A DNA stretch of 56,705 bases from a virus: IMG/VR virus record IMGVR_UViG_3300035162_003548, positions 1 to 56,705 of that record, one strand, 5' to 3'. This document shows positions 1 to 56,705 of this stretch, piece by piece; within the stretch, counting starts at the first letter, position 1, and each line of letters begins with the position of its first letter. The notes under the pieces were generated by a model. That model saw only the letters and a program-made list of their open reading frames with translations. It was not told the DNA's origin and searched no databases. The position numbers and the translations under genes were made by a program.

Positions 1-298
1 CATCACCATACATTCTAGTAAGAAAAATTGATGTAGATATAAATCTATCAATTGGATTTCTAACAATTGTCATGTGAGGAATATCAGAAACATCCAAATA
101 CTTTTCATACATCTCTTTATGAAAGTGTGCTGGTTCTACACCATCAATACTTTTCCATACAAAAGAATCTTCAAGTTCAAAATTATTCGATTTGATATTT
201 TCTGTAAAAAATCTACCCGCAGTTCTGGGAATATGAATAAACAAAAATCTATTCTCAGGATTTGGAAAATTTCTAATTGTATGGCGATAGACTGGCAT
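1..298 (-). CDS. Sulfotransferase family protein (N-terminal part, cut by window edge)
   Basis: This open frame runs off the left edge, leaving 99 residues of the N-terminus. Residues about 19 to 28 read FLFIHIPRTAG, which matches the 5'-phosphosulfate-binding loop of PAPS-dependent sulfotransferases (usual form FxHIPKTAGT). Further on TIVRNPIDRFIS matches the 3'-phosphate-binding motif (RNPxDRxxS). Family knowledge: these enzymes move a sulfate group from PAPS to a sugar or other hydroxyl acceptor. Its ATG overlaps the stop of the epimerase gene as TAATG, so the two are probably co-translated and may belong to one glycan or surface-modification cluster. The proline, arginine and glycine in place of the usual lysine and threonine region (PRTAGRF) are a small deviation. 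Substrate cannot be told from the fragment. Confidence 0.72.
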   Translation of the reverse strand, partial: MPVYRHTIRNFPNPENRFLFIHIPRTAGRFFTENIKSNNFELEDSFVWKSIDGVEPAHFHKEMYEKYLDVSDIPHMTIVRNPIDRFISTSIFLTRMYGD

Positions 299-1041
299 TA
301 ATTGCGATCATCAAGTTCAAACTCTTCATTAGCAGCATCCAAAATAGAAATACTTGGAAACCATCCTGTACTTAACATGATTGAAATGTCAGCAACATTA
401 TCATCAGATTCTCCTGGAGTATTTTCTTTAAGTGGAAGATCTCCTTGACCAAATACATCTGCTAGTTTCTTAACGGGAACAGATTCACCATATCCAATCG
501 GAACAGGGCCAGTCACATCACTTTCCGACAAGTAACGAATTGCCCGACAAACATCTTTGACATGAATCCAATCTCTTTTATGATTAGTTAAGTAAGTTGC
601 TTTTTTATCACGAAGTAATCCATACATCATATTAGGACGAACGTCTGGGCCATAAACTGTTGTAAACCTCATGCCCACTGAATTTTCAGGTGCCATCTGT
701 TCGTTCACCCACTTACTCATTGCATATGGGTTTTCCCAATAGTTCCCATCAACAGCACTAGATGATGCATATAAAAGACGTGTACCAGTCTTTGCACACC
801 AATCAAAAATAGGTTTTGCTTTGATTGCATTATTATTATAATACTCTTTGGGTTTTTCCAAACTCTCGCGAATGTCTGCCCATGCAGCAAGATGAATAAT
901 CAATTCATAATCACCACCATCAAATTGAGAAATATCATCAGGACGATCAAGTCCGTGAACATCGTATCCATGAGTTTTTCTCCAATCAGCAAAAACATGC
1001 CGACCAATAAAACCCCTATGTCCCGTGATTAATACTTTCAT
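298..1041 (-). CDS. NAD-dependent epimerase/dehydratase (extended SDR)
   Basis: A 247-residue extended short-chain dehydrogenase. The Rossmann nucleotide-binding loop GHRGFIG lies at residues 7 to 13, a serine cluster (SSSAVDG) precedes the catalytic tyrosine-lysine pair YAMSK near residue 107, and an RFTTVYGP motif typical of nucleotide-sugar epimerases follows. Family knowledge: members interconvert or dehydrate nucleotide-activated sugars for glycan synthesis. It is shorter than most cellular epimerases (about 310 residues), as phage versions often are. Its ATG overlaps the gp46 stop as ATGA, and its stop overlaps the sulfotransferase start as TAATG, so it sits as a bridge between the recombination genes and a probable sugar-modification cluster. 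The exact sugar substrate is unknown. Confidence 0.8.
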   Translation of the reverse strand: MKVLITGHRGFIGRHVFADWRKTHGYDVHGLDRPDDISQFDGGDYELIIHLAAWADIRESLEKPKEYYNNNAIKAKPIFDWCAKTGTRLLYASSSAVDGNYWENPYAMSKWVNEQMAPENSVGMRFTTVYGPDVRPNMMYGLLRDKKATYLTNHKRDWIHVKDVCRAIRYLSESDVTGPVPIGYGESVPVKKLADVFGQGDLPLKENTPGESDDNVADISIMLSTGWFPSISILDAANEEFELDDRN

Positions 1042-2750
1042 TTTACCATCCTACTAAATCCTTTAATTTTTTCAAATCGTATCACATCATCAAACCTATC
1101 CTCCATCCCACCTTTATGTGAGATGACAAATATATTTGCGTCTTTAACTACAAACCGAATAATTTTTAAGAATTCTTCTGTTCCTTGGCCATCAAGTGAA
1201 CTGTCAAATACTTCATCTAAAATCATAAGGTTAGTGGATATAGAGTTTTTAAACTTAGCAACTTCTCTCCAAGTGAATAAAAGTGCTAGATCAATTCTCT
1301 GTTTCTCACCTTCACTAAAAGAAGCATATGAAAAATCTTCATGTATCGGTGATTGGACGGTTTCATTAAACTCGTCATCAAGAGTAAAATTAATGTAAAA
1401 ATCCATCATCTGTAGATAACGGTTTACTTGCTGATTTATCAGCGGTATGTACTTCTTGATGATTTTAGTTTTAACTCCACCGTCTTTAAGTAGACTATAA
1501 GAAAAGTCGTAGTAGTTAATTGTGTCTTTTTTTGAGGCTAGTTCGTCGTATGTAGTTTTTAAATTATCTTTGAAGGTTTCTAGTTTCTCATGTTCAGTAT
1601 TTCTGTTTGCAAGTTGTTCGGTAAGTCTCTGAACTTCCGATTCCAGATCCCTGATCTGTCGGTGACATCCAGATATCCTAGTATTGTTTTGAGAAATGCC
1701 ATTGTTGAGTTTAGTAATCTCCTTTGATAGTGCAGTGAATTGACGCTCTCTTTCTTGTTCGTTTTTAATTGCCTCTTCTAGTTCTTGATAACCAGATTGC
1801 AACTCGTTAGATTTATTTTGTGCGTCTTCAATCTTATTTATTCTGAAGTCTTCGTCAATTGATTGCGTACAAGTAGGACAAACCGAATTTTCTGTAAAAA
1901 ATTTATGTTCCTTAGTAATACTTGATACTTTCTGCGATATTTTTCCTTTTATGTTACTTAACTTTTTTAATTTTTCTGTAGCTCCAGTAACACATTCCTG
2001 CTCCTTTACAAATTTATAAATGTCTTCTTCTGTTATAGAGTTCTCTTTCATGTAGAGAACTACTTCTTCATCTAATTTAGAAATTTTTAATTTTTTATCT
2101 TGAATATTATTTTTTCCTCTACTTTCAATTTCTTCAATAAAGTTGGTTTGCATTTCAACTTTATCATTCAGAGATTCTTTTTTTAATTCAAGAGTTCTAA
2201 TTTTTTCTTTTAATTGGCGAATTTTATCTTTAATTATATTATTCATTGAAGAGAAAATTTTGATATCCAAAAGATCTTCAATCACTTCCCTACGATTAGC
2301 AGCAGTTAATTGCATAAAAGGGACAAAAGTACTGCTACCCAGAATTACAATCTGAGTAAATGATTTATAATTCATTTTAATAACAGACTGCTCTAACCAT
2401 TTTTGTTGGTCTAAAGAAGCTGCTTTCTGATCTAGAAGAACATCATTTCTATAAATTTCAAAAATATTTGGTTTGATACCACGAACAACTTTCCAATTAG
2501 TAGTTCCAATAGAAAAAATAACTTCAACTACACAATCTTTTTCATTAGTGGAGTTTATAAGTTGTGGTTTATTAATTTTTCGAAATGGTTTACCAAATAG
2601 AGAAAAAGTAAGTGCATCAAGAACTGTACTCTTACCAGCACCATTTGTGCCTATAATGAGAGTTGTTGAAGTTTTTTGAAAGTTAACTTCGGTAAATTGA
2701 TTTCCGGTAGAAAGAAAGTTCCGCCACTTGACCTTTTCAAAGATTATCAT
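1038..2750 (-). CDS. 46: Recombination endonuclease subunit gp46 (SbcC/Rad50-like ATPase)
   Basis: A 570-residue SMC-type ATPase that with gp47 forms the T4-like Mre11/Rad50 complex, which resects DNA ends for recombination-dependent replication. The Walker A loop GTNGAGKS is at residues 34 to 41. Long charged coiled-coil arms flank a zinc hook CPTC at about 291 to 294. The ABC signature FSEGEKQRIDLALL lies near 477 to 490 and Walker B NLMILDEVF near 507 to 515, followed by the switch histidine ISHK. Length equals the T4 protein (about 560). The 5' end overlaps the HNH gene by 14 nt; that HNH gene and a DUF3110 ORF separate it from its partner gp47. The order 47 then 46 is the normal T4-like order. 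Confidence 0.96.
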   Translation of the reverse strand: MIIFEKVKWRNFLSTGNQFTEVNFQKTSTTLIIGTNGAGKSTVLDALTFSLFGKPFRKINKPQLINSTNEKDCVVEVIFSIGTTNWKVVRGIKPNIFEIYRNDVLLDQKAASLDQQKWLEQSVIKMNYKSFTQIVILGSSTFVPFMQLTAANRREVIEDLLDIKIFSSMNNIIKDKIRQLKEKIRTLELKKESLNDKVEMQTNFIEEIESRGKNNIQDKKLKISKLDEEVVLYMKENSITEEDIYKFVKEQECVTGATEKLKKLSNIKGKISQKVSSITKEHKFFTENSVCPTCTQSIDEDFRINKIEDAQNKSNELQSGYQELEEAIKNEQERERQFTALSKEITKLNNGISQNNTRISGCHRQIRDLESEVQRLTEQLANRNTEHEKLETFKDNLKTTYDELASKKDTINYYDFSYSLLKDGGVKTKIIKKYIPLINQQVNRYLQMMDFYINFTLDDEFNETVQSPIHEDFSYASFSEGEKQRIDLALLFTWREVAKFKNSISTNLMILDEVFDSSLDGQGTEEFLKIIRFVVKDANIFVISHKGGMEDRFDDVIRFEKIKGFSRMVK

Positions 2751-3201
2751 TGATGTATTGAATCATACTGTGGAGTGTGTTTGTATTTTCCTTAAGGAGG
2801 CCCAAACTTGTGTTGCAACTCCTACACAATAAACCACGAACCTTACCTGTAGTATGGCAGTGGTCTATTTGTGGTTTGTCTAGGTGACAACTACAGATTT
2901 TACAAACAGAATTCTGCTCTACAATCATAGTAGAAAATTGTTCTGTTGTCAATCCGTATTGAGTTTTAAGTTTATATGCCCTATGATATTCGGGGTCCCT
3001 TTTTCGTCGTCTATGCCTTTTTGTTTCTATCGGCAATTCGTGGTATTTTTCTAGTTGTTGTTTCTTATAGCATTCTTTACAATGTGCTTTATAAACATCA
3101 GTGGTTCGTGTATATCCATCCTTGCCGACATAACCAGCCTTCTGTGCTAGGTGATATTTAGAAAGTGGTTTTTCAATACCACACGACTTACAGACTTTCA
3201 T
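2737..3201 (-). CDS. Endonuclease VII-like HNH nuclease, inserted between gp47 and gp46
   Basis: A 154-residue protein of the recombination endonuclease VII/HNH (beta-beta-alpha metal) family. An N-terminal zinc ribbon CKSCG...CKEC (residues 4 to 42) is followed by a basic linker. The C-terminal nuclease core reads CKIC, then DHCHTTGKVRGLLCRSCN, with the DHCH aspartate/histidine pair and closing asparagine expected of the active site and four zinc cysteines. T4 gp49 of this family resolves Holliday junctions, but many relatives are free-standing homing endonucleases. Here the gene splits the conserved 47/46 pair and has its own promoter and hairpin, which favours a mobile or homing role; a resolvase role cannot be excluded. 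It overlaps the gp46 start by 14 nt. No Shine-Dalgarno sequence is visible ahead of the ATG. Confidence 0.85.
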   Translation of the reverse strand: MKVCKSCGIEKPLSKYHLAQKAGYVGKDGYTRTTDVYKAHCKECYKKQQLEKYHELPIETKRHRRRKRDPEYHRAYKLKTQYGLTTEQFSTMIVEQNSVCKICSCHLDKPQIDHCHTTGKVRGLLCRSCNTSLGLLKENTNTLHSMIQYINDNL

Positions 3202-3204
3202 AAA

Positions 3205-3239
3205 GTAGAATAACTTATTACATTATATAGTTATTCTAC
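3205..3239 (-). promoter_or_regulatory. Inverted repeat (11 bp arms) enclosing the HNH promoter -10 box
   Basis: Arms 3205-3215 and 3229-3239 are perfect inverted repeats (GTAGAATAACT and AGTTATTCTAC) around a 13 nt loop. In RNA read through from the upstream genes the downstream arm ends three bases before the HNH start codon, so it could hide the initiation region. The TATAAT box lies in the loop, so a transcript started locally (about 3215) would hold only the second arm and be free to be translated. Confidence 0.65.
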
Positions 3240-3250
3240 AATTTATGCAA
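3222..3250 (-). promoter_or_regulatory. Sigma70-type promoter of the HNH gene
   Basis: On the minus strand TTGCAT (3250-3245), a 17 bp spacer, then a perfect TATAAT (3227-3222). The -35 box is weak (three of six). Predicted start is about 3215, 14 nt before the HNH ATG. Confidence 0.55.
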
Positions 3251-3255
3251 CTTTT

Positions 3256-3528
3256 TCAAATAAAATCATGATTAGGTATTGCTGGAGGAACTACAATATC
3301 GTTTTTTGTTATAATCGTATAATTATATCCTTTAACTTCACAAATTGCCATCATAGCATCACCTTCAATTTCAAGTACATTAGTATCAGGGTAGTCTTCT
3401 TCCATCAACATAGAATATCTATTGGCATCATCTTCTTCTTCAAAAATGTATAAAATTTGATTTCCATTTTCGTCCTGAACGGAATATACTCCAGAGGTTT
3501 CTTTATCCTCTATAGTCAGAATAAACAT
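3256..3528 (-). CDS. DUF3110-like small acidic protein
   Basis: A 90-residue acidic protein that I recognise as DUF3110-like: an N-terminal strand (MFILTI), a short 'YSVQDENG' turn and the acidic segment FEEEDDANRYSMLMEEDYPD, which resembles the FEDEDDAxRYAxLL pattern of cyanobacterial DUF3110 proteins. Function is unknown. The family's distribution is the best single hint in this window that the host is a cyanobacterium. Its ATG overlaps the gp47 stop (TAATG), so it is translated together with gp47. It lies at the upstream edge of the HNH insertion. Confidence 0.7.
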   Translation of the reverse strand: MFILTIEDKETSGVYSVQDENGNQILYIFEEEDDANRYSMLMEEDYPDTNVLEIEGDAMMAICEVKGYNYTIITKNDIVVPPAIPNHDFI

Positions 3529-4568
3529 TATGTCAACTCACATGCCTCTTTATAAATTTCTTGAATTACTTTTTGAATAATAGATTTTTCCAAATTAACT
3601 TCAGATTCTTCAATATACCTATTCAAGATTGACAATGTGTCTTCAGATTCAAAGGCTTCAAAATCCTCATTTTCTTGAAGTTGAAAATTTTCAACAACTT
3701 TTAACTCAAATACTCCAACATTATACAACTTATCAATAAATTTTTCAAACTTTTTTGTATCTGTTTTTTTACGTACAATTACTTTAACAATTTTATTATC
3801 ATATTCGCGAACGTCAAATGTTTGATAGTTCGTATCTTCGTAATAGATATTATAGAACATTCTATTAGGATTATTGACATACTCCCATTCCAGAGTATCA
3901 GTGTCAAAAATTACAAATCCACGAGGATCATTCACATCATTCCAGAACATCTCATAAGGATTTCCTAGGTAGAAGATTTTTCCGTTGTCTGACCGTGTAT
4001 GGTAGTGTCCCGAAAACACTTTGTCGAACTTGTCAAATAAGTCGCACGCCATACCATCTTCCATGACGTGTCCACGATGCGCTCTGAATCCGTTGAGCTC
4101 AAGGTGCCCCATCGCACATATGCTATCAGTAGTTTTGACAGCCTTGACAGTATCCTCAAAGTTTTCTGCATTGATCCAAGGAATAAAAAGAACTTTAAGT
4201 TTATCAAGAACAATCTCAGTGCTTTTAGAATATATTTTTACATTAGCATATTCACGTAACAAAAGATCTACTGCATTTACATCATTCGTGTTTTTATAGT
4301 ATGCAGTGTGATTACCGACAACAGTGTGAACTTCAACTCCCATGTTGCAGAGTCTGTCATAATAATTATCTTTTGCCCAAGATAGTGCAGAAAAATCAAT
4401 ACCCTTTCTACTATCAAAAGTATCTCCCATGTCAATGACAGTGGTGATTCCTTCTTTCTCTAGTGTTGGAAAAAAGATTTCATTATAGAACTTTAAAAAA
4501 TAATCATGAAAATGTTTTGAGTTTTTTCTAGCTCCAAAATGTTGGTCTGTTATGATGGCAACTTTCAT
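3528..4568 (-). CDS. 47: Recombination endonuclease subunit gp47 (SbcD/Mre11-like nuclease)
   Basis: A 346-residue metallophosphatase, the nuclease partner of gp46. All family motifs are present in order: TDQHFG (metal ligands D8 and H10), DMGDTFDSRKG, VVGNHTAYY (catalytic GNH), MGHLELNG and SGHYHTRS (final GHxH). Length matches T4 gp47 (339). The start is taken at the ATG at 4568; the frame continues three bases further to a TTG next to the gp55 stop, but the ATG gives the expected N-terminus (MKVAIITDQH). It follows gp55 with only 3 nt between, and its stop overlaps the DUF3110 start, so gp55, gp47 and DUF3110 form one translation-coupled run. Confidence 0.96.
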   Translation of the reverse strand: MKVAIITDQHFGARKNSKHFHDYFLKFYNEIFFPTLEKEGITTVIDMGDTFDSRKGIDFSALSWAKDNYYDRLCNMGVEVHTVVGNHTAYYKNTNDVNAVDLLLREYANVKIYSKSTEIVLDKLKVLFIPWINAENFEDTVKAVKTTDSICAMGHLELNGFRAHRGHVMEDGMACDLFDKFDKVFSGHYHTRSDNGKIFYLGNPYEMFWNDVNDPRGFVIFDTDTLEWEYVNNPNRMFYNIYYEDTNYQTFDVREYDNKIVKVIVRKKTDTKKFEKFIDKLYNVGVFELKVVENFQLQENEDFEAFESEDTLSILNRYIEESEVNLEKSIIQKVIQEIYKEACELT

Positions 4569-4571
4569 CAA

Positions 4572-5090
4572 TTAATAACGTAATTTGCTGTGTACAGCAT
4601 CTTTGATTTGATTATAGTCCGAATAGGATCCACCGTCAACCCCGTCCTCACTGAAAACTTCACTGAATCCAGACCTTTCAAGAATTTTATTTTTAATTTC
4701 TAACTGTCTTTTCTCTCGCTGAATACGACGCAGAAAAGCATAATGAATAATCTGAGTGAAATACGCAAAGGGATTCTGGGATTTCTCTGTGTCAAAGTTA
4801 TGTATATACTGAACGCAGTTCTCAATTCCGTCAGAGATCATGTCCTCTTTGAACATATAGTTGACGAAATTTGGTTTGAATGATAGATGATTTGCAATCT
4901 TTAGAAAGCACTCACCAATATAACGTGGAATAGGGGGTTTAGTATCCCAACGTGATCCTCTATCCTTTTTAGTCGGCTCTCTTCCAAATTTTTTAATAAA
5001 TGTAATTTCAACTTCACTTTGATAATATGTAAGTGCTGCTAAAAATTCTTTATTATTAACGTAATGCTCTGATCTTTTACGTTTTGCCAT
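4572..5090 (-). CDS. 55: Late-transcription sigma factor gp55
   Basis: A 172-residue T4 gp55-type sigma factor that directs host RNA polymerase to TATAAATA late promoters together with gp33 and the sliding clamp gp45 (neither lies in this window). The sequence holds the family's helical core: a segment IGECFLKIANHLSFKPNF, then DMISDGIENCVQYIHNFD, and NPFAYFTQIIHYAFLRRIQREK, which is the sigma region 2-like part that binds polymerase and opens the promoter. Start: the open frame reaches 5108, but the ATG at 5090 follows GGGAACT and yields the usual MAKRKR N-terminus, so it is preferred. A sigma70-like promoter lies directly upstream at 5137-5165, which fits early expression of the late regulator. 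Confidence 0.93.
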   Translation of the reverse strand: MAKRKRSEHYVNNKEFLAALTYYQSEVEITFIKKFGREPTKKDRGSRWDTKPPIPRYIGECFLKIANHLSFKPNFVNYMFKEDMISDGIENCVQYIHNFDTEKSQNPFAYFTQIIHYAFLRRIQREKRQLEIKNKILERSGFSEVFSEDGVDGGSYSDYNQIKDAVHSKLRY

Positions 5091-5136
5091 AGTTCCCGAT
5101 TTAATCATAAAAAAATATTATCACTATTATGTAGAT

Positions 5137-5165
5137 AGTATAACATTTCCAATCTATAATAGCAA
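5137..5165 (-). promoter_or_regulatory. Sigma70-type extended -10 promoter for gp55
   Basis: Minus strand: TTGCTA (5165-5160), 17 bp spacer, TATACT (5142-5137), preceded by TGT, giving an extended -10 (TGnTATACT). It faces gp55, 47 bp ahead of its ATG, and its -35 box is 2 bp from the -35 box of an opposite promoter. Confidence 0.6.
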
Positions 5166-5167
5166 GC

Positions 5168-5196
5168 TTGACACACTATCAAATATTCACTATAAT
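5168..5196 (+). promoter_or_regulatory. Perfect sigma70 consensus promoter on the plus strand
   Basis: Plus strand TTGACA (5168-5173), exactly 17 bp, then TATAAT (5191-5196): all twelve consensus bases at the best spacing. No plus-strand gene follows; transcription would start near 5203 and run antisense through the 130-residue ORF and uvsW. Confidence 0.62.
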
Positions 5197-5224
5197 AACT
5201 CTGTTAGGGTTGATAAGGATTGTA

Positions 5225-5617
5225 TTAGCTCTTTTTGTAGAGCTTCTCTAAAATGTCTTTAGCATCATTAACTGTAGATATATACCCCATCTCTCTTGTT
5301 ATTTTTGGTTGACCTGTTTTTTCTCTATCGGAATCTTGTACAAATTGTTGATATATTGATATCATTTCAAAATCAGAGGATTCTGATAGGGTCAGTACAT
5401 CATCTAAATTTATAATAAACAAATCTTCTTTGGTTGTTTTTAACCATGGTTCTACTTTATATCCAGCTAAACCAGTTCTTGTCTTTACTTCAACAATAGT
5501 AATTGGATTAGAAATAAGAAGCATAGTTCTATTTTCTTCTTCAGAGGCTGCTACTTTAGCATAGATCTCTTCTCCAGATTTAAATTTAATCGTTGCGTAG
5601 AAATCGTCTTCAATCAT
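5225..5617 (-). CDS. Conserved cyanophage protein, possibly Sm-like fold
   Basis: A 130-residue protein of unknown function, always (from memory) next to uvsW in T4-like cyanophages. The first 60 residues read as alternating strands with a 'FKSGEEIYAKV' turn and 'TMLLISNPITIVEV', a pattern reminiscent of Sm/LSm small beta barrels; this is only inferred from the pattern. The second half is helical and ends with KDILEKLYKK. Its ATG overlaps the uvsW stop as ATGA. A 6 bp hairpin (5228-5245, AGCTCT/AGAGCT) covers the stop codon but has no following U run. A plus-strand promoter just downstream would transcribe it in antisense. Confidence 0.7.
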   Translation of the reverse strand: MIEDDFYATIKFKSGEEIYAKVAASEEENRTMLLISNPITIVEVKTRTGLAGYKVEPWLKTTKEDLFIINLDDVLTLSESSDFEMISIYQQFVQDSDREKTGQPKITREMGYISTVNDAKDILEKLYKKS

Positions 5618-7089
5618 ACTTTTAATTGGATAGTTATTATCTCATAGTTAAAATTTTCTTCGTTATATATTTTAATTCTTTCAATGAGATGGTTTAGGGT
5701 GTAATTTCGTCTTGACTTATGTGTACAATCATCAGAGATGTCATAGAGGATTGCCTTAGTTTTATCTTTTCCTTTTCTAAGAACTCTTCCAATAGATTGT
5801 AGATTTCTTACTCTTGATTTTGATGGAGATGCAAAGATAACGTTATGAAGATTTTTAATATTAATACCAGTAGAAAAAGTTCCATAAGAGGCAACGATAA
5901 TTGCATCATTTTCTCGTTCAGTTATTTCTCTGACTAACTCTCTTTCCTCAGCATCTACTCCTCCGTGAATAAAAAATGCTTTTCTATTAGCCTCTTTGTT
6001 AGTATTTATCTTTTCAAAGAGTATGGCACCATGAGATTCAACTCTTTGAAACAGCACAAGAGTATTTCCTTTTAAATCAAGAGTTAAATTTTTTATAAAA
6101 TTATTTCTCTTTTCATGAGAAATTAAATACTGAATTTCATCTTCATATGTTTCAAATATTTGTGGATTGTGTTTGAGGATTAAACACTGAATATCAAGTT
6201 GAGATAGATGTCCTTGCCTCATCAACTCATCAGTTTTAGTGACTTTATATGATGGACCAAATAAACCTTCTAACACCCACTTATGAGTTTGTGTACCATC
6301 CAATGTTCCAGTAAATCCAAATCTATATTTTGCATGATGCAATTTTGTCATTATAGATATTAAAGATTTACTTTTAAAAAGATGAGCTTCGTCTCCAATT
6401 ATAACATTAAATTCTTCAAAGAATTTTCTATCTAGTTTATAAACTGATTGCCATGTTGTAATTGTTACTGGAGCATCATTACTCTTTTCTCTACCCGAAT
6501 AGATACGGTGGCAATATGAATCAGCATTCCAACCATAATCTTGAAAGTCCTTATACATCTGCTCTACAAGAGATGTCGTTGGAACAACTAGCAAGATTTT
6601 TTGACCTTTGTCAACGTAATATCTTACAAGAGAATAAATCATCAGAGATTTGCCGCTTGCAGTGGGTGATATCAATAGTTTTCTATTGTGTCTTAAAGCA
6701 TCGTATACTCCCTCAATCTGATACTTCCTTGGAGAATGAGAGCATATAGATTTCATATAATCTTTAACACCTTCATATGAAATTCCATTATTAACCTCAA
6801 ATGGAATTCCATAGAATTTATTATCTTCAAACTTATAACTATATCCGTAATTTTCACAGAACTGAACAATCTTATCTAAAAGACCAACATAGATCTGTTT
6901 GGACCGCATATCGTAAAGGTGAATCTCTCCGTTCCAGTTCCTTCCACGATACTGTGGCATAAATTTTGCATTCGGAACCTCAAACTTAAAGTGATCTCTA
7001 AGTTCGTACTCTATATGAGGTTCTGTATTGATCTTTAAAAATACTTCGTTTGATTTGGATATAACAAGATTGGCTGTCGTATCAATCAC
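5614..7089 (-). CDS. uvsW: UvsW DNA/RNA helicase
   Basis: A 491-residue superfamily 2 helicase. T4 UvsW unwinds branched recombination intermediates and R-loops, switching the phage from origin-driven to recombination-driven replication. Walker A SPTASGKS lies near residues 140 to 147, DEAH (GDEAH) near 231 to 235, motif III-like GFTGTLDG after it, and the C-terminal helicase motifs VASYGTFSTGINIKNL and QSIGRVLRKGKDK are complete. The N-terminal domain (residues 1 to 110) with YRGRNWNGEIHLYD matches the T4 substrate-binding domain. The start is GTG at 7089 (an overlapping ATG is out of frame); it lies 7 nt after GGAT. Length agrees with T4 (503). Confidence 0.95.
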   Translation of the reverse strand: MIDTTANLVISKSNEVFLKINTEPHIEYELRDHFKFEVPNAKFMPQYRGRNWNGEIHLYDMRSKQIYVGLLDKIVQFCENYGYSYKFEDNKFYGIPFEVNNGISYEGVKDYMKSICSHSPRKYQIEGVYDALRHNRKLLISPTASGKSLMIYSLVRYYVDKGQKILLVVPTTSLVEQMYKDFQDYGWNADSYCHRIYSGREKSNDAPVTITTWQSVYKLDRKFFEEFNVIIGDEAHLFKSKSLISIMTKLHHAKYRFGFTGTLDGTQTHKWVLEGLFGPSYKVTKTDELMRQGHLSQLDIQCLILKHNPQIFETYEDEIQYLISHEKRNNFIKNLTLDLKGNTLVLFQRVESHGAILFEKINTNKEANRKAFFIHGGVDAEERELVREITERENDAIIVASYGTFSTGINIKNLHNVIFASPSKSRVRNLQSIGRVLRKGKDKTKAILYDISDDCTHKSRRNYTLNHLIERIKIYNEENFNYEIITIQLKV

Positions 7090-7110
7090 ATAGATCCATT
7101 CATCTACAAA

Positions 7111-7118
7111 TATTTATT
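7111..7118 (-). promoter_or_regulatory. Late-box-like motif AATAAATA upstream of uvsW
   Basis: Minus-strand AATAAATA differs by one base from the T4 late box TATAAATA. It lies 21 bp ahead of the uvsW start, overlapping the stop of the preceding small ORF. Confidence 0.35.
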
Positions 7119-7326
7119 ACATATTGTCAAACTTATATTCTAATATCATTCTATACAACGAATCTCTCAAGTACCAAAGATGTTGTTGTTCCATTGGAGG
7201 TCTTGAAGGAGATCCTTCCCAAGTTTCAATTCTTTTTAAAACACAGTGATGTAAGAGGTGAATATCCTCTATTGTCAGACTAACTGTGTAGTCAAAATCT
7301 TGACTTGGTTCAAACTCATCACCCAT
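7117..7326 (-). CDS. Small conserved phage protein between uvsY and uvsW
   Basis: A 69-residue protein with no assigned function. It is acidic at the N-terminus (MGDEFEPSQDFDY) and then mostly helical, with the run LTIEDIHLLHHCVLKRIETW and a second helix QHLWYLRDSLYRMILEYKF. The start is set at the ATG at 7326 because it overlaps the uvsY stop as TGATG; the longer frame would begin with TTG. Position between two recombination genes suggests an accessory role in recombination, but nothing in the sequence shows it. Similar small ORFs sit here in cyanophages. Confidence 0.7.
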   Translation of the reverse strand: MGDEFEPSQDFDYTVSLTIEDIHLLHHCVLKRIETWEGSPSRPPMEQQHLWYLRDSLYRMILEYKFDNM

Positions 7327-7763
7327 CAACCTAATCCTGAATTGAATCTCATAAACTCAATAGCATTTTTAATTTGATAAGTTCTATTGGTTATCTGCTT
7401 TAAGATATTCTCAATATATACGAGCACCGTGTCGTAGTAATCAATCTTTAAACATACTGTAGATAGTTTTTCGTCTGCATCTAGATACTTTTGCATTGTA
7501 TCTTTATCTCTAATTTTTTTGGGGAATGGAGAGTCAACATATACTTCAGGATCTGCTTTACCACTGAAATATTCATATCTTTCATGTCTTATATTTTTTC
7601 TTTGTTGCTCTGCTTTTTTTCTTAGTAAAAAAAGTGTATTATATAGATCAAAGTATTTTGCATGAAGAGATGGGATATTCAAAGATTCTGTATGTAAATT
7701 GTCTAGATCTATTTTTGAATCCTTTTCCCACATCTCTTGAATTGAATCAAGGTCAATGCTCAT
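7326..7763 (-). CDS. uvsY: UvsY recombination mediator
   Basis: A 145-residue helical protein matching T4 UvsY (137 residues), which loads the UvsX recombinase onto gp32-coated single-stranded DNA. Shared features are the N-terminal 'LDSIQEMWEKDSKIDLDNL', the central basic RKKAEQQRKNIRHERYEYFSGKADP, which corresponds to T4's KARLDYYSGRGD, the 'KYLDADEKLSTV' segment and the C-terminal helix ending IKNAIEFMRF. Its ATG overlaps the stop of the upstream virion gene as ATGA, and its stop overlaps the next ORF as TGATG. It thus belongs both to the late gp23-linked run and to the recombination block. Confidence 0.9.
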   Translation of the reverse strand: MSIDLDSIQEMWEKDSKIDLDNLHTESLNIPSLHAKYFDLYNTLFLLRKKAEQQRKNIRHERYEYFSGKADPEVYVDSPFPKKIRDKDTMQKYLDADEKLSTVCLKIDYYDTVLVYIENILKQITNRTYQIKNAIEFMRFNSGLG

Positions 7764-8320
7764 AATTTTTTGCCAGTTAAGTCTGTCAAGTCATAGCTAG
7801 TATACTTGAGACTTACGTCTGCTGTAAAGTATTGAATATCCGTATCAGTAGCATCAAAGGTAAGAGTTGTCAATGAATATGGAAATAAGTCTTTGAAATT
7901 TACATTAAACTTTGCGACTAGATTACTACTTAGAATTTGAAGTGTTCCATCAGAGTAAATGTTTCTCTTATCTCTAGAGTAGTTTCCTCTATGATCGGAT
8001 TCAGCTTCAAGATCTCTAAATTCTTGATTTTCTTCAGGAAATCCTAGACCTCTCATCCAATTTTGTATCTCCATATAATTTTCAAGATTTTCGTCAACCA
8101 AAAATCTTAAAGTCAAATCACCAAAATCAAGTTTATCTCCAGGAGTTGGAATATCTCTTAGGTAGTTTGGTTGAACAGCAACTCCAAGATTTATGTCTGG
8201 AACATTTGCTTGATTACAAAAAAATGCTACCTTAGGACTTCTTCTCATAGAAAATTTGAAACCTACAGGTGCAAGAAAATTTCTATTTTCTATCTGACCA
8301 TATGGATTTGCTTTTGCCAT
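7760..8320 (-). CDS. Virion protein with probable tail-tube-like fold
   Basis: A 186-residue protein at the junction of capsid and recombination genes. I do not know its T4 name. Its layout resembles the tail tube family: an N-terminal FKFSMRRSPKVAFFCNQANVP corresponds in pattern to 'FRFMCKAAALPASNI' of gp19 in this window, then a 'PGDKLDFGDLTLRFLVDE' strand pair, then a helix ENYMEIQNWMRGLG like gp19's LRTAMEAWMDQI. Tube-related baseplate proteins (gp48, gp54) share this fold, so a tube initiator or baseplate-tube connector is one possibility. The start is the ATG at 8320, which overlaps the stop of a 29-residue ORF as TGATG; the GTG one codon upstream is less likely. Confidence 0.6.
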   Translation of the reverse strand: MAKANPYGQIENRNFLAPVGFKFSMRRSPKVAFFCNQANVPDINLGVAVQPNYLRDIPTPGDKLDFGDLTLRFLVDENLENYMEIQNWMRGLGFPEENQEFRDLEAESDHRGNYSRDKRNIYSDGTLQILSSNLVAKFNVNFKDLFPYSLTTLTFDATDTDIQYFTADVSLKYTSYDLTDLTGKKL

Positions 8321-8409
8321 CACCTATACCCCATAAATTGTTGAAATGTTCTTCTAAGTCTTACTGCAGTTTTTTGTGCTTCAGAAATGAAAGATTTAAA
8401 ATTTTTCAT
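8320..8409 (-). CDS. 29-residue peptide with T4-like capsid-targeting sequence
   Basis: A very short ORF starting MKNFKSFISEAQKTAVRLRR. The first eleven residues match the capsid-targeting sequence of T4 internal proteins (MKTYQEFIxEA), and FISE followed by A fits the (I/L)xE cleavage rule of the gp21 prohead protease. After cleavage only an 18-residue basic peptide would remain. It is bounded by TAATG (with the upstream ORF's stop) and TGATG (with the downstream ORF's start), so translation of the run seems to require it. Family knowledge: T4 internal proteins are packed in the prohead core and injected with DNA. That it does the same here is inference. Confidence 0.6.
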   Translation of the reverse strand: MKNFKSFISEAQKTAVRLRRTFQQFMGYR

Positions 8410-8633
8410 TACTCACCGCCATTGCCATTCCCATTTCCATTACCACTATCATCATTCCCAGAGTCTCCGTTATTATTCCCATTACCATTTTTTGAACCTC
8501 CACCAAAACGGGAATATCGATATGAATTAGATTTAGTTGATTTCTTGGGTTGACAAGATTTTGACTTATCATCAAAATAATATCCCTTAGGGCATTGATT
8601 AGCCTCTTTAATAAAAGAATCTAACGTTTTCAT
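8409..8633 (-). CDS. Small G/N-rich protein with capsid-targeting N-terminus
   Basis: A 74-residue protein that begins MKTLDSFIKEANQCPKGYY. Residues 1 to 11 match the T4 internal-protein targeting sequence, with FIKE followed by A as a predicted gp21 cut. A small Cys motif CPKGYYFDDKSKSC follows, then a basic serine-rich part and a low-complexity tail of glycine, asparagine and aspartate (about 30 residues). The start is the ATG at 8633, which overlaps the stop of the 52-residue ORF as ATGA; its stop overlaps the next ORF as TAATG. No Shine-Dalgarno is visible, in line with coupled translation. It is probably packed inside the head; function after that is unknown. Confidence 0.65.
   Translation of the reverse strand: MKTLDSFIKEANQCPKGYYFDDKSKSCQPKKSTKSNSYRYSRFGGGSKNGNGNNNGDSGNDDSGNGNGNGNGGE
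8412..8497 (-). repeat. Imperfect 6 bp repeats coding a Gly/Asn tail
   Basis: Short imperfect repeats of GGNAAN (plus strand CCATTN) encode the alternating Gly-Asn tail of the small capsid-targeted protein. Such runs expand and contract by slippage. Confidence 0.7.
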
Positions 8634-8788
8634 TTGTTTATGATGATTGTATACCACTCTTCACTCATACCAGAGATAATCTGATCCGCAGACTCTTGAT
8701 TCTGGGCATAACCCTCTTGAATTAAATGATCAACGACTAAATTATATTTTTCCAGAGCTTCTCTGGTTTCTCTAGGTGTTTGTTTCAT
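8630..8788 (-). CDS. 52-residue conserved small phage protein
   Basis: A short helical protein, MKQTPRETREALEKYNLVVD onward, containing DHLIQEGYAQN and ending SGMSEEWYTIIINK. I recall similar 50 to 60 residue proteins with an 'MSEEWxxII' ending after gp23 in cyanophages; no function is known. Its TGA overlaps the next ATG as ATGA, which supports it as a real gene. It is the first gene after the gp23 terminator and has a late-type box about 20 bp upstream. Confidence 0.65.
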   Translation of the reverse strand: MKQTPRETREALEKYNLVVDHLIQEGYAQNQESADQIISGMSEEWYTIIINK

Positions 8789-8807
8789 TTTGGTTAATTT
8801 ATCCTTA

Positions 8808-8820
8808 TATTTATTTAGAT
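8808..8820 (-). promoter_or_regulatory. Late-box-like motif between the gp23 terminator and small ORFs
   Basis: Minus strand ATCTAAATAAATA, containing AATAAATA (8815-8808), one base off TATAAATA. It lies directly after the terminator U run, so it could restart transcription for the capsid-targeted peptides and UvsY. Confidence 0.42.
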
Positions 8821-8850
8821 AAAAAAAAGACCCCCTTTTGGGGGGTCTTG
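8821..8850 (-). terminator. Intrinsic terminator after gp23
   Basis: Minus strand: a GC-rich hairpin AAGACCCCC, loop CAAAA, GGGGGTCTT, followed by a run of T. It is the strongest terminator in the window and begins 29 bp after the gp23 stop, so it should cap the very abundant capsid mRNA. Confidence 0.92.
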
Positions 8851-8878
8851 CACTTCCTTCACACGAAAGGAAATTATA

Positions 8879-10297
8879 TCACATGAGGTTCTTAACAGCA
8901 ACACGTCTGTAGTAGCGGTTCTGGTTAACGTGCAGAGCACCTTGACCTTGGTTGGTTCCTTCAGCAAATGGGTTTGCGACCATGCCGTAGCGGGTCTTAA
9001 ATCCAATTTTTGGTTGGAAGGAGTTCTCACCAACGGCGCGAACCATTTGGAGAGGAACATAAGGACAATAGAACAGTCCAGCGTCATAAGGTGAAATACC
9101 TTTATAACCAACAACATAGTACTGGTTGCCTGGAGTTCCGTTAGCAGAAGTCAGGTTTGCAGCATATGGGTCGATGTAGACGCGGAATTTGCCCATCAGG
9201 GTTCCAGCGAATGTACTACCGGTGTCATCAACGTTAAGGTTAGCGTTGAGTGCAGGGGTGTAATCGAGCACACCAGCCATGGTCAGTGCAGACGCTACGT
9301 CAGCAGAACACATGATGATGTTGCCCTTCCCGCGACGAGTTCTTTGTGCGATTGCGTTGGCATCGCGCTCGATTTGGAACAGAAGACCTTTGAACTTCTC
9401 AACGCTCCAGCGACCGTTGGAGTCAACGTCAAGGTCGAAGATACCAGCAGAAGCAACATTCTGTGCTGCGCCTTGTTCAGCGACCTTGTAGATCGTTCTG
9501 ATGACTTCTCTGTTGATTTCCGCAAGGATTTCAGTGGAGAGAATGTTAGCAAGTTCTGCTTCGGCATTCAAACCATGAATTGCCTTAAGGTCTTGTGCCA
9601 GTTCTAAACTGTACTCAGCCTTCAGGGCGCGTGACTTAGCAGTAACAGTGACTTTCTCGATCGAGAATGCCATCTGATTGAAAGCATTGTTGCCAGTGCC
9701 ATCAAGTGATTCTGCTTCATCGGTACGCATACCTTGACCAACTCTGTATCCAATGGAGGATGCAGAACCAACTGGGTTCAGGACCGCAGGATTGGTCTCT
9801 CGTGTTGCAGTAGTACCCATACCAGCGGTTCCATCAGAGAAACCTGTTTCGGAGTTGGATGCTTTGTCACGACCAGAGAATGCCGAATCAACTTCGTTGT
9901 AGAATGATTCGCTGCCCGACTGATTGGTATAACGTGAACGCATCGCGAAGATGAGTCCAGTAGGACCAGACATTGGCTGAACGCCAGCAAGGTCATATGC
10001 GACCAAGTTAGGCATTGAGCGTCTGATCAGAGAGATCAGAACGGGGTCGAAACCGGCAACAGGGCCAGTTCCAGTAGCAGCACCAGAATATGCCTGAGGG
10101 TTGCCACCAGAGTTGGTGGGTTGCTCAGTCAGGAGAGATCCTGATTCTGCAAAAGAGTTTTGCTCTCTTAAAAATTTTTCTTGGTTCTCAAGCAGGGTAG
10201 CGGTTACAGCTCTCTTATGTGAATCTTGGATTGTATCAAGACCCTCATAATTGAGGAGAGGTGCCCACTTTTCCTGCAACTGTTCGGAATTGAACAT
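8879..10297 (-). CDS. 23: Major capsid protein gp23
   Basis: A 472-residue HK97-fold capsid protein. Typical T4-like elements are the N-terminal LQEKWAPLLNYEGLDTIQD, FDPVLISLIRRSMPNLVAYD, 'GVQPMSGPTGLIFAMRSRY', the insertion after it, VTVTAKSRALKAEYSLELAQDL, and the C-terminal PKIGFKTRYGMVANPF. In T4 the first 65 residues are removed by gp21; here LTE at residues 56 to 58 is a plausible cut. It is codon-rich in G and C compared with its neighbours, as expected for the most highly expressed gene. The ATG follows AGGTAAAAAGCAA. No TATAAATA box lies in the 52 bp gap before it, only a 14 bp palindrome, so it may depend on the promoter ahead of gp22. A strong terminator follows. Confidence 0.97.
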   Translation of the reverse strand: MFNSEQLQEKWAPLLNYEGLDTIQDSHKRAVTATLLENQEKFLREQNSFAESGSLLTEQPTNSGGNPQAYSGAATGTGPVAGFDPVLISLIRRSMPNLVAYDLAGVQPMSGPTGLIFAMRSRYTNQSGSESFYNEVDSAFSGRDKASNSETGFSDGTAGMGTTATRETNPAVLNPVGSASSIGYRVGQGMRTDEAESLDGTGNNAFNQMAFSIEKVTVTAKSRALKAEYSLELAQDLKAIHGLNAEAELANILSTEILAEINREVIRTIYKVAEQGAAQNVASAGIFDLDVDSNGRWSVEKFKGLLFQIERDANAIAQRTRRGKGNIIMCSADVASALTMAGVLDYTPALNANLNVDDTGSTFAGTLMGKFRVYIDPYAANLTSANGTPGNQYYVVGYKGISPYDAGLFYCPYVPLQMVRAVGENSFQPKIGFKTRYGMVANPFAEGTNQGQGALHVNQNRYYRRVAVKNLM

Positions 10298-10349
10298 TTG
10301 CTTTTTACCTAGTTTAAATGTTTACGGTTTGATTTAATATTAAATTCAG

Positions 10350-11486
10350 TTATTTGCTAAATGATGAAAGAGTTCTCAGGTATGCAGACATCGAACCATT
10401 TATTGATTCGGGTGAACTGTCAACACCTTCAGAAATATTCTCTCTTTTAGCTGATGGAGAAGTTCCTTTTGAGGGGAAATAAGATTCCTTCAATGTCTCC
10501 AACTTTTCACGATAAGATTCTTCACTTTCAAACTCCACACTTTCGGCAAGTGAGGCGAGCTTCTCTTTCTGAGTCTGTGCAAGACCATCAGAGACCTGAT
10601 CCACGATTCCATCAGCAACCGACTCTGCGAGACGCTTGTTTAGTGAAACGTTTTTCTCAATCTGCTCGTTGAGTTTTGTTTCCATGTCATCTAGTTTTTC
10701 TACCATGCTCTCAAGCACATCATATTTTTCTTCAGGGATAGTTACATAATGTTCTTCAAAGAGACCCTTCATTCCTGAAAGGAATGATTCGGTCATTTCA
10801 GACTTGAGTCCTGCTTCAACTGCGAGTTGGTTCTCAGTGAACCACTCTTCAGCTACATACTCAAGATAAGAATCGACACGCTCGTTTAATTCTTTTTTAA
10901 TATCCTCTACTTCTTCAGCAAGGACTTGAGAATAACGTGCTTCAAGAGATTCTTTGACTTCAGCAACCTTGGATTTGATTGCTGCTTCAAAGATAGTTTT
11001 TGCTTTTTCTTGAAACTCTTCAGAAAGTTCTTCACCTTCTAAAAGAGCATTGACATCTTCTTCGATATCAATTTCAGCAACAACTTCCTCTTCAACAACT
11101 TCCTCTTCAACCACATCTTCTTCAGAAGTTTCTTGTTCAGCAACTACTTCGTTAGTGGTATCTTGATCTTCTTCGACAACAGATTCGGTATCAAGTTCTT
11201 CTTCTTCTTTCATACCTTTAGCTGCTTCAGCAGGTTTAGCACCCTTGTTTACAACATCCTTAACTTGCTTAAGGGTTGTTCCCGGAGTGTTCAGTTTTGC
11301 TGAATCATCATCTGGTTTGTAGTTCTCGGGGGTAGGCCCACCGAGATCTTCATAACCTACTGATTGGCCATCAGGAACATTACCTGACAATCCCTTCATA
11401 GGATCCGCTGTGCCCCCTTTGGCATTTACAGCGGTTTTGGATTGCGTTGTGCCTACTTCCATTTCTTGTAAATCTCCACGAGACAT
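10350..11486 (-). CDS. 22: Prohead core scaffold protein gp22
   Basis: A 378-residue scaffold that shapes the prohead and is chopped up by gp21 before packaging. The first 100 residues are unstructured and Gly/Pro-rich. Residues about 95 to 145 are extremely acidic (runs of E, D and V: EEDVVEEEVVEEEVV), and the rest is helical with heptads (VAEVKESLEARYSQVLAEEVEDI, then MVEKLDDMETKLNEQIEKN). The C-terminus is Ser-rich (GSMSAYLRTLSSF). It is longer than T4 gp22 (269) because of the acidic N-terminal extension, which is usual in cyanophages. An exact late promoter box lies 41 bp upstream of the ATG, and gp23 follows. Confidence 0.9.
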   Translation of the reverse strand: MSRGDLQEMEVGTTQSKTAVNAKGGTADPMKGLSGNVPDGQSVGYEDLGGPTPENYKPDDDSAKLNTPGTTLKQVKDVVNKGAKPAEAAKGMKEEEELDTESVVEEDQDTTNEVVAEQETSEEDVVEEEVVEEEVVAEIDIEEDVNALLEGEELSEEFQEKAKTIFEAAIKSKVAEVKESLEARYSQVLAEEVEDIKKELNERVDSYLEYVAEEWFTENQLAVEAGLKSEMTESFLSGMKGLFEEHYVTIPEEKYDVLESMVEKLDDMETKLNEQIEKNVSLNKRLAESVADGIVDQVSDGLAQTQKEKLASLAESVEFESEESYREKLETLKESYFPSKGTSPSAKRENISEGVDSSPESINGSMSAYLRTLSSFSK

Positions 11487-11526
11487 GTGAACTACTCCGA
11501 ACCTTTGTGCGAATTTAATCTATATT

Positions 11527-11534
11527 TATTTATA
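11527..11534 (-). promoter_or_regulatory. T4-type late promoter upstream of gp22 and gp23
   Basis: Exact TATAAATA on the minus strand, 41 bp ahead of the gp22 ATG, overlapped by a second partial copy (AATAAATA). Recognised by gp55-polymerase in T4. Confidence 0.8.
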
Positions 11535-11544
11535 AATTATTAAA

Positions 11545-12195
11545 TTACAATGAATTTAAAAAATTATTGAATAAATTTAATTTATGTTCATCCAAACTTC
11601 TTTGATGAACTAGGGTGTTTATTTTTTTCTTAGTGTTTTCCGCGAGTTCCTCACGAAGAATACCACCATCCCAAACCCATTCTTTACCTTCCATAATTCC
11701 CTGAACAAATGCATCAGGTGCAGATGGATCAGCAACAATATCAGCAGCAGTTGCTAACATGAAATCTTCTCCAACTTCCATCACCCCATTTTTGTTCTGA
11801 GAAATTGAACCGATTCCACGGGAAGATACTCCAAGAGTAACTCCTTCCTTTAAAAGGGACTCTGCAATCTTACCCATTGGTGTAGAAAGAATTTGTGCTT
11901 TTCCAATAAAATTATTGCCTTCTTGCTTAAGAGAAACAATTTTATGAGAAACTCTATCCAGGTTGACTGTTGGGCCATCAGGGTGACCTAACTCGCCAAG
12001 AGCACGACCTTTATTGATATAACTTTCAGCATATCTTGCAACCTCTTTTTGCATCGTCGGAAGACGATACATTCTTTGATTGCGATTTACTTTTTCAGTC
12101 TGAAGAAAAGGTCCCTGAATATAAAGATTCTTCTTACCATTTTTTTCTTCAATAATAACTTTTACTGCTTCAATGTCTTCTCTAATGAGTTTCAT
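11545..12195 (-). CDS. 21: Prohead core protease gp21
   Basis: A 216-residue serine protease of the phage prohead family (S80 in T4), which cleaves core, capsid and targeted internal proteins during head maturation. The catalytic histidine is in ALGELGHPDGP (near residue 70) and the serine in TLGVSSRGIGS (near 123), with ADIVADPSAPDAFV a conserved tail motif. Length equals T4 gp21 (212). The ATG overlaps the upstream stop as TAATG. Potential substrates in this window include gp22, gp23 and the two tiny ORFs with FI(K/S)E-A sites. Confidence 0.93.
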   Translation of the reverse strand: MKLIREDIEAVKVIIEEKNGKKNLYIQGPFLQTEKVNRNQRMYRLPTMQKEVARYAESYINKGRALGELGHPDGPTVNLDRVSHKIVSLKQEGNNFIGKAQILSTPMGKIAESLLKEGVTLGVSSRGIGSISQNKNGVMEVGEDFMLATAADIVADPSAPDAFVQGIMEGKEWVWDGGILREELAENTKKKINTLVHQRSLDEHKLNLFNNFLNSL

Positions 12196-12776
12196 TATGC
12201 TTGCCCCGATTGTTGTACTTGTTGGATATGAAGAACTCCACTACCGCCATCTGGGTCAAAAGCACTGACTTTTAAAGTATTAACCAGACTTGCACTGCCA
12301 GTAAAATTGGTGATTATACCGGAAGTATTAGCATTGAGAGTCAATCTAGTAACAAAATAATTATCATCCGATAACCTTGCACTATCAACACTTAATACTG
12401 AAACATCATTGATAAGTGTTGCATAATTGGAATCTGCTGTAGTTCCACTTATAACAAGACTTACATGATCACCAACACCAAAGGGCATTTGAGTTCCTTC
12501 AGGAGCCGTAACAAGAGTTGTTGCTCCCGTAGTAATACCAGCAACTATTTGCGATGCTCTTGTCATTGCAAGAGTTGCAGTACCACCACTGGGAATATAA
12601 TAATCCGCAGCAGATACATTAGTCTGAGCAGTTGGTGAAGTATTAATTGCAACATTAGCACCAGTGCCTTTGGCAACTAATCTGATTACATTACTTTGAA
12701 CAGTAAATGCAGATGAGGTGCTTGCAGCTCCAGATAAGGATATAGTTTGTGCAAGTCCAACGGGTCTATGTGCCAT
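12195..12776 (-). CDS. Beta-rich virion protein at the gp68 position
   Basis: A 193-residue Ser/Thr/Ala/Gly-rich protein, with MAHRPVGLAQTISLSGAAST at the start and then alternating short strands ('FTVQSNVIRLVAKG', 'TQMPFGVGDHVSLVISG', 'YFVTRLTLNANTSGII'), ending GVLHIQQVQQSGQA. It looks like a small beta-sandwich or decoration protein. T4 has gp68, a helical core protein, in this place, and this is clearly different. Coupling to gp21 (TAATG) and its own exact late promoter indicate a head role, perhaps as capsid decoration; this is inference. Confidence 0.7.
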   Translation of the reverse strand: MAHRPVGLAQTISLSGAASTSSAFTVQSNVIRLVAKGTGANVAINTSPTAQTNVSAADYYIPSGGTATLAMTRASQIVAGITTGATTLVTAPEGTQMPFGVGDHVSLVISGTTADSNYATLINDVSVLSVDSARLSDDNYFVTRLTLNANTSGIITNFTGSASLVNTLKVSAFDPDGGSGVLHIQQVQQSGQA

Positions 12777-12797
12777 TATCGTCTAATCATTTATTTT

Positions 12798-12805
12798 TAT
12801 TTATA
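12798..12805 (-). promoter_or_regulatory. T4-type late promoter ahead of the beta-rich protein and gp21
   Basis: Exact TATAAATA on the minus strand, 22 bp ahead of the ATG at 12776, just after the gp67-like stop codon. Confidence 0.75.
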
Positions 12806-12808
12806 AAA

Positions 12809-12985
12809 TTACTCTTCAGTAGCAACTTCATCACTACCATTTCCAGCGTCAAACATCGAAAGAGCAACTTCGGGTCTGTGATTGTCAACTTTTCCAGAAG
12901 CTTTATTAAAGAGAATTTCTTTAACTTTATCACTAATGTCAGAGGGTGACTCATCAGCAACAATCATATCCATTAAATCATCCAT
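12809..12985 (-). CDS. 67: gp67-like prohead core protein
   Basis: A 58-residue acidic protein, MDDLMDMIVADESPSDISDK at the start, then VKEILFNKASGKVDNHRPEVALSMF and an acidic end (GSDEVATEE). It sits in the gp20-67-21 slot where T4 and cyanophages carry gp67, a small acidic core protein needed for proper head shape. T4 gp67 is 80 residues with a more acidic tail, and similarity is mainly in composition and position, so the name is likely rather than certain. It is flanked on both sides by exact TATAAATA boxes. Confidence 0.65.
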   Translation of the reverse strand: MDDLMDMIVADESPSDISDKVKEILFNKASGKVDNHRPEVALSMFDAGNGSDEVATEE

Positions 12986-13018
12986 GAAAAATATGTTATA
13001 AGAGTAACATTCAGATAG

Positions 13019-13026
13019 TATTTATA
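13019..13026 (-). promoter_or_regulatory. T4-type late promoter ahead of gp67-like gene
   Basis: Exact TATAAATA (in GTATAAATACTATC) on the minus strand, 34 bp ahead of the ATG at 12985; it lies just after the previous stop codon. Confidence 0.75.
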
Positions 13027-13031
13027 CACGA

Positions 13032-13247
13032 TTAAAGTTTTCCACTCACAATACCATCACCAACAACTCTAGTATACTTGTCGAGAGTTCCATCTTGGAG
13101 ACATTTAAGATGCCACCGTGTCATTAGTAATACGTTTTCTCGTTCTAATCCATAAAGAAAATCTTTACCATCTTTCATTACACTTTTCCACATTGCAAAA
13201 CTTTTTTCCATATAAAAAGCATCGTCAATTAATTCTTTATCATTCAA
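13032..13247 (-). CDS. Small conserved phage protein after gp20
   Basis: A 71-residue helical protein with MEKSFAMWKSVMKDGKDFLY and NVLLMTRWHLKCLQDGT; function unknown, conserved in position in cyanophages. The frame has no ATG near its beginning: the upstream-most start is TTG at 13247, 1 nt after the gp20 stop and preceded by GGGGAAA, while the first in-frame ATG is at 13211 (MEKSF, 59 residues). An ATG at 13243 is out of frame. The TTG start is kept because it sits next to the gp20 stop, but the shorter version is possible. Confidence 0.65.
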   Translation of the reverse strand: MNDKELIDDAFYMEKSFAMWKSVMKDGKDFLYGLERENVLLMTRWHLKCLQDGTLDKYTRVVGDGIVSGKL

Positions 13248-13248
13248 A

Positions 13249-14904
13249 TTAAATTTCCCCTCCTTTAGGTAATTCTGGTGCTTCTGTTGATTGTGCCTGT
13301 GCCTCTAGATCTGGTTCCATTATTGGTTGCCCTAAATCAGTTGGTTCTCCAGTACTGGGATCAACTTGCATTAATGCAGGATCTGGAATAGTACCATCTT
13401 TAATTTCTTTTTTAATAAGTTTATCTTGTTCAATAATTTCTTGATCTGTTTGACGAAGAATCTTACGTCTCACATAATCTTGAGAAAAATATTTGCCAAT
13501 ATATGGTTCTGCAGTTTGAAGACTACCAAGTCTCTCATTCAATAATTCAGATTCTTTAAGTTCTGAGAAGTGATTATCATAGAGGAAGTCATACTGGATA
13601 TGCTCACTCATTACTTCCCAATCTTCAGGAGTAATCACATTCTTTAGAATCAATTGAGTCTTCAGCATGTCATTAAACATGTTAGAAAATCTCTTTCTTA
13701 AACGACCAACAAACTTGGTAAATTTGAGTTCGTCTCTCAAGATCTCAGAAGATCTCCCCAAGTTAAACCCACCTTCTCCATCCATTCGTGATGGAGGGAC
13801 GTTAAGTGAACTGTAGAGTTTCTTTTTAAAATACTCAATATCAGTGATTTCACCCAAGTTTTGTCCGCCAGGAAGAGTGGTGATTTCGGTTCCTCTTCCA
13901 CCCTCACGCCTGGGAAGCCAGAAGTCTTCGAGCATTGCCATGTGCTTTTTATCATCACGAATTTCTCCAGTTTGTGCATCATAGACGAGTTTGTTGCGAT
14001 AACGCATCATTACGTCTCTTAAATATTGTTCTGCTTTGACTTTTGGAAGATTACCAACGTCAATATAGAAAATTCTACGTTCAGGAGCACGAGATAATCT
14101 ATAGATTACCAATGAGTCCTCAATCATACGAAGTTGATTGATAGATTTGATTGCTTTATGAAGATATGAAAGGACTGTTCCTTTGTTACGATCTACAAGA
14201 CCAGATGTACAATATGTAATTGCGTCTTTAGCAATTTTAATTCCCTGAGTTCCATCAGTGGCATTCATGTTCCCTGTCGGATATGACATTTTGGGATTGT
14301 AAATATAATATTCATCAATCTCTGGGAACTGATATGACATTGGATCTTCATTCAATTTAAAAACTGAAGGTCTTTGTTCATTTGGATCCTTCCTTTTCTG
14401 CATTCTAATGTGACGCATTTTCATTGCATCAATATAACGCAACTCTTGAATTCCCTCCTCAGGTTTTTTAAAGTCAATTACCTTATGATAGTAAATGCGA
14501 CCATCAACATACCAATTTCTGTAGATTTCATATGCCTTTTTATCAAAATCCAATAAATCTAAAATATATTTAAATTCTTTACGAATATTATTTTTAATAC
14601 CATCACTGGCATTTAAATTATCTAAATCAATTTCAATGGGACTATCGTTAGCATCAGATACAATAGCTTCATTGACTATATCTTCAATAGCACTGTCCGT
14701 TTCTGGATGGAGTGCCATCTCTCGATATCTTTTTATTAAATCAAATTCAGTTTTATAAACACCTTCAATATCAACATGAGTACCAAAAAAACCACTACTC
14801 ATGTAGTGAGATACCCCGTCCTCATTGTTAGGAGCAACGGGGGAAACTGCACTTGGAGATAGTGGTTCGGTGTCCTCAATAGAGAACCCAAATAACTTTG
14901 ACAT
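13249..14904 (-). CDS. 20: Portal protein gp20
   Basis: A 551-residue portal vertex protein, through which DNA enters and leaves the head. Diagnostic segments are DSAIEDIVNEAIVSDANDSP, WYVDGRIYYHKVID, 'ELRYIDAMKMRHIR', RAPERRIFYIDVGNLPK, the tunnel and crown region ITTLPGGQNLGEI, then YSSLNVPPSRM and 'FTKFVGRLRKRFSNMF'. These are the stretches used for cyanophage g20 surveys. Length agrees with T4 gp20 (524). The C-terminal 40 residues are Pro/Gln/Glu-rich and probably disordered. A near-consensus late box (AATAAATA) lies 22 bp upstream. Confidence 0.97.
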   Translation of the reverse strand: MSKLFGFSIEDTEPLSPSAVSPVAPNNEDGVSHYMSSGFFGTHVDIEGVYKTEFDLIKRYREMALHPETDSAIEDIVNEAIVSDANDSPIEIDLDNLNASDGIKNNIRKEFKYILDLLDFDKKAYEIYRNWYVDGRIYYHKVIDFKKPEEGIQELRYIDAMKMRHIRMQKRKDPNEQRPSVFKLNEDPMSYQFPEIDEYYIYNPKMSYPTGNMNATDGTQGIKIAKDAITYCTSGLVDRNKGTVLSYLHKAIKSINQLRMIEDSLVIYRLSRAPERRIFYIDVGNLPKVKAEQYLRDVMMRYRNKLVYDAQTGEIRDDKKHMAMLEDFWLPRREGGRGTEITTLPGGQNLGEITDIEYFKKKLYSSLNVPPSRMDGEGGFNLGRSSEILRDELKFTKFVGRLRKRFSNMFNDMLKTQLILKNVITPEDWEVMSEHIQYDFLYDNHFSELKESELLNERLGSLQTAEPYIGKYFSQDYVRRKILRQTDQEIIEQDKLIKKEIKDGTIPDPALMQVDPSTGEPTDLGQPIMEPDLEAQAQSTEAPELPKGGEI

Positions 14905-14925
14905 GATTAATGGCTAACTTTTATC

Positions 14926-14933
14926 TATTTATT
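14926..14933 (-). promoter_or_regulatory. Late-box-like motif upstream of gp20
   Basis: Minus strand AATAAATA (in TTAATAAATAGAT), one base from TATAAATA, 22 bp before the gp20 ATG and overlapping the gp19 stop. Confidence 0.45.
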
Positions 14934-15522
14934 AACCATTAGGACCGCCAGCTTTTGAAAGAGTGAACGATTGAACTTGGAAAGTTACAGTAAACTCTTC
15001 AAGAGTATCAGAACTATCATATGAAAGATCGATTTGAGATACTTCTGTTGGGAAGATATCAATGAATTCATACTCTGCAAGGACTACGTTTGAGTCTCCT
15101 GCATTATTTCTACTAGAAGCAGTAGAACCTCTACCTAATTGGAATACAGACGCATTAGTCATGTATGATTCTGGAAGAGTAGCGCCAAGATTGTTATCCA
15201 ATTTGGCGATCTGATCCATCCAAGCTTCCATTGCTGTTCTGAGTGCGAATGCCTCATCATTAATAATAGTAATGGTCCAGGTATCAATTGTCCTGTCACC
15301 AGCTACTTTAAATATACGTCCTCTGAAAGGAACGTCAATATTAGCAATATTAGATGCAGGTAAAGCAGCTGCCTTACACATAAATCTAAAATTGTCAGCA
15401 TCCCAAGGGATTCCTCCCGGTAATGTTGTAAGTTCTACTTCAAATAGATTGGGGCGGGCACCGCCCCCAATGAGTGCAGATTTGAACTGAGAAATAGTTT
15501 TGTTCTCTCTAGATGTTGCCAT
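14932..15522 (-). CDS. 19: Tail tube protein gp19
   Basis: A 196-residue tail tube subunit. Hexamers stack to form the inner tube through which DNA passes. Family features are RPNLFEVELTTLPG, the FRFMCKAAALPASNI strand-turn, VPFRGRIFKVAGDRTIDTWT, the helix EAFALRTAMEAWMD and the C-terminal EYEFIDIFPTEVSQIDLSY. Length is as usual (T4 gp19 is 163; cyanophage versions about 200). It has the clearest Shine-Dalgarno in the window (AGGAGG, 7 nt before the ATG), which fits the large number of copies needed, and a CTAAATAA box just upstream. Confidence 0.95.
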   Translation of the reverse strand: MATSRENKTISQFKSALIGGGARPNLFEVELTTLPGGIPWDADNFRFMCKAAALPASNIANIDVPFRGRIFKVAGDRTIDTWTITIINDEAFALRTAMEAWMDQIAKLDNNLGATLPESYMTNASVFQLGRGSTASSRNNAGDSNVVLAEYEFIDIFPTEVSQIDLSYDSSDTLEEFTVTFQVQSFTLSKAGGPNG

Positions 15523-15540
15523 TTTTTAAATCCTCCTTTT

Positions 15541-15550
15541 TTATTTAGAT
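15541..15550 (-). promoter_or_regulatory. Variant late box CTAAATAA upstream of gp19
   Basis: Minus strand ATCTAAATAA, followed by a run of A and AGGAGG. The same CTAAATAA variant recurs upstream of the 4336-residue gene and after the gp23 terminator. Confidence 0.35.
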
Positions 15551-15557
15551 AATGTTA

Positions 15558-17810
15558 TCAAACTCTGCCTGCTACTTCTTCAAAACTAACGCCTGTGCGT
15601 GTAGCGACGAAGGTAAGCGTGACATAATTAATAGATTTCGCTGGTTTCAGGAAGATATCTGCCCTGAATTCATTATTATCGATAACATCTGGAGTGTTGT
15701 TTGTAGTATCGCAAATAACAAGGAATCCGTAAATTCCCCTCTTTGCTTCAACATCTCTCAAGAATGGTTCAACAATATTTCTAAAGTTTGCTCTTGTTAA
15801 CTCATCGTTGAGTTCAAAGAGTTGTGATTCAGCAGCACCTTCAAGTGCTTGTTCAATTGTTAGGAACAAACGACGTACATTGATTCGATCAAATGCTGAT
15901 GCAAAACCAAGTGCAGTTTTATCACCAAAGAGAAGTGTTCCTATACCTGGTTTGGTAATGATGGAATTAACTCTTGCAGTGTACAACCTATCTCTTTGAG
16001 CCTTAGTTGGATTGTATGAAAGTTTAACTACATTATTAAGAACACCTCTTTGCTGTCCTGCAGGTGAGAACCAAGGATATGCATTGATTCCTGTCCTAAC
16101 CATCAGACCAGCAACGTCACCATTAGTTGGGACATAGCGGAATTCATTATTGAATCTGTCATACTTGTAAGCATATCCAGAATCAAAAGTTGAATATGAT
16201 GAAGAACTCAATGAAGAGTAATACTGAAGTAGATTATCAGTTTGAGTTTCTGTATTAGTAACACCAATCAGATCAGTTCTGTGAGGTCCAATTGTTGCCA
16301 TACAATCTTTTCTCAGTTCTGCAATAGAAGTGAGATGATTTGCTTTTGCTTGTGAAAGATCTCTAGAACCCAATCCAGGGCCCATGATTAGATAATCAAC
16401 TTCAATCTCATCTTTATTCTTAAAGAGTTCGTATGAAGTTTTAAGATCTCCAAGAGTTGCGGTCATTCCGCCATTTGAACCTCTTGCGGGAACTCCAGCA
16501 CTATAGTCTTCACCACCACCAAGAGAATATGAAACGTTTCCAAGAGCAGAGAACACAGTATTCTGTGCGCTTTGTCCCCAAAGACCCTCACCAGTCGTAT
16601 ATGGTGTGAATGAAGTTGAGAATCCTGTTGCTCTAGGTTGAACAAGTGTCCCATCAATGGTTGTATGATAAGCATCTACAGTTGCAGATGGATTATATCC
16701 CGCATACAGATTTGTTGAGAAATCTGCAATATAATTTTTATAGTAATCTTTCTGTGGAGAATTTACTGAAGAAATAGAATCTTCTGACTTAGAAAGAGAA
16801 AGATGCTTTTCAAGCACATTTCCTTCAATTCCAGAAACAACACCATAGTCATCAATAACTACAACGTGAATCGCATCATTCTCACCTTGTCTATTCAAAG
16901 TGTAACGATTAGTTATTGGTTTTGGTGCAATTGAACTCCAATAAAGCGTAGAATTCTCTAGATTTAAAGTTTGCTCATTATACCAGTCTGTAACACTATC
17001 GGGAGTGTAAGTATCAACTGTTGCAGCTAATCCGGTATTAATGCCAGCATTGTTAACGAACATCAGACCATTTGTGGTGACAAATGATGCCTCAGGTGCT
17101 TTTTCTTTATAATCAATTCTAGTTTCTGTTCCAGTATCTGTTGATGCTCCAGATACTCTGGCAACAATTTTAACATCAATTGTACTGGCAGAATTTACGG
17201 TATCTGTTGAGACGCCAGTAATAATTCCTTTAAGGAAACCTGTGAAAGGAGTCGTTGTTCCAGCACCAGGAAGAACAACCTCTGAAAGTTGTGCAGTAAC
17301 ACCGTACCCAATAAGAGCACCGGCATTTGCTAAGTTGTTTGTATTAATACCAATTCTTTGATCGGCAAGATCATCAATTTGACAAACTTTTAATGAGTTT
17401 GCCCATGATCCTGGATTTTTGGCAGCATAATAGAAATCCGTAGCAGATGTATAATTCTGCTGATAATCATCATAACTTTTAATTTTCAACACTGATGTGC
17501 TAGCAACGCCAACTCCGGCATTTGCATTATTCAAGTTTGTTCCATCAGTTCTAACAACTTTCAGGACTCCACCATATGAAAGAAAGGATGATGCACTCAT
17601 CCAATATTCATATTGCGAATCAGTTGAAAGGGGTTTTCCAAATGTACTAATGAGGTCTGTCTCATTAGTCACTTCAATTGGATCGTCAACAGGTCCGATT
17701 CTAAAAGGACCAGCAATAGCTCCAATGTTATCAATTACATTATCAGCTCTTCCTACTGTTAAGTCAACCTCTCTGATTCTTACTCCAGGAGATAATTGAG
17801 GAGTCGCCAT
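15558..17810 (-). CDS. 18: Tail sheath protein gp18
   Basis: A 750-residue contractile sheath subunit. The N-terminus (LSPGVRIREVDLT) and C-terminal fold are those of the family: 'FGDKTALGFASAFDRINVRR', LFLTIEQALEGAAESQLFEL, NDELTRANFRNIVEPFLRDV and 'GIYGFLVICDTTNNTPDVI' form the conserved domain that joins neighbouring sheath subunits. The middle (residues about 90 to 400) is an outward-facing Ser/Thr/Asn-rich insertion domain. Length is above T4 gp18 (659), all in the insertion. An SD (GGAG) and a TAATAAATA box precede the ATG. Confidence 0.97.
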   Translation of the reverse strand: MATPQLSPGVRIREVDLTVGRADNVIDNIGAIAGPFRIGPVDDPIEVTNETDLISTFGKPLSTDSQYEYWMSASSFLSYGGVLKVVRTDGTNLNNANAGVGVASTSVLKIKSYDDYQQNYTSATDFYYAAKNPGSWANSLKVCQIDDLADQRIGINTNNLANAGALIGYGVTAQLSEVVLPGAGTTTPFTGFLKGIITGVSTDTVNSASTIDVKIVARVSGASTDTGTETRIDYKEKAPEASFVTTNGLMFVNNAGINTGLAATVDTYTPDSVTDWYNEQTLNLENSTLYWSSIAPKPITNRYTLNRQGENDAIHVVVIDDYGVVSGIEGNVLEKHLSLSKSEDSISSVNSPQKDYYKNYIADFSTNLYAGYNPSATVDAYHTTIDGTLVQPRATGFSTSFTPYTTGEGLWGQSAQNTVFSALGNVSYSLGGGEDYSAGVPARGSNGGMTATLGDLKTSYELFKNKDEIEVDYLIMGPGLGSRDLSQAKANHLTSIAELRKDCMATIGPHRTDLIGVTNTETQTDNLLQYYSSLSSSSYSTFDSGYAYKYDRFNNEFRYVPTNGDVAGLMVRTGINAYPWFSPAGQQRGVLNNVVKLSYNPTKAQRDRLYTARVNSIITKPGIGTLLFGDKTALGFASAFDRINVRRLFLTIEQALEGAAESQLFELNDELTRANFRNIVEPFLRDVEAKRGIYGFLVICDTTNNTPDVIDNNEFRADIFLKPAKSINYVTLTFVATRTGVSFEEVAGRV

Positions 17811-17843
17811 GTTTTTCTCCGTGATGCTCAGTTTATCTGAAAA

Positions 17844-17852
17844 TATTTATTA
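17844..17852 (-). promoter_or_regulatory. Late-box-like motif upstream of gp18
   Basis: Minus strand TAATAAATA, 34 bp before the gp18 ATG, an insertion/substitution away from TATAAATA. Confidence 0.42.
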
Positions 17853-17887
17853 AAAAGTTACTTTTCACAGGGGAAACTTGACGTGAA

Positions 17888-18112
17888 CTACCAATCTGGA
17901 TAATTCCATATCGTAGGATTATTTTTTCTACCCTTGATTATACGATTTTTTGTACATTCTTTGCATTCATATGCATAAGAGGAAGAAACTGCGCCCCTAT
18001 CCTTTCTTGTCCTATAGAAATCTTCTACTAAATTTTTAAAATTACCACAAACTCTACATTTTCTTTCTTGAAATAGTAGATGACCTAATTTGATTTGACC
18101 ATCCAAATCCAT
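17888..18112 (-). CDS. Zinc-ribbon protein between gp17 and gp18
   Basis: A 74-residue protein with two CxxC pairs: CRVCG near residue 19 and CKECTKN near 51, separated by 'NLVEDFYRTRKDRGAVSSSY'. The spacing and the sequence around the pairs resemble the N-terminal zinc ribbon of the HNH protein at 2737-3201 (CKSCG...KPLSKYH...CKEC), but the DHCH nuclease core is absent. It may be a DNA-binding remnant of an endonuclease VII-like gene or a stand-alone zinc protein. The ATG at 18112 overlaps the gp17 stop as TAATG, so it is preferred over the longer frame that begins at 18127. Confidence 0.7.
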   Translation of the reverse strand: MDLDGQIKLGHLLFQERKCRVCGNFKNLVEDFYRTRKDRGAVSSSYAYECKECTKNRIIKGRKNNPTIWNYPDW

Positions 18113-19758
18113 TATCTGTATTCCCACATGAAAGATCTATCACCATATTCATCCGCAACAGACCACCTATCTCCATCCGAATCTACAAAAGTCTCCTCAC
18201 CGAGGCCATCATTCATAAAACCAAATGGTGCCATATCTTGCTCAATTTGATTTTTTTGTTCTTCATATAATCTTTTTCTTACATCTTGATCTGTAAGTTC
18301 TTTAAAATAATCCATCTGGACTAACCAGGCATAGATCACCAAACACATTGCAAGGTCATCATTACAACCTTCTTCCGCTTCAAATGAATTGCTCTTTGAA
18401 ATGAAAGTAGTTAATTCTGAGATAATTTCATAATCTTTAAATATAACTTTGTTTTCTTCAATCATTGTCTTAAGATTCAATGATCCAACTTTTTTAACAG
18501 TCTTACTCATCTTGACTCCAAGTTGAGTTTTCTTACCAGAAAATCCTTGGCCAACAACCTGTCCTGCTCTACCTCTCATAGAACACATTAATAAGTTTTG
18601 ATATTCAAGATCATATTGTAGGATGCTTGCTACTTGATCTCCAATATCATTTACCTCGCATAAGATAAATGCACTATTATATTTTTTTGCTACTTCATAT
18701 ATGATGTTTGGAAATAACATCGGTTTAATTTCATTATTTCTATATTTTGATACTACTTTGTGTGGAAATTCGGTTATATCTACAACTACAAATGCTGAGT
18801 AATCTTCGCCAACACCGCGAGCAACGTCCACAGTCATCACATAGTCATGATTCCTAGCAGGGTCCTCATATACATCAAGTCCAGCATTAGATGCGATTGG
18901 GCTATCATATACAAGTGCTCTTAATTTGCTTGGTGCAATCAGTGTGTCAACTGATCCTAGAAACTCACATTCAAACTCAATTTTAAATTGTTGTTCAGAT
19001 GTATTAGCAATCGTTTGTTCTTTCCAAACATCATCCCTACCAGGAACTTCACTCCAATGAACATCTGTGGGAACATAATCGTTTTTACTTTTTTCTGCAT
19101 CGTGCCATAGACGGTAGAAGTGATTCATACCATGTGGAGTTGATACAATGATTACTTTGGTATTTTTACCAGAAGTAATAGTAGGATATACAGAGGCAAA
19201 GAACGAATCAGCAATGTGATTTGGGACGAACGCAAATTCGTCTAGAAATAAGATATTAAACGACATGCCTCGGACAGCACTTGCAGACGTAGATGCTGCC
19301 AAAATTTTACTGCCATTTTCTAATTCAATATTTCCCTTATTCCATACTAAAATACCTTGCTGCATCCACTTGGGCAAATTCTCATATGCAGTCGCTAATC
19401 TTCCCAACAATTCTCTAGCAGTAGATGCTTTGTTGGCAAGAATACCAATATTTACACTATCATTAAAAAGTGCATAGTGTAAAAGATAAGACACACAGGT
19501 AGTAGATTTGCCGGTTTGTCTAGGCATCTTACAGATATTAAATCTGTTTTCATGGAAATTGTTAATTAACTTTTCTTGAAAGTCATATGGTCTGAATGGT
19601 ATAAGACCTTCATCCAAACTCACAATCTTAACGTATCTCCTAGCGAAGTATACCGGATCATCCTTACATTTTAAAAATTCAAGAACTTGTTCTTGAGTAA
19701 ACTCGATGGGGGTATTCGCTTTTTTTAATAAAGGATTACCAAGATATACATCACTCAT
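18112..19758 (-). CDS. 17: Large terminase subunit gp17
   Basis: A 548-residue packaging motor. The ATPase domain carries Walker A MPRQTGKST near residue 80 (classical R/KxxGKS-type loop), Walker B NILFLDEFAF near 170 and the coupling motif IVSTPHGMNHFY. The nuclease domain (RNase H fold) has its acidic residues in MTVDVARGVGEDYSAFVV (from about 307), LCEVNDIGDQV and the late acid cluster EEGCNDDLAMCLVIYAW. Length agrees with T4 (610) and cyanophage homologues. It follows the DUF192 mosaic gene rather than gp16, so the two terminase subunits are split by three inserted genes. SD AAAGGT precedes the start. Confidence 0.97.
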   Translation of the reverse strand: MSDVYLGNPLLKKANTPIEFTQEQVLEFLKCKDDPVYFARRYVKIVSLDEGLIPFRPYDFQEKLINNFHENRFNICKMPRQTGKSTTCVSYLLHYALFNDSVNIGILANKASTARELLGRLATAYENLPKWMQQGILVWNKGNIELENGSKILAASTSASAVRGMSFNILFLDEFAFVPNHIADSFFASVYPTITSGKNTKVIIVSTPHGMNHFYRLWHDAEKSKNDYVPTDVHWSEVPGRDDVWKEQTIANTSEQQFKIEFECEFLGSVDTLIAPSKLRALVYDSPIASNAGLDVYEDPARNHDYVMTVDVARGVGEDYSAFVVVDITEFPHKVVSKYRNNEIKPMLFPNIIYEVAKKYNSAFILCEVNDIGDQVASILQYDLEYQNLLMCSMRGRAGQVVGQGFSGKKTQLGVKMSKTVKKVGSLNLKTMIEENKVIFKDYEIISELTTFISKSNSFEAEEGCNDDLAMCLVIYAWLVQMDYFKELTDQDVRKRLYEEQKNQIEQDMAPFGFMNDGLGEETFVDSDGDRWSVADEYGDRSFMWEYR

Positions 19759-19780
19759 AAAAAATTACCTTTCAATTAAA

Positions 19781-21430
19781 TTAACAATTCCAAGCTCTTA
19801 GTGATTTATTGATTCTGCTATCTGGATCAGATGCAGTCTTCTTTGAAGTTAACTTCTTTTTCATTCCTTTCATTCTAGCGCAGAAGGATGCCCTCCTGGG
19901 ATTTCCAACCTTCTTGCTTGGTGCTTTGAGGTCAGATCCTGGATTTTCCTTTTCATAAGACTTTCGTCCTTTTTCGTTGAGGCCTCCTGATCTGCTTTTT
20001 CCTGATTTTTTAGTCCATGCTGCACCTTCTGCAACTTGGACAAATGCTTGTCCGGGTTCATAATCGGAAACTGTGAAATTTGATAGTTTTGAACCTGGGT
20101 AAACCTTCTCTATTTCTCTTTGAACGTCTGTTCTAGTAGGTCTTTTGGCGAATGGGAAGAACATTTTAATCCCATAATATTTTCCTTTCCAGACAAGTGA
20201 TACTGCAATAATATTACCAGTTTTTGCTGGAATGCGAATAGCCTCTTGGACTTGTTCGGTTCCTTTCCAAACACCTTCATCATTTACTACTGGTTTCATA
20301 TTAACAGGACCAACAATATCAATCACTTCTGCAAAGGCCTTTCCATCAGCGGTTTCGATGGAAGTAGTTTCTTCAGCCTTTACGCAGCGATTATATGTTT
20401 TTCCGAAAAGTTTTTGCGTTCCCTTTTTTTTATATCCCTTCCAACATTTTTTACCTGCTTCATCCAATTCAATTGCGTCAATAGATTCAAGAGCAGCAAC
20501 TTGTGCTGGTGAAAATCCCTCTTTCTTTGAACTATTTCCCCAATTGGCGGCACCCGCCTTACGGCATTTTACTAAGGCACCTGAAGCATATGCTGAAGGC
20601 CATACACTATATCGAGATTTGACTTTATGGTAACAGGCATCTTTAGATCCACTGCCTTTACTTTTTTTGTCTTTTGCTTCTTCAATATTTAACACTTTAT
20701 CACCGACTTTTACGTCATTGGCCTCAAACCACCCGCTATTTACTTCTAAAGCGTAGAGAACTTTTGCGTCAGATGTGATTGAGGATTCGTTTAATGGTTC
20801 TAATTTTTTAATAGTTTCAATTACACCATGTTCGTTGATAAATGCAATATCAAGGGAAATGGTGGTGTTCTTCATGTGGAATGCCTTTTCTCCAGATTCT
20901 TCAAATACGAAAAGCATACCACAGTTTTTGCCTAGACTTTCTCTGAACATCAACCCTGCGTTAAACGCATTTAAAGAAGATGGAACTTCTATACTTAAGG
21001 GTAGATTTACAAATTCTTCCTTTATTTTCTTTTTAGGGTCAGTTGATACGTAGGTTGGTTTTGCTGCACTAGACTTTGATTGTTGTCCGGGGTCTGCTGC
21101 TTTTTTTCTTCTAGCAGAAGATTTTCTTTCTGCTGGAGTCATACTTGCTCTTTTTGCAGATGATACACACTTAGGCGTACCTTCCCCTGGTTTATCGCTT
21201 GCACAGGTTCCACCTGTCACAACATTGACCCAACCACCTTTACCATCTTTTGATTTGGATTTACCAAACCAGTCACGAAGACCTTCCTCACTGATAGAGG
21301 CACCATTTTCCTTACGAAGCATTCCTTTTGGATCTACCATGAAACCCTTAGGAATTGGTTTACAAACTTCATCTGTATAGCAGTAATATGATCCTGCCTT
21401 ACATTTTCCGTTTTGCTTTTCCTCTTTCAT
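19781..21430 (-). CDS. Mosaic Cys-rich protein with DUF192 domain
   Basis: A 549-residue protein built of modules. Residues 1 to 25 hold a small Cys motif (CKAGSYYCYTDEVCKP). Residues about 60 to 120 hold WVNVVTGGTCASDKPGEG and ASMTPAERKSSARRKKAADP. Residues about 140 to 247 form a DUF192 domain: NAGLMFRESLGKNCGMLFVF, then FHMKNTTISLDIAFI and ALEVNSGWFEANDVKVGD. Near 265 to 290 comes CYHKVKSRYSVWPSAYASGA. The end holds FCARMKGMKKKL and DPDSRINKSLRAWNC. I recall several of these pieces as short separate proteins in marine phages. It is very basic apart from DUF192. Position beside gp17 suggests a virion or packaging-associated role; the function of every module is unknown. Confidence 0.8.
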   Translation of the reverse strand: MKEEKQNGKCKAGSYYCYTDEVCKPIPKGFMVDPKGMLRKENGASISEEGLRDWFGKSKSKDGKGGWVNVVTGGTCASDKPGEGTPKCVSSAKRASMTPAERKSSARRKKAADPGQQSKSSAAKPTYVSTDPKKKIKEEFVNLPLSIEVPSSLNAFNAGLMFRESLGKNCGMLFVFEESGEKAFHMKNTTISLDIAFINEHGVIETIKKLEPLNESSITSDAKVLYALEVNSGWFEANDVKVGDKVLNIEEAKDKKSKGSGSKDACYHKVKSRYSVWPSAYASGALVKCRKAGAANWGNSSKKEGFSPAQVAALESIDAIELDEAGKKCWKGYKKKGTQKLFGKTYNRCVKAEETTSIETADGKAFAEVIDIVGPVNMKPVVNDEGVWKGTEQVQEAIRIPAKTGNIIAVSLVWKGKYYGIKMFFPFAKRPTRTDVQREIEKVYPGSKLSNFTVSDYEPGQAFVQVAEGAAWTKKSGKSRSGGLNEKGRKSYEKENPGSDLKAPSKKVGNPRRASFCARMKGMKKKLTSKKTASDPDSRINKSLRAWNC

Positions 21431-21462
21431 AATATTTCTAGAATTTGCTGGTTGACCAGGTT

Positions 21463-21484
21463 AGACTTTATTTAAATAAAGTCT
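21463..21484 (-). repeat. Perfect 22 bp palindrome between two accessory genes
   Basis: AGACTTTATTT and its exact complement meet without a loop. It could be a weak hairpin or a protein-binding site. No T run follows on either strand, so a normal terminator is not supported. A second short inverted repeat (CTGGT/ACCAG) lies 5 to 15 bp further on. Confidence 0.6.
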
Positions 21485-21492
21485 CTTATTAT

Positions 21493-22062
21493 TTAGCAAT
21501 CATTAAACATTGATCCCACAGTAGATCCTGCAGATGACCCTGCTTTTTGACCTAAGAGTAGTGCCCAACCCGATACTAACCACCCAACATAAGGAATACC
21601 AACAACAGCAGGGACAACAAGCCCAGCACTAATTGCTGTCCCTGCCATTGCACCTTGTGACCGTGCTCCAGCGTCCGCCACGATGCATTCTACTTCTTTT
21701 ACAGACTTTCCCTCGCTGTCTAATCCAGCACCTCCTAAGTTGCGAGTGCCATCCATTGTGTATTCATCACGGCGATATTCAGTTCTCCTCTCATTACTAT
21801 TACCACCAAAGAATCCTTTTTTATTTTTATCTAAGTCAAGAGATCTTTCAGAATTAAGAACAGCAGGATCGTTTGCTTTATATTCTATACTATATCCGTC
21901 TTTACCTGCTTCAATTTTGTAAGAAGAATAATCTCCTCTGGGCAAATTAATAATTGGAACTTCTGGTGTTTTTGTTGCTTGGACGATGTGTCCCAGAACA
22001 CCGATGTGTGCTACGGCAATAACACCACCAACTCCTAATGCAGTCCATTTAAAGAAGTTCAT
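21493..22062 (-). CDS. Small membrane-type protein with glycine-rich hydrophobic C-terminus
   Basis: A 189-residue protein. Residues 4 to 28 form a hydrophobic segment (WTALGVGGVIAVAHIGVLG), the centre is charged and hydrophilic (KNKKGFFGGNSNERRTEYRRDEY), and the last 60 residues form a second long hydrophobic part rich in Gly and Ala (AMAGTAISAGLVVPAVVGIP, then GWLVSGWALLLGQKAGSSAG). This glycine-zipper-like character is known from membrane-inserting phage proteins. It could take part in DNA ejection or act as a holin, but neither can be shown. I recall homologues at this place near gp17 in cyanophages. GGTAACCTT precedes the ATG. Confidence 0.72.
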   Translation of the reverse strand: MNFFKWTALGVGGVIAVAHIGVLGHIVQATKTPEVPIINLPRGDYSSYKIEAGKDGYSIEYKANDPAVLNSERSLDLDKNKKGFFGGNSNERRTEYRRDEYTMDGTRNLGGAGLDSEGKSVKEVECIVADAGARSQGAMAGTAISAGLVVPAVVGIPYVGWLVSGWALLLGQKAGSSAGSTVGSMFNDC

Positions 22063-22101
22063 AAGGTTACCAATTTTGTAATATTTTATTAAATTAATAT
22101 A

Positions 22102-22129
22102 ATTATATAGAAAATTAAACTTTTGTTAA
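22102..22129 (-). promoter_or_regulatory. Possible sigma70-type promoter for the membrane protein gene
   Basis: Minus strand TTAACA (22129-22124), 16 bp spacer, TATAAT (22107-22102). The -35 box lies in the end of the upstream gene and the region is very AT-rich, so a chance match is possible. Confidence 0.35.
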
Positions 22130-24373
22130 TATTTTAGATATTTTAAAGACTGTAGATGAACTGAATGCTGGTGTTGCTCTTACTCGAACATTTCCTGAGT
22201 TAATGTCTGCATCAAATGTTGCAAGTGTGGATCCTGTTTTTATAGTTCCAAATTCTGCCATATAAACATCCGTTCCATCATGTAATACATTTAAAGTTGT
22301 TACATGGTATAAAGATCCTCTTGTTATCTGTATTTGATATTGTGCGGATCTAAAGACTGAAGCACTAAAAGTGTCAATATTAGACTCGGATGTTGTTGTG
22401 GTTGTTGCTGTAGCAGCGTCAATTTTTATTATTGTAGTTATGCTTCCAGCACCAATTTCTAAACCACTTCTAGCAGTTGCAACACCAATTGAATCCAAAT
22501 ACTCAACATCATCATAAGTTATTGTGCCACCAACACTTAAGTTTCCTGTAAGAGTAAGATTAACTCCAGTTGCACCAGGTGTTAATGTTGAAGCTTCTCC
22601 GGTGCCAGAAAGTGCTGTACTAGCAATTCCTACCCATTGTATTCCATTGTATATAAGAAGATTGTTTGCAGCTAAACCAGTAGTTCGTATACCTACATCT
22701 TCCAAATCATCTAGACGGACTGCACCACCTCCACCAATAGATGAAAGTTGAACTTGAATTCTATTAATGAAAAGTCTATAATGATCTTGAAGTTGCTTCA
22801 GAGTCACATAGTTTTGATCTAATGGTGTAAGAGGATCTGAAGTTTTTGTGCCAGAACTACCTATTGTAATTGGAGAGTCTTCTGTTAAAAGTGTTTTCTC
22901 ACTAAACTTTGATAGCACATCTTCAATATGATTTACCTTCTCAATAAGATCTTGATTTTTCTTTTCAATTGAATCAATATGAAGCTTACTGATTACATCT
23001 TGAACTTCTTCTTTGATACTTTCAATATGCTTATTTTGGTTCTTGATATGAACTTCGTTGGTGTTCAGATTAACTTCAAGGTCTTTAATTTGTTCAACTA
23101 ATTCTTCTTCAAATTTATAAACTTCTTTTTTTAATTTTTCATGATATGCAGAAGTACTGATATCTAAATTAGATTGAAGTTCAAGAACATCTTGTACAGT
23201 AGTTTCCTCTATAGTTTCAAGTTTTTTAGAAAAATCTTCTAATCTATTTGAAAAATTTATTAACTTTTTGTCTTCGGTAACTTCTCTTTTTTTAGAATCC
23301 TTACATAATCTTGCATAAGAATCAAAAATTTCTCCGGTTTGATTTTTTGATTCTTGAATACTTATTTGAACTTTTTCTAAAAGAGAATCGATATCGGTTT
23401 CTTTAAGATTATTAATTTTAGAAAGATTTTCAATTTGCTCAGTTAGAGTATTGACTCTAATTAAAACAGATTTTTCTAACTCCTTAACTTCTTCTTCAGA
23501 TTTTAATTTATTTTCCACCAGCATTTTGCTGTATTTTGGAATTTCAACATCAGTAAATTCCTTTACAGTAGAATTTAATTCTTCTAATCTTTCATGATAA
23601 GTTTGGTTGACAAACTTAATTTGTTCATCAAAAATATTTTGGGCTTTATTAAGTTTTTCTTCTGTCCTAATTTCTGTTTCGGCAAAAAACTTTTTATATT
23701 CTGGAAGATCTTTTTCTAGTATAACGTTTACAGTTGATGAAATATCAGATACTTCTTCTTTTATAGAAGACAGTTTATCATCATTTAGAACTTCAACATT
23801 TCCTATAATTGTTTTTAATTCTTTATTAACATCTTCGTTAAGATTTTTAAAAGAAGACTCTATATTTGATTTAAAATTTGAAAGTCTTCCATCATTTCTA
23901 ATTTCAGATTCTGAAATTAATTTTTTATACTCTGGAACTTCTACATTTATAAACCCATTTACCATCTCAGATAGTTCTGAGAAATCATTAGTTATACGAT
24001 CTGTAACATCCTTATTAACTCCAGATATTTTATTTTCTATTTTTTCTATAGATTCTTCAACAAAGAACAGATGTGCCATCATGGCATCGTCTAGATCCTC
24101 TTTTTTTGTAAAGTTCTTAATATCTTCTTTTAATTCACCAATCTCTTTAGATATAGTTTCTACTTTATTAACATTTTCCTTAAAACTATCAAAAGTTGAT
24201 GAAAAGTCTGTAAGTGATTGAATATGATTCAGGTTATTTTTAAAAGCATTAAAAGCCTCTGAGATTTTTTCAATCTTCTCTGGTTTTGAGGAAGAAAGTT
24301 CCTCTTTTAGAGAATCGAAAGAACTCTCCTCTTTATCTTTTATATAAAAGTCAGAAGGCTTCTTTAGTGCCAC
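22115..24373 (-). CDS. Coiled-coil fibre-like virion protein
   Basis: A 752-residue protein. Residues about 20 to 500 are almost unbroken heptad coiled coil (e.g. ELEKSVLIRVNTLTEQIENL) with recurring 'VPEYKKLISESEIRNDGRLS', 'LPEYKKFFAETEIRTEEKL' and 'IPKYSKMLVENKLKSEEEV' units, about 80 to 90 residues apart, like fibre or whisker shafts. After a hinge (VRLDDLEDVGIRTTGLA) follows a beta-rich region with collagen-free Gly/Thr/Ser stretches, and the last 120 residues form a domain with HDGTDVYMAEFG that recurs in the 4336-residue protein. The start codon is GTG at 24373, 8 nt after GGGGT. A role as whisker, neck or tail fibre is inferred. Confidence 0.75.
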   Translation of the reverse strand: MALKKPSDFYIKDKEESSFDSLKEELSSSKPEKIEKISEAFNAFKNNLNHIQSLTDFSSTFDSFKENVNKVETISKEIGELKEDIKNFTKKEDLDDAMMAHLFFVEESIEKIENKISGVNKDVTDRITNDFSELSEMVNGFINVEVPEYKKLISESEIRNDGRLSNFKSNIESSFKNLNEDVNKELKTIIGNVEVLNDDKLSSIKEEVSDISSTVNVILEKDLPEYKKFFAETEIRTEEKLNKAQNIFDEQIKFVNQTYHERLEELNSTVKEFTDVEIPKYSKMLVENKLKSEEEVKELEKSVLIRVNTLTEQIENLSKINNLKETDIDSLLEKVQISIQESKNQTGEIFDSYARLCKDSKKREVTEDKKLINFSNRLEDFSKKLETIEETTVQDVLELQSNLDISTSAYHEKLKKEVYKFEEELVEQIKDLEVNLNTNEVHIKNQNKHIESIKEEVQDVISKLHIDSIEKKNQDLIEKVNHIEDVLSKFSEKTLLTEDSPITIGSSGTKTSDPLTPLDQNYVTLKQLQDHYRLFINRIQVQLSSIGGGGAVRLDDLEDVGIRTTGLAANNLLIYNGIQWVGIASTALSGTGEASTLTPGATGVNLTLTGNLSVGGTITYDDVEYLDSIGVATARSGLEIGAGSITTIIKIDAATATTTTTSESNIDTFSASVFRSAQYQIQITRGSLYHVTTLNVLHDGTDVYMAEFGTIKTGSTLATFDADINSGNVRVRATPAFSSSTVFKISKILTKV

Positions 24374-24397
24374 TTAATATTACCCCAGTTATAGTTA

Positions 24398-24405
24398 TAT
24401 TTATT
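24398..24405 (-). promoter_or_regulatory. Late-box-like motif upstream of the coiled-coil protein
   Basis: Minus strand AATAAATA (in AAATAAATATAAC), one base from TATAAATA, 25 bp before the GTG and overlapping the gp16 stop. Confidence 0.42.
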
Positions 24406-24832
24406 TTTTCTCTATATCCCCGTTTTGGGATTTGAGAAATTTTGATAGATCAGAAGTGGACCCAACAAATAATGCATTAGTTACATTAGTCGGACCTTTT
24501 ACAGATTCTTCTTTAACATCTTTTAATTTTTTTTGCAGATCTAATAATTTATCAGTTGCATCAGCTACATTTTTTATAAGTTGTCCAGCAACCTCATATG
24601 CTCTAGGCATCTCACTTTCTTGAGCTAATTCAAGAATTCCATTAATTGCTTCTTGACCTTTTTCAATTATAGAGTATAAGTTTCCTCTTGTGTATTCATA
24701 ATCTTTTTCAATATCATTTTTACTGTGCTCTATTTTTTTTGCTAGACTTTTTGATTCTTTCTCTATAGAAACAATTTCAGTCTCTACATTGAATGCACTA
24801 TCTAAACTATCATAATTTTTTGTCATATTCAT
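24401..24832 (-). CDS. 16: Small terminase subunit gp16
   Basis: A 143-residue helical protein. The core KDYEYTRGNLYSIIEKGQEA, then ELAQESEMPRAYEVAGQLIK and NVADATDKLLDLQKKLKD, matches T4-like gp16, which assembles into rings, marks the packaging substrate and stimulates gp17. The flanks are charged and probably flexible. Length is near T4 gp16 (164). Its ATG overlaps the gp15 stop as ATGA. Unlike in T4, gp17 does not follow directly: three genes of about 4.6 kb lie between. Confidence 0.92.
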   Translation of the reverse strand: MNMTKNYDSLDSAFNVETEIVSIEKESKSLAKKIEHSKNDIEKDYEYTRGNLYSIIEKGQEAINGILELAQESEMPRAYEVAGQLIKNVADATDKLLDLQKKLKDVKEESVKGPTNVTNALFVGSTSDLSKFLKSQNGDIEKK

Positions 24833-25836
24833 GTAATTGATCCACTAAATCCAAAATCATCTCCAAACTCTATAAGATCACTATCTTCTCTAGCAGTATA
24901 ATCAATACCTTTTATTTCATCACCTCTCAAATGACTAGAAATTGTAGTTCCATCTTTTCCTCTTTCAACAGTAATTTTATTTCCAGTAATTTTTGTAACA
25001 AACATTTCTTCTCCACCAACATCAATATATTTTTTAGAGATAATTGAAGATCCACTATCAACATTAAAGGATAAGTCTGTGGCATTTAGATCATCTGCAA
25101 GATTAGTAACGACATCTCCTGTGTAATCTTTTATAGCTCTTGGTTTAACACTATATGTGAGATCTCTAACTGTACTATTACTATCTCCAGAGTAGTAAGA
25201 AATTGAAGCTCTCTTGACAATATCTGAGGTTGCAGAAGAAATAGGGCCAAACAAATAAGTTTTTGCAGTAAATCTAAGGGTGTAGAGTAATACTCTACGT
25301 GAAGTAAAATCTCCCTCATAATCATCTTGCATAGTTATATTTTCTAATATAACAGGAATATCTCTTTTTTCGTTAATAGATCCGACTAAATTTACTGTGA
25401 GATTATATGCTGGTTGAAAATATGGTAAAATTTGTTCTAGTATTTGAAGAGCATCATCATTTAATTTAGCCATGATGCTAAGTTCAAACTGCAAGTTATA
25501 TGGAACTGGCATGTATGCTTTTTTGATCTCACTATTATCTGTGGGATCTTTTGTTATGAATTGTTGAGTAGTGGTTACTTTTCTAGTTTGATCATAAGTT
25601 AATCCAGTAAATTCGAAGGACATGCGCGGTAAAGAAATCGCAGTCGATTTATTTAAATCCGGAGATTGTTCTAATCTAGCTAAAAACTTTTGAGTAGGTC
25701 CATATGCAAGGGGAACTTTGAAAGAATTTATATTATTATCCGACGCATCAGTATGTTGAATTTCCAATCCATTAAAAAGAGTACCAAAAGAAATAATAGT
25801 CCTCCTTAAAATTTCGTTATAAAAATACTCAAACAT
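24829..25836 (-). CDS. 15: Tail completion/sheath stabiliser gp15 with extra C-terminal module
   Basis: A 335-residue protein matching T4 gp15, which caps the top of the tail and joins it to the head. MFEYFYNEILRRTIISFGTL at the start, 'LPRMSFEFTGLTYDQTRK' and LSIMAKLNDDALQILEQILP are diagnostic. T4 gp15 has 272 residues; the surplus is a C-terminal segment (about 240 to 335) with YIDVGGEEMFVTKI and TVERGKDGTTISSHLRGDEI, a 'GDE..RG..GT..H..G' module that also occurs in the 2609- and 4336-residue proteins. GG followed by TATCTAAA precedes the ATG, with CTAAATATAG as a possible weak late box. Confidence 0.92.
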   Translation of the reverse strand: MFEYFYNEILRRTIISFGTLFNGLEIQHTDASDNNINSFKVPLAYGPTQKFLARLEQSPDLNKSTAISLPRMSFEFTGLTYDQTRKVTTTQQFITKDPTDNSEIKKAYMPVPYNLQFELSIMAKLNDDALQILEQILPYFQPAYNLTVNLVGSINEKRDIPVILENITMQDDYEGDFTSRRVLLYTLRFTAKTYLFGPISSATSDIVKRASISYYSGDSNSTVRDLTYSVKPRAIKDYTGDVVTNLADDLNATDLSFNVDSGSSIISKKYIDVGGEEMFVTKITGNKITVERGKDGTTISSHLRGDEIKGIDYTAREDSDLIEFGDDFGFSGSIT

Positions 25837-25860
25837 TTTTAGATACCTGTTATACTATAT

Positions 25861-27294
25861 TTAGGGCATACCAAACGGATTGGATTCACTGAAATCTAAT
25901 ATGGAGTCGGCTTCGGTTTCAAATCCATTATTATCCTCATAACCAGTGTTTCCTGGGACCTCATCAATAATTCTAATTATACTAGTTGCACTGGAAGAAG
26001 ATCCGGTGATTGTTTCACCTCTTAAGAATGCTCCACTGACATCATATACATCTAATTCTACCGTTTCAGCATTCCATTCTCTAACTCTAGCAGTTGATCC
26101 TGAAGTTCCACCAGTAATTGTTTCATTGAATATGAAATTGCCTGATGAGGAACTCCCAGGAATTTCGAAAGAAATTGTTGGTGGTACTGTATAACCAGCA
26201 CCGGCATTTGTTATGTAAACCGCTGAAACAGTTCCTGCTGCACTTATAATCGCTGTTGCAGCAGCAGAGACAGTAGATATCCCAGTGAAGGTAATTGTAG
26301 GTGCTGTAGTGTATCCTGAACCCCCTCCAGTGACCGTAACGATACCGATCGCACCATGGTTGGTAAGGATTGATGTTCCGGCAGCACCAGATCCCTTTCC
26401 ATCAGTATTGTTAGTGATGAATTGTATTGTTGGTGCTGAAGTATATCCAGAGCCTGGATTTATAAGGGGAGCACTCTGAACAACTAATTTATTGCCAGGA
26501 TCAGCTGCACCACTACAAACAACTATACCTCCCAAAGTGAATGCTGAGGCAATACCAGTTACTCCGCCAGCTGGTGCCGATGATATTCCAACTTTTGGTC
26601 TAAAGAGGTAATTATTACCTCTATTTGTAATATTGATAAATCTGATTGCCCCATTTACAACTGTTGTTACTGCAGTTGCAGAAGTGGCAGTTCCGACTAA
26701 TGTAAATTTTTGAATACCAATTCCTTGGAAAATAATATCTCCATCTGCCCCTTCAATCCCTTCCAAAGTATCATCAATCTCTTCAACTCCAGTATCAATA
26801 ACCTCATCTTCAATACGGAAGAGTTCACATGTCAACTCATAGACATAATTTTTTTGTAATTGATAGAATGGTTTTTCATGCTCAACATATTTTATCTCAA
26901 ATAAACGATCTCCAAGAGGAAAATAAATTAAATCACCCTCTTTTGGTCTAGTTGAAAGTTTAGTATTGCTCTCATTCTTCATCAATGGAGATATGTAAGT
27001 TTCAAACCTTTCCTTTGAAATAATTAAAGTTATTTCATTAGTTTGCTGTATTCCAAATTTTGAAAGTATACTTGAATTATCTCCATATCCATCAAAATTT
27101 TCAATATAAGCTTCAATCGGATATGCATCATCAAACTTTGATTCAATAACTTCTTTCATCAAAGTTTTTTCAGTCAGGTATTTGCGAGGCATATAATGAA
27201 CCTCTACACCATACATTCTTAGTTGTTCATTAATTATATCCTGAACAAGACTTTGCTCTCCAGAAGAACCTTGTTGAAAAAATGGATTTAACAT
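25861..27294 (-). CDS. 14: Neck protein gp14 with a large repeat insertion
   Basis: A 477-residue neck protein, nearly twice T4 gp14 (256). Residues 1 to 175 match the family: DIINEQLRMYGVEVHYMPRK, YIENFDGYGDNSSILSKFG, 'PKEGDLIYFPLGDRLFEIKY' and YQLQKNYVYELTCELF. The C-terminal ESNPFGMP corresponds to the T4 SPFD end. In between, residues about 190 to 445 form a glycine-rich beta region with repeats of the form GSGYTSAPTIQF, GSGYTTAPTITF and GAGYTVPPTISF, followed by two copies of a G(E)TITG(G/S)(T/S)S unit. The insertion probably projects from the neck. It shares its repeat with gp8 and the two giant proteins. Confidence 0.92.
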   Translation of the reverse strand: MLNPFFQQGSSGEQSLVQDIINEQLRMYGVEVHYMPRKYLTEKTLMKEVIESKFDDAYPIEAYIENFDGYGDNSSILSKFGIQQTNEITLIISKERFETYISPLMKNESNTKLSTRPKEGDLIYFPLGDRLFEIKYVEHEKPFYQLQKNYVYELTCELFRIEDEVIDTGVEEIDDTLEGIEGADGDIIFQGIGIQKFTLVGTATSATAVTTVVNGAIRFINITNRGNNYLFRPKVGISSAPAGGVTGIASAFTLGGIVVCSGAADPGNKLVVQSAPLINPGSGYTSAPTIQFITNNTDGKGSGAAGTSILTNHGAIGIVTVTGGGSGYTTAPTITFTGISTVSAAATAIISAAGTVSAVYITNAGAGYTVPPTISFEIPGSSSSGNFIFNETITGGTSGSTARVREWNAETVELDVYDVSGAFLRGETITGSSSSATSIIRIIDEVPGNTGYEDNNGFETEADSILDFSESNPFGMP

Positions 27295-27300
27295 AATTTT

Positions 27301-28143
27301 CTAACCGATCATGTCAAAAGGTGGAAGTTCATATGTATTTGACATTTGCTCTCTAATAACTTCTAGGTCTTTCATTCCATCATCGTAAATTTGCCTTCCG
27401 TTTAATTCAGTTCCCCCTGGAAGTTTTACTCCTTGGAATTTAATTAAATTTTGGCCCCACTGTTTTTTAATTAGAGCAGTCAAATATTTCTTTAGAAAGG
27501 AATCATTATAGACTCTTGAATAATCAGAAGGATCTATAATTCTGTAGCAATCAAGAACGAAATAATCATCTTTCGAAACACTAGCCCAATCAATATCCAA
27601 ATATAATCTATCTTGTCTTTGATTAAATCTTATTTGCTTCTCAGTATTTAGCATAAAATCAAGATCTGCTAAGTATCTTTTAGTCATACCAAAACTGAGT
27701 ACTTCAGTTGATCCTAATCCATAAATATCGTTTAAGAAAATTTGATATTTAACACTAAACATATTATTTGTTGTAGTGTTAGATCCATCAAAACGAAAAA
27801 TTTTAGTTATACCAATAACAGAAGGTGGAACCTTAATATAATTATTATTTTCAGTGTAACTAAATTGAGTTGTAATTCCAACACTTTCTGAAACTGTTGT
27901 GGTTGTTATACCGCTTACACCAGGAGTTCCTGGTCCCTTACCCCTATTAATGTCATCTTCAGTAACTTTATAATGTAAAAATGTTTGCAATACACCATCA
28001 AAGTGTCTTTCATGAAAATACTGAATAGCATCGTCCACCAGATCCTCGATCTGCTCATCTGCAACATTAATTTCCAATACTGGGGCACCGAGTTGCCTCT
28101 TACAGTAGGTAATCAGTTCTTGTCGGGTAGATGGTTGTGCCAT
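27301..28143 (-). CDS. 13: Neck protein gp13
   Basis: A 280-residue head completion protein that with gp14 closes the portal after packaging. The N-terminus LITYCKRQLGAPVLEINVAD, then EQIEDLVDDAIQYFHERHFD, matches T4 gp13 closely. YIKVPPSVIGITKIFRF, DLDFMLNTEKQIRFNQRQDR and LTALIKKQWGQNLIKF are further family features. A short Gly/Thr/Ser-rich loop (TPGVSGITTTTVSESVG) sits after residue 70. An exact late promoter box lies 23 bp upstream, so gp13, gp14, gp15 and gp16 are likely one late transcript. Confidence 0.94.
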   Translation of the reverse strand: MAQPSTRQELITYCKRQLGAPVLEINVADEQIEDLVDDAIQYFHERHFDGVLQTFLHYKVTEDDINRGKGPGTPGVSGITTTTVSESVGITTQFSYTENNNYIKVPPSVIGITKIFRFDGSNTTTNNMFSVKYQIFLNDIYGLGSTEVLSFGMTKRYLADLDFMLNTEKQIRFNQRQDRLYLDIDWASVSKDDYFVLDCYRIIDPSDYSRVYNDSFLKKYLTALIKKQWGQNLIKFQGVKLPGGTELNGRQIYDDGMKDLEVIREQMSNTYELPPFDMIG

Positions 28144-28165
28144 TTACAATATATTACCTTTTTTA

Positions 28166-28173
28166 TATTTATA
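28166..28173 (-). promoter_or_regulatory. T4-type late promoter ahead of gp13
   Basis: Exact TATAAATA (in CTATAAATATAAAA) on the minus strand, 23 bp before the gp13 ATG, overlapping the end of the upstream ORF. Confidence 0.75.
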
Positions 28174-28561
28174 GAGACGATATAGACGAAACTCCTGGAC
28201 GCACAAGAATGTTTCCATTTACTAGTGAATAATACGTGCTTCCAGAACTAATAATTACATCATAGACATATCTACCTTCACTTATATTTTTTGTTTGAGT
28301 TCCTCCAAGAGAAATCTGAACTCTTCCATCAACTGCACTTGTAAATCCGACAGCAAATGTAGCCGTTGGAAATGCAGTAGACCCAATAGAAACACTTTTT
28401 GTCATTTGAGATGATCCAGAATATCCCTCAAGATTGAATGATGTATTTGATGTTCCTACAATTTCAAAGTTTCCTTCAAAATTTGCACCACCGAGCATTG
28501 TAAAATTTGCGGAATATGATGCTCCAGCATCTGGATCAAATGTTATTTTTTTAGTCGTCAT
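28169..28561 (-). CDS. Small beta-sandwich virion protein
   Basis: A 130-residue protein that starts MTTKKITFDPDAGASYSANF and alternates strands with Gly/Ser/Thr turns. The end, KNISEGRYVYDVIISSGSTY followed by GNILVRPGVSS, follows the 'GxYxYDVxxxSG...G.I.V.PGVS' pattern that I know from small adhesin or baseplate-upper-type domains in many phages. Probably a structural protein at the tail or neck, but this is from pattern and position only. It overlaps the preceding ORF by 11 nt. Confidence 0.65.
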   Translation of the reverse strand: MTTKKITFDPDAGASYSANFTMLGGANFEGNFEIVGTSNTSFNLEGYSGSSQMTKSVSIGSTAFPTATFAVGFTSAVDGRVQISLGGTQTKNISEGRYVYDVIISSGSTYYSLVNGNILVRPGVSSISSL

Positions 28562-28733
28562 TTGAAATACCTATCATCTGCATAGTCTCTTGTTGTTTAT
28601 AATATAATTTGCAAAATGATTTTGCAATATTTCTAATAGTCTCAAGATCATTACAATCATCTATCTCAGCGGCTATCTTTTGATATGCAAAACTCTTAGA
28701 TAAATTTTTGAGTTCAATAGTATCAGGATCCAT
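28551..28733 (-). CDS. Small helical conserved protein
   Basis: A 60-residue helical protein, MDPDTIELKNLSKSFAYQKI at the start and IRNIAKSFCKLYYKQQETM near the end, recognised as a recurrent cyanophage ORF with no known function. The ATG at 28733 is used; the longer frame begins with TTG at 28739. It overlaps the upstream ORF and the downstream ORF by 11 nt each, so it is packed in a coupled run of three small genes between the 2609-residue protein and gp13. Confidence 0.68.
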   Translation of the reverse strand: MDPDTIELKNLSKSFAYQKIAAEIDDCNDLETIRNIAKSFCKLYYKQQETMQMIGISNDD

Positions 28734-28944
28734 TTGCAATACTCCTTAATAAAGTTTTAATTTCATTTAAATCATCTTTCATACTAGCAACATCATTTTC
28801 AAGTTTTTTTACCTTTTCTATCTCACCGCTTTTTGCATTACGGCGAGATATATATTCGGTGTATTGTGATGCGCTAGTGTTAACAATCAAATTTGTATCA
28901 GTGTCTCTAACTAAATGGGTTTGCCCCTTAACTTTATGTTTCAT
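28723..28944 (-). CDS. Small coiled-coil conserved protein
   Basis: A 73-residue protein, MKHKVKGQTHLVRDTDTNLI at the start, then a helix with heptads (IEKVKKLENDVASMKDDLNE, then IKTLLRSI). Similar short proteins with a 'LVRD..T.AI.N.' N-terminus and a coiled-coil end recur in cyanophages near the large tail genes. No function known. The ATG at 28944, 1 nt after the 2609-residue gene's stop, is chosen; the frame could begin 15 nt earlier inside that gene (28959). Confidence 0.7.
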   Translation of the reverse strand: MKHKVKGQTHLVRDTDTNLIVNTSASQYTEYISRRNAKSGEIEKVKKLENDVASMKDDLNEIKTLLRSIANGS

Positions 28945-28945
28945 A

Positions 28946-31900
28946 TTATGCGGTAGCAATAACTCTCAAATCCCTCATTCTTGGTGGATAAGTTTGATCA
29001 GAACTTGTCAATAGAATTTTAATTCTAAATGATTTGAATGATGGAAGATCATCTGCAGTAAATGTATACTCTCTAAAGTCTAAGTCTTGAGAAGCAAATC
29101 CTGAAACATCAGAAACCGCATTAAAAGTATCTGATTTACCATTACTATCCTCAAGAGCAATAATCTCTCTACGATCATTTAAATTATCAAATCCTGGGAA
29201 TGGAACGAATATTGGATCAAAATTAGAAGATTCGCTGATAGCATAGAAAGCTCTAATGTCAGAGTAATTATTAATATGTGCATCAAGCACAATCTTGAGA
29301 GAAGATGCAGGATTTTCTAAAGTATTTTCTTTAGAAACATATTGGCAAGAAGTGGGATCCTCAGTTATACTATTGACCCTATTATCAATTGCATAATTTG
29401 AAATTGGAGAATCAACTCTATTTGATGTAAGAATGGCACTCATTCTTTGTGTGTCAATGACAGGTGATATAAATTCATTATCAGTAGTTAACTCAAGAGA
29501 AATATTCAAAGAACGATCTCCTGGAAGTTCTTGAGTTGATGCGTTTGATGTTTCATTAACTCTAGAAGCAATAATTCTAGGTGAAGTAAGATAGTTGCTA
29601 GTATTTAAAGCAAGTGCTTCTACATCTTGAACAACGAATGGTAGATCTGCTCCAGTTCCAGAACCATCATTTAAACTAGTACCTGAAATAGATCTCAATG
29701 TAGCATTAATATTTGTTCCTGGTAAAGTTAAGTTTTGAATCTGTGGAGTGATGATCTCATACTGCATGTTTTGAGTTGCTTTAACTTCAAATCCACCAGT
29801 TGATTTAGTTTGATTGAAGTAAAGAATTGGGAAACTTTCTCCAGTTGTTCTAGCAATTCCAGATGTTCCCATATCAACTTTGACATTATATGAATCAAAT
29901 GATATTGGATTTGACGTGGTTACATCACTTAAAGAATGTTCTTTGTTAATTCTTCTTAAAGAAACTCCACCAAGTTCGTACTTGTAAACAGCAGTTCCAG
30001 CTGGATAGTTTCTTGATGATGTTCCATCAATCTTTCTAACAATTCCACCAAGTGTATTTGCAGAAGTCTCTGTATATGATAAGATCTCATCACCAATTAT
30101 AAGATATCCAGCATTAGTTGTACCAATACCGACACTTTCAAAAGATCCAAATTCAGAGTTATCATCAATACTAATATCTGCAGAAGATGCTGAATCATAT
30201 GCAACAGACAGTTTTGTCGGTTGGATATCTGACTCTACATCAGAAATAATCACTTTGTTTGTTTCATGATGCATTCCATGATTTTTATGATCGACGGAAA
30301 TATGAAGACCATCAGAGATTGATACGACTGAACTAATCAGAACATTAGCACCAGTACCATTAAGAGTAGTTCCAACTCCAACACTATTAATGAATCTAAC
30401 AGTGTTTCCTGCACCTGTAATAAAATCACCTTGGACATTATCCAAAATTAATTGATTTGTAGAGCCAATCGATGTTACAGAGAATCTAGCATTTCTTCCA
30501 ACTTCTTGATTACCAAGACCTCCAGAAATTTCAAGAACATCGCCAACTGAATATCCTGTTCCGCCAGAATTTACAGTAGCAGCAATTGCAACACCATTAT
30601 TAATGTGAATATTTGCTGTCAGATTTTGTCCACTTCCTGTAATATTATTCAAAGAAACATTATTAAAACCTTCACTACCAGATGCTGGAGTAAACCCGAT
30701 ACCAGAGTTGATAAGAGTCAAAGAACCTGTTCCAGATCCTGCGCTTCCGACATAATTTCCAGTTGCATTAGATCCTTCTTGGAAAACAGTGTTTCCAAGT
30801 TCTAACTGATTTCCGGTGAAAAGTACACCAGAAGATAATCCAACCTTAATTCTTCTTGAATTGATATTGATAGGATCTGGCATCAAAGTTGGAATTTGAG
30901 AATTACCCTCTGAAAGAATTGGACTGTAAATTTCCATTGTTCCCGACGGGCTAAATCTTGCCCTGTTGAGAATAAACTTCAGATCTTCCCACTGACTTGG
31001 TTCCCAAGTAGATCCATTTTGAGATTTGAACAAAGACCCAAGATTTGGTTGATTAGAAACAAATTGATCAGTTATCAAATCATTTTCTCCAATTCTAGAG
31101 ATATAAACTCTATATTTTGTAGATGTAGATAGCAGGACAATAGCATACTCAATTTGATCTTCAACATAAACTGGAGAATCAAAGAACATCCTAGTAGCAA
31201 TGTCGCCGTCAGGTGATGTAGTGATATCAGCAGGACGAACAGTTACTTCAGAGAAAGGTAAAATAGTTTCGGTAGGAGTTCCATTTTCCATCGTCCTCAA
31301 CTGTAGAATGACGGGAATATCATTAGTATCTTTTTCTGCGAAGAAAATGTCTACACTAGTTAAGAATACTCCTCCAGCATCTCCAAACACTGTAAATGAC
31401 TGTGCAAGTGGATCTCTTCTTCTTCTACGTCTGTTTCTTCTTCTTCTTGCACTTCTCCTACGCCCTCTTCTTGGGGGTGGTGCTGGGCGAGGTGCTGGTC
31501 TCCCCCTTCTAGCGGATCTGTTAGGTTGTCTTGGAGTCGTTCCAGGCCTTGGAGCGGGGCTAGGAGCGGGTGAAGGTGGTCTCGGTGGTGGTGGGGGTGG
31601 TATGAATGTTGATCCAGTCAGAACAGTTGTAGTTTGTGTGTCGATTACTGCAGTAGATGTATCTGTTCCAGTAAATTCACGTCTAGCAACTTCTTCTCTT
31701 TCTGCAACAACTTCAATTTTTGCATTTCTTACCGAGACTATAGTCTCCTGTACAGTTTCTAGAGTTCCGCTTGCAGTGTAAGTTTCTGTTGCTGATGTTG
31801 TTGCATCTTCAGTGCTATTATTTTTATTATCAATTAAAGTAAATGTTTTTGTTCCCGTGGTAAATCTGGGATTTACACTTCTTGTTGGGGGAGGAATAAA

Positions 31901-34900
31901 GAAACTTCCTAAAACATCAGAACTTAAATCGGTGACAAGTCTCTTATTAACAATTCTAGCTAATGATCCAGAAGTTGTACCTCTTAAGATCATTCCACTC
32001 TCGATATATCCAAAGAAATCTCCGGCAGGTTGTTCAGCAAGAGACAATGTATCAACATTAAGTATTGAAGAAGTTGGGGAATAAGTTGCGGGTAAAGATC
32101 CTGAATCACCTTCGGAAAATAGTTCAAATTCTCCTCTTAAGGCTTCATCCGATTTGGATCCAACGGTAGAAGTATATGGATTACTTGCATATATTCTTGA
32201 TGGAGCATCAAACTCACCTTCCTTATGATTTGCTTGAGCGAGTCTAAATCTTATTTGATTACCAACTCTAAAAGAACCCCCTCCAGAACTTTGATTAGTA
32301 TTGACAGTTCCAAATATAGTTTCACCTACTCGGAAAGTTCCCTTGATCATTTGAACTTCTAATAGTTTTGGAACGATGAATTTAGATACATCAATTCCAT
32401 CAAAGAAAGCATGAACTTGAGTTAAAGGCTTAAATCCCTTACCAATAAATTCAATATTCCTAGATCTCATGAAAGAAATAATTTCTCTACTGATTGTTCT
32501 TTCGCCAAGATTAGTTGTTTCAATTTGAGGAGTGATTAATTGCCTTCTTCCATGTCTAAAATCAGTTCCAAGTCTAAAATTGTCAGTAAAAGTATCTTGG
32601 AAAGTTGTTCTAGTAGTACTTTGGAAACTGTTAATTCTTCTTCCGCCACCCTGAGCGGTGTTTGTGGAGAAGTTATTACGTCCAGTAATTTGTGATCTAG
32701 TAGCTCTACGAACAACTACATCAGTTCCTGTCCATTGAGTTTGCCATGCGTTCCAAAGAATTGGAGTTAATCCGGTTTGAGGATCAAATCCACCAAATTG
32801 TCTAGCAGCAAAATCTACAGTGCTTGCATAATTACCTTCAACATCAATTACTTTTGCTTTTATTTTAGCAGTATCAGTCCAGGTATCAGATGCTGGAGTA
32901 AGTTTAATGTTTGCACTCCAGAAATTCAATAGGAAAGGAGTTACATTTTCAGATCTAGTTGCATAAATTTGTGAAAGATATTCAACTTCTTCATATGCCA
33001 ATGTAATAACATCAGTTGATCTTAGAATATTATTTCCTTCTGGAGTCAAAAATCTAGGAGAAATTGCTATATTTACTCCATCAACTGGTCCAGTAACTAA
33101 ATCAACAGAATTTGTATAGTGAGATGCTCTACACTCTTTATTTTCTTTATCAATACTATTTTTAATAACTTTTCTATCTTCTTGTGCTAAGAAAGATGTA
33201 AAATTGTCAACAAAAAAACCTGACTTAAACTTATTGAGACCTGAATTATCTGGAACAAATAAATTTGCAGTTTCTGTCTCCAACATTGACAGAGATGTAT
33301 AGTATTCAAGATTTTTAATTCTATCTTCTAATTTTGCAATATCTTGCATCCTATATCTTTTATGATTTGGGAAAGATATCGAAGCATCATCTGCATCATA
33401 CAAATATGGTGGAAGATTTATTGTTGCAATCTCTAATGCATTGTTAATAGGATCTGGTTTTTCTGGATTTTCTGCAGGATTGCCAAGTTTTACATTAAGT
33501 TCTCCTTTAGTATTGATATACAATCTATCAATTCTTCCACCATAGAAAGAATAATTAGTCACAATGGACTCATCTGATGCTAAAATATTAGTCGCAGAAT
33601 TTCCAGAAGCAGTGAAAGTTCTACCTAAAAATTCTAGTGGAGATCTTGTAGATTCTGTTGTAGAATAATTTGATACTTTTGGTCTAATATCAATTATATC
33701 AGTATTTCTATTCCCATTTATAATTTGGATATCTTCTGAATAATCAAAACTTTCATAAGAATTTGTAGTTGTAATATCCCCTTCATCTGCAGAATCATAA
33801 TAACCACTTTCAAAATAAATTTTTATTTGTCTAGAAGGTTCTTTTACAGTAGATTTTCTAGTTAAGAATCCATAATCATAAAATGTTGCTTTTTGTCCAT
33901 TATTAAATGTATAGTTTGCAGAAATATCTTTACTTGGAATATCTAGAGTAGTTACAACTGCTTGTAATGTAGATTCTTCAAATTTGACAGTTTCTCCCTC
34001 ACTAAATCCTAAATCATTTATGTCAATATAATTTAATTGTTCATCTGCAACTTTTTCTGCAACAATAGCTATTGCACCTGATGTTTGACCTATAATCTTT
34101 TCACCAATTACCAGATCACTAGTTTTTCCAGTTGGACCATTAATTGAAGATAAGGTCATCTTTGGAGCAGATGCCTGAGCCGTATTATATGATTCAAAAA
34201 TTCCTAAAATTTTAATAATATCGCCAGTATTCAATACAATTCTTTCGTCTTGGACACGAGTTCCAAATGGATAACTTCCATACGAAAGACCGTCATTTAA
34301 CGTAGTTGCTCCAACACCAGATCCATTTAATTTAGATGTACTAACAATTAAAGTGTTTACTCTATTTTTTCTTTTAACTTTTTCTTTTGGTTTTATCTTT
34401 TTAATAGTAGTAACTAATGTTGCCTCCATGTTTGCACTGAGGTCATTACCAATATTATTGATTTGAAGTACTTTATTTCCGCTAGTGAATGCTAGTTTAT
34501 CTGATGTTAAAACCTCTGTAGTTCCGTCAGCTCTTACTAAAGCATATCTTTCTTCATCAAATGCCAAAAATGTTTCATTGTTTCCCGCATTGACAGCAGA
34601 ATTCAATTCATTATCTGTTGTGACGATGACATCAAAAGACTTTCTAATAATAAGTTGTGCATCTGAAAGATCAACATTTGAAATGTTTCTCTTTGGCATT
34701 TCTGTGTAAAGCCTATTCTCTTGAGCATCTGCTAAAGGAGTGCTTATAAATCTTAAATCAGATACACTTACAATATTTGAGGCTCCAACTTGAGGAATTT
34801 GTCCTTCAGATACACCCAATACTGTTGTAACGCCAGTTATTGTAACTTGAGAACTTCCAACACTAACAATTCTTGCAAAAGTTTCTGTTGATTGTATGGT

Positions 34901-36775
34901 TGAAATTCCAGTATTGGTAAATGCTAGTAAATTTCCAACTTTTAAATTACCTGGAAATAGTGAATTAATACTAGTTACTGTACTTATACCAGTTGAACTA
35001 ACTCTATCTGTTACTTGAGCTTGTCCAAAAAAGAATGAATTTTTTTGTATAGAGTCTGCAACAAAAGTTAATCCAACTCCAACATTACCTTCACCTGCAG
35101 TGACAGATGGTCCACCATAAATTGCTTTAACATCCGACATTGAATAGGATGTCACAGCAACAGCAACTCTAGAATCTTCTATTCCATTAAGAATGAATGG
35201 TTCATTTTTTAAAAAATTTCCAGTTGTATCATAGATTTTTAGTGAAGTACTATTTGATACAGAAGTTCTTAAAAATCCAGTTGCCCCACTATATTTTCCT
35301 TTTATAAAAGTTGGAGTGCTTAGAGTTGTTGTTTCATTTAATGTAACATTTGTCTGTAAACGAACGTCAAATAAAGAAACATCCCATTGATTTATAGTGG
35401 GAACTGTAGAGTCATATGAACCAGACTCTAGAGCACAATCATATATTCTTGCCAATCCAATTTCTTCACCTGGAGCTGCTGTGCTTAGACCAATTCTATT
35501 GTCACGCAAACTTACAATATATGTGTTTCCTATTCCAATTTTGGGAGATCCTTTAACGTTATTGACTCTTAAAGTTACTCCTGTATTATAAATTATTGCT
35601 TGATTTTCTAATAATGCAGTAGTTCTTGGTTTGGGGAAGTCTACATATGAAGTATCTAAAGTTGATACTTCATACCCTTTAACAAATGCTTTTCCAGGTG
35701 AAACTGAATATAGACCAAGGTTATCATTTACTAACTCTCCATCCTCAGTCTCTTGACCTTCGGAAAACACTCCATTATTTCCTATTCCATTATTGAGAGA
35801 TTCTCTTACTTCAATATCAAAAGGGACGACAGTATAGTCACCAGATTCAGCATAAGTTCTTCTTGCCAATTCATCTCTGATGATATTATATTGTGGGGTT
35901 GTAGTAGAGTCGCTTTCTAATACACCCTCTTCAATTTTTACTAACTCTACAAAATTTGCATCCTCAATATCATCAATAGGTTTTGCAGATAATATACATC
36001 TAATTCTTAATCTATCCGCTCCTGGTGCTGCATAATTATTAAATCCTTTTGAATTATCAGATAATGATAGATCTTCATCGGCATTAACAATGTCTTCTTG
36101 AACTGTAAACCCTATTCTTGCAGTTGGAATATTATCATATTGATCCAATATCAATGTTTGGGATTCAATACTAATAAAGTTCCCTCTTATAAAATAAACT
36201 CCATTTTCAATAGAAAAAGAAGCACCGGTAGTTACAGAGTTTTCTGAAAGTGTCGATGCAAAAGATTCTCCTGATGGAATAAAGATATTATTATCTGGAC
36301 CAGAAACAAGGTCTTCGTCACACAGTAAAAGTTCTCCATCAGAAAATTCGTCTTGATTATTATCAACCAGACCACTTGAAAGATATGTAATATAAATTGT
36401 TAATAAATCAAAGTCACTTTCTTCCGGCGTGATAAAACTAATTACCTCTGCAGTAACACCTGAAGTCTGACCAATTATTTTTTTGCCAATTAGTTGTGAT
36501 GCATATGACTCAACAGGGATTCCCAAATGAGTTACATTTACAGAAACTCCTGTAAAAGATGGATCATAAGTAGTATTTCCGGGAATTACTTTGGCACCCT
36601 CTTTAAACATATGAGAACCAAACTGGTCAATTTGGTTCTGTAGAATAGATTGGAGTCCAGTTAATTCTCTAGCTTGTACAGGATATCCTGGTTTAAACAG
36701 AACCTTATAATAGTTGTTAGATTTGTCAAAATCATCAAAATATGGTGATACATTGAGGTTAGTTTGTTGAGCCAT
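28946..36775 (-). CDS. DUF4815-type giant tail/baseplate protein (2609 residues)
   Basis: The N-terminus (NLNVSPYFDDFDKSNNYYKV, then LFKPGYPVQARELTGLQSIL) is the hallmark of DUF4815 proteins, which in T4-like cyanophages are large structural proteins coded between gp8 and the neck genes. Residues 1 to about 450 hold this domain. The long centre is beta-rich. At about 1718 to 1792 lies a Pro-rich stretch (PPPPPPRPPSPAPSP) that runs into a strongly arginine-rich one (RRGRRRSARRRRNRRRRRRD), followed by DPLAQSFTVFGDAGGVFLTS, a domain start known from phage tail proteins. Further on come a GGTGYSVGD repeat and a 'GDEIL...RK..GT' module (about 2200 to 2270), and the end is a globular domain. Likely a peripheral baseplate or fibre-network component. 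Confidence 0.85.
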   Translation of the reverse strand: MAQQTNLNVSPYFDDFDKSNNYYKVLFKPGYPVQARELTGLQSILQNQIDQFGSHMFKEGAKVIPGNTTYDPSFTGVSVNVTHLGIPVESYASQLIGKKIIGQTSGVTAEVISFITPEESDFDLLTIYITYLSSGLVDNNQDEFSDGELLLCDEDLVSGPDNNIFIPSGESFASTLSENSVTTGASFSIENGVYFIRGNFISIESQTLILDQYDNIPTARIGFTVQEDIVNADEDLSLSDNSKGFNNYAAPGADRLRIRCILSAKPIDDIEDANFVELVKIEEGVLESDSTTTPQYNIIRDELARRTYAESGDYTVVPFDIEVRESLNNGIGNNGVFSEGQETEDGELVNDNLGLYSVSPGKAFVKGYEVSTLDTSYVDFPKPRTTALLENQAIIYNTGVTLRVNNVKGSPKIGIGNTYIVSLRDNRIGLSTAAPGEEIGLARIYDCALESGSYDSTVPTINQWDVSLFDVRLQTNVTLNETTTLSTPTFIKGKYSGATGFLRTSVSNSTSLKIYDTTGNFLKNEPFILNGIEDSRVAVAVTSYSMSDVKAIYGGPSVTAGEGNVGVGLTFVADSIQKNSFFFGQAQVTDRVSSTGISTVTSINSLFPGNLKVGNLLAFTNTGISTIQSTETFARIVSVGSSQVTITGVTTVLGVSEGQIPQVGASNIVSVSDLRFISTPLADAQENRLYTEMPKRNISNVDLSDAQLIIRKSFDVIVTTDNELNSAVNAGNNETFLAFDEERYALVRADGTTEVLTSDKLAFTSGNKVLQINNIGNDLSANMEATLVTTIKKIKPKEKVKRKNRVNTLIVSTSKLNGSGVGATTLNDGLSYGSYPFGTRVQDERIVLNTGDIIKILGIFESYNTAQASAPKMTLSSINGPTGKTSDLVIGEKIIGQTSGAIAIVAEKVADEQLNYIDINDLGFSEGETVKFEESTLQAVVTTLDIPSKDISANYTFNNGQKATFYDYGFLTRKSTVKEPSRQIKIYFESGYYDSADEGDITTTNSYESFDYSEDIQIINGNRNTDIIDIRPKVSNYSTTESTRSPLEFLGRTFTASGNSATNILASDESIVTNYSFYGGRIDRLYINTKGELNVKLGNPAENPEKPDPINNALEIATINLPPYLYDADDASISFPNHKRYRMQDIAKLEDRIKNLEYYTSLSMLETETANLFVPDNSGLNKFKSGFFVDNFTSFLAQEDRKVIKNSIDKENKECRASHYTNSVDLVTGPVDGVNIAISPRFLTPEGNNILRSTDVITLAYEEVEYLSQIYATRSENVTPFLLNFWSANIKLTPASDTWTDTAKIKAKVIDVEGNYASTVDFAARQFGGFDPQTGLTPILWNAWQTQWTGTDVVVRRATRSQITGRNNFSTNTAQGGGRRINSFQSTTRTTFQDTFTDNFRLGTDFRHGRRQLITPQIETTNLGERTISREIISFMRSRNIEFIGKGFKPLTQVHAFFDGIDVSKFIVPKLLEVQMIKGTFRVGETIFGTVNTNQSSGGGSFRVGNQIRFRLAQANHKEGEFDAPSRIYASNPYTSTVGSKSDEALRGEFELFSEGDSGSLPATYSPTSSILNVDTLSLAEQPAGDFFGYIESGMILRGTTSGSLARIVNKRLVTDLSSDVLGSFFIPPPTRSVNPRFTTGTKTFTLIDNKNNSTEDATTSATETYTASGTLETVQETIVSVRNAKIEVVAEREEVARREFTGTDTSTAVIDTQTTTVLTGSTFIPPPPPPRPPSPAPSPAPRPGTTPRQPNRSARRGRPAPRPAPPPRRGRRRSARRRRNRRRRRRDPLAQSFTVFGDAGGVFLTSVDIFFAEKDTNDIPVILQLRTMENGTPTETILPFSEVTVRPADITTSPDGDIATRMFFDSPVYVEDQIEYAIVLLSTSTKYRVYISRIGENDLITDQFVSNQPNLGSLFKSQNGSTWEPSQWEDLKFILNRARFSPSGTMEIYSPILSEGNSQIPTLMPDPININSRRIKVGLSSGVLFTGNQLELGNTVFQEGSNATGNYVGSAGSGTGSLTLINSGIGFTPASGSEGFNNVSLNNITGSGQNLTANIHINNGVAIAATVNSGGTGYSVGDVLEISGGLGNQEVGRNARFSVTSIGSTNQLILDNVQGDFITGAGNTVRFINSVGVGTTLNGTGANVLISSVVSISDGLHISVDHKNHGMHHETNKVIISDVESDIQPTKLSVAYDSASSADISIDDNSEFGSFESVGIGTTNAGYLIIGDEILSYTETSANTLGGIVRKIDGTSSRNYPAGTAVYKYELGGVSLRRINKEHSLSDVTTSNPISFDSYNVKVDMGTSGIARTTGESFPILYFNQTKSTGGFEVKATQNMQYEIITPQIQNLTLPGTNINATLRSISGTSLNDGSGTGADLPFVVQDVEALALNTSNYLTSPRIIASRVNETSNASTQELPGDRSLNISLELTTDNEFISPVIDTQRMSAILTSNRVDSPISNYAIDNRVNSITEDPTSCQYVSKENTLENPASSLKIVLDAHINNYSDIRAFYAISESSNFDPIFVPFPGFDNLNDRREIIALEDSNGKSDTFNAVSDVSGFASQDLDFREYTFTADDLPSFKSFRIKILLTSSDQTYPPRMRDLRVIATA

Positions 36776-36781
36776 GGTTTA

Positions 36782-38332
36782 TTAAAACTGCAGTATAATT
36801 TTAATATCTTCTTTTTGACTTGAAGATCTTGTAATAGATGGTCGGTTGTCGATATAGATTATATCTCCAGTGTATTTGGCAACCTCTGGATTTGACACAC
36901 CATTCGTAAACGATTGTCCAAGGTAATATGTTCTATTATTTAGAGTGGTAGAAACACCACTAAATGTAGTTGCAATATTCAATCCAGAAGTTGTACCAAC
37001 AATTTCTATAGAACCATTTCCCGATATTGAATCAGAAAATCTATTTAATGTATATCCATATTGTGGGTTAGTTTGTGCTGTTCCAACGGTATTAAATCCG
37101 GCAAGAGTTCTATCTTGCCAATATTTCAAAACTCCAGTTGTTTGTTCATAGTTAACTACTCTACCAACAGCAGTAACTCCTGTTCCAATAGTTTGAGTGA
37201 TAAAAGAATCTGCAGTAAAAGTCGCTGAACTATATCCAACCCCAGTCAATCTTAATGCATATACCGCACTAGCTTTAGATAATGAAAGGTTTGATGTAGA
37301 ATTATATGCTTTTGGATTTTTTACAATGCCAATTCTTGATATCTGGTTTCCAGTCACAAAGTCTGGATTTTCGTCATCATTTTCAATCCTAGCGTACATT
37401 AACGCATTTTTTGCTCCCAATTCTCTATAAATGTCTTTTCCATGTCCACCAGGAGGAGACATAATAACATCAAGAACTGGTTGAGGATTACCTATAGGCA
37501 CATTTCCAGCAACTAAATTTACATTACCAAAAGAATAATTTTTCCCTGGATTTGAAATTGTCACACTTTCAACTTGTTGATCATTATTAACTACAACTGT
37601 ACATTCTGCATCACTTCCGTCACCATGGATTGGAACTCTAGTATAAGTTCTATTTGCAGTTCCTAATCCAACACCTCTATTTTTGATAATGACTGTTTTA
37701 ATGCTCCCATCAACAGCACTATCTCTCACCGAAGCATTATTATTACTAGTTTCCCAATTCAAAGGGACTGGCATGTAATCTGTTGAATCAAACTTAACTA
37801 AATCGGAGGGTTTTATTGTATAAAGATATTTCCAAATATATCCATCACCAGTATTACCTGCCGATCTTGGTTCCAAATCAGTAAATGTTGGTTCATCTAA
37901 TGAAGGCCTTCCATCAGGATTTTCTGGATTTGTTCCATTATCTAAACAAATATACACTCTATAATCGCTGTTAAGTACATAATAATTTGCAGAATACAGT
38001 GAAGTTCCACTAGCATTTGAAGGAATATTTAATATACTATAATCATCTCTATAATAGTCATAGGTGGTTCCAGAACTCCAACTTGTTTTAGATACAACTT
38101 GTTTGATATCATCGGATGTTATTTTTTTCATAGCAATCATGCTATCCCAAATATCATTCGCTGCACTAAAACTATCGGTTGGACTAGGTGGATCTTCATT
38201 CCAATCTGGTTCAATATCTGTTGGGTTTGGCAATCCAACAAAAGCATAGTAAGAATTATCCGAAGTAGTTACACCCGCAACAAAGTTTTTTGCATTTAAT
38301 ATTCTAATTTGATCAGTTATAATTGCAGACAT
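36782..38332 (-). CDS. 8: Baseplate wedge protein gp8 with extra repeats
   Basis: A 516-residue homologue of T4 gp8 (334). Shared parts are YYAFVGLPNPTDIEPDWNED near the start (T4: FGRSEPW), DIWDSMIAMKKITSDDIKQV, a 'YRVYICLDNGTNPENPDGRP' strand, GDGYIWKYLYTIKPSDLVKF and the C-terminal GDIIYIDNRPSITRSSSQKE, which aligns with T4's GEMIYMENRPP. gp8 joins gp6, gp7, gp10 and gp53 in the wedge. The added 180 residues lie mostly in the middle and hold a 'TISNPGKNYSFGNVNL' repeat of the type seen in gp14 and the giant proteins. A CTAAATAA box does not precede this gene; it is probably transcribed with the 4336-residue gene. Confidence 0.88.
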   Translation of the reverse strand: MSAIITDQIRILNAKNFVAGVTTSDNSYYAFVGLPNPTDIEPDWNEDPPSPTDSFSAANDIWDSMIAMKKITSDDIKQVVSKTSWSSGTTYDYYRDDYSILNIPSNASGTSLYSANYYVLNSDYRVYICLDNGTNPENPDGRPSLDEPTFTDLEPRSAGNTGDGYIWKYLYTIKPSDLVKFDSTDYMPVPLNWETSNNNASVRDSAVDGSIKTVIIKNRGVGLGTANRTYTRVPIHGDGSDAECTVVVNNDQQVESVTISNPGKNYSFGNVNLVAGNVPIGNPQPVLDVIMSPPGGHGKDIYRELGAKNALMYARIENDDENPDFVTGNQISRIGIVKNPKAYNSTSNLSLSKASAVYALRLTGVGYSSATFTADSFITQTIGTGVTAVGRVVNYEQTTGVLKYWQDRTLAGFNTVGTAQTNPQYGYTLNRFSDSISGNGSIEIVGTTSGLNIATTFSGVSTTLNNRTYYLGQSFTNGVSNPEVAKYTGDIIYIDNRPSITRSSSQKEDIKIILQF

Positions 38333-38350
38333 TTGTTGAACTATTTTTTC

Positions 38351-38359
38351 TTTATTTAG
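38351..38359 (-). promoter_or_regulatory. Variant late box CTAAATAAA upstream of gp8
   Basis: Minus strand CTAAATAAA, 19 bp before the gp8 ATG, in the 33 bp gap after the 4336-residue gene. It resembles the boxes before gp19 and after the gp23 terminator. Confidence 0.35.
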
Positions 38360-38365
38360 TAGAAA

Positions 38366-41300
38366 TTAAGTAGAGTAACTTTTGACTTTTAAGGCCTTTT
38401 CTCTAATTATTACCGGACCAGTTTCAATTCCGGTAACACCATTGAGTGTATTGACACTATATGATTGAAGTTTATTTCTATCATTTAGTGTTAATTTGCC
38501 CCAACTGTACTCACCATAGAAATTGCTAAATCCTAGACCAGTCAATCCATTTAAACTATTAACGCTAACAACAACCTGAGTCACTGTAGTTGCCCCAAAT
38601 CCTATAGCATCTGTAGAAACTCCAATAGTAACATGTGCTGCTCTATAAATTCCATCAATAAATGTTGTTCCTATGCCTACAACAGCATTATTTTCATCTA
38701 GTGAAGTTGCCCCACTACCCACATTTGAATTTCTGATAACAAATAAATCACCAGTAGAAATTCCACTTGCAGTGATCGCTGATGGCTGAGTGATATCAGC
38801 ATCTCTAAGGAAAGAGTTCACAGGAATTACTAGATCTAGAACAAGACCTGTAGCAATACCTGACATAGATGTTGTTCCAATACCCGTTATGATTCCAAAA
38901 TCACCAGAATAAGAATCAATCGTGTTAGTTTCTGTTAAAAATGTTGGTGGTGAAATTAAAACAATAGGATGTGTTGTTTGTGCATAACCAGCACCTCCAG
39001 TATTAATAGAAATTGAAGATACAGATCCACCAGAAATAGTTGCAGTAGCAGATGCTCTGAAGGTTGATCCTAATCCTACTGGATTTTGTATTGTTACTTC
39101 TGGAGCACTAGTATAACCTTTTCCACCGTCAGAAATAATGATAGAAGTTACTGTCGTACCAGAACCAACAATAGAAGTGGCAGCTGCCGATACTTGTTCT
39201 GGATTGTCAACAATAATAATATCTTTTTGGAAATCAGTGCTAATGTCATTTTCATTTTTAGCATTGAAGAATGGCCTTACATTATCAACATTAATAATTG
39301 TAGATCCAATTCCGACAGATTTTATCATATTTGCCGTTGGGAAAATATTCGCTTTATAAAGATCGCGTGCTTTACTAATTACTTTTCCACCAACAAATCT
39401 ATCCTCAGTTTGTCTACACCATTTAACAGGTCTTAACATTCTTGAGTTATCATCAATTCCAGGACCAGAATATGGGTTTGTGTCCACAGAACTGGAAGAA
39501 GTTACCTCAGAAACTGTGCGAAGTTCTTCTTGTAAAAATTTAGTTTGATTTATATTAAGAGGAGTTTGTTTTAGTTTAGTATTATATCCTATTGTAAGAT
39601 CGTCTCCAACTTTTACAGTTTCGGTAATGTCTCTATCAACAACATCTGCACCACCTGTTCCTCTATAGAATATAAGTTTGAAAGAATCTCCCGCTTTTGG
39701 AGCTTCTTCAAAGGTTATATTGCTACCGCCATTAAAGAAATATGACAGGTCAGGAACTTGGAGTATATCATTTACAAATACTAATAATGTGTCTTGAACT
39801 GAAATAAGAGATCCTGGGGAAGATTGGATTGAAAATGAATTTCCACTGGCCGAAATTGGGAAAGTTTTTCTTGATCCATCGAATAATGAAGATACATCAT
39901 CAAGAACTTGAAGTTGACCTATAGACCATGCAGTAAAACTATCTCCATCAACTTCTTGAACTTCAATTCTAAACTCTCTATTTTCCGTATAACTTGATGT
40001 TGTTGGTATTCCAGTTGATCCTCCCACAGGAATGGTTAGTAATTGACTTACGCCATATCCATATCCACCATTGGTTACTTCAAAATCAATTACACTAGAT
40101 CCTTGCCCAACTACGACATCAACCTTACCTTGTGCTCCACCGCTTCCGGGTGATAAAGAACTATATGTTAATGGAATATTACTATAACTTAACGGTGAGT
40201 CAATAATTACCTTAAGTAGTTGATTTACTTTACCACATCTTGAATAATTGTGAGGTCTAGTAGAAATACCACTATTAACTTCAAATTTAGTCGAATTGAT
40301 AACCGTAAGAACAGGTGTTCCAGCAAAAGCAGGATCTTGACCGCTGGATGAATTATTATTTCCTCTAGGTGCAATTAATGCTGGTTGTGCAATACCACCA
40401 GAAACATAGAATGTGGGTACGGTAGAGATTCCTGCATTAACTGTAAATTGAGTTGCACTAGAAACACCAGTTACTTGAGTTCCACAATAAACCGGATCTG
40501 TTGTTCTAGGATATGTATGAATTCCAACTCCAAGGGCACATGTAAATCCAAGTCCAGTCAACAAAACATCACTACTCTTTCCAGTTACAGACAGGCCATG
40601 TGCCCCTGTAGTGGTAACTGTCATGATGCCTGTAACATTGTTATAAACTGCACTTTGAATGCCAACACCGGGTGCATAATCGCAAGTAAATGCAATTCCT
40701 GAAAGGACCACTTCATTACCAACAATTAATCCATGTGCAGTTGATGTTGTAATTGTAGTAATACCTGTGATAGAAGTATATCCTACATTTGAAATATCCC
40801 TAGGAACGTAAAATACTCTATTATCAGTTACAGCAACTCCGGTGATATGACCATTAGTAATTGCAGCAGTACCAATCGCAACAATATCAGCAGTAGTTAA
40901 ACTTTCTCTTTGAATTGAAACATTTACAGTCTGTATTCCAGATCTATATCCAGATCCACTATTTCCAATTGAAATAGATGCAATAGTTCCTGCAGCAGAA
41001 ACAATAGAAGTTCCTCCAGCAGAAACTAGAGGTTGGTAACCAAATCCTTCAGTTGAACCTACAGAAATTATAACACCACCAACAGGGATTTGTGCATTGT
41101 TGGGATCATATGCAACAGAACTTGCTGTTCCAGTAAATCTAATACTAGAAATTCCACCAACTTCTGTTAAAGAATAATTTGAAGTATTTCCTGGTTCTTG
41201 GAATATGCTGTTTATTAATAGTATTGCATTATTTGTAGCAACTCCTACTACATTAGATCCACTTACAGTTAAAGAGAAATCTTTATCCTGACCAGTAAAT

Positions 41301-44300
41301 TTCTGAGAAATATCATCATAAAGGTAGTTCTCAGAGTATGTTTCAGATGTAGATCCCTTCACTCCAGATCTAATAAAGACTCTTGCATTAAATGATGAGG
41401 AAGTCGTTATACCAATCCAATCTCTTTCTGAAGGAGGATTTGTTGTTGTTCCAATTGGATTTAAACCGTTGGGAGCTTCAGCAAAATTGATATAATTGTC
41501 AGTAATATTATAATTACCCCTAATCTTAGTTACTAATTCACCTGTAGAGTGGCCAACTACATTACTCCCCAACCATCCACGTTGGACTCTTAGTGCATTC
41601 GTACTCCCAATACCAACACCAAGAATTTTCATAATTTCTCCAGTGTCAGCAGCACCAACACGAACATAATCTGCACCAAAGAATGAAGTAAGTCCAACAA
41701 ATTTGACAATATCTGTGCTTGGAATCACAATGTCCGCCAAAGATGTAGTAACAGAAGTTCCTGCTACAGGTGATTGTATAACATTATCGATTGAAACAAG
41801 AATTTTTTGATTTTGATTCTTGGATGTAAAACTATGAGAAGTACCAACACCAACACTAGTAAAATTCAGATTAACTGCAATATTTTTAAGAGCATCTTCT
41901 GCAGATCTTGCTAATTTAATTTTATTATCACCTTCCTTAATTGCAAAGACTGATGATGGTAAGAATGTGGTAGACCCAACACCAACAAAAGTAGTTCTTG
42001 CAATACCGAGTGCATTAGTTGCAATTCCCGTAGACGGAGCATATACCAATTCTTCACCAGTTACGAAGAAGTGATTTGGAATAGTAATAGTGTCATTTGT
42101 GAGATTAACTATTTGAGTTGAAGATCCATCGACAACTCTTCTGAATACATCTAAAGTTTTATGTTGTAAATTAAATTGTCTCTTAATACTATTAAGTGTT
42201 CCAGTATATACTGATCCGGAATTTTCAATAGATGCATTTCCAAATTCAATCTCACTTTCTCCACCAACTTCTCTTCCACCACTAGGACTAGGGAATGGAT
42301 TGTCATTAATTTCAGGCCTCATGGCATTCATATAAGTTTTAACTTCAATATTGGCACCAGCATCTGGAGTAAATGTTACTTCAGTATAATTTGTACCATC
42401 ATTAGATCTTCTTGCGCTAATTGTCCCAAGTCCTACAAAAGCACCAGAACCTACCTGAGTATTTCCATATTCAACAATACTAACATTTTCTGGAGCTTCA
42501 TCATTATAATCGTCAATAACTACTACCTCGGAGATTTCATATCTACCATTAGTTGTATCAGAAACTTGAACAAAGCAGTATGCAGCATCATATGCATCAT
42601 TATAACTTGCAATACCAACAGCAACAGGCATAGTAGTTGATGCTATAGAAGTAGACTTTGCTTCTATTGAAGTATATGAAAGTTCATATGTACCAATTCC
42701 AGTATAACCCTCAGAACTTAATCCAACAGTTAAAGTATTAACGTATGCTGTAGTTAAACCTGCTATTGGTGTATATTTTACCAACACATCATTTCCACTA
42801 ATTGATGCTCCAAATTCTCCTATATTTGATCCAGTTGAAGCTGCATCAAGAGAATGTATCGATAATTGACCATATTCCATCAGTTGAACATTTGTTCCAT
42901 CATGAACTACGGTTAGTTCATCGTATTCAACACTTCCATCGCTACCTTCAACACTAACAAGAACTTTAGCAGATCTTGTTCCAGATACAGTAGTTCCAAT
43001 TCCAGCAAGAGTTACGATTGTTGTTTCTGCACCTCCAGCCATTTTAACTGCAGATGATGCAATACTAACCAAACCACCAGTAAATCCTGTTGATTCTCCA
43101 ATAGATGTACTTCCAACTGAAACTTCACTGGTGCTTACACCTAAAATATTTGTATCAATATTATATGAAAATATTCTTACATTATAATTATTAATCTCAA
43201 ACTTATTTGGATAAAACCTAAGAGAGGATTCTGTTCCTTCAATAACAAAATCAAATGATCCTAAATCAAGAACTGTATTACAAGCTCCATATTGGTTCAT
43301 CATGGAAAATCCACGGCCGCTGTCATGAACAGCGTCAATTATCATTATTTCTCTTTCACCAGTAAATAATCTATCTTGAATATATGCAATTATTTTTTGA
43401 GATCTTCCGTCAACTAATCTGTTTCTGTAAATTTCTTCAAAAGGAGTTGACCTAGCATTATTATTAAATTCGCTACTAACATCATCTATTGCCAATACTC
43501 TGTTTCCAATAGATTCTGCAAAATCTTGTAAGATACGAGTGCTGAAATTAATTTCATCAGAATAATTTCTAACACTACCATTTAAAAAGTTTTCGGAAAC
43601 TAAATCAAAGTTATTAACACAATTTAAACTACTTACACTTTGTAAAGTATAAATGAGGGAAACATCTTGATCTACAACTGGTCTTAATGTATTTGCATTA
43701 GATGGTAATAATAAAGATTCAACTTCAAGATTTCCAAATTTTCTAAATCCGGCAACATGATTTAATTTTGATACGGTATTTTCCCAAAGATCAAATGGGA
43801 TTTTTGATTTAATTGCATAAGAAAAACTTTGATAATATTCATTATCATGAATTCTCTGGGACTCATTGTTTAAAAATCCCTTATCATATTCCCAACCATC
43901 ATTAACTATAGAAAAATAATCTAAATCATACTTAGTTTCAAAAGAAATTTTTTCTTTAACAAGACCTTTTCTTCCTGTTTGATTTGATTTTACAATATCA
44001 CCAATATCAAATTCATCAGAACTTTCAACAACTAAGTATTTGTTGATAGCATCCCATTCAAATACATCTCCAATTTGGTCTCCATTGGAAACTTGCTCTC
44101 CTGCTTGGAAAATATTTGGTTTGAGTGTTGAGTCGAACTGTGGGAAATCTCTTTCTCTTACTAACACTGCAGATGAATTTATAGAATCAAATGTTCCAGG
44201 GGTTTGTCCATTAGAAACATATCCATCCACACTATAAGTAACAACACCAACCGAACTTAAGTTTTGAAAAACTTCAGTAACTTCAAATCTAGCATAATCA

Positions 44301-47300
44301 TAATTTTCGGAATTGAATCCAAGACCTGTAGATCCAACTCCAACACTTACATTTTCAACCAAAACTTTATCACCAACTTCAAGTGGGAAAGTATCATTGG
44401 TGCTAAAAGCATCTTTAAGAGTTACTGTTACTTCTTTAGACGATGAATCATAGGAAAAATTAGAAGCCCTTATTCCATTTGGATTTCCAACTGGAATAAT
44501 AGATGGTTGGGTATTTGAGAGGCTATTTGTATTTTCTAAAATATCTACACTGACTTTTCCTAAAGTATACTTCAATTTTACATCAGAGATGGTTTTTTTA
44601 GTTCTACCATCAATAACAACTAAACTAGGTGCAGTGTTATATCCCCTTCCTAAAGAAGTAACTCCAATAGATTCAAACCCGGTTAGAGGTTCAATTTTTA
44701 ATACTTGAGGGAGCTTAGCAGTTGGCCTTAGTGTAAAGTCTGCTGGATAATCAAATCCAATATTATCAATTGAAATTTTCTGAACTTTTCCAATACTCTT
44801 ACTTTCAGGTTCTAATATAGCTCCGTTGCCAACAGAAGATTGTATCGTTGAAATGCCTGGGATACTTTCATAAGAACGACCTTTATCAGTAATTCTGACT
44901 TGATTTATAGCTCCATAGGCGCTAAGTGAATTAGTCGTATAGGATAATTTTGAACTATCTGAAGTATATGAAGATGATTCTGGAAAAGAACTTAAATCAT
45001 ATCTAAAAGTATTATTAGAAGTAGAAATTATTCTATGATTACCATTATAATTACTATCTTCAATTAGTAATTCATTATTTGAATTTAAATTAGTATCAAC
45101 TACTATTCCTTTATTAATCGGTAAATTAGCAAGATCATTAATAGCAGTCAATTTATAATAAAGAACTCGTGGAGTATCTTTCTTAACCCTAAGAGTAACT
45201 TTTGCGTCTGTGGTTACTCCAATAATACCTTTTTTAGATACATCAAATGATCCATCATCATTGATAACACCTGCACCAAAGTATTCTTTAGTGAAATTTT
45301 TATCAATATAAAATTTCATATCAAATGCAGGGAAAGATGTTGCATTTTGAGTATATGATAATGTTGAGTCAGATAAATTAAAGTTGACAATAGAATCTTT
45401 ATATAATTTTATAGATGGATTGACTGGGAAGATCTCTCCATTAGATGCTGAAGTAATTCCAACAAAATTCGGTAAAGACTGTGCTGTTTGGAACTCATTA
45501 TCTGTTAATCTTATATTATTTCTATCAATAACATAAACAAAATATTCAACATTTGTCCCCAAACCTCTTGCTGGGTTGTCTGAAATATGAATTACTTTTT
45601 GACCAGTTACCAATCCATGATTGGTAAGATTTATAGAATTTTCAAATCCTGTTTGACTGGTTGAGGTTGTTATACCGCCAGAAGTAAAGGCTAAACCAGT
45701 TATTATAGATTTTCTATTTGCTTTATTGTAATAAAAATCTAAATTAGTTGTATTTGATGGATTTACATTTATTGAAACAAAATCTTCATTAGATAATCCA
45801 TGAGATGATGCCGTAGATACCGTTACAGTATTCTTTTCAACCTTTCCTTTTATTACAGGATGCGTCGTTTTAAAACTATGATAAACTCCAGTTCCTATTC
45901 CAAGAAAATATACCAAACCTTGATGAGAAGTAGTATCTGCGATTCCAGCGAGAGATCCTGTAGATCCAATACCAATTTTTACTGTAGAAAGTCCAATAAA
46001 ATCTACTCCCAATTTTGCGACAAATAATGAAGAGTGTTGATTCAATAAAGTCGTGTCCGGATCAGTCGCTCCATTACCAACTATAGAGTTTGTGGCGATT
46101 CCGATAGAGTCTCCACTATTTGGTTGATATGTTACTATATCTCCTGTGCTAAGTTGATGATTAGGTAAGTAAATTGATCTAGTTTCAACAAAAATTTGAG
46201 TTTTTCCTGATCCTGGATTAGAAATTGATAAAGTTGTTCCTATACCAACTCCAACAGATCCACTCTGAGCTAAACCAACAGATTCTGAAGGATTGAAATA
46301 TATTTCTCTATTAATTTTATTTGAATAATTGGTATTGATTCCAACATCAAAGAATATTTTTCTTGGCAATTCTTCTAAAGTAGTAGTTGTAGTATGAGAT
46401 GTTCCAACAGTAGAATTTTCTTGCCTTAATACTCTGATTCTAGAAGAAAATAAATCAACATTTAGAACCTTAACATTTTCATTTCCCAATTTAAAGATAT
46501 CGTTTTCAGTTACTCCTAAATCTCCTACAACAGAAAAATAGGTTACAATTCCAGTAGCACCAATATTATCAACATCTTTTCTTAATGCTAAAAATGTTGT
46601 ATTGATTCCAATAGAAACTGAAGTTTCTAATTCTGATGTTGTTGTAGTTAATCCTGTTATTTGAACAATGTCTCCATTAATAAAATTATGCGAAGATGTA
46701 CTTACTCCAACAAATCTTCCAGAACCTGCCAAATAAAACTCTACATTATCTAAATTAGTTGTTACGGCGCTTATTGTAGAAATTCCAGAACCAAAAACTC
46801 TAGTAACCGATGCAGAAGGTACAAACGAATTGTTTGGTTGTTTTTCAAAAATAATTTTATCGTCAACCTTATAACTTTGGCCACCTGTCAATATTCCTAT
46901 TGAGTCAACTTGCCCTTTTTTAACATTTACTATTGTTGCTTCTTGATCAACTTTTGTGTATGATTGATTCGCATAATCATATCCACTATATTTTTTTCCT
47001 AAAGAATATGGATAAACATTACGAACCCAACTAGTTTTATTTAAATCTAAATCTGTTTGATTTGAAATCGATTTAAAATTAAATTCGTTTGGTTTTGAAT
47101 AAAACTTATTACCTATCAAGTATGGAAACTTCGGTTTCTTAAATGATTTAAAAACTCCATCGCTTGACGAAATTTCATCAAGAGATGCGAAATATGCATA
47201 GGTTCCATTGGGGTATTCTGGAGTGACACAGAATCTTCCATTATTTTCGTCAAGGAAAGACTCATCTGTATTATCTAACCACAAAAAATCCTCAACAAAA

Positions 47301-50300
47301 AATTCTTGAGGAAACTCACTAACTGGAGGTCTATTTGATTTTAAATTTAAAGTATATCCAGATTTTAATTGAGTTATAGTTCCACCGGATTTTGTAGAGT
47401 ATCCATATGGACCATAAATTGGATGGCCATCATAAGACCAACCTATTATTGGAGAATGTGCATTTGAATTTGATTCTGCCCCATTAATTAATTCTAAATC
47501 CTTACTTCCATATAAAATAGTTCCATCTGAAGATGTAGAATATAAAGTTTTTCTTAAATTTCTAGGTGCATATGCATAAGAGCATTGCAATTCACTAGAC
47601 TTTTTAATCGAGTTGGAAATTATAACATCATCTGACGTTATATTCACCAGATTTTTTCTAAATTCATTAACTGTCCAAGTTTGAATATTTGGTTTTAAAA
47701 GGGCAGATTTTCCAGATTTTATTACTTCTATTGATGTTGTTGATGATCCATATCCAGCTCCTGAATTAACTATTGTTGCTGCAATAATATTACCTGATGT
47801 ATTTAATTTAGTTACAATTTGCGCCCCTGTTCCAATCCCGAGAATATTTACTTTTGGTGGAGAGTTATAATCAGTTCCGGCAGCACTAACAATAACATCA
47901 GATATTCTTCCATTGATTATGACTGGTGATATTTCTGCACCTCTTCCACTGTTTAAATCAATTTGTGGAGGTCTTTCATAATTGAGAATATTAGTAGCAC
48001 CATACCCAACACCATTATTTACTAAGAAGATTGATTCAATTACTCCCCTAAAAATTGGTTGAACAACAGCATCAAAAGTTTTACCTTCAATAGAGTTTAT
48101 TCCAACTATTCCAGATACTGTTACTGAGATATCCTTATAGTTAAATTCATGAGTTCCAGATCCAATAGAATCTAAATTTTGATATTGTTTTGTTTTATAA
48201 TAAAAATCTGTTTGAGTTGTCCCGACTCCAACAGAGGACAGTTTAAATTGATCATCATTTAATACTGTTACATAATATTCTGAAGAGTCTGTTAGACTAC
48301 CTATTGAGGTTCCATCCGTAGTGTATTTTAAAATTTCTCCACTACCATATCCATGATTTTTAATATTGATCAGATTTAATGATGTGCTTACTCCAGCTGC
48401 TGCACAGGAAGTTTTTTTATTTTTATAACCAATACCACTATTTGTTACTACGATTGATTTTAAAATAGATTTTCCATCAAAAGAATTTATAGATTGAATA
48501 CCTTCACCAAAGTCAGTGAAAGTAATAGTCCCTACACCAACGGAGGCATCTGATAAATTTTTATGAAGAGTTATTGTGTAATTATCTTTGACATTAACAT
48601 AGTAAGTAGCATCACTTGAGAGACCTACTAAGGCTTTCCTACCAAAAGTTTTATATACTACTCTTTCACCATTTCTAAATTTATGAGATGTTGTAAATCC
48701 AATTGTTGAAGTATCAATTCCAACACCTGCAGAACCAATTCCTGTAGCATCAAATGAAACTTTGTGAGGAATAGTTACTAATTTAGCTTCTGCTGTTGCT
48801 TGACTTCCAGACCCGCCATCAATTTTAACTATTGGAGTCTCAAGATAATCAAATCCAGAATCAAGAATACGAATTTCTTTAAGATTTCCCTCAACAGAAC
48901 AAAATCCTGTTGCAGCAGATCCAACAGAATCAGATATTCCTAAAATTGGAGGATTTATTACATCATAATCCTCACCATTGTTTATAACATCAATTGATGA
49001 TATTTCTCCATGATAACAAAGGTCTCTTGATTTATAATTTAAAATTTCAACTCCATTGATCATAATACCAGTATATCCGGCCTTGGTATCATACGAATGG
49101 CCATCATTAAGTGGACTCTTTATTTCTCTGAGTAATTTTTGAGGCCTAATTTTCTTATCATGAACACTCAATTTTTGAATACTATTACTAGTTATAGTAA
49201 CCGTATCAGAAGATCCCTCTACTTTAACAAAAATTTCGTTGAAAATATTAGACTTACTTCTTGCTAGTTTTATTCTATTTTCATCTATCCTTTTAACAAA
49301 GTAAACCCTTTCTTCAAATAAGAAACTTTCAATATAAGATTGCGTAATTTCAGTTGTAGATCCATCTGCATTTGAAATTTGTGTGTTAAATGATACTTTT
49401 TCAGGAGTATAATATACAGAATCTCCAGTATAAAGATTATGGTCCATACCAGAAATTATTTTTAACTCATCGCTACCAACTTCAAAAGTTCCACTAATGT
49501 CAAATTTCTGAAGTTTTGGGTCTAACTTTGTATCTGGTACTGACGGTAGGGATGAAGAAGCTACAAGAACTTTTGATGATTTTGGATCATCTTTTATCGT
49601 TTTATGTGGATATTGTGTATGTTTTGATCCAACCATACGAACACCCGTTTCTGGATGCTCATGATATAGTCCATAATATGGTTTTCCATCAACCAGACCA
49701 ATGTCTGGTTTTAGATAAACATTTTGTACGTTTGCAGTAAATGAATTTAAATCTGGATGTAAACTAGAATCAATTTTTGTTATATTTCTAGTTACTTTTG
49801 AGATAAGATCTGCATCTGAAATTCCAGTTCCTCTAAAAATACACGCAGTATCACTAAAAATATCAGTTACTAAAAATGAATTTGGTAAAGTTAAATTATT
49901 TTTATCGGTTAAAGTTAAAAAATCGCCTATTTTTAAAATATTAGAATCTTTTGTTTCTAATCTATACGTACTATTAACTGCGTCAACTAATTTTAGTTTA
50001 GAAACTTCATAATACTGTGCCGTATTGAAAATCCAATTATTCTCAATTATAGAAGTTCCAGTTTTTCCTAAAGATTTTATCTTTGTTTTTGATCCTTTTC
50101 TTTGATAATATGTTTCATTGGGAATATCGATATCACTAAGAACTGATCTAATTTTTAATCTAACATCATTATTTGACGAATCTCCTACATACGCGTAAGT
50201 ATTAAGGTCAATTGCGGTTTTGTCATTGACTGAAGTCGTTATTCCACCAGAAAACTCCGGGTCAACAATAGGTATATCTAAAAATTGATTAATAGTTTTG

Positions 50301-51376
50301 TCAAAATACACACAGGTGCCAGATGTTCCATTCTCATATTGAAAACTTAATGTTCCTTGGGGTGGAAATCCTATAGTACTGTCAACGTCTAAGAAAGATT
50401 GCCCTACTCCAACAGGTCCCACAATATAAGTTTTTGGGTGTGTTGAAAAATCTCCATATATTAATTCTGATGATCCATCTTGTTGTATTAAAGATCCATC
50501 GATAGCAACTTTATAGTACTTATCAGTAGAAACTCCAGAATATATTTTCTCTACACTCGATATTGGTGCATATGCTTTTTCAATTGATTCGTATTGGTCT
50601 TGAAAAAGAGTTCTATTTAATAATTTGTCAGGATCTCCTTCTATAACTTCAACAATTAAATTTCTATTTACTCTATAGTTGGCATCTGATGGAGTTACTA
50701 CAGAATCGATTGGCCTAACAATTTCTGCAGGTAGGCCATATAATGCATTAAAAAGAATATTGAAAGACTCATCAGTTCCTCTTGATGAATAAAAACTTTT
50801 CGAATTCTTAATAAAATTTCTTTCATTTAATTCTTCAAATAGATTAACGTCATTTAATCCATTTAAAAGTTGATTTTTTGTTTTCCTTAAGAATTCCGCA
50901 AAGAAGATATCTGATAAATTATCAACCTGAGAGTATGCATAATGATACTCTGCTTCTGTCGATGAAAAAACTAAATCTTCCGAATCATTTAAATTATCGA
51001 AAGAACTAACTCCAGAGAATCCCCTAACACAAGCATTAAAAGTAATATCTGATTTATAACGATAAAATATAATTTCATCGTCAATTCTAATTAATCCATC
51101 AGTGTCCGGAAACCCGTCAGTGCTTCTAACGTAAATGTCATCACTTCTATATTCATCTAAATCATATGTTGTAAGTGTAAAATCAGTTTGTTTTTCGTTT
51201 AATGTTCTTTTTAAATATGAATCAATATTTTGGAGTAGATCAAGAGTTCCCCCATCAAATTCTTGGGAGCGATAATATCTTGATAAAAACTGACTAATCA
51301 GAGGAAACTCTTCCCTTACATAAGAAGGTAATTGACTCTCAATGATGTAACTGATCTTGACTCTGTTTTCTGACAT
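38366..51376 (-). CDS. Giant tail/baseplate structural protein (4336 residues)
   Basis: One uninterrupted 13 kb frame, almost a quarter of the window. The N-terminus (SYIIESQLPSYVREEFPLIS, then QFLSRYYRSQEFDGGTLDLL) is that of the very large cyanophage proteins coded after gp6, at the place of T4 gp7, so a wedge/periphery role is likely. About ten 'I.N.G.GY..(P)P.(V/I)' repeats are spread over its length. A YHYH-like domain lies at about 1299 to 1409 (IIGWSYDGHPIYGPYGY, then TPEYPNGTYAYFAS). Two 'HDGT..EYG' units lie near 2740 to 2990, the first shared with the 752-residue protein. 'DDEIIF..RG' and 'GEIMKIL..RG' modules lie near residues 90 and 3240. GIGTT/SVGVG-type turns are everywhere. No frameshift or stop is seen. 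Confidence 0.85.
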   Translation of the reverse strand: MSENRVKISYIIESQLPSYVREEFPLISQFLSRYYRSQEFDGGTLDLLQNIDSYLKRTLNEKQTDFTLTTYDLDEYRSDDIYVRSTDGFPDTDGLIRIDDEIIFYRYKSDITFNACVRGFSGVSSFDNLNDSEDLVFSSTEAEYHYAYSQVDNLSDIFFAEFLRKTKNQLLNGLNDVNLFEELNERNFIKNSKSFYSSRGTDESFNILFNALYGLPAEIVRPIDSVVTPSDANYRVNRNLIVEVIEGDPDKLLNRTLFQDQYESIEKAYAPISSVEKIYSGVSTDKYYKVAIDGSLIQQDGSSELIYGDFSTHPKTYIVGPVGVGQSFLDVDSTIGFPPQGTLSFQYENGTSGTCVYFDKTINQFLDIPIVDPEFSGGITTSVNDKTAIDLNTYAYVGDSSNNDVRLKIRSVLSDIDIPNETYYQRKGSKTKIKSLGKTGTSIIENNWIFNTAQYYEVSKLKLVDAVNSTYRLETKDSNILKIGDFLTLTDKNNLTLPNSFLVTDIFSDTACIFRGTGISDADLISKVTRNITKIDSSLHPDLNSFTANVQNVYLKPDIGLVDGKPYYGLYHEHPETGVRMVGSKHTQYPHKTIKDDPKSSKVLVASSSLPSVPDTKLDPKLQKFDISGTFEVGSDELKIISGMDHNLYTGDSVYYTPEKVSFNTQISNADGSTTEITQSYIESFLFEERVYFVKRIDENRIKLARSKSNIFNEIFVKVEGSSDTVTITSNSIQKLSVHDKKIRPQKLLREIKSPLNDGHSYDTKAGYTGIMINGVEILNYKSRDLCYHGEISSIDVINNGEDYDVINPPILGISDSVGSAATGFCSVEGNLKEIRILDSGFDYLETPIVKIDGGSGSQATAEAKLVTIPHKVSFDATGIGSAGVGIDTSTIGFTTSHKFRNGERVVYKTFGRKALVGLSSDATYYVNVKDNYTITLHKNLSDASVGVGTITFTDFGEGIQSINSFDGKSILKSIVVTNSGIGYKNKKTSCAAAGVSTSLNLINIKNHGYGSGEILKYTTDGTSIGSLTDSSEYYVTVLNDDQFKLSSVGVGTTQTDFYYKTKQYQNLDSIGSGTHEFNYKDISVTVSGIVGINSIEGKTFDAVVQPIFRGVIESIFLVNNGVGYGATNILNYERPPQIDLNSGRGAEISPVIINGRISDVIVSAAGTDYNSPPKVNILGIGTGAQIVTKLNTSGNIIAATIVNSGAGYGSSTTSIEVIKSGKSALLKPNIQTWTVNEFRKNLVNITSDDVIISNSIKKSSELQCSYAYAPRNLRKTLYSTSSDGTILYGSKDLELINGAESNSNAHSPIIGWSYDGHPIYGPYGYSTKSGGTITQLKSGYTLNLKSNRPPVSEFPQEFFVEDFLWLDNTDESFLDENNGRFCVTPEYPNGTYAYFASLDEISSSDGVFKSFKKPKFPYLIGNKFYSKPNEFNFKSISNQTDLDLNKTSWVRNVYPYSLGKKYSGYDYANQSYTKVDQEATIVNVKKGQVDSIGILTGGQSYKVDDKIIFEKQPNNSFVPSASVTRVFGSGISTISAVTTNLDNVEFYLAGSGRFVGVSTSSHNFINGDIVQITGLTTTTSELETSVSIGINTTFLALRKDVDNIGATGIVTYFSVVGDLGVTENDIFKLGNENVKVLNVDLFSSRIRVLRQENSTVGTSHTTTTTLEELPRKIFFDVGINTNYSNKINREIYFNPSESVGLAQSGSVGVGIGTTLSISNPGSGKTQIFVETRSIYLPNHQLSTGDIVTYQPNSGDSIGIATNSIVGNGATDPDTTLLNQHSSLFVAKLGVDFIGLSTVKIGIGSTGSLAGIADTTSHQGLVYFLGIGTGVYHSFKTTHPVIKGKVEKNTVTVSTASSHGLSNEDFVSINVNPSNTTNLDFYYNKANRKSIITGLAFTSGGITTSTSQTGFENSINLTNHGLVTGQKVIHISDNPARGLGTNVEYFVYVIDRNNIRLTDNEFQTAQSLPNFVGITSASNGEIFPVNPSIKLYKDSIVNFNLSDSTLSYTQNATSFPAFDMKFYIDKNFTKEYFGAGVINDDGSFDVSKKGIIGVTTDAKVTLRVKKDTPRVLYYKLTAINDLANLPINKGIVVDTNLNSNNELLIEDSNYNGNHRIISTSNNTFRYDLSSFPESSSYTSDSSKLSYTTNSLSAYGAINQVRITDKGRSYESIPGISTIQSSVGNGAILEPESKSIGKVQKISIDNIGFDYPADFTLRPTAKLPQVLKIEPLTGFESIGVTSLGRGYNTAPSLVVIDGRTKKTISDVKLKYTLGKVSVDILENTNSLSNTQPSIIPVGNPNGIRASNFSYDSSSKEVTVTLKDAFSTNDTFPLEVGDKVLVENVSVGVGSTGLGFNSENYDYARFEVTEVFQNLSSVGVVTYSVDGYVSNGQTPGTFDSINSSAVLVRERDFPQFDSTLKPNIFQAGEQVSNGDQIGDVFEWDAINKYLVVESSDEFDIGDIVKSNQTGRKGLVKEKISFETKYDLDYFSIVNDGWEYDKGFLNNESQRIHDNEYYQSFSYAIKSKIPFDLWENTVSKLNHVAGFRKFGNLEVESLLLPSNANTLRPVVDQDVSLIYTLQSVSSLNCVNNFDLVSENFLNGSVRNYSDEINFSTRILQDFAESIGNRVLAIDDVSSEFNNNARSTPFEEIYRNRLVDGRSQKIIAYIQDRLFTGEREIMIIDAVHDSGRGFSMMNQYGACNTVLDLGSFDFVIEGTESSLRFYPNKFEINNYNVRIFSYNIDTNILGVSTSEVSVGSTSIGESTGFTGGLVSIASSAVKMAGGAETTIVTLAGIGTTVSGTRSAKVLVSVEGSDGSVEYDELTVVHDGTNVQLMEYGQLSIHSLDAASTGSNIGEFGASISGNDVLVKYTPIAGLTTAYVNTLTVGLSSEGYTGIGTYELSYTSIEAKSTSIASTTMPVAVGIASYNDAYDAAYCFVQVSDTTNGRYEISEVVVIDDYNDEAPENVSIVEYGNTQVGSGAFVGLGTISARRSNDGTNYTEVTFTPDAGANIEVKTYMNAMRPEINDNPFPSPSGGREVGGESEIEFGNASIENSGSVYTGTLNSIKRQFNLQHKTLDVFRRVVDGSSTQIVNLTNDTITIPNHFFVTGEELVYAPSTGIATNALGIARTTFVGVGSTTFLPSSVFAIKEGDNKIKLARSAEDALKNIAVNLNFTSVGVGTSHSFTSKNQNQKILVSIDNVIQSPVAGTSVTTSLADIVIPSTDIVKFVGLTSFFGADYVRVGAADTGEIMKILGVGIGSTNALRVQRGWLGSNVVGHSTGELVTKIRGNYNITDNYINFAEAPNGLNPIGTTTNPPSERDWIGITTSSSFNARVFIRSGVKGSTSETYSENYLYDDISQKFTGQDKDFSLTVSGSNVVGVATNNAILLINSIFQEPGNTSNYSLTEVGGISSIRFTGTASSVAYDPNNAQIPVGGVIISVGSTEGFGYQPLVSAGGTSIVSAAGTIASISIGNSGSGYRSGIQTVNVSIQRESLTTADIVAIGTAAITNGHITGVAVTDNRVFYVPRDISNVGYTSITGITTITTSTAHGLIVGNEVVLSGIAFTCDYAPGVGIQSAVYNNVTGIMTVTTTGAHGLSVTGKSSDVLLTGLGFTCALGVGIHTYPRTTDPVYCGTQVTGVSSATQFTVNAGISTVPTFYVSGGIAQPALIAPRGNNNSSSGQDPAFAGTPVLTVINSTKFEVNSGISTRPHNYSRCGKVNQLLKVIIDSPLSYSNIPLTYSSLSPGSGGAQGKVDVVVGQGSSVIDFEVTNGGYGYGVSQLLTIPVGGSTGIPTTSSYTENREFRIEVQEVDGDSFTAWSIGQLQVLDDVSSLFDGSRKTFPISASGNSFSIQSSPGSLISVQDTLLVFVNDILQVPDLSYFFNGGSNITFEEAPKAGDSFKLIFYRGTGGADVVDRDITETVKVGDDLTIGYNTKLKQTPLNINQTKFLQEELRTVSEVTSSSSVDTNPYSGPGIDDNSRMLRPVKWCRQTEDRFVGGKVISKARDLYKANIFPTANMIKSVGIGSTIINVDNVRPFFNAKNENDISTDFQKDIIIVDNPEQVSAAATSIVGSGTTVTSIIISDGGKGYTSAPEVTIQNPVGLGSTFRASATATISGGSVSSISINTGGAGYAQTTHPIVLISPPTFLTETNTIDSYSGDFGIITGIGTTSMSGIATGLVLDLVIPVNSFLRDADITQPSAITASGISTGDLFVIRNSNVGSGATSLDENNAVVGIGTTFIDGIYRAAHVTIGVSTDAIGFGATTVTQVVVSVNSLNGLTGLGFSNFYGEYSWGKLTLNDRNKLQSYSVNTLNGVTGIETGPVIIREKALKVKSYST

Positions 51377-51382
51377 TTGTTT

Positions 51383-53317
51383 TTATCTTACAATACTTCC
51401 TGCATTATAGCTGGAACTTACGGTATAATTTGATCCCGAAGGATCTGATCCTGAAGAAATTTGATCAACGATGGGTTCAACTAATGTCCTATCTAGTTGT
51501 AAATAAAGGTCCTGTAAACCTATAACGTCATTAGATAGTGGACATGCTGATATTTCTAAAACTTGTTGACTGTCTTTGGTTTTTCCTGCTATTATGTTAA
51601 GAGGATTTAAAGTTATCCTACCTTTTTCATAATCCACTAGGCCAACACCCTTTCTTCTTACAACTGGGGTTGTAGAATCTAAAGTTGGTAAAGAAATTAA
51701 ATTAATAACTCCAGTTTTTTTATCAGTGTTGGGGACATCAGTAAGGTACACATCATCACTAGTATCTATCAACCTAAATGCAGAGGACTTTATATTATAT
51801 CCATTCATAGATTTAACATAGAATGAATTTCCAAAATCAATAGCATATTCGGCAAATGTATTAAGTGCTAACCTCAAATCTCTTCTAATTTGAAGAGTTG
51901 TTATATTAGAAGTTATTGACACATGACTTTGATCTATAAGTCTTAAAAATTGACTATATTTGAATCTTGCACCATATCTATTTAATTCACTTGAATCTGC
52001 ATACTTTGTGATGTTTTCTTGTACTTTTGATGATACAGCAGATGAATTTGGTGATAAATTTGAGTTATAATACACTTTACTTTCAGATTCAATATAAAGA
52101 TATTTTAAATCTAAAATTTCAGGTATAATTCCTGCAACAGCATATTTTTTAAGACTTCTTTTTATATTTTCTTTAATTGCATTTGGAATGAAATCTCCAT
52201 TTCTAGGTTTTATACTAATAAAAACTTTTCCATATTGTGGTGGTACTAAGTCTTCCCCACCATACACAGAAATTGACTCAGTTTCTGGGTAAATTTTATT
52301 TGGAATTAATATTTCATAATCATTTGATGTCAATGCTCTATTTTGAGTTGCATAAATTTGTGGAGCATACTTTCTAACAGACTCTACACTTTCAATTTCT
52401 TCTCCACCACTAGATGAAAGTTCTGTTGAAACTAGAGATATTCCACTTGTAACCGGAAATCTACTACTACCTCTAGGATATTCTAAACTTCCACTAAACA
52501 CAAAGTTACTAATTCCATTAGCAGAATCACCGGAAGTTCTTATATAAGATGCTTCTATAATATTGCCATTTTCAAGTGCTTGGCCAAAAACATTATCTCC
52601 AAAAATTAATTCATATCTTTCATCTTCAACTTCTTGTATATAATATATTTTAGAACTTCCGCTAATTGCTGATCCTGTATTAGGATCAAAAAGATCATCT
52701 TGACGACTATATTTGAGGGAAACCGTTGAATTTTCTGATGGTTTGATTTTTACAACTAAAGTATCTAAATCAATTCCAGAATTTGACAGTACAAATTTTT
52801 GTTTGGAATTTGAAGTATCAACTTCAAAGGATTGATTAATAACAAATCCTTCATAAACTGTAATTCCATCAAAAAGTGCCACTCCATCAATAACAGATGC
52901 AGTTATATCCTCAGTAATACCGAAAACAAATGACTGATTATTAGAATTTCCAGATGATGATGCTACTGGACCTTTTTTTAATACTACGGTACTTGGTGGA
53001 TTTTTAATATTTGAAACATCTGCAAGGAAATTTATGTTTACTCTTGATGATTTTTTAGATCTAGGTACATATCCAATATTTCTTGCAAGTGATACTACAT
53101 TTTCTCTTAAAGTAGCACTATCAATAAACACCTCATTCGATACCATGTTGGCATTGTATGAGCTTATGTAAGTGTTATATGCTAATAAGTCAATAATAGT
53201 TGACAGATTAGACCCTTCAAAATCATAATCAGTAAAATTTGAATATGATCTTAGATAATCTTTGAGGGTAACCTTAATCTGGTCAAAATCCAGATTAGAA
53301 AAGTTTAAAAGAGGCAT
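51383..53317 (-). CDS. 6: Baseplate wedge protein gp6
   Basis: A 644-residue protein of the T4 gp6 / P2 gpJ-type family, the conserved core of the wedge ring. Diagnostic parts are LKDYLRSYSNFTDYDFEGSN at the start, LSTIIDLLAYNTYISSYNAN, MVSNEVFIDSATLRENVVSL, ARNIGYVPRSKKS, then the central ILIPNKIYPETESISVYGGE and GKVFISIKPRNGDFIPNAIK. Length agrees with T4 (660). It begins 1 nt after the gp25 stop (TAAATG) and precedes the giant gene by 6 nt, so gp25, gp6 and the giant protein form one late unit. Confidence 0.95.
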   Translation of the reverse strand: MPLLNFSNLDFDQIKVTLKDYLRSYSNFTDYDFEGSNLSTIIDLLAYNTYISSYNANMVSNEVFIDSATLRENVVSLARNIGYVPRSKKSSRVNINFLADVSNIKNPPSTVVLKKGPVASSSGNSNNQSFVFGITEDITASVIDGVALFDGITVYEGFVINQSFEVDTSNSKQKFVLSNSGIDLDTLVVKIKPSENSTVSLKYSRQDDLFDPNTGSAISGSSKIYYIQEVEDERYELIFGDNVFGQALENGNIIEASYIRTSGDSANGISNFVFSGSLEYPRGSSRFPVTSGISLVSTELSSSGGEEIESVESVRKYAPQIYATQNRALTSNDYEILIPNKIYPETESISVYGGEDLVPPQYGKVFISIKPRNGDFIPNAIKENIKRSLKKYAVAGIIPEILDLKYLYIESESKVYYNSNLSPNSSAVSSKVQENITKYADSSELNRYGARFKYSQFLRLIDQSHVSITSNITTLQIRRDLRLALNTFAEYAIDFGNSFYVKSMNGYNIKSSAFRLIDTSDDVYLTDVPNTDKKTGVINLISLPTLDSTTPVVRRKGVGLVDYEKGRITLNPLNIIAGKTKDSQQVLEISACPLSNDVIGLQDLYLQLDRTLVEPIVDQISSGSDPSGSNYTVSSSYNAGSIVR

Positions 53318-53719
53318 TTATCTTGTCGGTAGCAATACAAACTCTAATTGTTGCGGTGGAATATCGACACCAATAATGCGATATACAAGTTTTACATCAA
53401 AAGAATTGTTATCATAGTTGGGATTAGTCTCAACATCAATCAAAGCAACTCTTGGTTCATAATTATTGATTGAATTTTCAATCTCATCACGAATTGAAAT
53501 GGCACTTACATCATCCATATTTTCAAATAGTAACTTTGAGACATTTGATCCAAAATCTGGATCAAATAACTTTTCACCAGGAGAGGTTAAAATGATGTTT
53601 CTTACTGAACGGGCAATTGCAGTTGCGTTTTTAAGCGCAATAAGATCACTATTCAGGGGGTTAGCCTGAAATGTCATACTTATATCCTTGAAGGATTGGG
53701 ATACCCTTTCTAGAGGCAC
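53318..53719 (-). CDS. 25: Baseplate wedge protein gp25
   Basis: A 133-residue wedge protein of the gp25/lysozyme-like family that helps start sheath polymerisation. It carries FKDISMTFQANPLNSDLIAL, 'SVRNIILTSPGEKLFDPDFG' (the EKLFDPDFG motif is diagnostic), SKLLFENMDDVSAISIRDEI and EPRVALIDVE. The start must be the GTG at 53719, as the only in-frame ATG upstream of the core is within the conserved part (MTFQ), which would remove the FKDIS segment that aligns with T4. No Shine-Dalgarno is seen. A late-like box lies 22 bp upstream. Confidence 0.93.
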   Translation of the reverse strand: MPLERVSQSFKDISMTFQANPLNSDLIALKNATAIARSVRNIILTSPGEKLFDPDFGSNVSKLLFENMDDVSAISIRDEIENSINNYEPRVALIDVETNPNYDNNSFDVKLVYRIIGVDIPPQQLEFVLLPTR

Positions 53720-53740
53720 TAGAATATAGCGATTATAACT

Positions 53741-53748
53741 TATTTATT
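53741..53748 (-). promoter_or_regulatory. Late-box-like motif upstream of gp25
   Basis: Minus strand AATAAATA (in GTGAATAAATAAG), one base from TATAAATA, 22 bp before the GTG. It marks the change from the early-type cluster to the tail module. Confidence 0.45.
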
Positions 53749-53750
53749 CA

Positions 53751-53936
53751 CTAAAATTCAGTTAATATTGTAGGATCATTATTATCTTTGATTTGTTCAT
53801 CATTAATGACCTCATAAAGGTCTGTTTGAACCTTTGTGTCACGTTTTTTGGGTGTTAAATCATCATTTGCAATTTCACGAAGCATCTTTTGATGCTGATC
53901 GTTAGCCAAGTTGTCTAAAAAATCATGGTTTGTCAT
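53751..53936 (-). CDS. Small charged protein of unknown function
   Basis: A 61-residue hydrophilic protein, MTNHDFLDNLANDQHQKMLR at the start, then EIANDDLTPKKRDTKVQTDL and an acidic end (NDNDPTILTEF type). I do not recognise it beyond a short cyanophage ORF. The start at 53936 is set by a good Shine-Dalgarno (AGAGGAAAG); the frame is open 147 nt further upstream but that part is only antiphase to the neighbouring gene. It overlaps the upstream ORF by 14 nt. Confidence 0.65.
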   Translation of the reverse strand: MTNHDFLDNLANDQHQKMLREIANDDLTPKKRDTKVQTDLYEVINDEQIKDNNDPTILTEF

Positions 53937-54609
53937 TACTTTCCTCTTTTTGTGGTAAATTTTCGCGTTCTTTTGCAGTTTTCCAAAAATACTCATCTTC
54001 ACGACCCATTCCGAGTCGGTCATAACCGTTTTCAACGCTATAGTATTGAGTGGAAACTTTAAAATCAGGCATTTTGGGGTCAACAGGAGTCAAACTGTTG
54101 TCAAAGATACGCATTCTATTGTTTGGATAGAGTGCATACTGACCATTCTCAAGTTCAATCAAGTTATGTGACTTATGTTCAGCTGGATTCTCACTCGTTG
54201 CATAGTCAATTACATCACAGTCCTGATGATAATTATCTATTGTACAGATATATTCACCTTTGACAATACCATGATCTCTGGTATAGCATTCAAAATCCAT
54301 TGAACCAATGAATTGCTTGTGAATTGACATAACACCATAATCCATACAGTTCCAGAACTGTAGGTTAGGAAGGTCCATATCGGGGTCTGGGACCCTCGGA
54401 GACGAGAGGAACGCGCTTATAGGTAGTTTGTCATACATTGCCGCATATTCGGGCAAATACGTCTCAAAATAGAAAGCACGTCCAGGTATCGACTTTGCCG
54501 AAATCCAGATACCTTTTACAAATTCTCCATGGCCTGATTGGTGATCAGTAAGGTATTCTTTTCTTACCCAGACCTCAACAGATGGGAGATTACAAATTAA
54601 TGCACTCAT
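53923..54609 (-). CDS. Conserved phage protein of unknown function
   Basis: A 228-residue protein, MSALICNLPSVEVWVRKEYL at the start. It is rich in aromatic residues and Asp/His, with segments GRAFYFETYLPEYAAMYDKL, DLPNLQFWNCMDYGVMSIHK and 'ENGQYALYPNNRMRIFDNSL', and looks like a compact beta-rich globular protein. I recall homologues in cyanophages without a function. The ATG at 54609 is chosen, as it overlaps the SET gene stop as ATGA; the longer frame begins with TTG. It is transcribed with the early-type cluster. Confidence 0.72.
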   Translation of the reverse strand: MSALICNLPSVEVWVRKEYLTDHQSGHGEFVKGIWISAKSIPGRAFYFETYLPEYAAMYDKLPISAFLSSPRVPDPDMDLPNLQFWNCMDYGVMSIHKQFIGSMDFECYTRDHGIVKGEYICTIDNYHQDCDVIDYATSENPAEHKSHNLIELENGQYALYPNNRMRIFDNSLTPVDPKMPDFKVSTQYYSVENGYDRLGMGREDEYFWKTAKERENLPQKEESNDKP

Positions 54610-54974
54610 GTCCAAGTTCTCTCTAACTGAGAGTATCTATACAATAATTCTTCATCTTTTTTAATATCTTGAATTGCAATATAGAATTCATCATCATCAA
54701 TTCCTATATTTGGATTATCAGAATGATTTACATAGTATGCCTGATAGATTCTATCAAGGTCACAATCAATCCAGAATCCTTCATTATCACACCATGTTAA
54801 TGATGTAATGTTATCTTGCATCCATTCTGGTATTTGATTCCATAATATCTTTGTTGCTTTTTGACGTTTCTTCCAAATCATTGTACTCTTTGGAATATCA
54901 CACAAAGAAAAAACACCTACCCCGTCACAGACTTTGCTGGGAGCGAGATAGGTGTAAAGAGTTATATCATACAT
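54606..54974 (-). CDS. SET-domain protein (possible protein lysine methyltransferase)
   Basis: A 122-residue minimal SET domain. GVGVFSLCDIPKSTMIW (residues 18 to 34) corresponds to the GxGxFAxxDIxxG SAM-binding start; YVNHSDNPNIG (80 to 90) to the YxNHSCxPN knot; and FYIAIQDIKKDEELLYRYSQ near the end to AxRDIxxGEELxxDY. The pre- and post-SET cysteines are absent, as in many viral and bacterial versions, and the usual NHSC cysteine is Asp. Family knowledge: such enzymes transfer a methyl group from SAM to lysine in proteins. The target, host or viral, is unknown. Its ATG overlaps the stop of the basic 48-residue protein (TAATG). Confidence 0.78.
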   Translation of the reverse strand: MYDITLYTYLAPSKVCDGVGVFSLCDIPKSTMIWKKRQKATKILWNQIPEWMQDNITSLTWCDNEGFWIDCDLDRIYQAYYVNHSDNPNIGIDDDEFYIAIQDIKKDEELLYRYSQLERTWT

Positions 54975-55120
54975 TAACCGCGGCCTTGACCACGATATAG
55001 TTTCTTTTTACCATTACGTGATGTTGGTGATAACTTAGTATTAACCGAGCGACCTTGACGAGTTCTTTTTGGTGCTGCTCTTTGAAATTCAAGTTTATTA
55101 CTACTGTACATTTTGGCCAT
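54974..55120 (-). CDS. Small basic protein (48 residues)
   Basis: A 48-residue, strongly basic protein, MAKMYSSNKLEFQRAAPKRT at the start and NGKKKLYRGQGRG at the end. I recall near-identical short ORFs in cyanophages, which suggests strong conservation; the function is unknown. Its charge fits binding of nucleic acid, ribosomes or RNA polymerase. It overlaps the upstream ORF by 20 nt and shares TAATG with the SET gene downstream, which lets one ask if this lysine-rich protein is the SET substrate. Confidence 0.7.
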   Translation of the reverse strand: MAKMYSSNKLEFQRAAPKRTRQGRSVNTKLSPTSRNGKKKLYRGQGRG

Positions 55121-55304
55121 CTGTATGCTCCTCCATAGAAATTAAATTGGCATCAAACATATCCTTACCTTCTGAAGGACTTTCATAATAACGTTCTGCA
55201 AGATCTTGCATTACATCAAGACATTCTTCATACGAGAGGTTTTGATGAATTTTCTCTCCTGCATAAAGAATGTCAAATCTTTTAGATAATACGAGTTTTT
55301 TCAT
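55101..55304 (-). CDS. Small phage protein of unknown function
   Basis: A 67-residue acidic protein: MKKLVLSKRFDILYAGEKIH, then NLSYEECLDVMQDLAERYYE. The strand-then-helix layout (a 'YAGEKI..NLSYEEC' turn) resembles small phage ORFs with an N-terminal beta hairpin; the 62-residue ORF at 56112-56300 is similar in plan (YAKDECLYNNLSETQF). They could be distant paralogues, but similarity is short. It overlaps the glycosyltransferase-like gene by 23 nt. Confidence 0.65.
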   Translation of the reverse strand: MKKLVLSKRFDILYAGEKIHQNLSYEECLDVMQDLAERYYESPSEGKDMFDANLISMEEHTDGQNVQ

Positions 55305-56049
55305 GACCTACACGAATACGAGGATCGCACCAAATTTCAAATCCTTCATCCTTGGCATCAAGACAGAATGAGACATCCTCACCACACATGTCTTGTACTT
55401 CACCAGACTCAAAGACTTGCATCTTAGGTGCAAACCATGGATACTCAAGATTCTCAAAGACACCCTTCTTAATTAATACCCATCCGAAACCTGTATAATC
55501 AACAGTAAAAGGCTTCTTACGCTTACTGATGGATTCGACAGTCTCGTGATTCATCACTCCACCATTCTTACGGAAATCATCTTCCTCTAACCAGTGCGCG
55601 ACAGATGTTGTGTGTCCATCCTCTGTGGCATACCATCCTGCAGCAATCTCTTTCTCCTCTCCTTCTGCACTCAGTGCAACATCACAAAGCTGCCAGAACT
55701 TGGTTGTGTCAAATACAATATCACTATCAATCCATAACTGATAGTCATACTCTAATTTACCATCCCATGGTACTTGCTTAGAACCACGTAATACATTTGC
55801 TCCTAGTACCTTACAACGTGCAAAGTTTACCATAGAAGAGTAATCTTGACTGATCTGAATGCTCATGCCATTCTGTACCATGTCAAAACATAACTGTACA
55901 AAATTCTTTAGAAAGGTATAAGAGCATCCACGCCCAGGAAGACAGAATACAATTGCTTTACCACGCATTCTCTCCTTAATTGCATCGATGTCCCACTCTG
56001 CTTCTTTTTGCTTTGGTGCAACAGTCTTAACTTTAAATCCTTTAGCCAT
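55282..56049 (-). CDS. GT-A-fold glycosyltransferase-like protein
   Basis: A 255-residue protein with features of GT-A glycosyltransferases. KAIVFCLPGRGCSYTFLKNF opens the nucleotide-binding domain (residues about 31 to 50), the metal-binding DxD is in LWIDSDIVFD near 108 to 115, and an acceptor-side motif GEDVSFCLDAKDEGFEIW lies near the C-terminus, as in hyaluronan/chondroitin-type enzymes (ExD..F). Family knowledge: such enzymes transfer sugars from nucleotide-sugar donors. I recall homologues in cyanophages as hypothetical proteins. Targets could be modified phage DNA bases, host lipopolysaccharide or virion proteins. It has its own strong sigma70-type promoter. Confidence 0.72.
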   Translation of the reverse strand: MAKGFKVKTVAPKQKEAEWDIDAIKERMRGKAIVFCLPGRGCSYTFLKNFVQLCFDMVQNGMSIQISQDYSSMVNFARCKVLGANVLRGSKQVPWDGKLEYDYQLWIDSDIVFDTTKFWQLCDVALSAEGEEKEIAAGWYATEDGHTTSVAHWLEEDDFRKNGGVMNHETVESISKRKKPFTVDYTGFGWVLIKKGVFENLEYPWFAPKMQVFESGEVQDMCGEDVSFCLDAKDEGFEIWCDPRIRVGHEKTRII

Positions 56050-56072
56050 AGTTTGAAATAACCTTCAATTCA

Positions 56073-56101
56073 ATTCTATCGTAGTATGTATATCTTGTCA
56101 A
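56073..56101 (-). promoter_or_regulatory. Sigma70-type early promoter of the glycosyltransferase-like gene
   Basis: Minus strand TTGACA (56101-56096), 17 bp spacer, TAGAAT (56078-56073): perfect -35, five of six in -10. The start is 24 bp ahead of the ATG at 56049. Confidence 0.78.
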
Positions 56102-56111
56102 TCCTTTCGGA

Positions 56112-56300
56112 TCAATAAGAATTTTCTTGATTGTCAATCGAGAGTTTTAACTCCTCATATGATAAATCCTCAAGTTGATAGTCAGTCTGCATTAGACCAA
56201 CCATCCCCTTGAGGGTATTCCATGTCTTATTAAATTGTGTCTCACTTAGATTATTATATAAGCATTCATCCTTTGCATATATGTGATATACCTTAGACAT
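56112..56300 (-). CDS. Small conserved phage protein
   Basis: A 62-residue protein, MSKVYHIYAKDECLYNNLSE at the start, then TWNTLKGMVGLMQTDYQLED and an acidic end. I recognise it as a recurring short cyanophage ORF without function. It is preceded by the strong Shine-Dalgarno GGAGGT, 4 nt before the ATG, and is the first gene behind the early promoter at 56496-56524. Confidence 0.72.
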   Translation of the reverse strand: MSKVYHIYAKDECLYNNLSETQFNKTWNTLKGMVGLMQTDYQLEDLSYEELKLSIDNQENSY

Positions 56301-56495
56301 GTACCTCCAATCTTATAGTTCTTTGTATCTATAATAAAAAACCTATAGGGGCGTTTTTGGCCACACGGAATTTTTTTTTTGAACTTGGTATTACTCTCGC
56401 GTTTTGTCACCTCTGTAGGTTAGGGTAGTTAGACGTTTTTATCACGCCCCCCATAACGCAACAACGCCGCCATCAAAACACTGTCATTTCACTGT
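56301..56495 (-). promoter_or_regulatory. Long untranslated leader between early promoter and first gene
   Basis: No gene is seen in this stretch. It would form a leader of about 190 nt from a start near 56489. It holds a GC-rich block (GGCGGCG and GGGGGGCG), a run of ten A, and near the gene an AAAAA-CG-CCCC-TATA-GG-TTTTTT element that could form a weak hairpin with U tail. No tRNA cloverleaf fits. Confidence 0.5.
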
Positions 56496-56524
56496 ATATT
56501 AGCACGGAGACTGATTGATGTCAA
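56496..56524 (-). promoter_or_regulatory. Strong sigma70-type early promoter
   Basis: Minus strand TTGACA (56524-56519), 17 bp spacer, TAATAT (56501-56496): perfect -35 and four of six in -10. It faces the cluster of small early-type genes. Confidence 0.78.
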
Positions 56525-56579
56525 CCCCCGTGCCACTAAGTATCACATAGTAGTTTTAAGTCATACTTAGGACTGTGTG

Positions 56580-56705
56580 TTAGTTGTTAGATAGTGCTCG
56601 GAGTTCATCAAGGCACATCTTGAAGATATCTGGTTCGTCCATATCTTGCAAATCTTCTAAAGTCATATCCCCAGACATCGAATCACAAATAACTTGTGTT
56701 GCTTG
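56580..56705 (-). CDS. C-terminal part of a small acidic phage protein (cut by window edge)
   Basis: A frame entering from the right edge codes 41 residues, ending MTLEDLQDMDEPDIFKMCLD and ELRALSNN, then TAA. The part seen is acidic and helical. The gene may start outside the window or at an internal ATG (residue 10 of the fragment, MSGDMT). It is not recognised. The early promoter begins 56 bp after its stop. Confidence 0.5.
   Translation of the reverse strand, partial: QATQVICDSMSGDMTLEDLQDMDEPDIFKMCLDELRALSNN

Follow-up and report, generated by a model that had tools for sequence, protein, structure and literature searches.

A conserved predicted antisense promoter between gp55 and uvsW in T4-like cyanophages

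What could a consensus promoter for the host polymerase be doing on the gene-free strand, back to back with the promoter of the late sigma factor gene? The question is raised by the record IMGVR_UViG_3300035162_003548, a 56.7-kb virus and T4-like cyanomyovirus, whose 56,705 nt were analyzed as one stretch (the window). The genes around the site all lie on the minus strand, as an earlier note on this DNA had said, in the order uvsW, a 130-aa ORF, gp55, gp47 and gp46. The three genes nearest the site are:

4572..5108, minus strand: gp55, the late sigma factor gene (phrog_234, E=1.5e-62)
5225..5617, minus strand: gene for the 130-aa Sm-like protein (phrog_471; PF16243 Sm_like)
5614..7089, minus strand: uvsW helicase gene (phrog_16, E=1e-117)

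Gp55-type late promoters follow the same polarity, with 19 on the minus strand and one on the plus strand (regular-expression counts that include overlapping forms). Two details of annotation concern these genes. Judging from the N-termini of relatives, gp55 probably starts at the ATG at 5090 (MAKRKRSEHYVNN, with a GGGA ribosome site upstream) rather than at 5108. The phrog_471 label 'methylamine utilization', which is widespread in cyanophages, looks wrong; the 130-aa protein instead matches Sm_like in Pfam (40.9 bits, cut-off 29.4).

Two opposed promoters in the window

The gap between gp55 and the Sm-like gene holds two promoters that face away from each other:

5137..5165, minus strand: gp55 promoter, with -35 box TTGCTA (5165-5160), 17-nt spacer and -10 box TATACT (5142-5137), the latter preceded by an extended TG (extended -10 TGTTATACT)
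5168..5196, plus strand: antisense promoter, with -35 box TTGACA (5168-5173), 17-nt spacer and -10 box TATAAT (5191-5196), matching the sigma-70 consensus at 12 of 12 positions

The earlier note had described the plus-strand site as carrying every consensus base, with a -35 box 2 bp from that of gp55, and both statements agree exactly with the sequence. TTGACA and TATAAT about 17 nt apart are what defines a host sigma-70 promoter, and this is the sole 12/12 site within the first 20 kb. Transcription is predicted to start near 5203, about 7 nt past the -10 box, and by its position the promoter does point, as had been proposed, antisense to the Sm-like gene, which would be met first from its 3' end, and to uvsW, which would be met second. 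Weak promoter-like sites in the same 20 kb number 70, against 71.8 expected from shuffled sequence. Thus, a scan match alone means little, and conservation had to decide.

Conservation and layout in relatives

The comparison used 159 IMG/VR loci that encode a relative of either gp55 or the Sm-like protein. From these the intergenic gap between the two genes was excised; removal of near-identical gaps at 85% left 88 representatives. Absence of the plus-strand motif from close relatives had been named beforehand as the observation that would tell against it, and this objection clearly fails. A perfect antisense TTGACA is present in 88/88 representatives, with a -10 box at 16-18 nt and at least 10 of 12 consensus matches (10/12 in 8, 11/12 in 64 and 12/12 in 16, so that 80/88 score 11-12). 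Outside the gap, 529,834 bp of antisense strand at these loci contain no site of at least 11/12 with a perfect -35 box, and 17 sites of at least 10/12. Column information is 2.0 bits at each -35 position and 1.5-2.0 bits at the fixed positions of the -10 box, and most columns of the spacer stay under 1 bit. The promoter is also found in 15 of the 16 isolate phages examined:

Syn9, S-SM2, S-CAM1, S-RIM12, ACG-2014b, ACG-2014d, P-SSM2, P-SSM4
Bellamy, P-TIM68, S-SCSM1, S-SKS1, S-SRM01, SynMITS9220M01, Sf-FR1

The sole exception among the 16 is P-TIM40, whose gap of 46 nt lacks it. The T4-like Sinorhizobium phage phiM19, which shares the gene order, carries TTGACA-16-TATAAT at the equivalent place; in this phage an annotated small ORF of 153 nt lies on the antisense strand behind the promoter (locus L162, 3622-3774).

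The arrangement of the two promoters is more variable than the antisense promoter itself. In 75/88 representatives both promoters use one near-palindromic -35 box, CTTGTCAAG, which is perfect as the antisense -35 and matches 5/6 in the gp55 direction, and the gp55 promoters of relatives read TTGTCA/TTGnCA-17-TATAAT or TATACT. The promoters are interleaved in Syn9, S-RIM12, ACG-2014b and P-SSM4. The other 13/88, including the window, have two boxes, with the antisense TTGACA kept alongside a distinct -35-like box that serves gp55. Separated layouts reach an offset of 43 nt and still keep the antisense promoter together with the conserved element downstream of it (below). As each promoter retains its own -35 box in these 13 layouts, both appear to be selected independently. 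Since layouts range from interleaved to well separated, the exact back-to-back spacing is not a conserved trait; of the back-to-back pair described from the window, the antisense promoter and its start-site element are conserved, whereas the precise geometry is not. The varying distance also means that competition between the promoters cannot be the conserved function in all of these phages, although it is plausible and would be stronger in most relatives, in which the -35 boxes are common or interleaved. The earlier note had suggested such competition as a possible timer of gp55 against uvsW. Its interpretation is partly supported: the antisense direction and the conservation hold up, and a role in timing stays hypothetical.

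Could the antisense promoter be a by-product, in which a palindromic -35 box of gp55 mimics a promoter on the other strand, or a chance match? The common box is indeed nearly palindromic, and weak promoter-like sites are frequent in AT-rich DNA. However, the antisense -10 box and the downstream element are conserved as well, the background holds no comparable site, and TTGACA persists apart from the gp55 box in the separated layouts and is thus conserved in its own right. Conservation brings this explanation close to refutation, with a very small residual probability. The antisense promoter at gp55 in T4-like cyanophages is very probably a selected control element.

A start-site element and a recurring promoter type

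Two features that the earlier note had missed are an element at the predicted start site and the recurrence of promoter and element before other phage genes:

5197..5211, plus strand: start-site element AACTCTGTTAGGGTT, an imperfect dyad directly after the -10 box, with conserved columns and copies elsewhere

This sequence occurs once in the window; variants in relatives include AACCTTTGTGGAGGTT, and the common pattern is AAC-YTGT-GGGTT. The promoter type can be written as TTGACA-17-TAnAAT followed by AACnYTGTnRGGGTT at the start site, and the window site also fits the looser form TTGACA-16/17-TAnnAT, then AAC..TGT..GGTT. Promoter and element recur at 52.7 kb in Syn9, at 13.8 and 49.0 kb in S-RIM12, at 12.5 and 46.8 kb in ACG-2014b and at 43.2 kb in S-SM2; in several isolates, the gp55 copy is the only one found. 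When four whole genomes were scanned for the -10 box and element without requiring a -35 box, every site proved to have a perfect TTGACA at 16-17 nt. A set of 200 matching sites was examined, drawn almost wholly from IMG/VR with a few on bacterial contigs; of these, 110 lie at gp55/Sm-like, 8 at contig edges and 82 elsewhere. Most of these 82 have an ATG a few to several tens of nt downstream in the direction of the promoter. Protein genes behind copies of promoter and element include cpeT and one for a 72-aa protein, in most cases with an ATG 3-56 nt downstream. Recurrence before protein genes marks a distinct cyanophage promoter type. Judged from these sequences, the site on the plus strand is a sigma-70 promoter under selection and belongs to this recurring T4-like cyanophage type; the gp55 copy alone is predicted to read antisense, the other copies pointing into protein genes.

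The gene for the 72-aa protein (SSKAKNRFVNIMQSLHAMEVEQET...NEHWEV; loci L364, L367, L374, L414 and others) is the commonest one behind promoter and element in IMG/VR cyanophages. Two phages also have a conserved non-coding stretch, GTAACACTTAGCGGCA..., downstream of a TTGACA promoter whose spacer is 18 nt (locus L191, about 2200-2300, from KX349326 at 49.2 kb; locus L193, about 2220-2300, from KJ019049 at 47.0 kb); it is possibly a structured RNA.

In 84,980 bacterial and archaeal species genomes, the pattern of promoter plus element has nine matches, two of them on Synechococcus contigs that are possibly phage-derived. A host regulon was rejected on this count, and the near-absence of the pattern from bacteria and archaea makes it look phage-specific. 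Pair counts in the start-site dyad do not exceed those expected under independence, so that a hairpin or leader and a protein-binding site both remain as readings of it. One tentative and rather improbable extension of the latter is that AACnYTGTnRGGGTT marks a small regulon, bound by a phage or host factor, in T4-like cyanophages without MotA/AsiA. The gp55/uvsW antisense promoter would be its one near-invariant member, so that the factor would decide when the late sigma factor sets in and would also keep the R-loop helicase silent.

The predicted antisense RNA and the early-to-late switch

The predicted RNA would run from about 5203 antisense through the Sm-like gene and uvsW. A promoter opposite a gene and pointing across it is the mark of a cis-antisense RNA, and position and direction both agree with this. 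A conventional divergent gene pair was rejected, since the second promoter lacks a conserved downstream ORF (none within 120 nt of the start in relatives). A conserved RNA body was likewise rejected, since synonymous sites at the 3' end of the Sm-like gene show no drop in variability; such lack of constraint is compatible with action in cis and lends it no positive support. Conservation was not found beyond about 25 nt, and no Rfam family reaches the gathering threshold in the window. No terminator was found near the antisense start, and the antisense strand carries few terminator-like sites up to the uvsW start. A terminator-like peak 1.8-2.0 kb downstream was discounted as the uvsW late promoter read backwards together with a hairpin near the uvsW start. 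That late promoter is:

7111..7119, minus strand: gp55-type late promoter TAATAAATA before uvsW, a late motif near the start

Of 66 representatives, 43 have a late motif no more than 60 nt from the uvsW start, compared with 1.4% of random windows. T4 expresses UvsW from a late promoter, and the helicase unwinds origin R-loops (PMC3016281). UvsW appears late in T4 and ends replication from R-loop origins. Cyanomyoviruses are without motA and asiA, and the reading of their early promoters is therefore attributed to host sigma-70 RNA polymerase (PMC2984593). The reading preferred here, to which a probability of about 0.5 is given, is that an early sigma-70 antisense promoter keeps the late Sm-like/uvsW unit silent and also competes with the promoter of gp55. 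Early in infection, unmodified host RNA polymerase would read the antisense promoter, and the resulting cis-antisense RNA would cross the Sm-like gene and uvsW. Either antisense pairing or collision between polymerases would hold off the late unit, and as the polymerase footprints of the antisense and gp55 promoters overlap, the first synthesis of gp55 would also be moderated. Once polymerase had been redirected to late promoters by gp55, the sigma-70 antisense promoter would fade, and uvsW would be expressed from its own late promoter. In cyanophages, the antisense promoter would thus be an extra lock on the timing of UvsW. Counting against this mechanism, P-TIM40 lives without the antisense promoter.

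Other roles for a genuine promoter have to be weighed against this one. Its RNA might have no role at all, with bound or initiating polymerase insulating or tuning the gp55 promoter through competition for occupancy, blocked read-through from the late uvsW unit, or supercoiling. The common or interleaved -35 boxes of most phages and the missing RNA body and ORF would fit such insulation, but separated layouts retain both antisense promoter and element, and the element precedes protein genes elsewhere, which argues for productive initiation; this alternative is possible, though unlikely. Less probable still is a transcript from a replication origin, priming DNA synthesis through an R-loop in the manner of the middle-mode transcripts at T4 oriF/oriG. 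T4 origins lie in late-transcribed regions and their R-loop transcripts are removed by UvsW (PMC3016281), and the antisense promoter stands at the edge of a late region, adjoining uvsW. Against this, the sign of GC skew is unchanged across the locus in four genomes, although skew is only weakly informative in T4-like phages, and the same promoter type also precedes ordinary genes. An equally doubtful candidate is a short small RNA that acts in trans, perhaps with the neighboring Sm-like protein bound to it: the Sm_like domain of that gene product and the conserved 5' end speak for it, and the lack of conservation past about 25 nt, of an Rfam match and of a nearby terminator speaks against it.

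Antisense silencing of the late unit, as preferred here, has partial precedents. In T4, anti-late transcripts are early RNA complementary to late genes, and the antisense promoter, if early, would make RNA of the same kind; here, however, one promoter sits at a fixed conserved locus and is coupled to the promoter of the late sigma factor, whereas uvsW is not adjacent to 55 in T4. Overlapping divergent bacterial promoters with a common -35 or -10 box cannot be occupied by two polymerases at once. Unlike those pairs, the cyanophage pair has one arm antisense over coding genes and no divergent gene, the 153-nt ORF of phiM19 excepted. In S-PM2, another T4-like cyanophage, the CfrI RNA is transcribed antisense to psbA and to a gene for a homing endonuclease (PMC2984593, PMC5931967), and regulation of these opposing genes is its presumed role. 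CfrI lies at psbA, whereas the promoter described here, predicted from sequence, is at the gp55/uvsW junction of nearly all T4-like cyanophages examined, has a defined type and in most shares its -35 box. T4 oriF/oriG resemble the arrangement predicted here in having a host-polymerase transcript near late genes with UvsW as regulator of such transcripts (PMC3016281), but the cyanomyovirus promoter is not of the MotA type, motA being absent, and GC skew gave no origin signature. Cyanophage antisense RNA is already known from CfrI, and a start at the gp55 locus may have been reported before; the study of the Syn9 transcriptome by Doron et al. in 2016 may contain start sites.

The early-to-late switch of T4-like cyanophages without MotA/AsiA has been described as still unclear (PMC2984593), and a conserved antisense promoter of recognizable type at the late sigma gene offers a defined site for testing it. 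Its conservation also suggests that, at this locus at least, antisense transcription is maintained by selection in these abundant ocean viruses rather than being noise.

A minor observation concerns the uvsW start. On the minus strand at 7090-7119, a hairpin (GTAGAT-loop-ATCTAT) directly follows the late promoter and abuts the GTG start codon of uvsW. A similar hairpin lies over the uvsW start in relatives, as though translation were being blocked on transcripts that read through from upstream, a block that is known for some T4 late genes.
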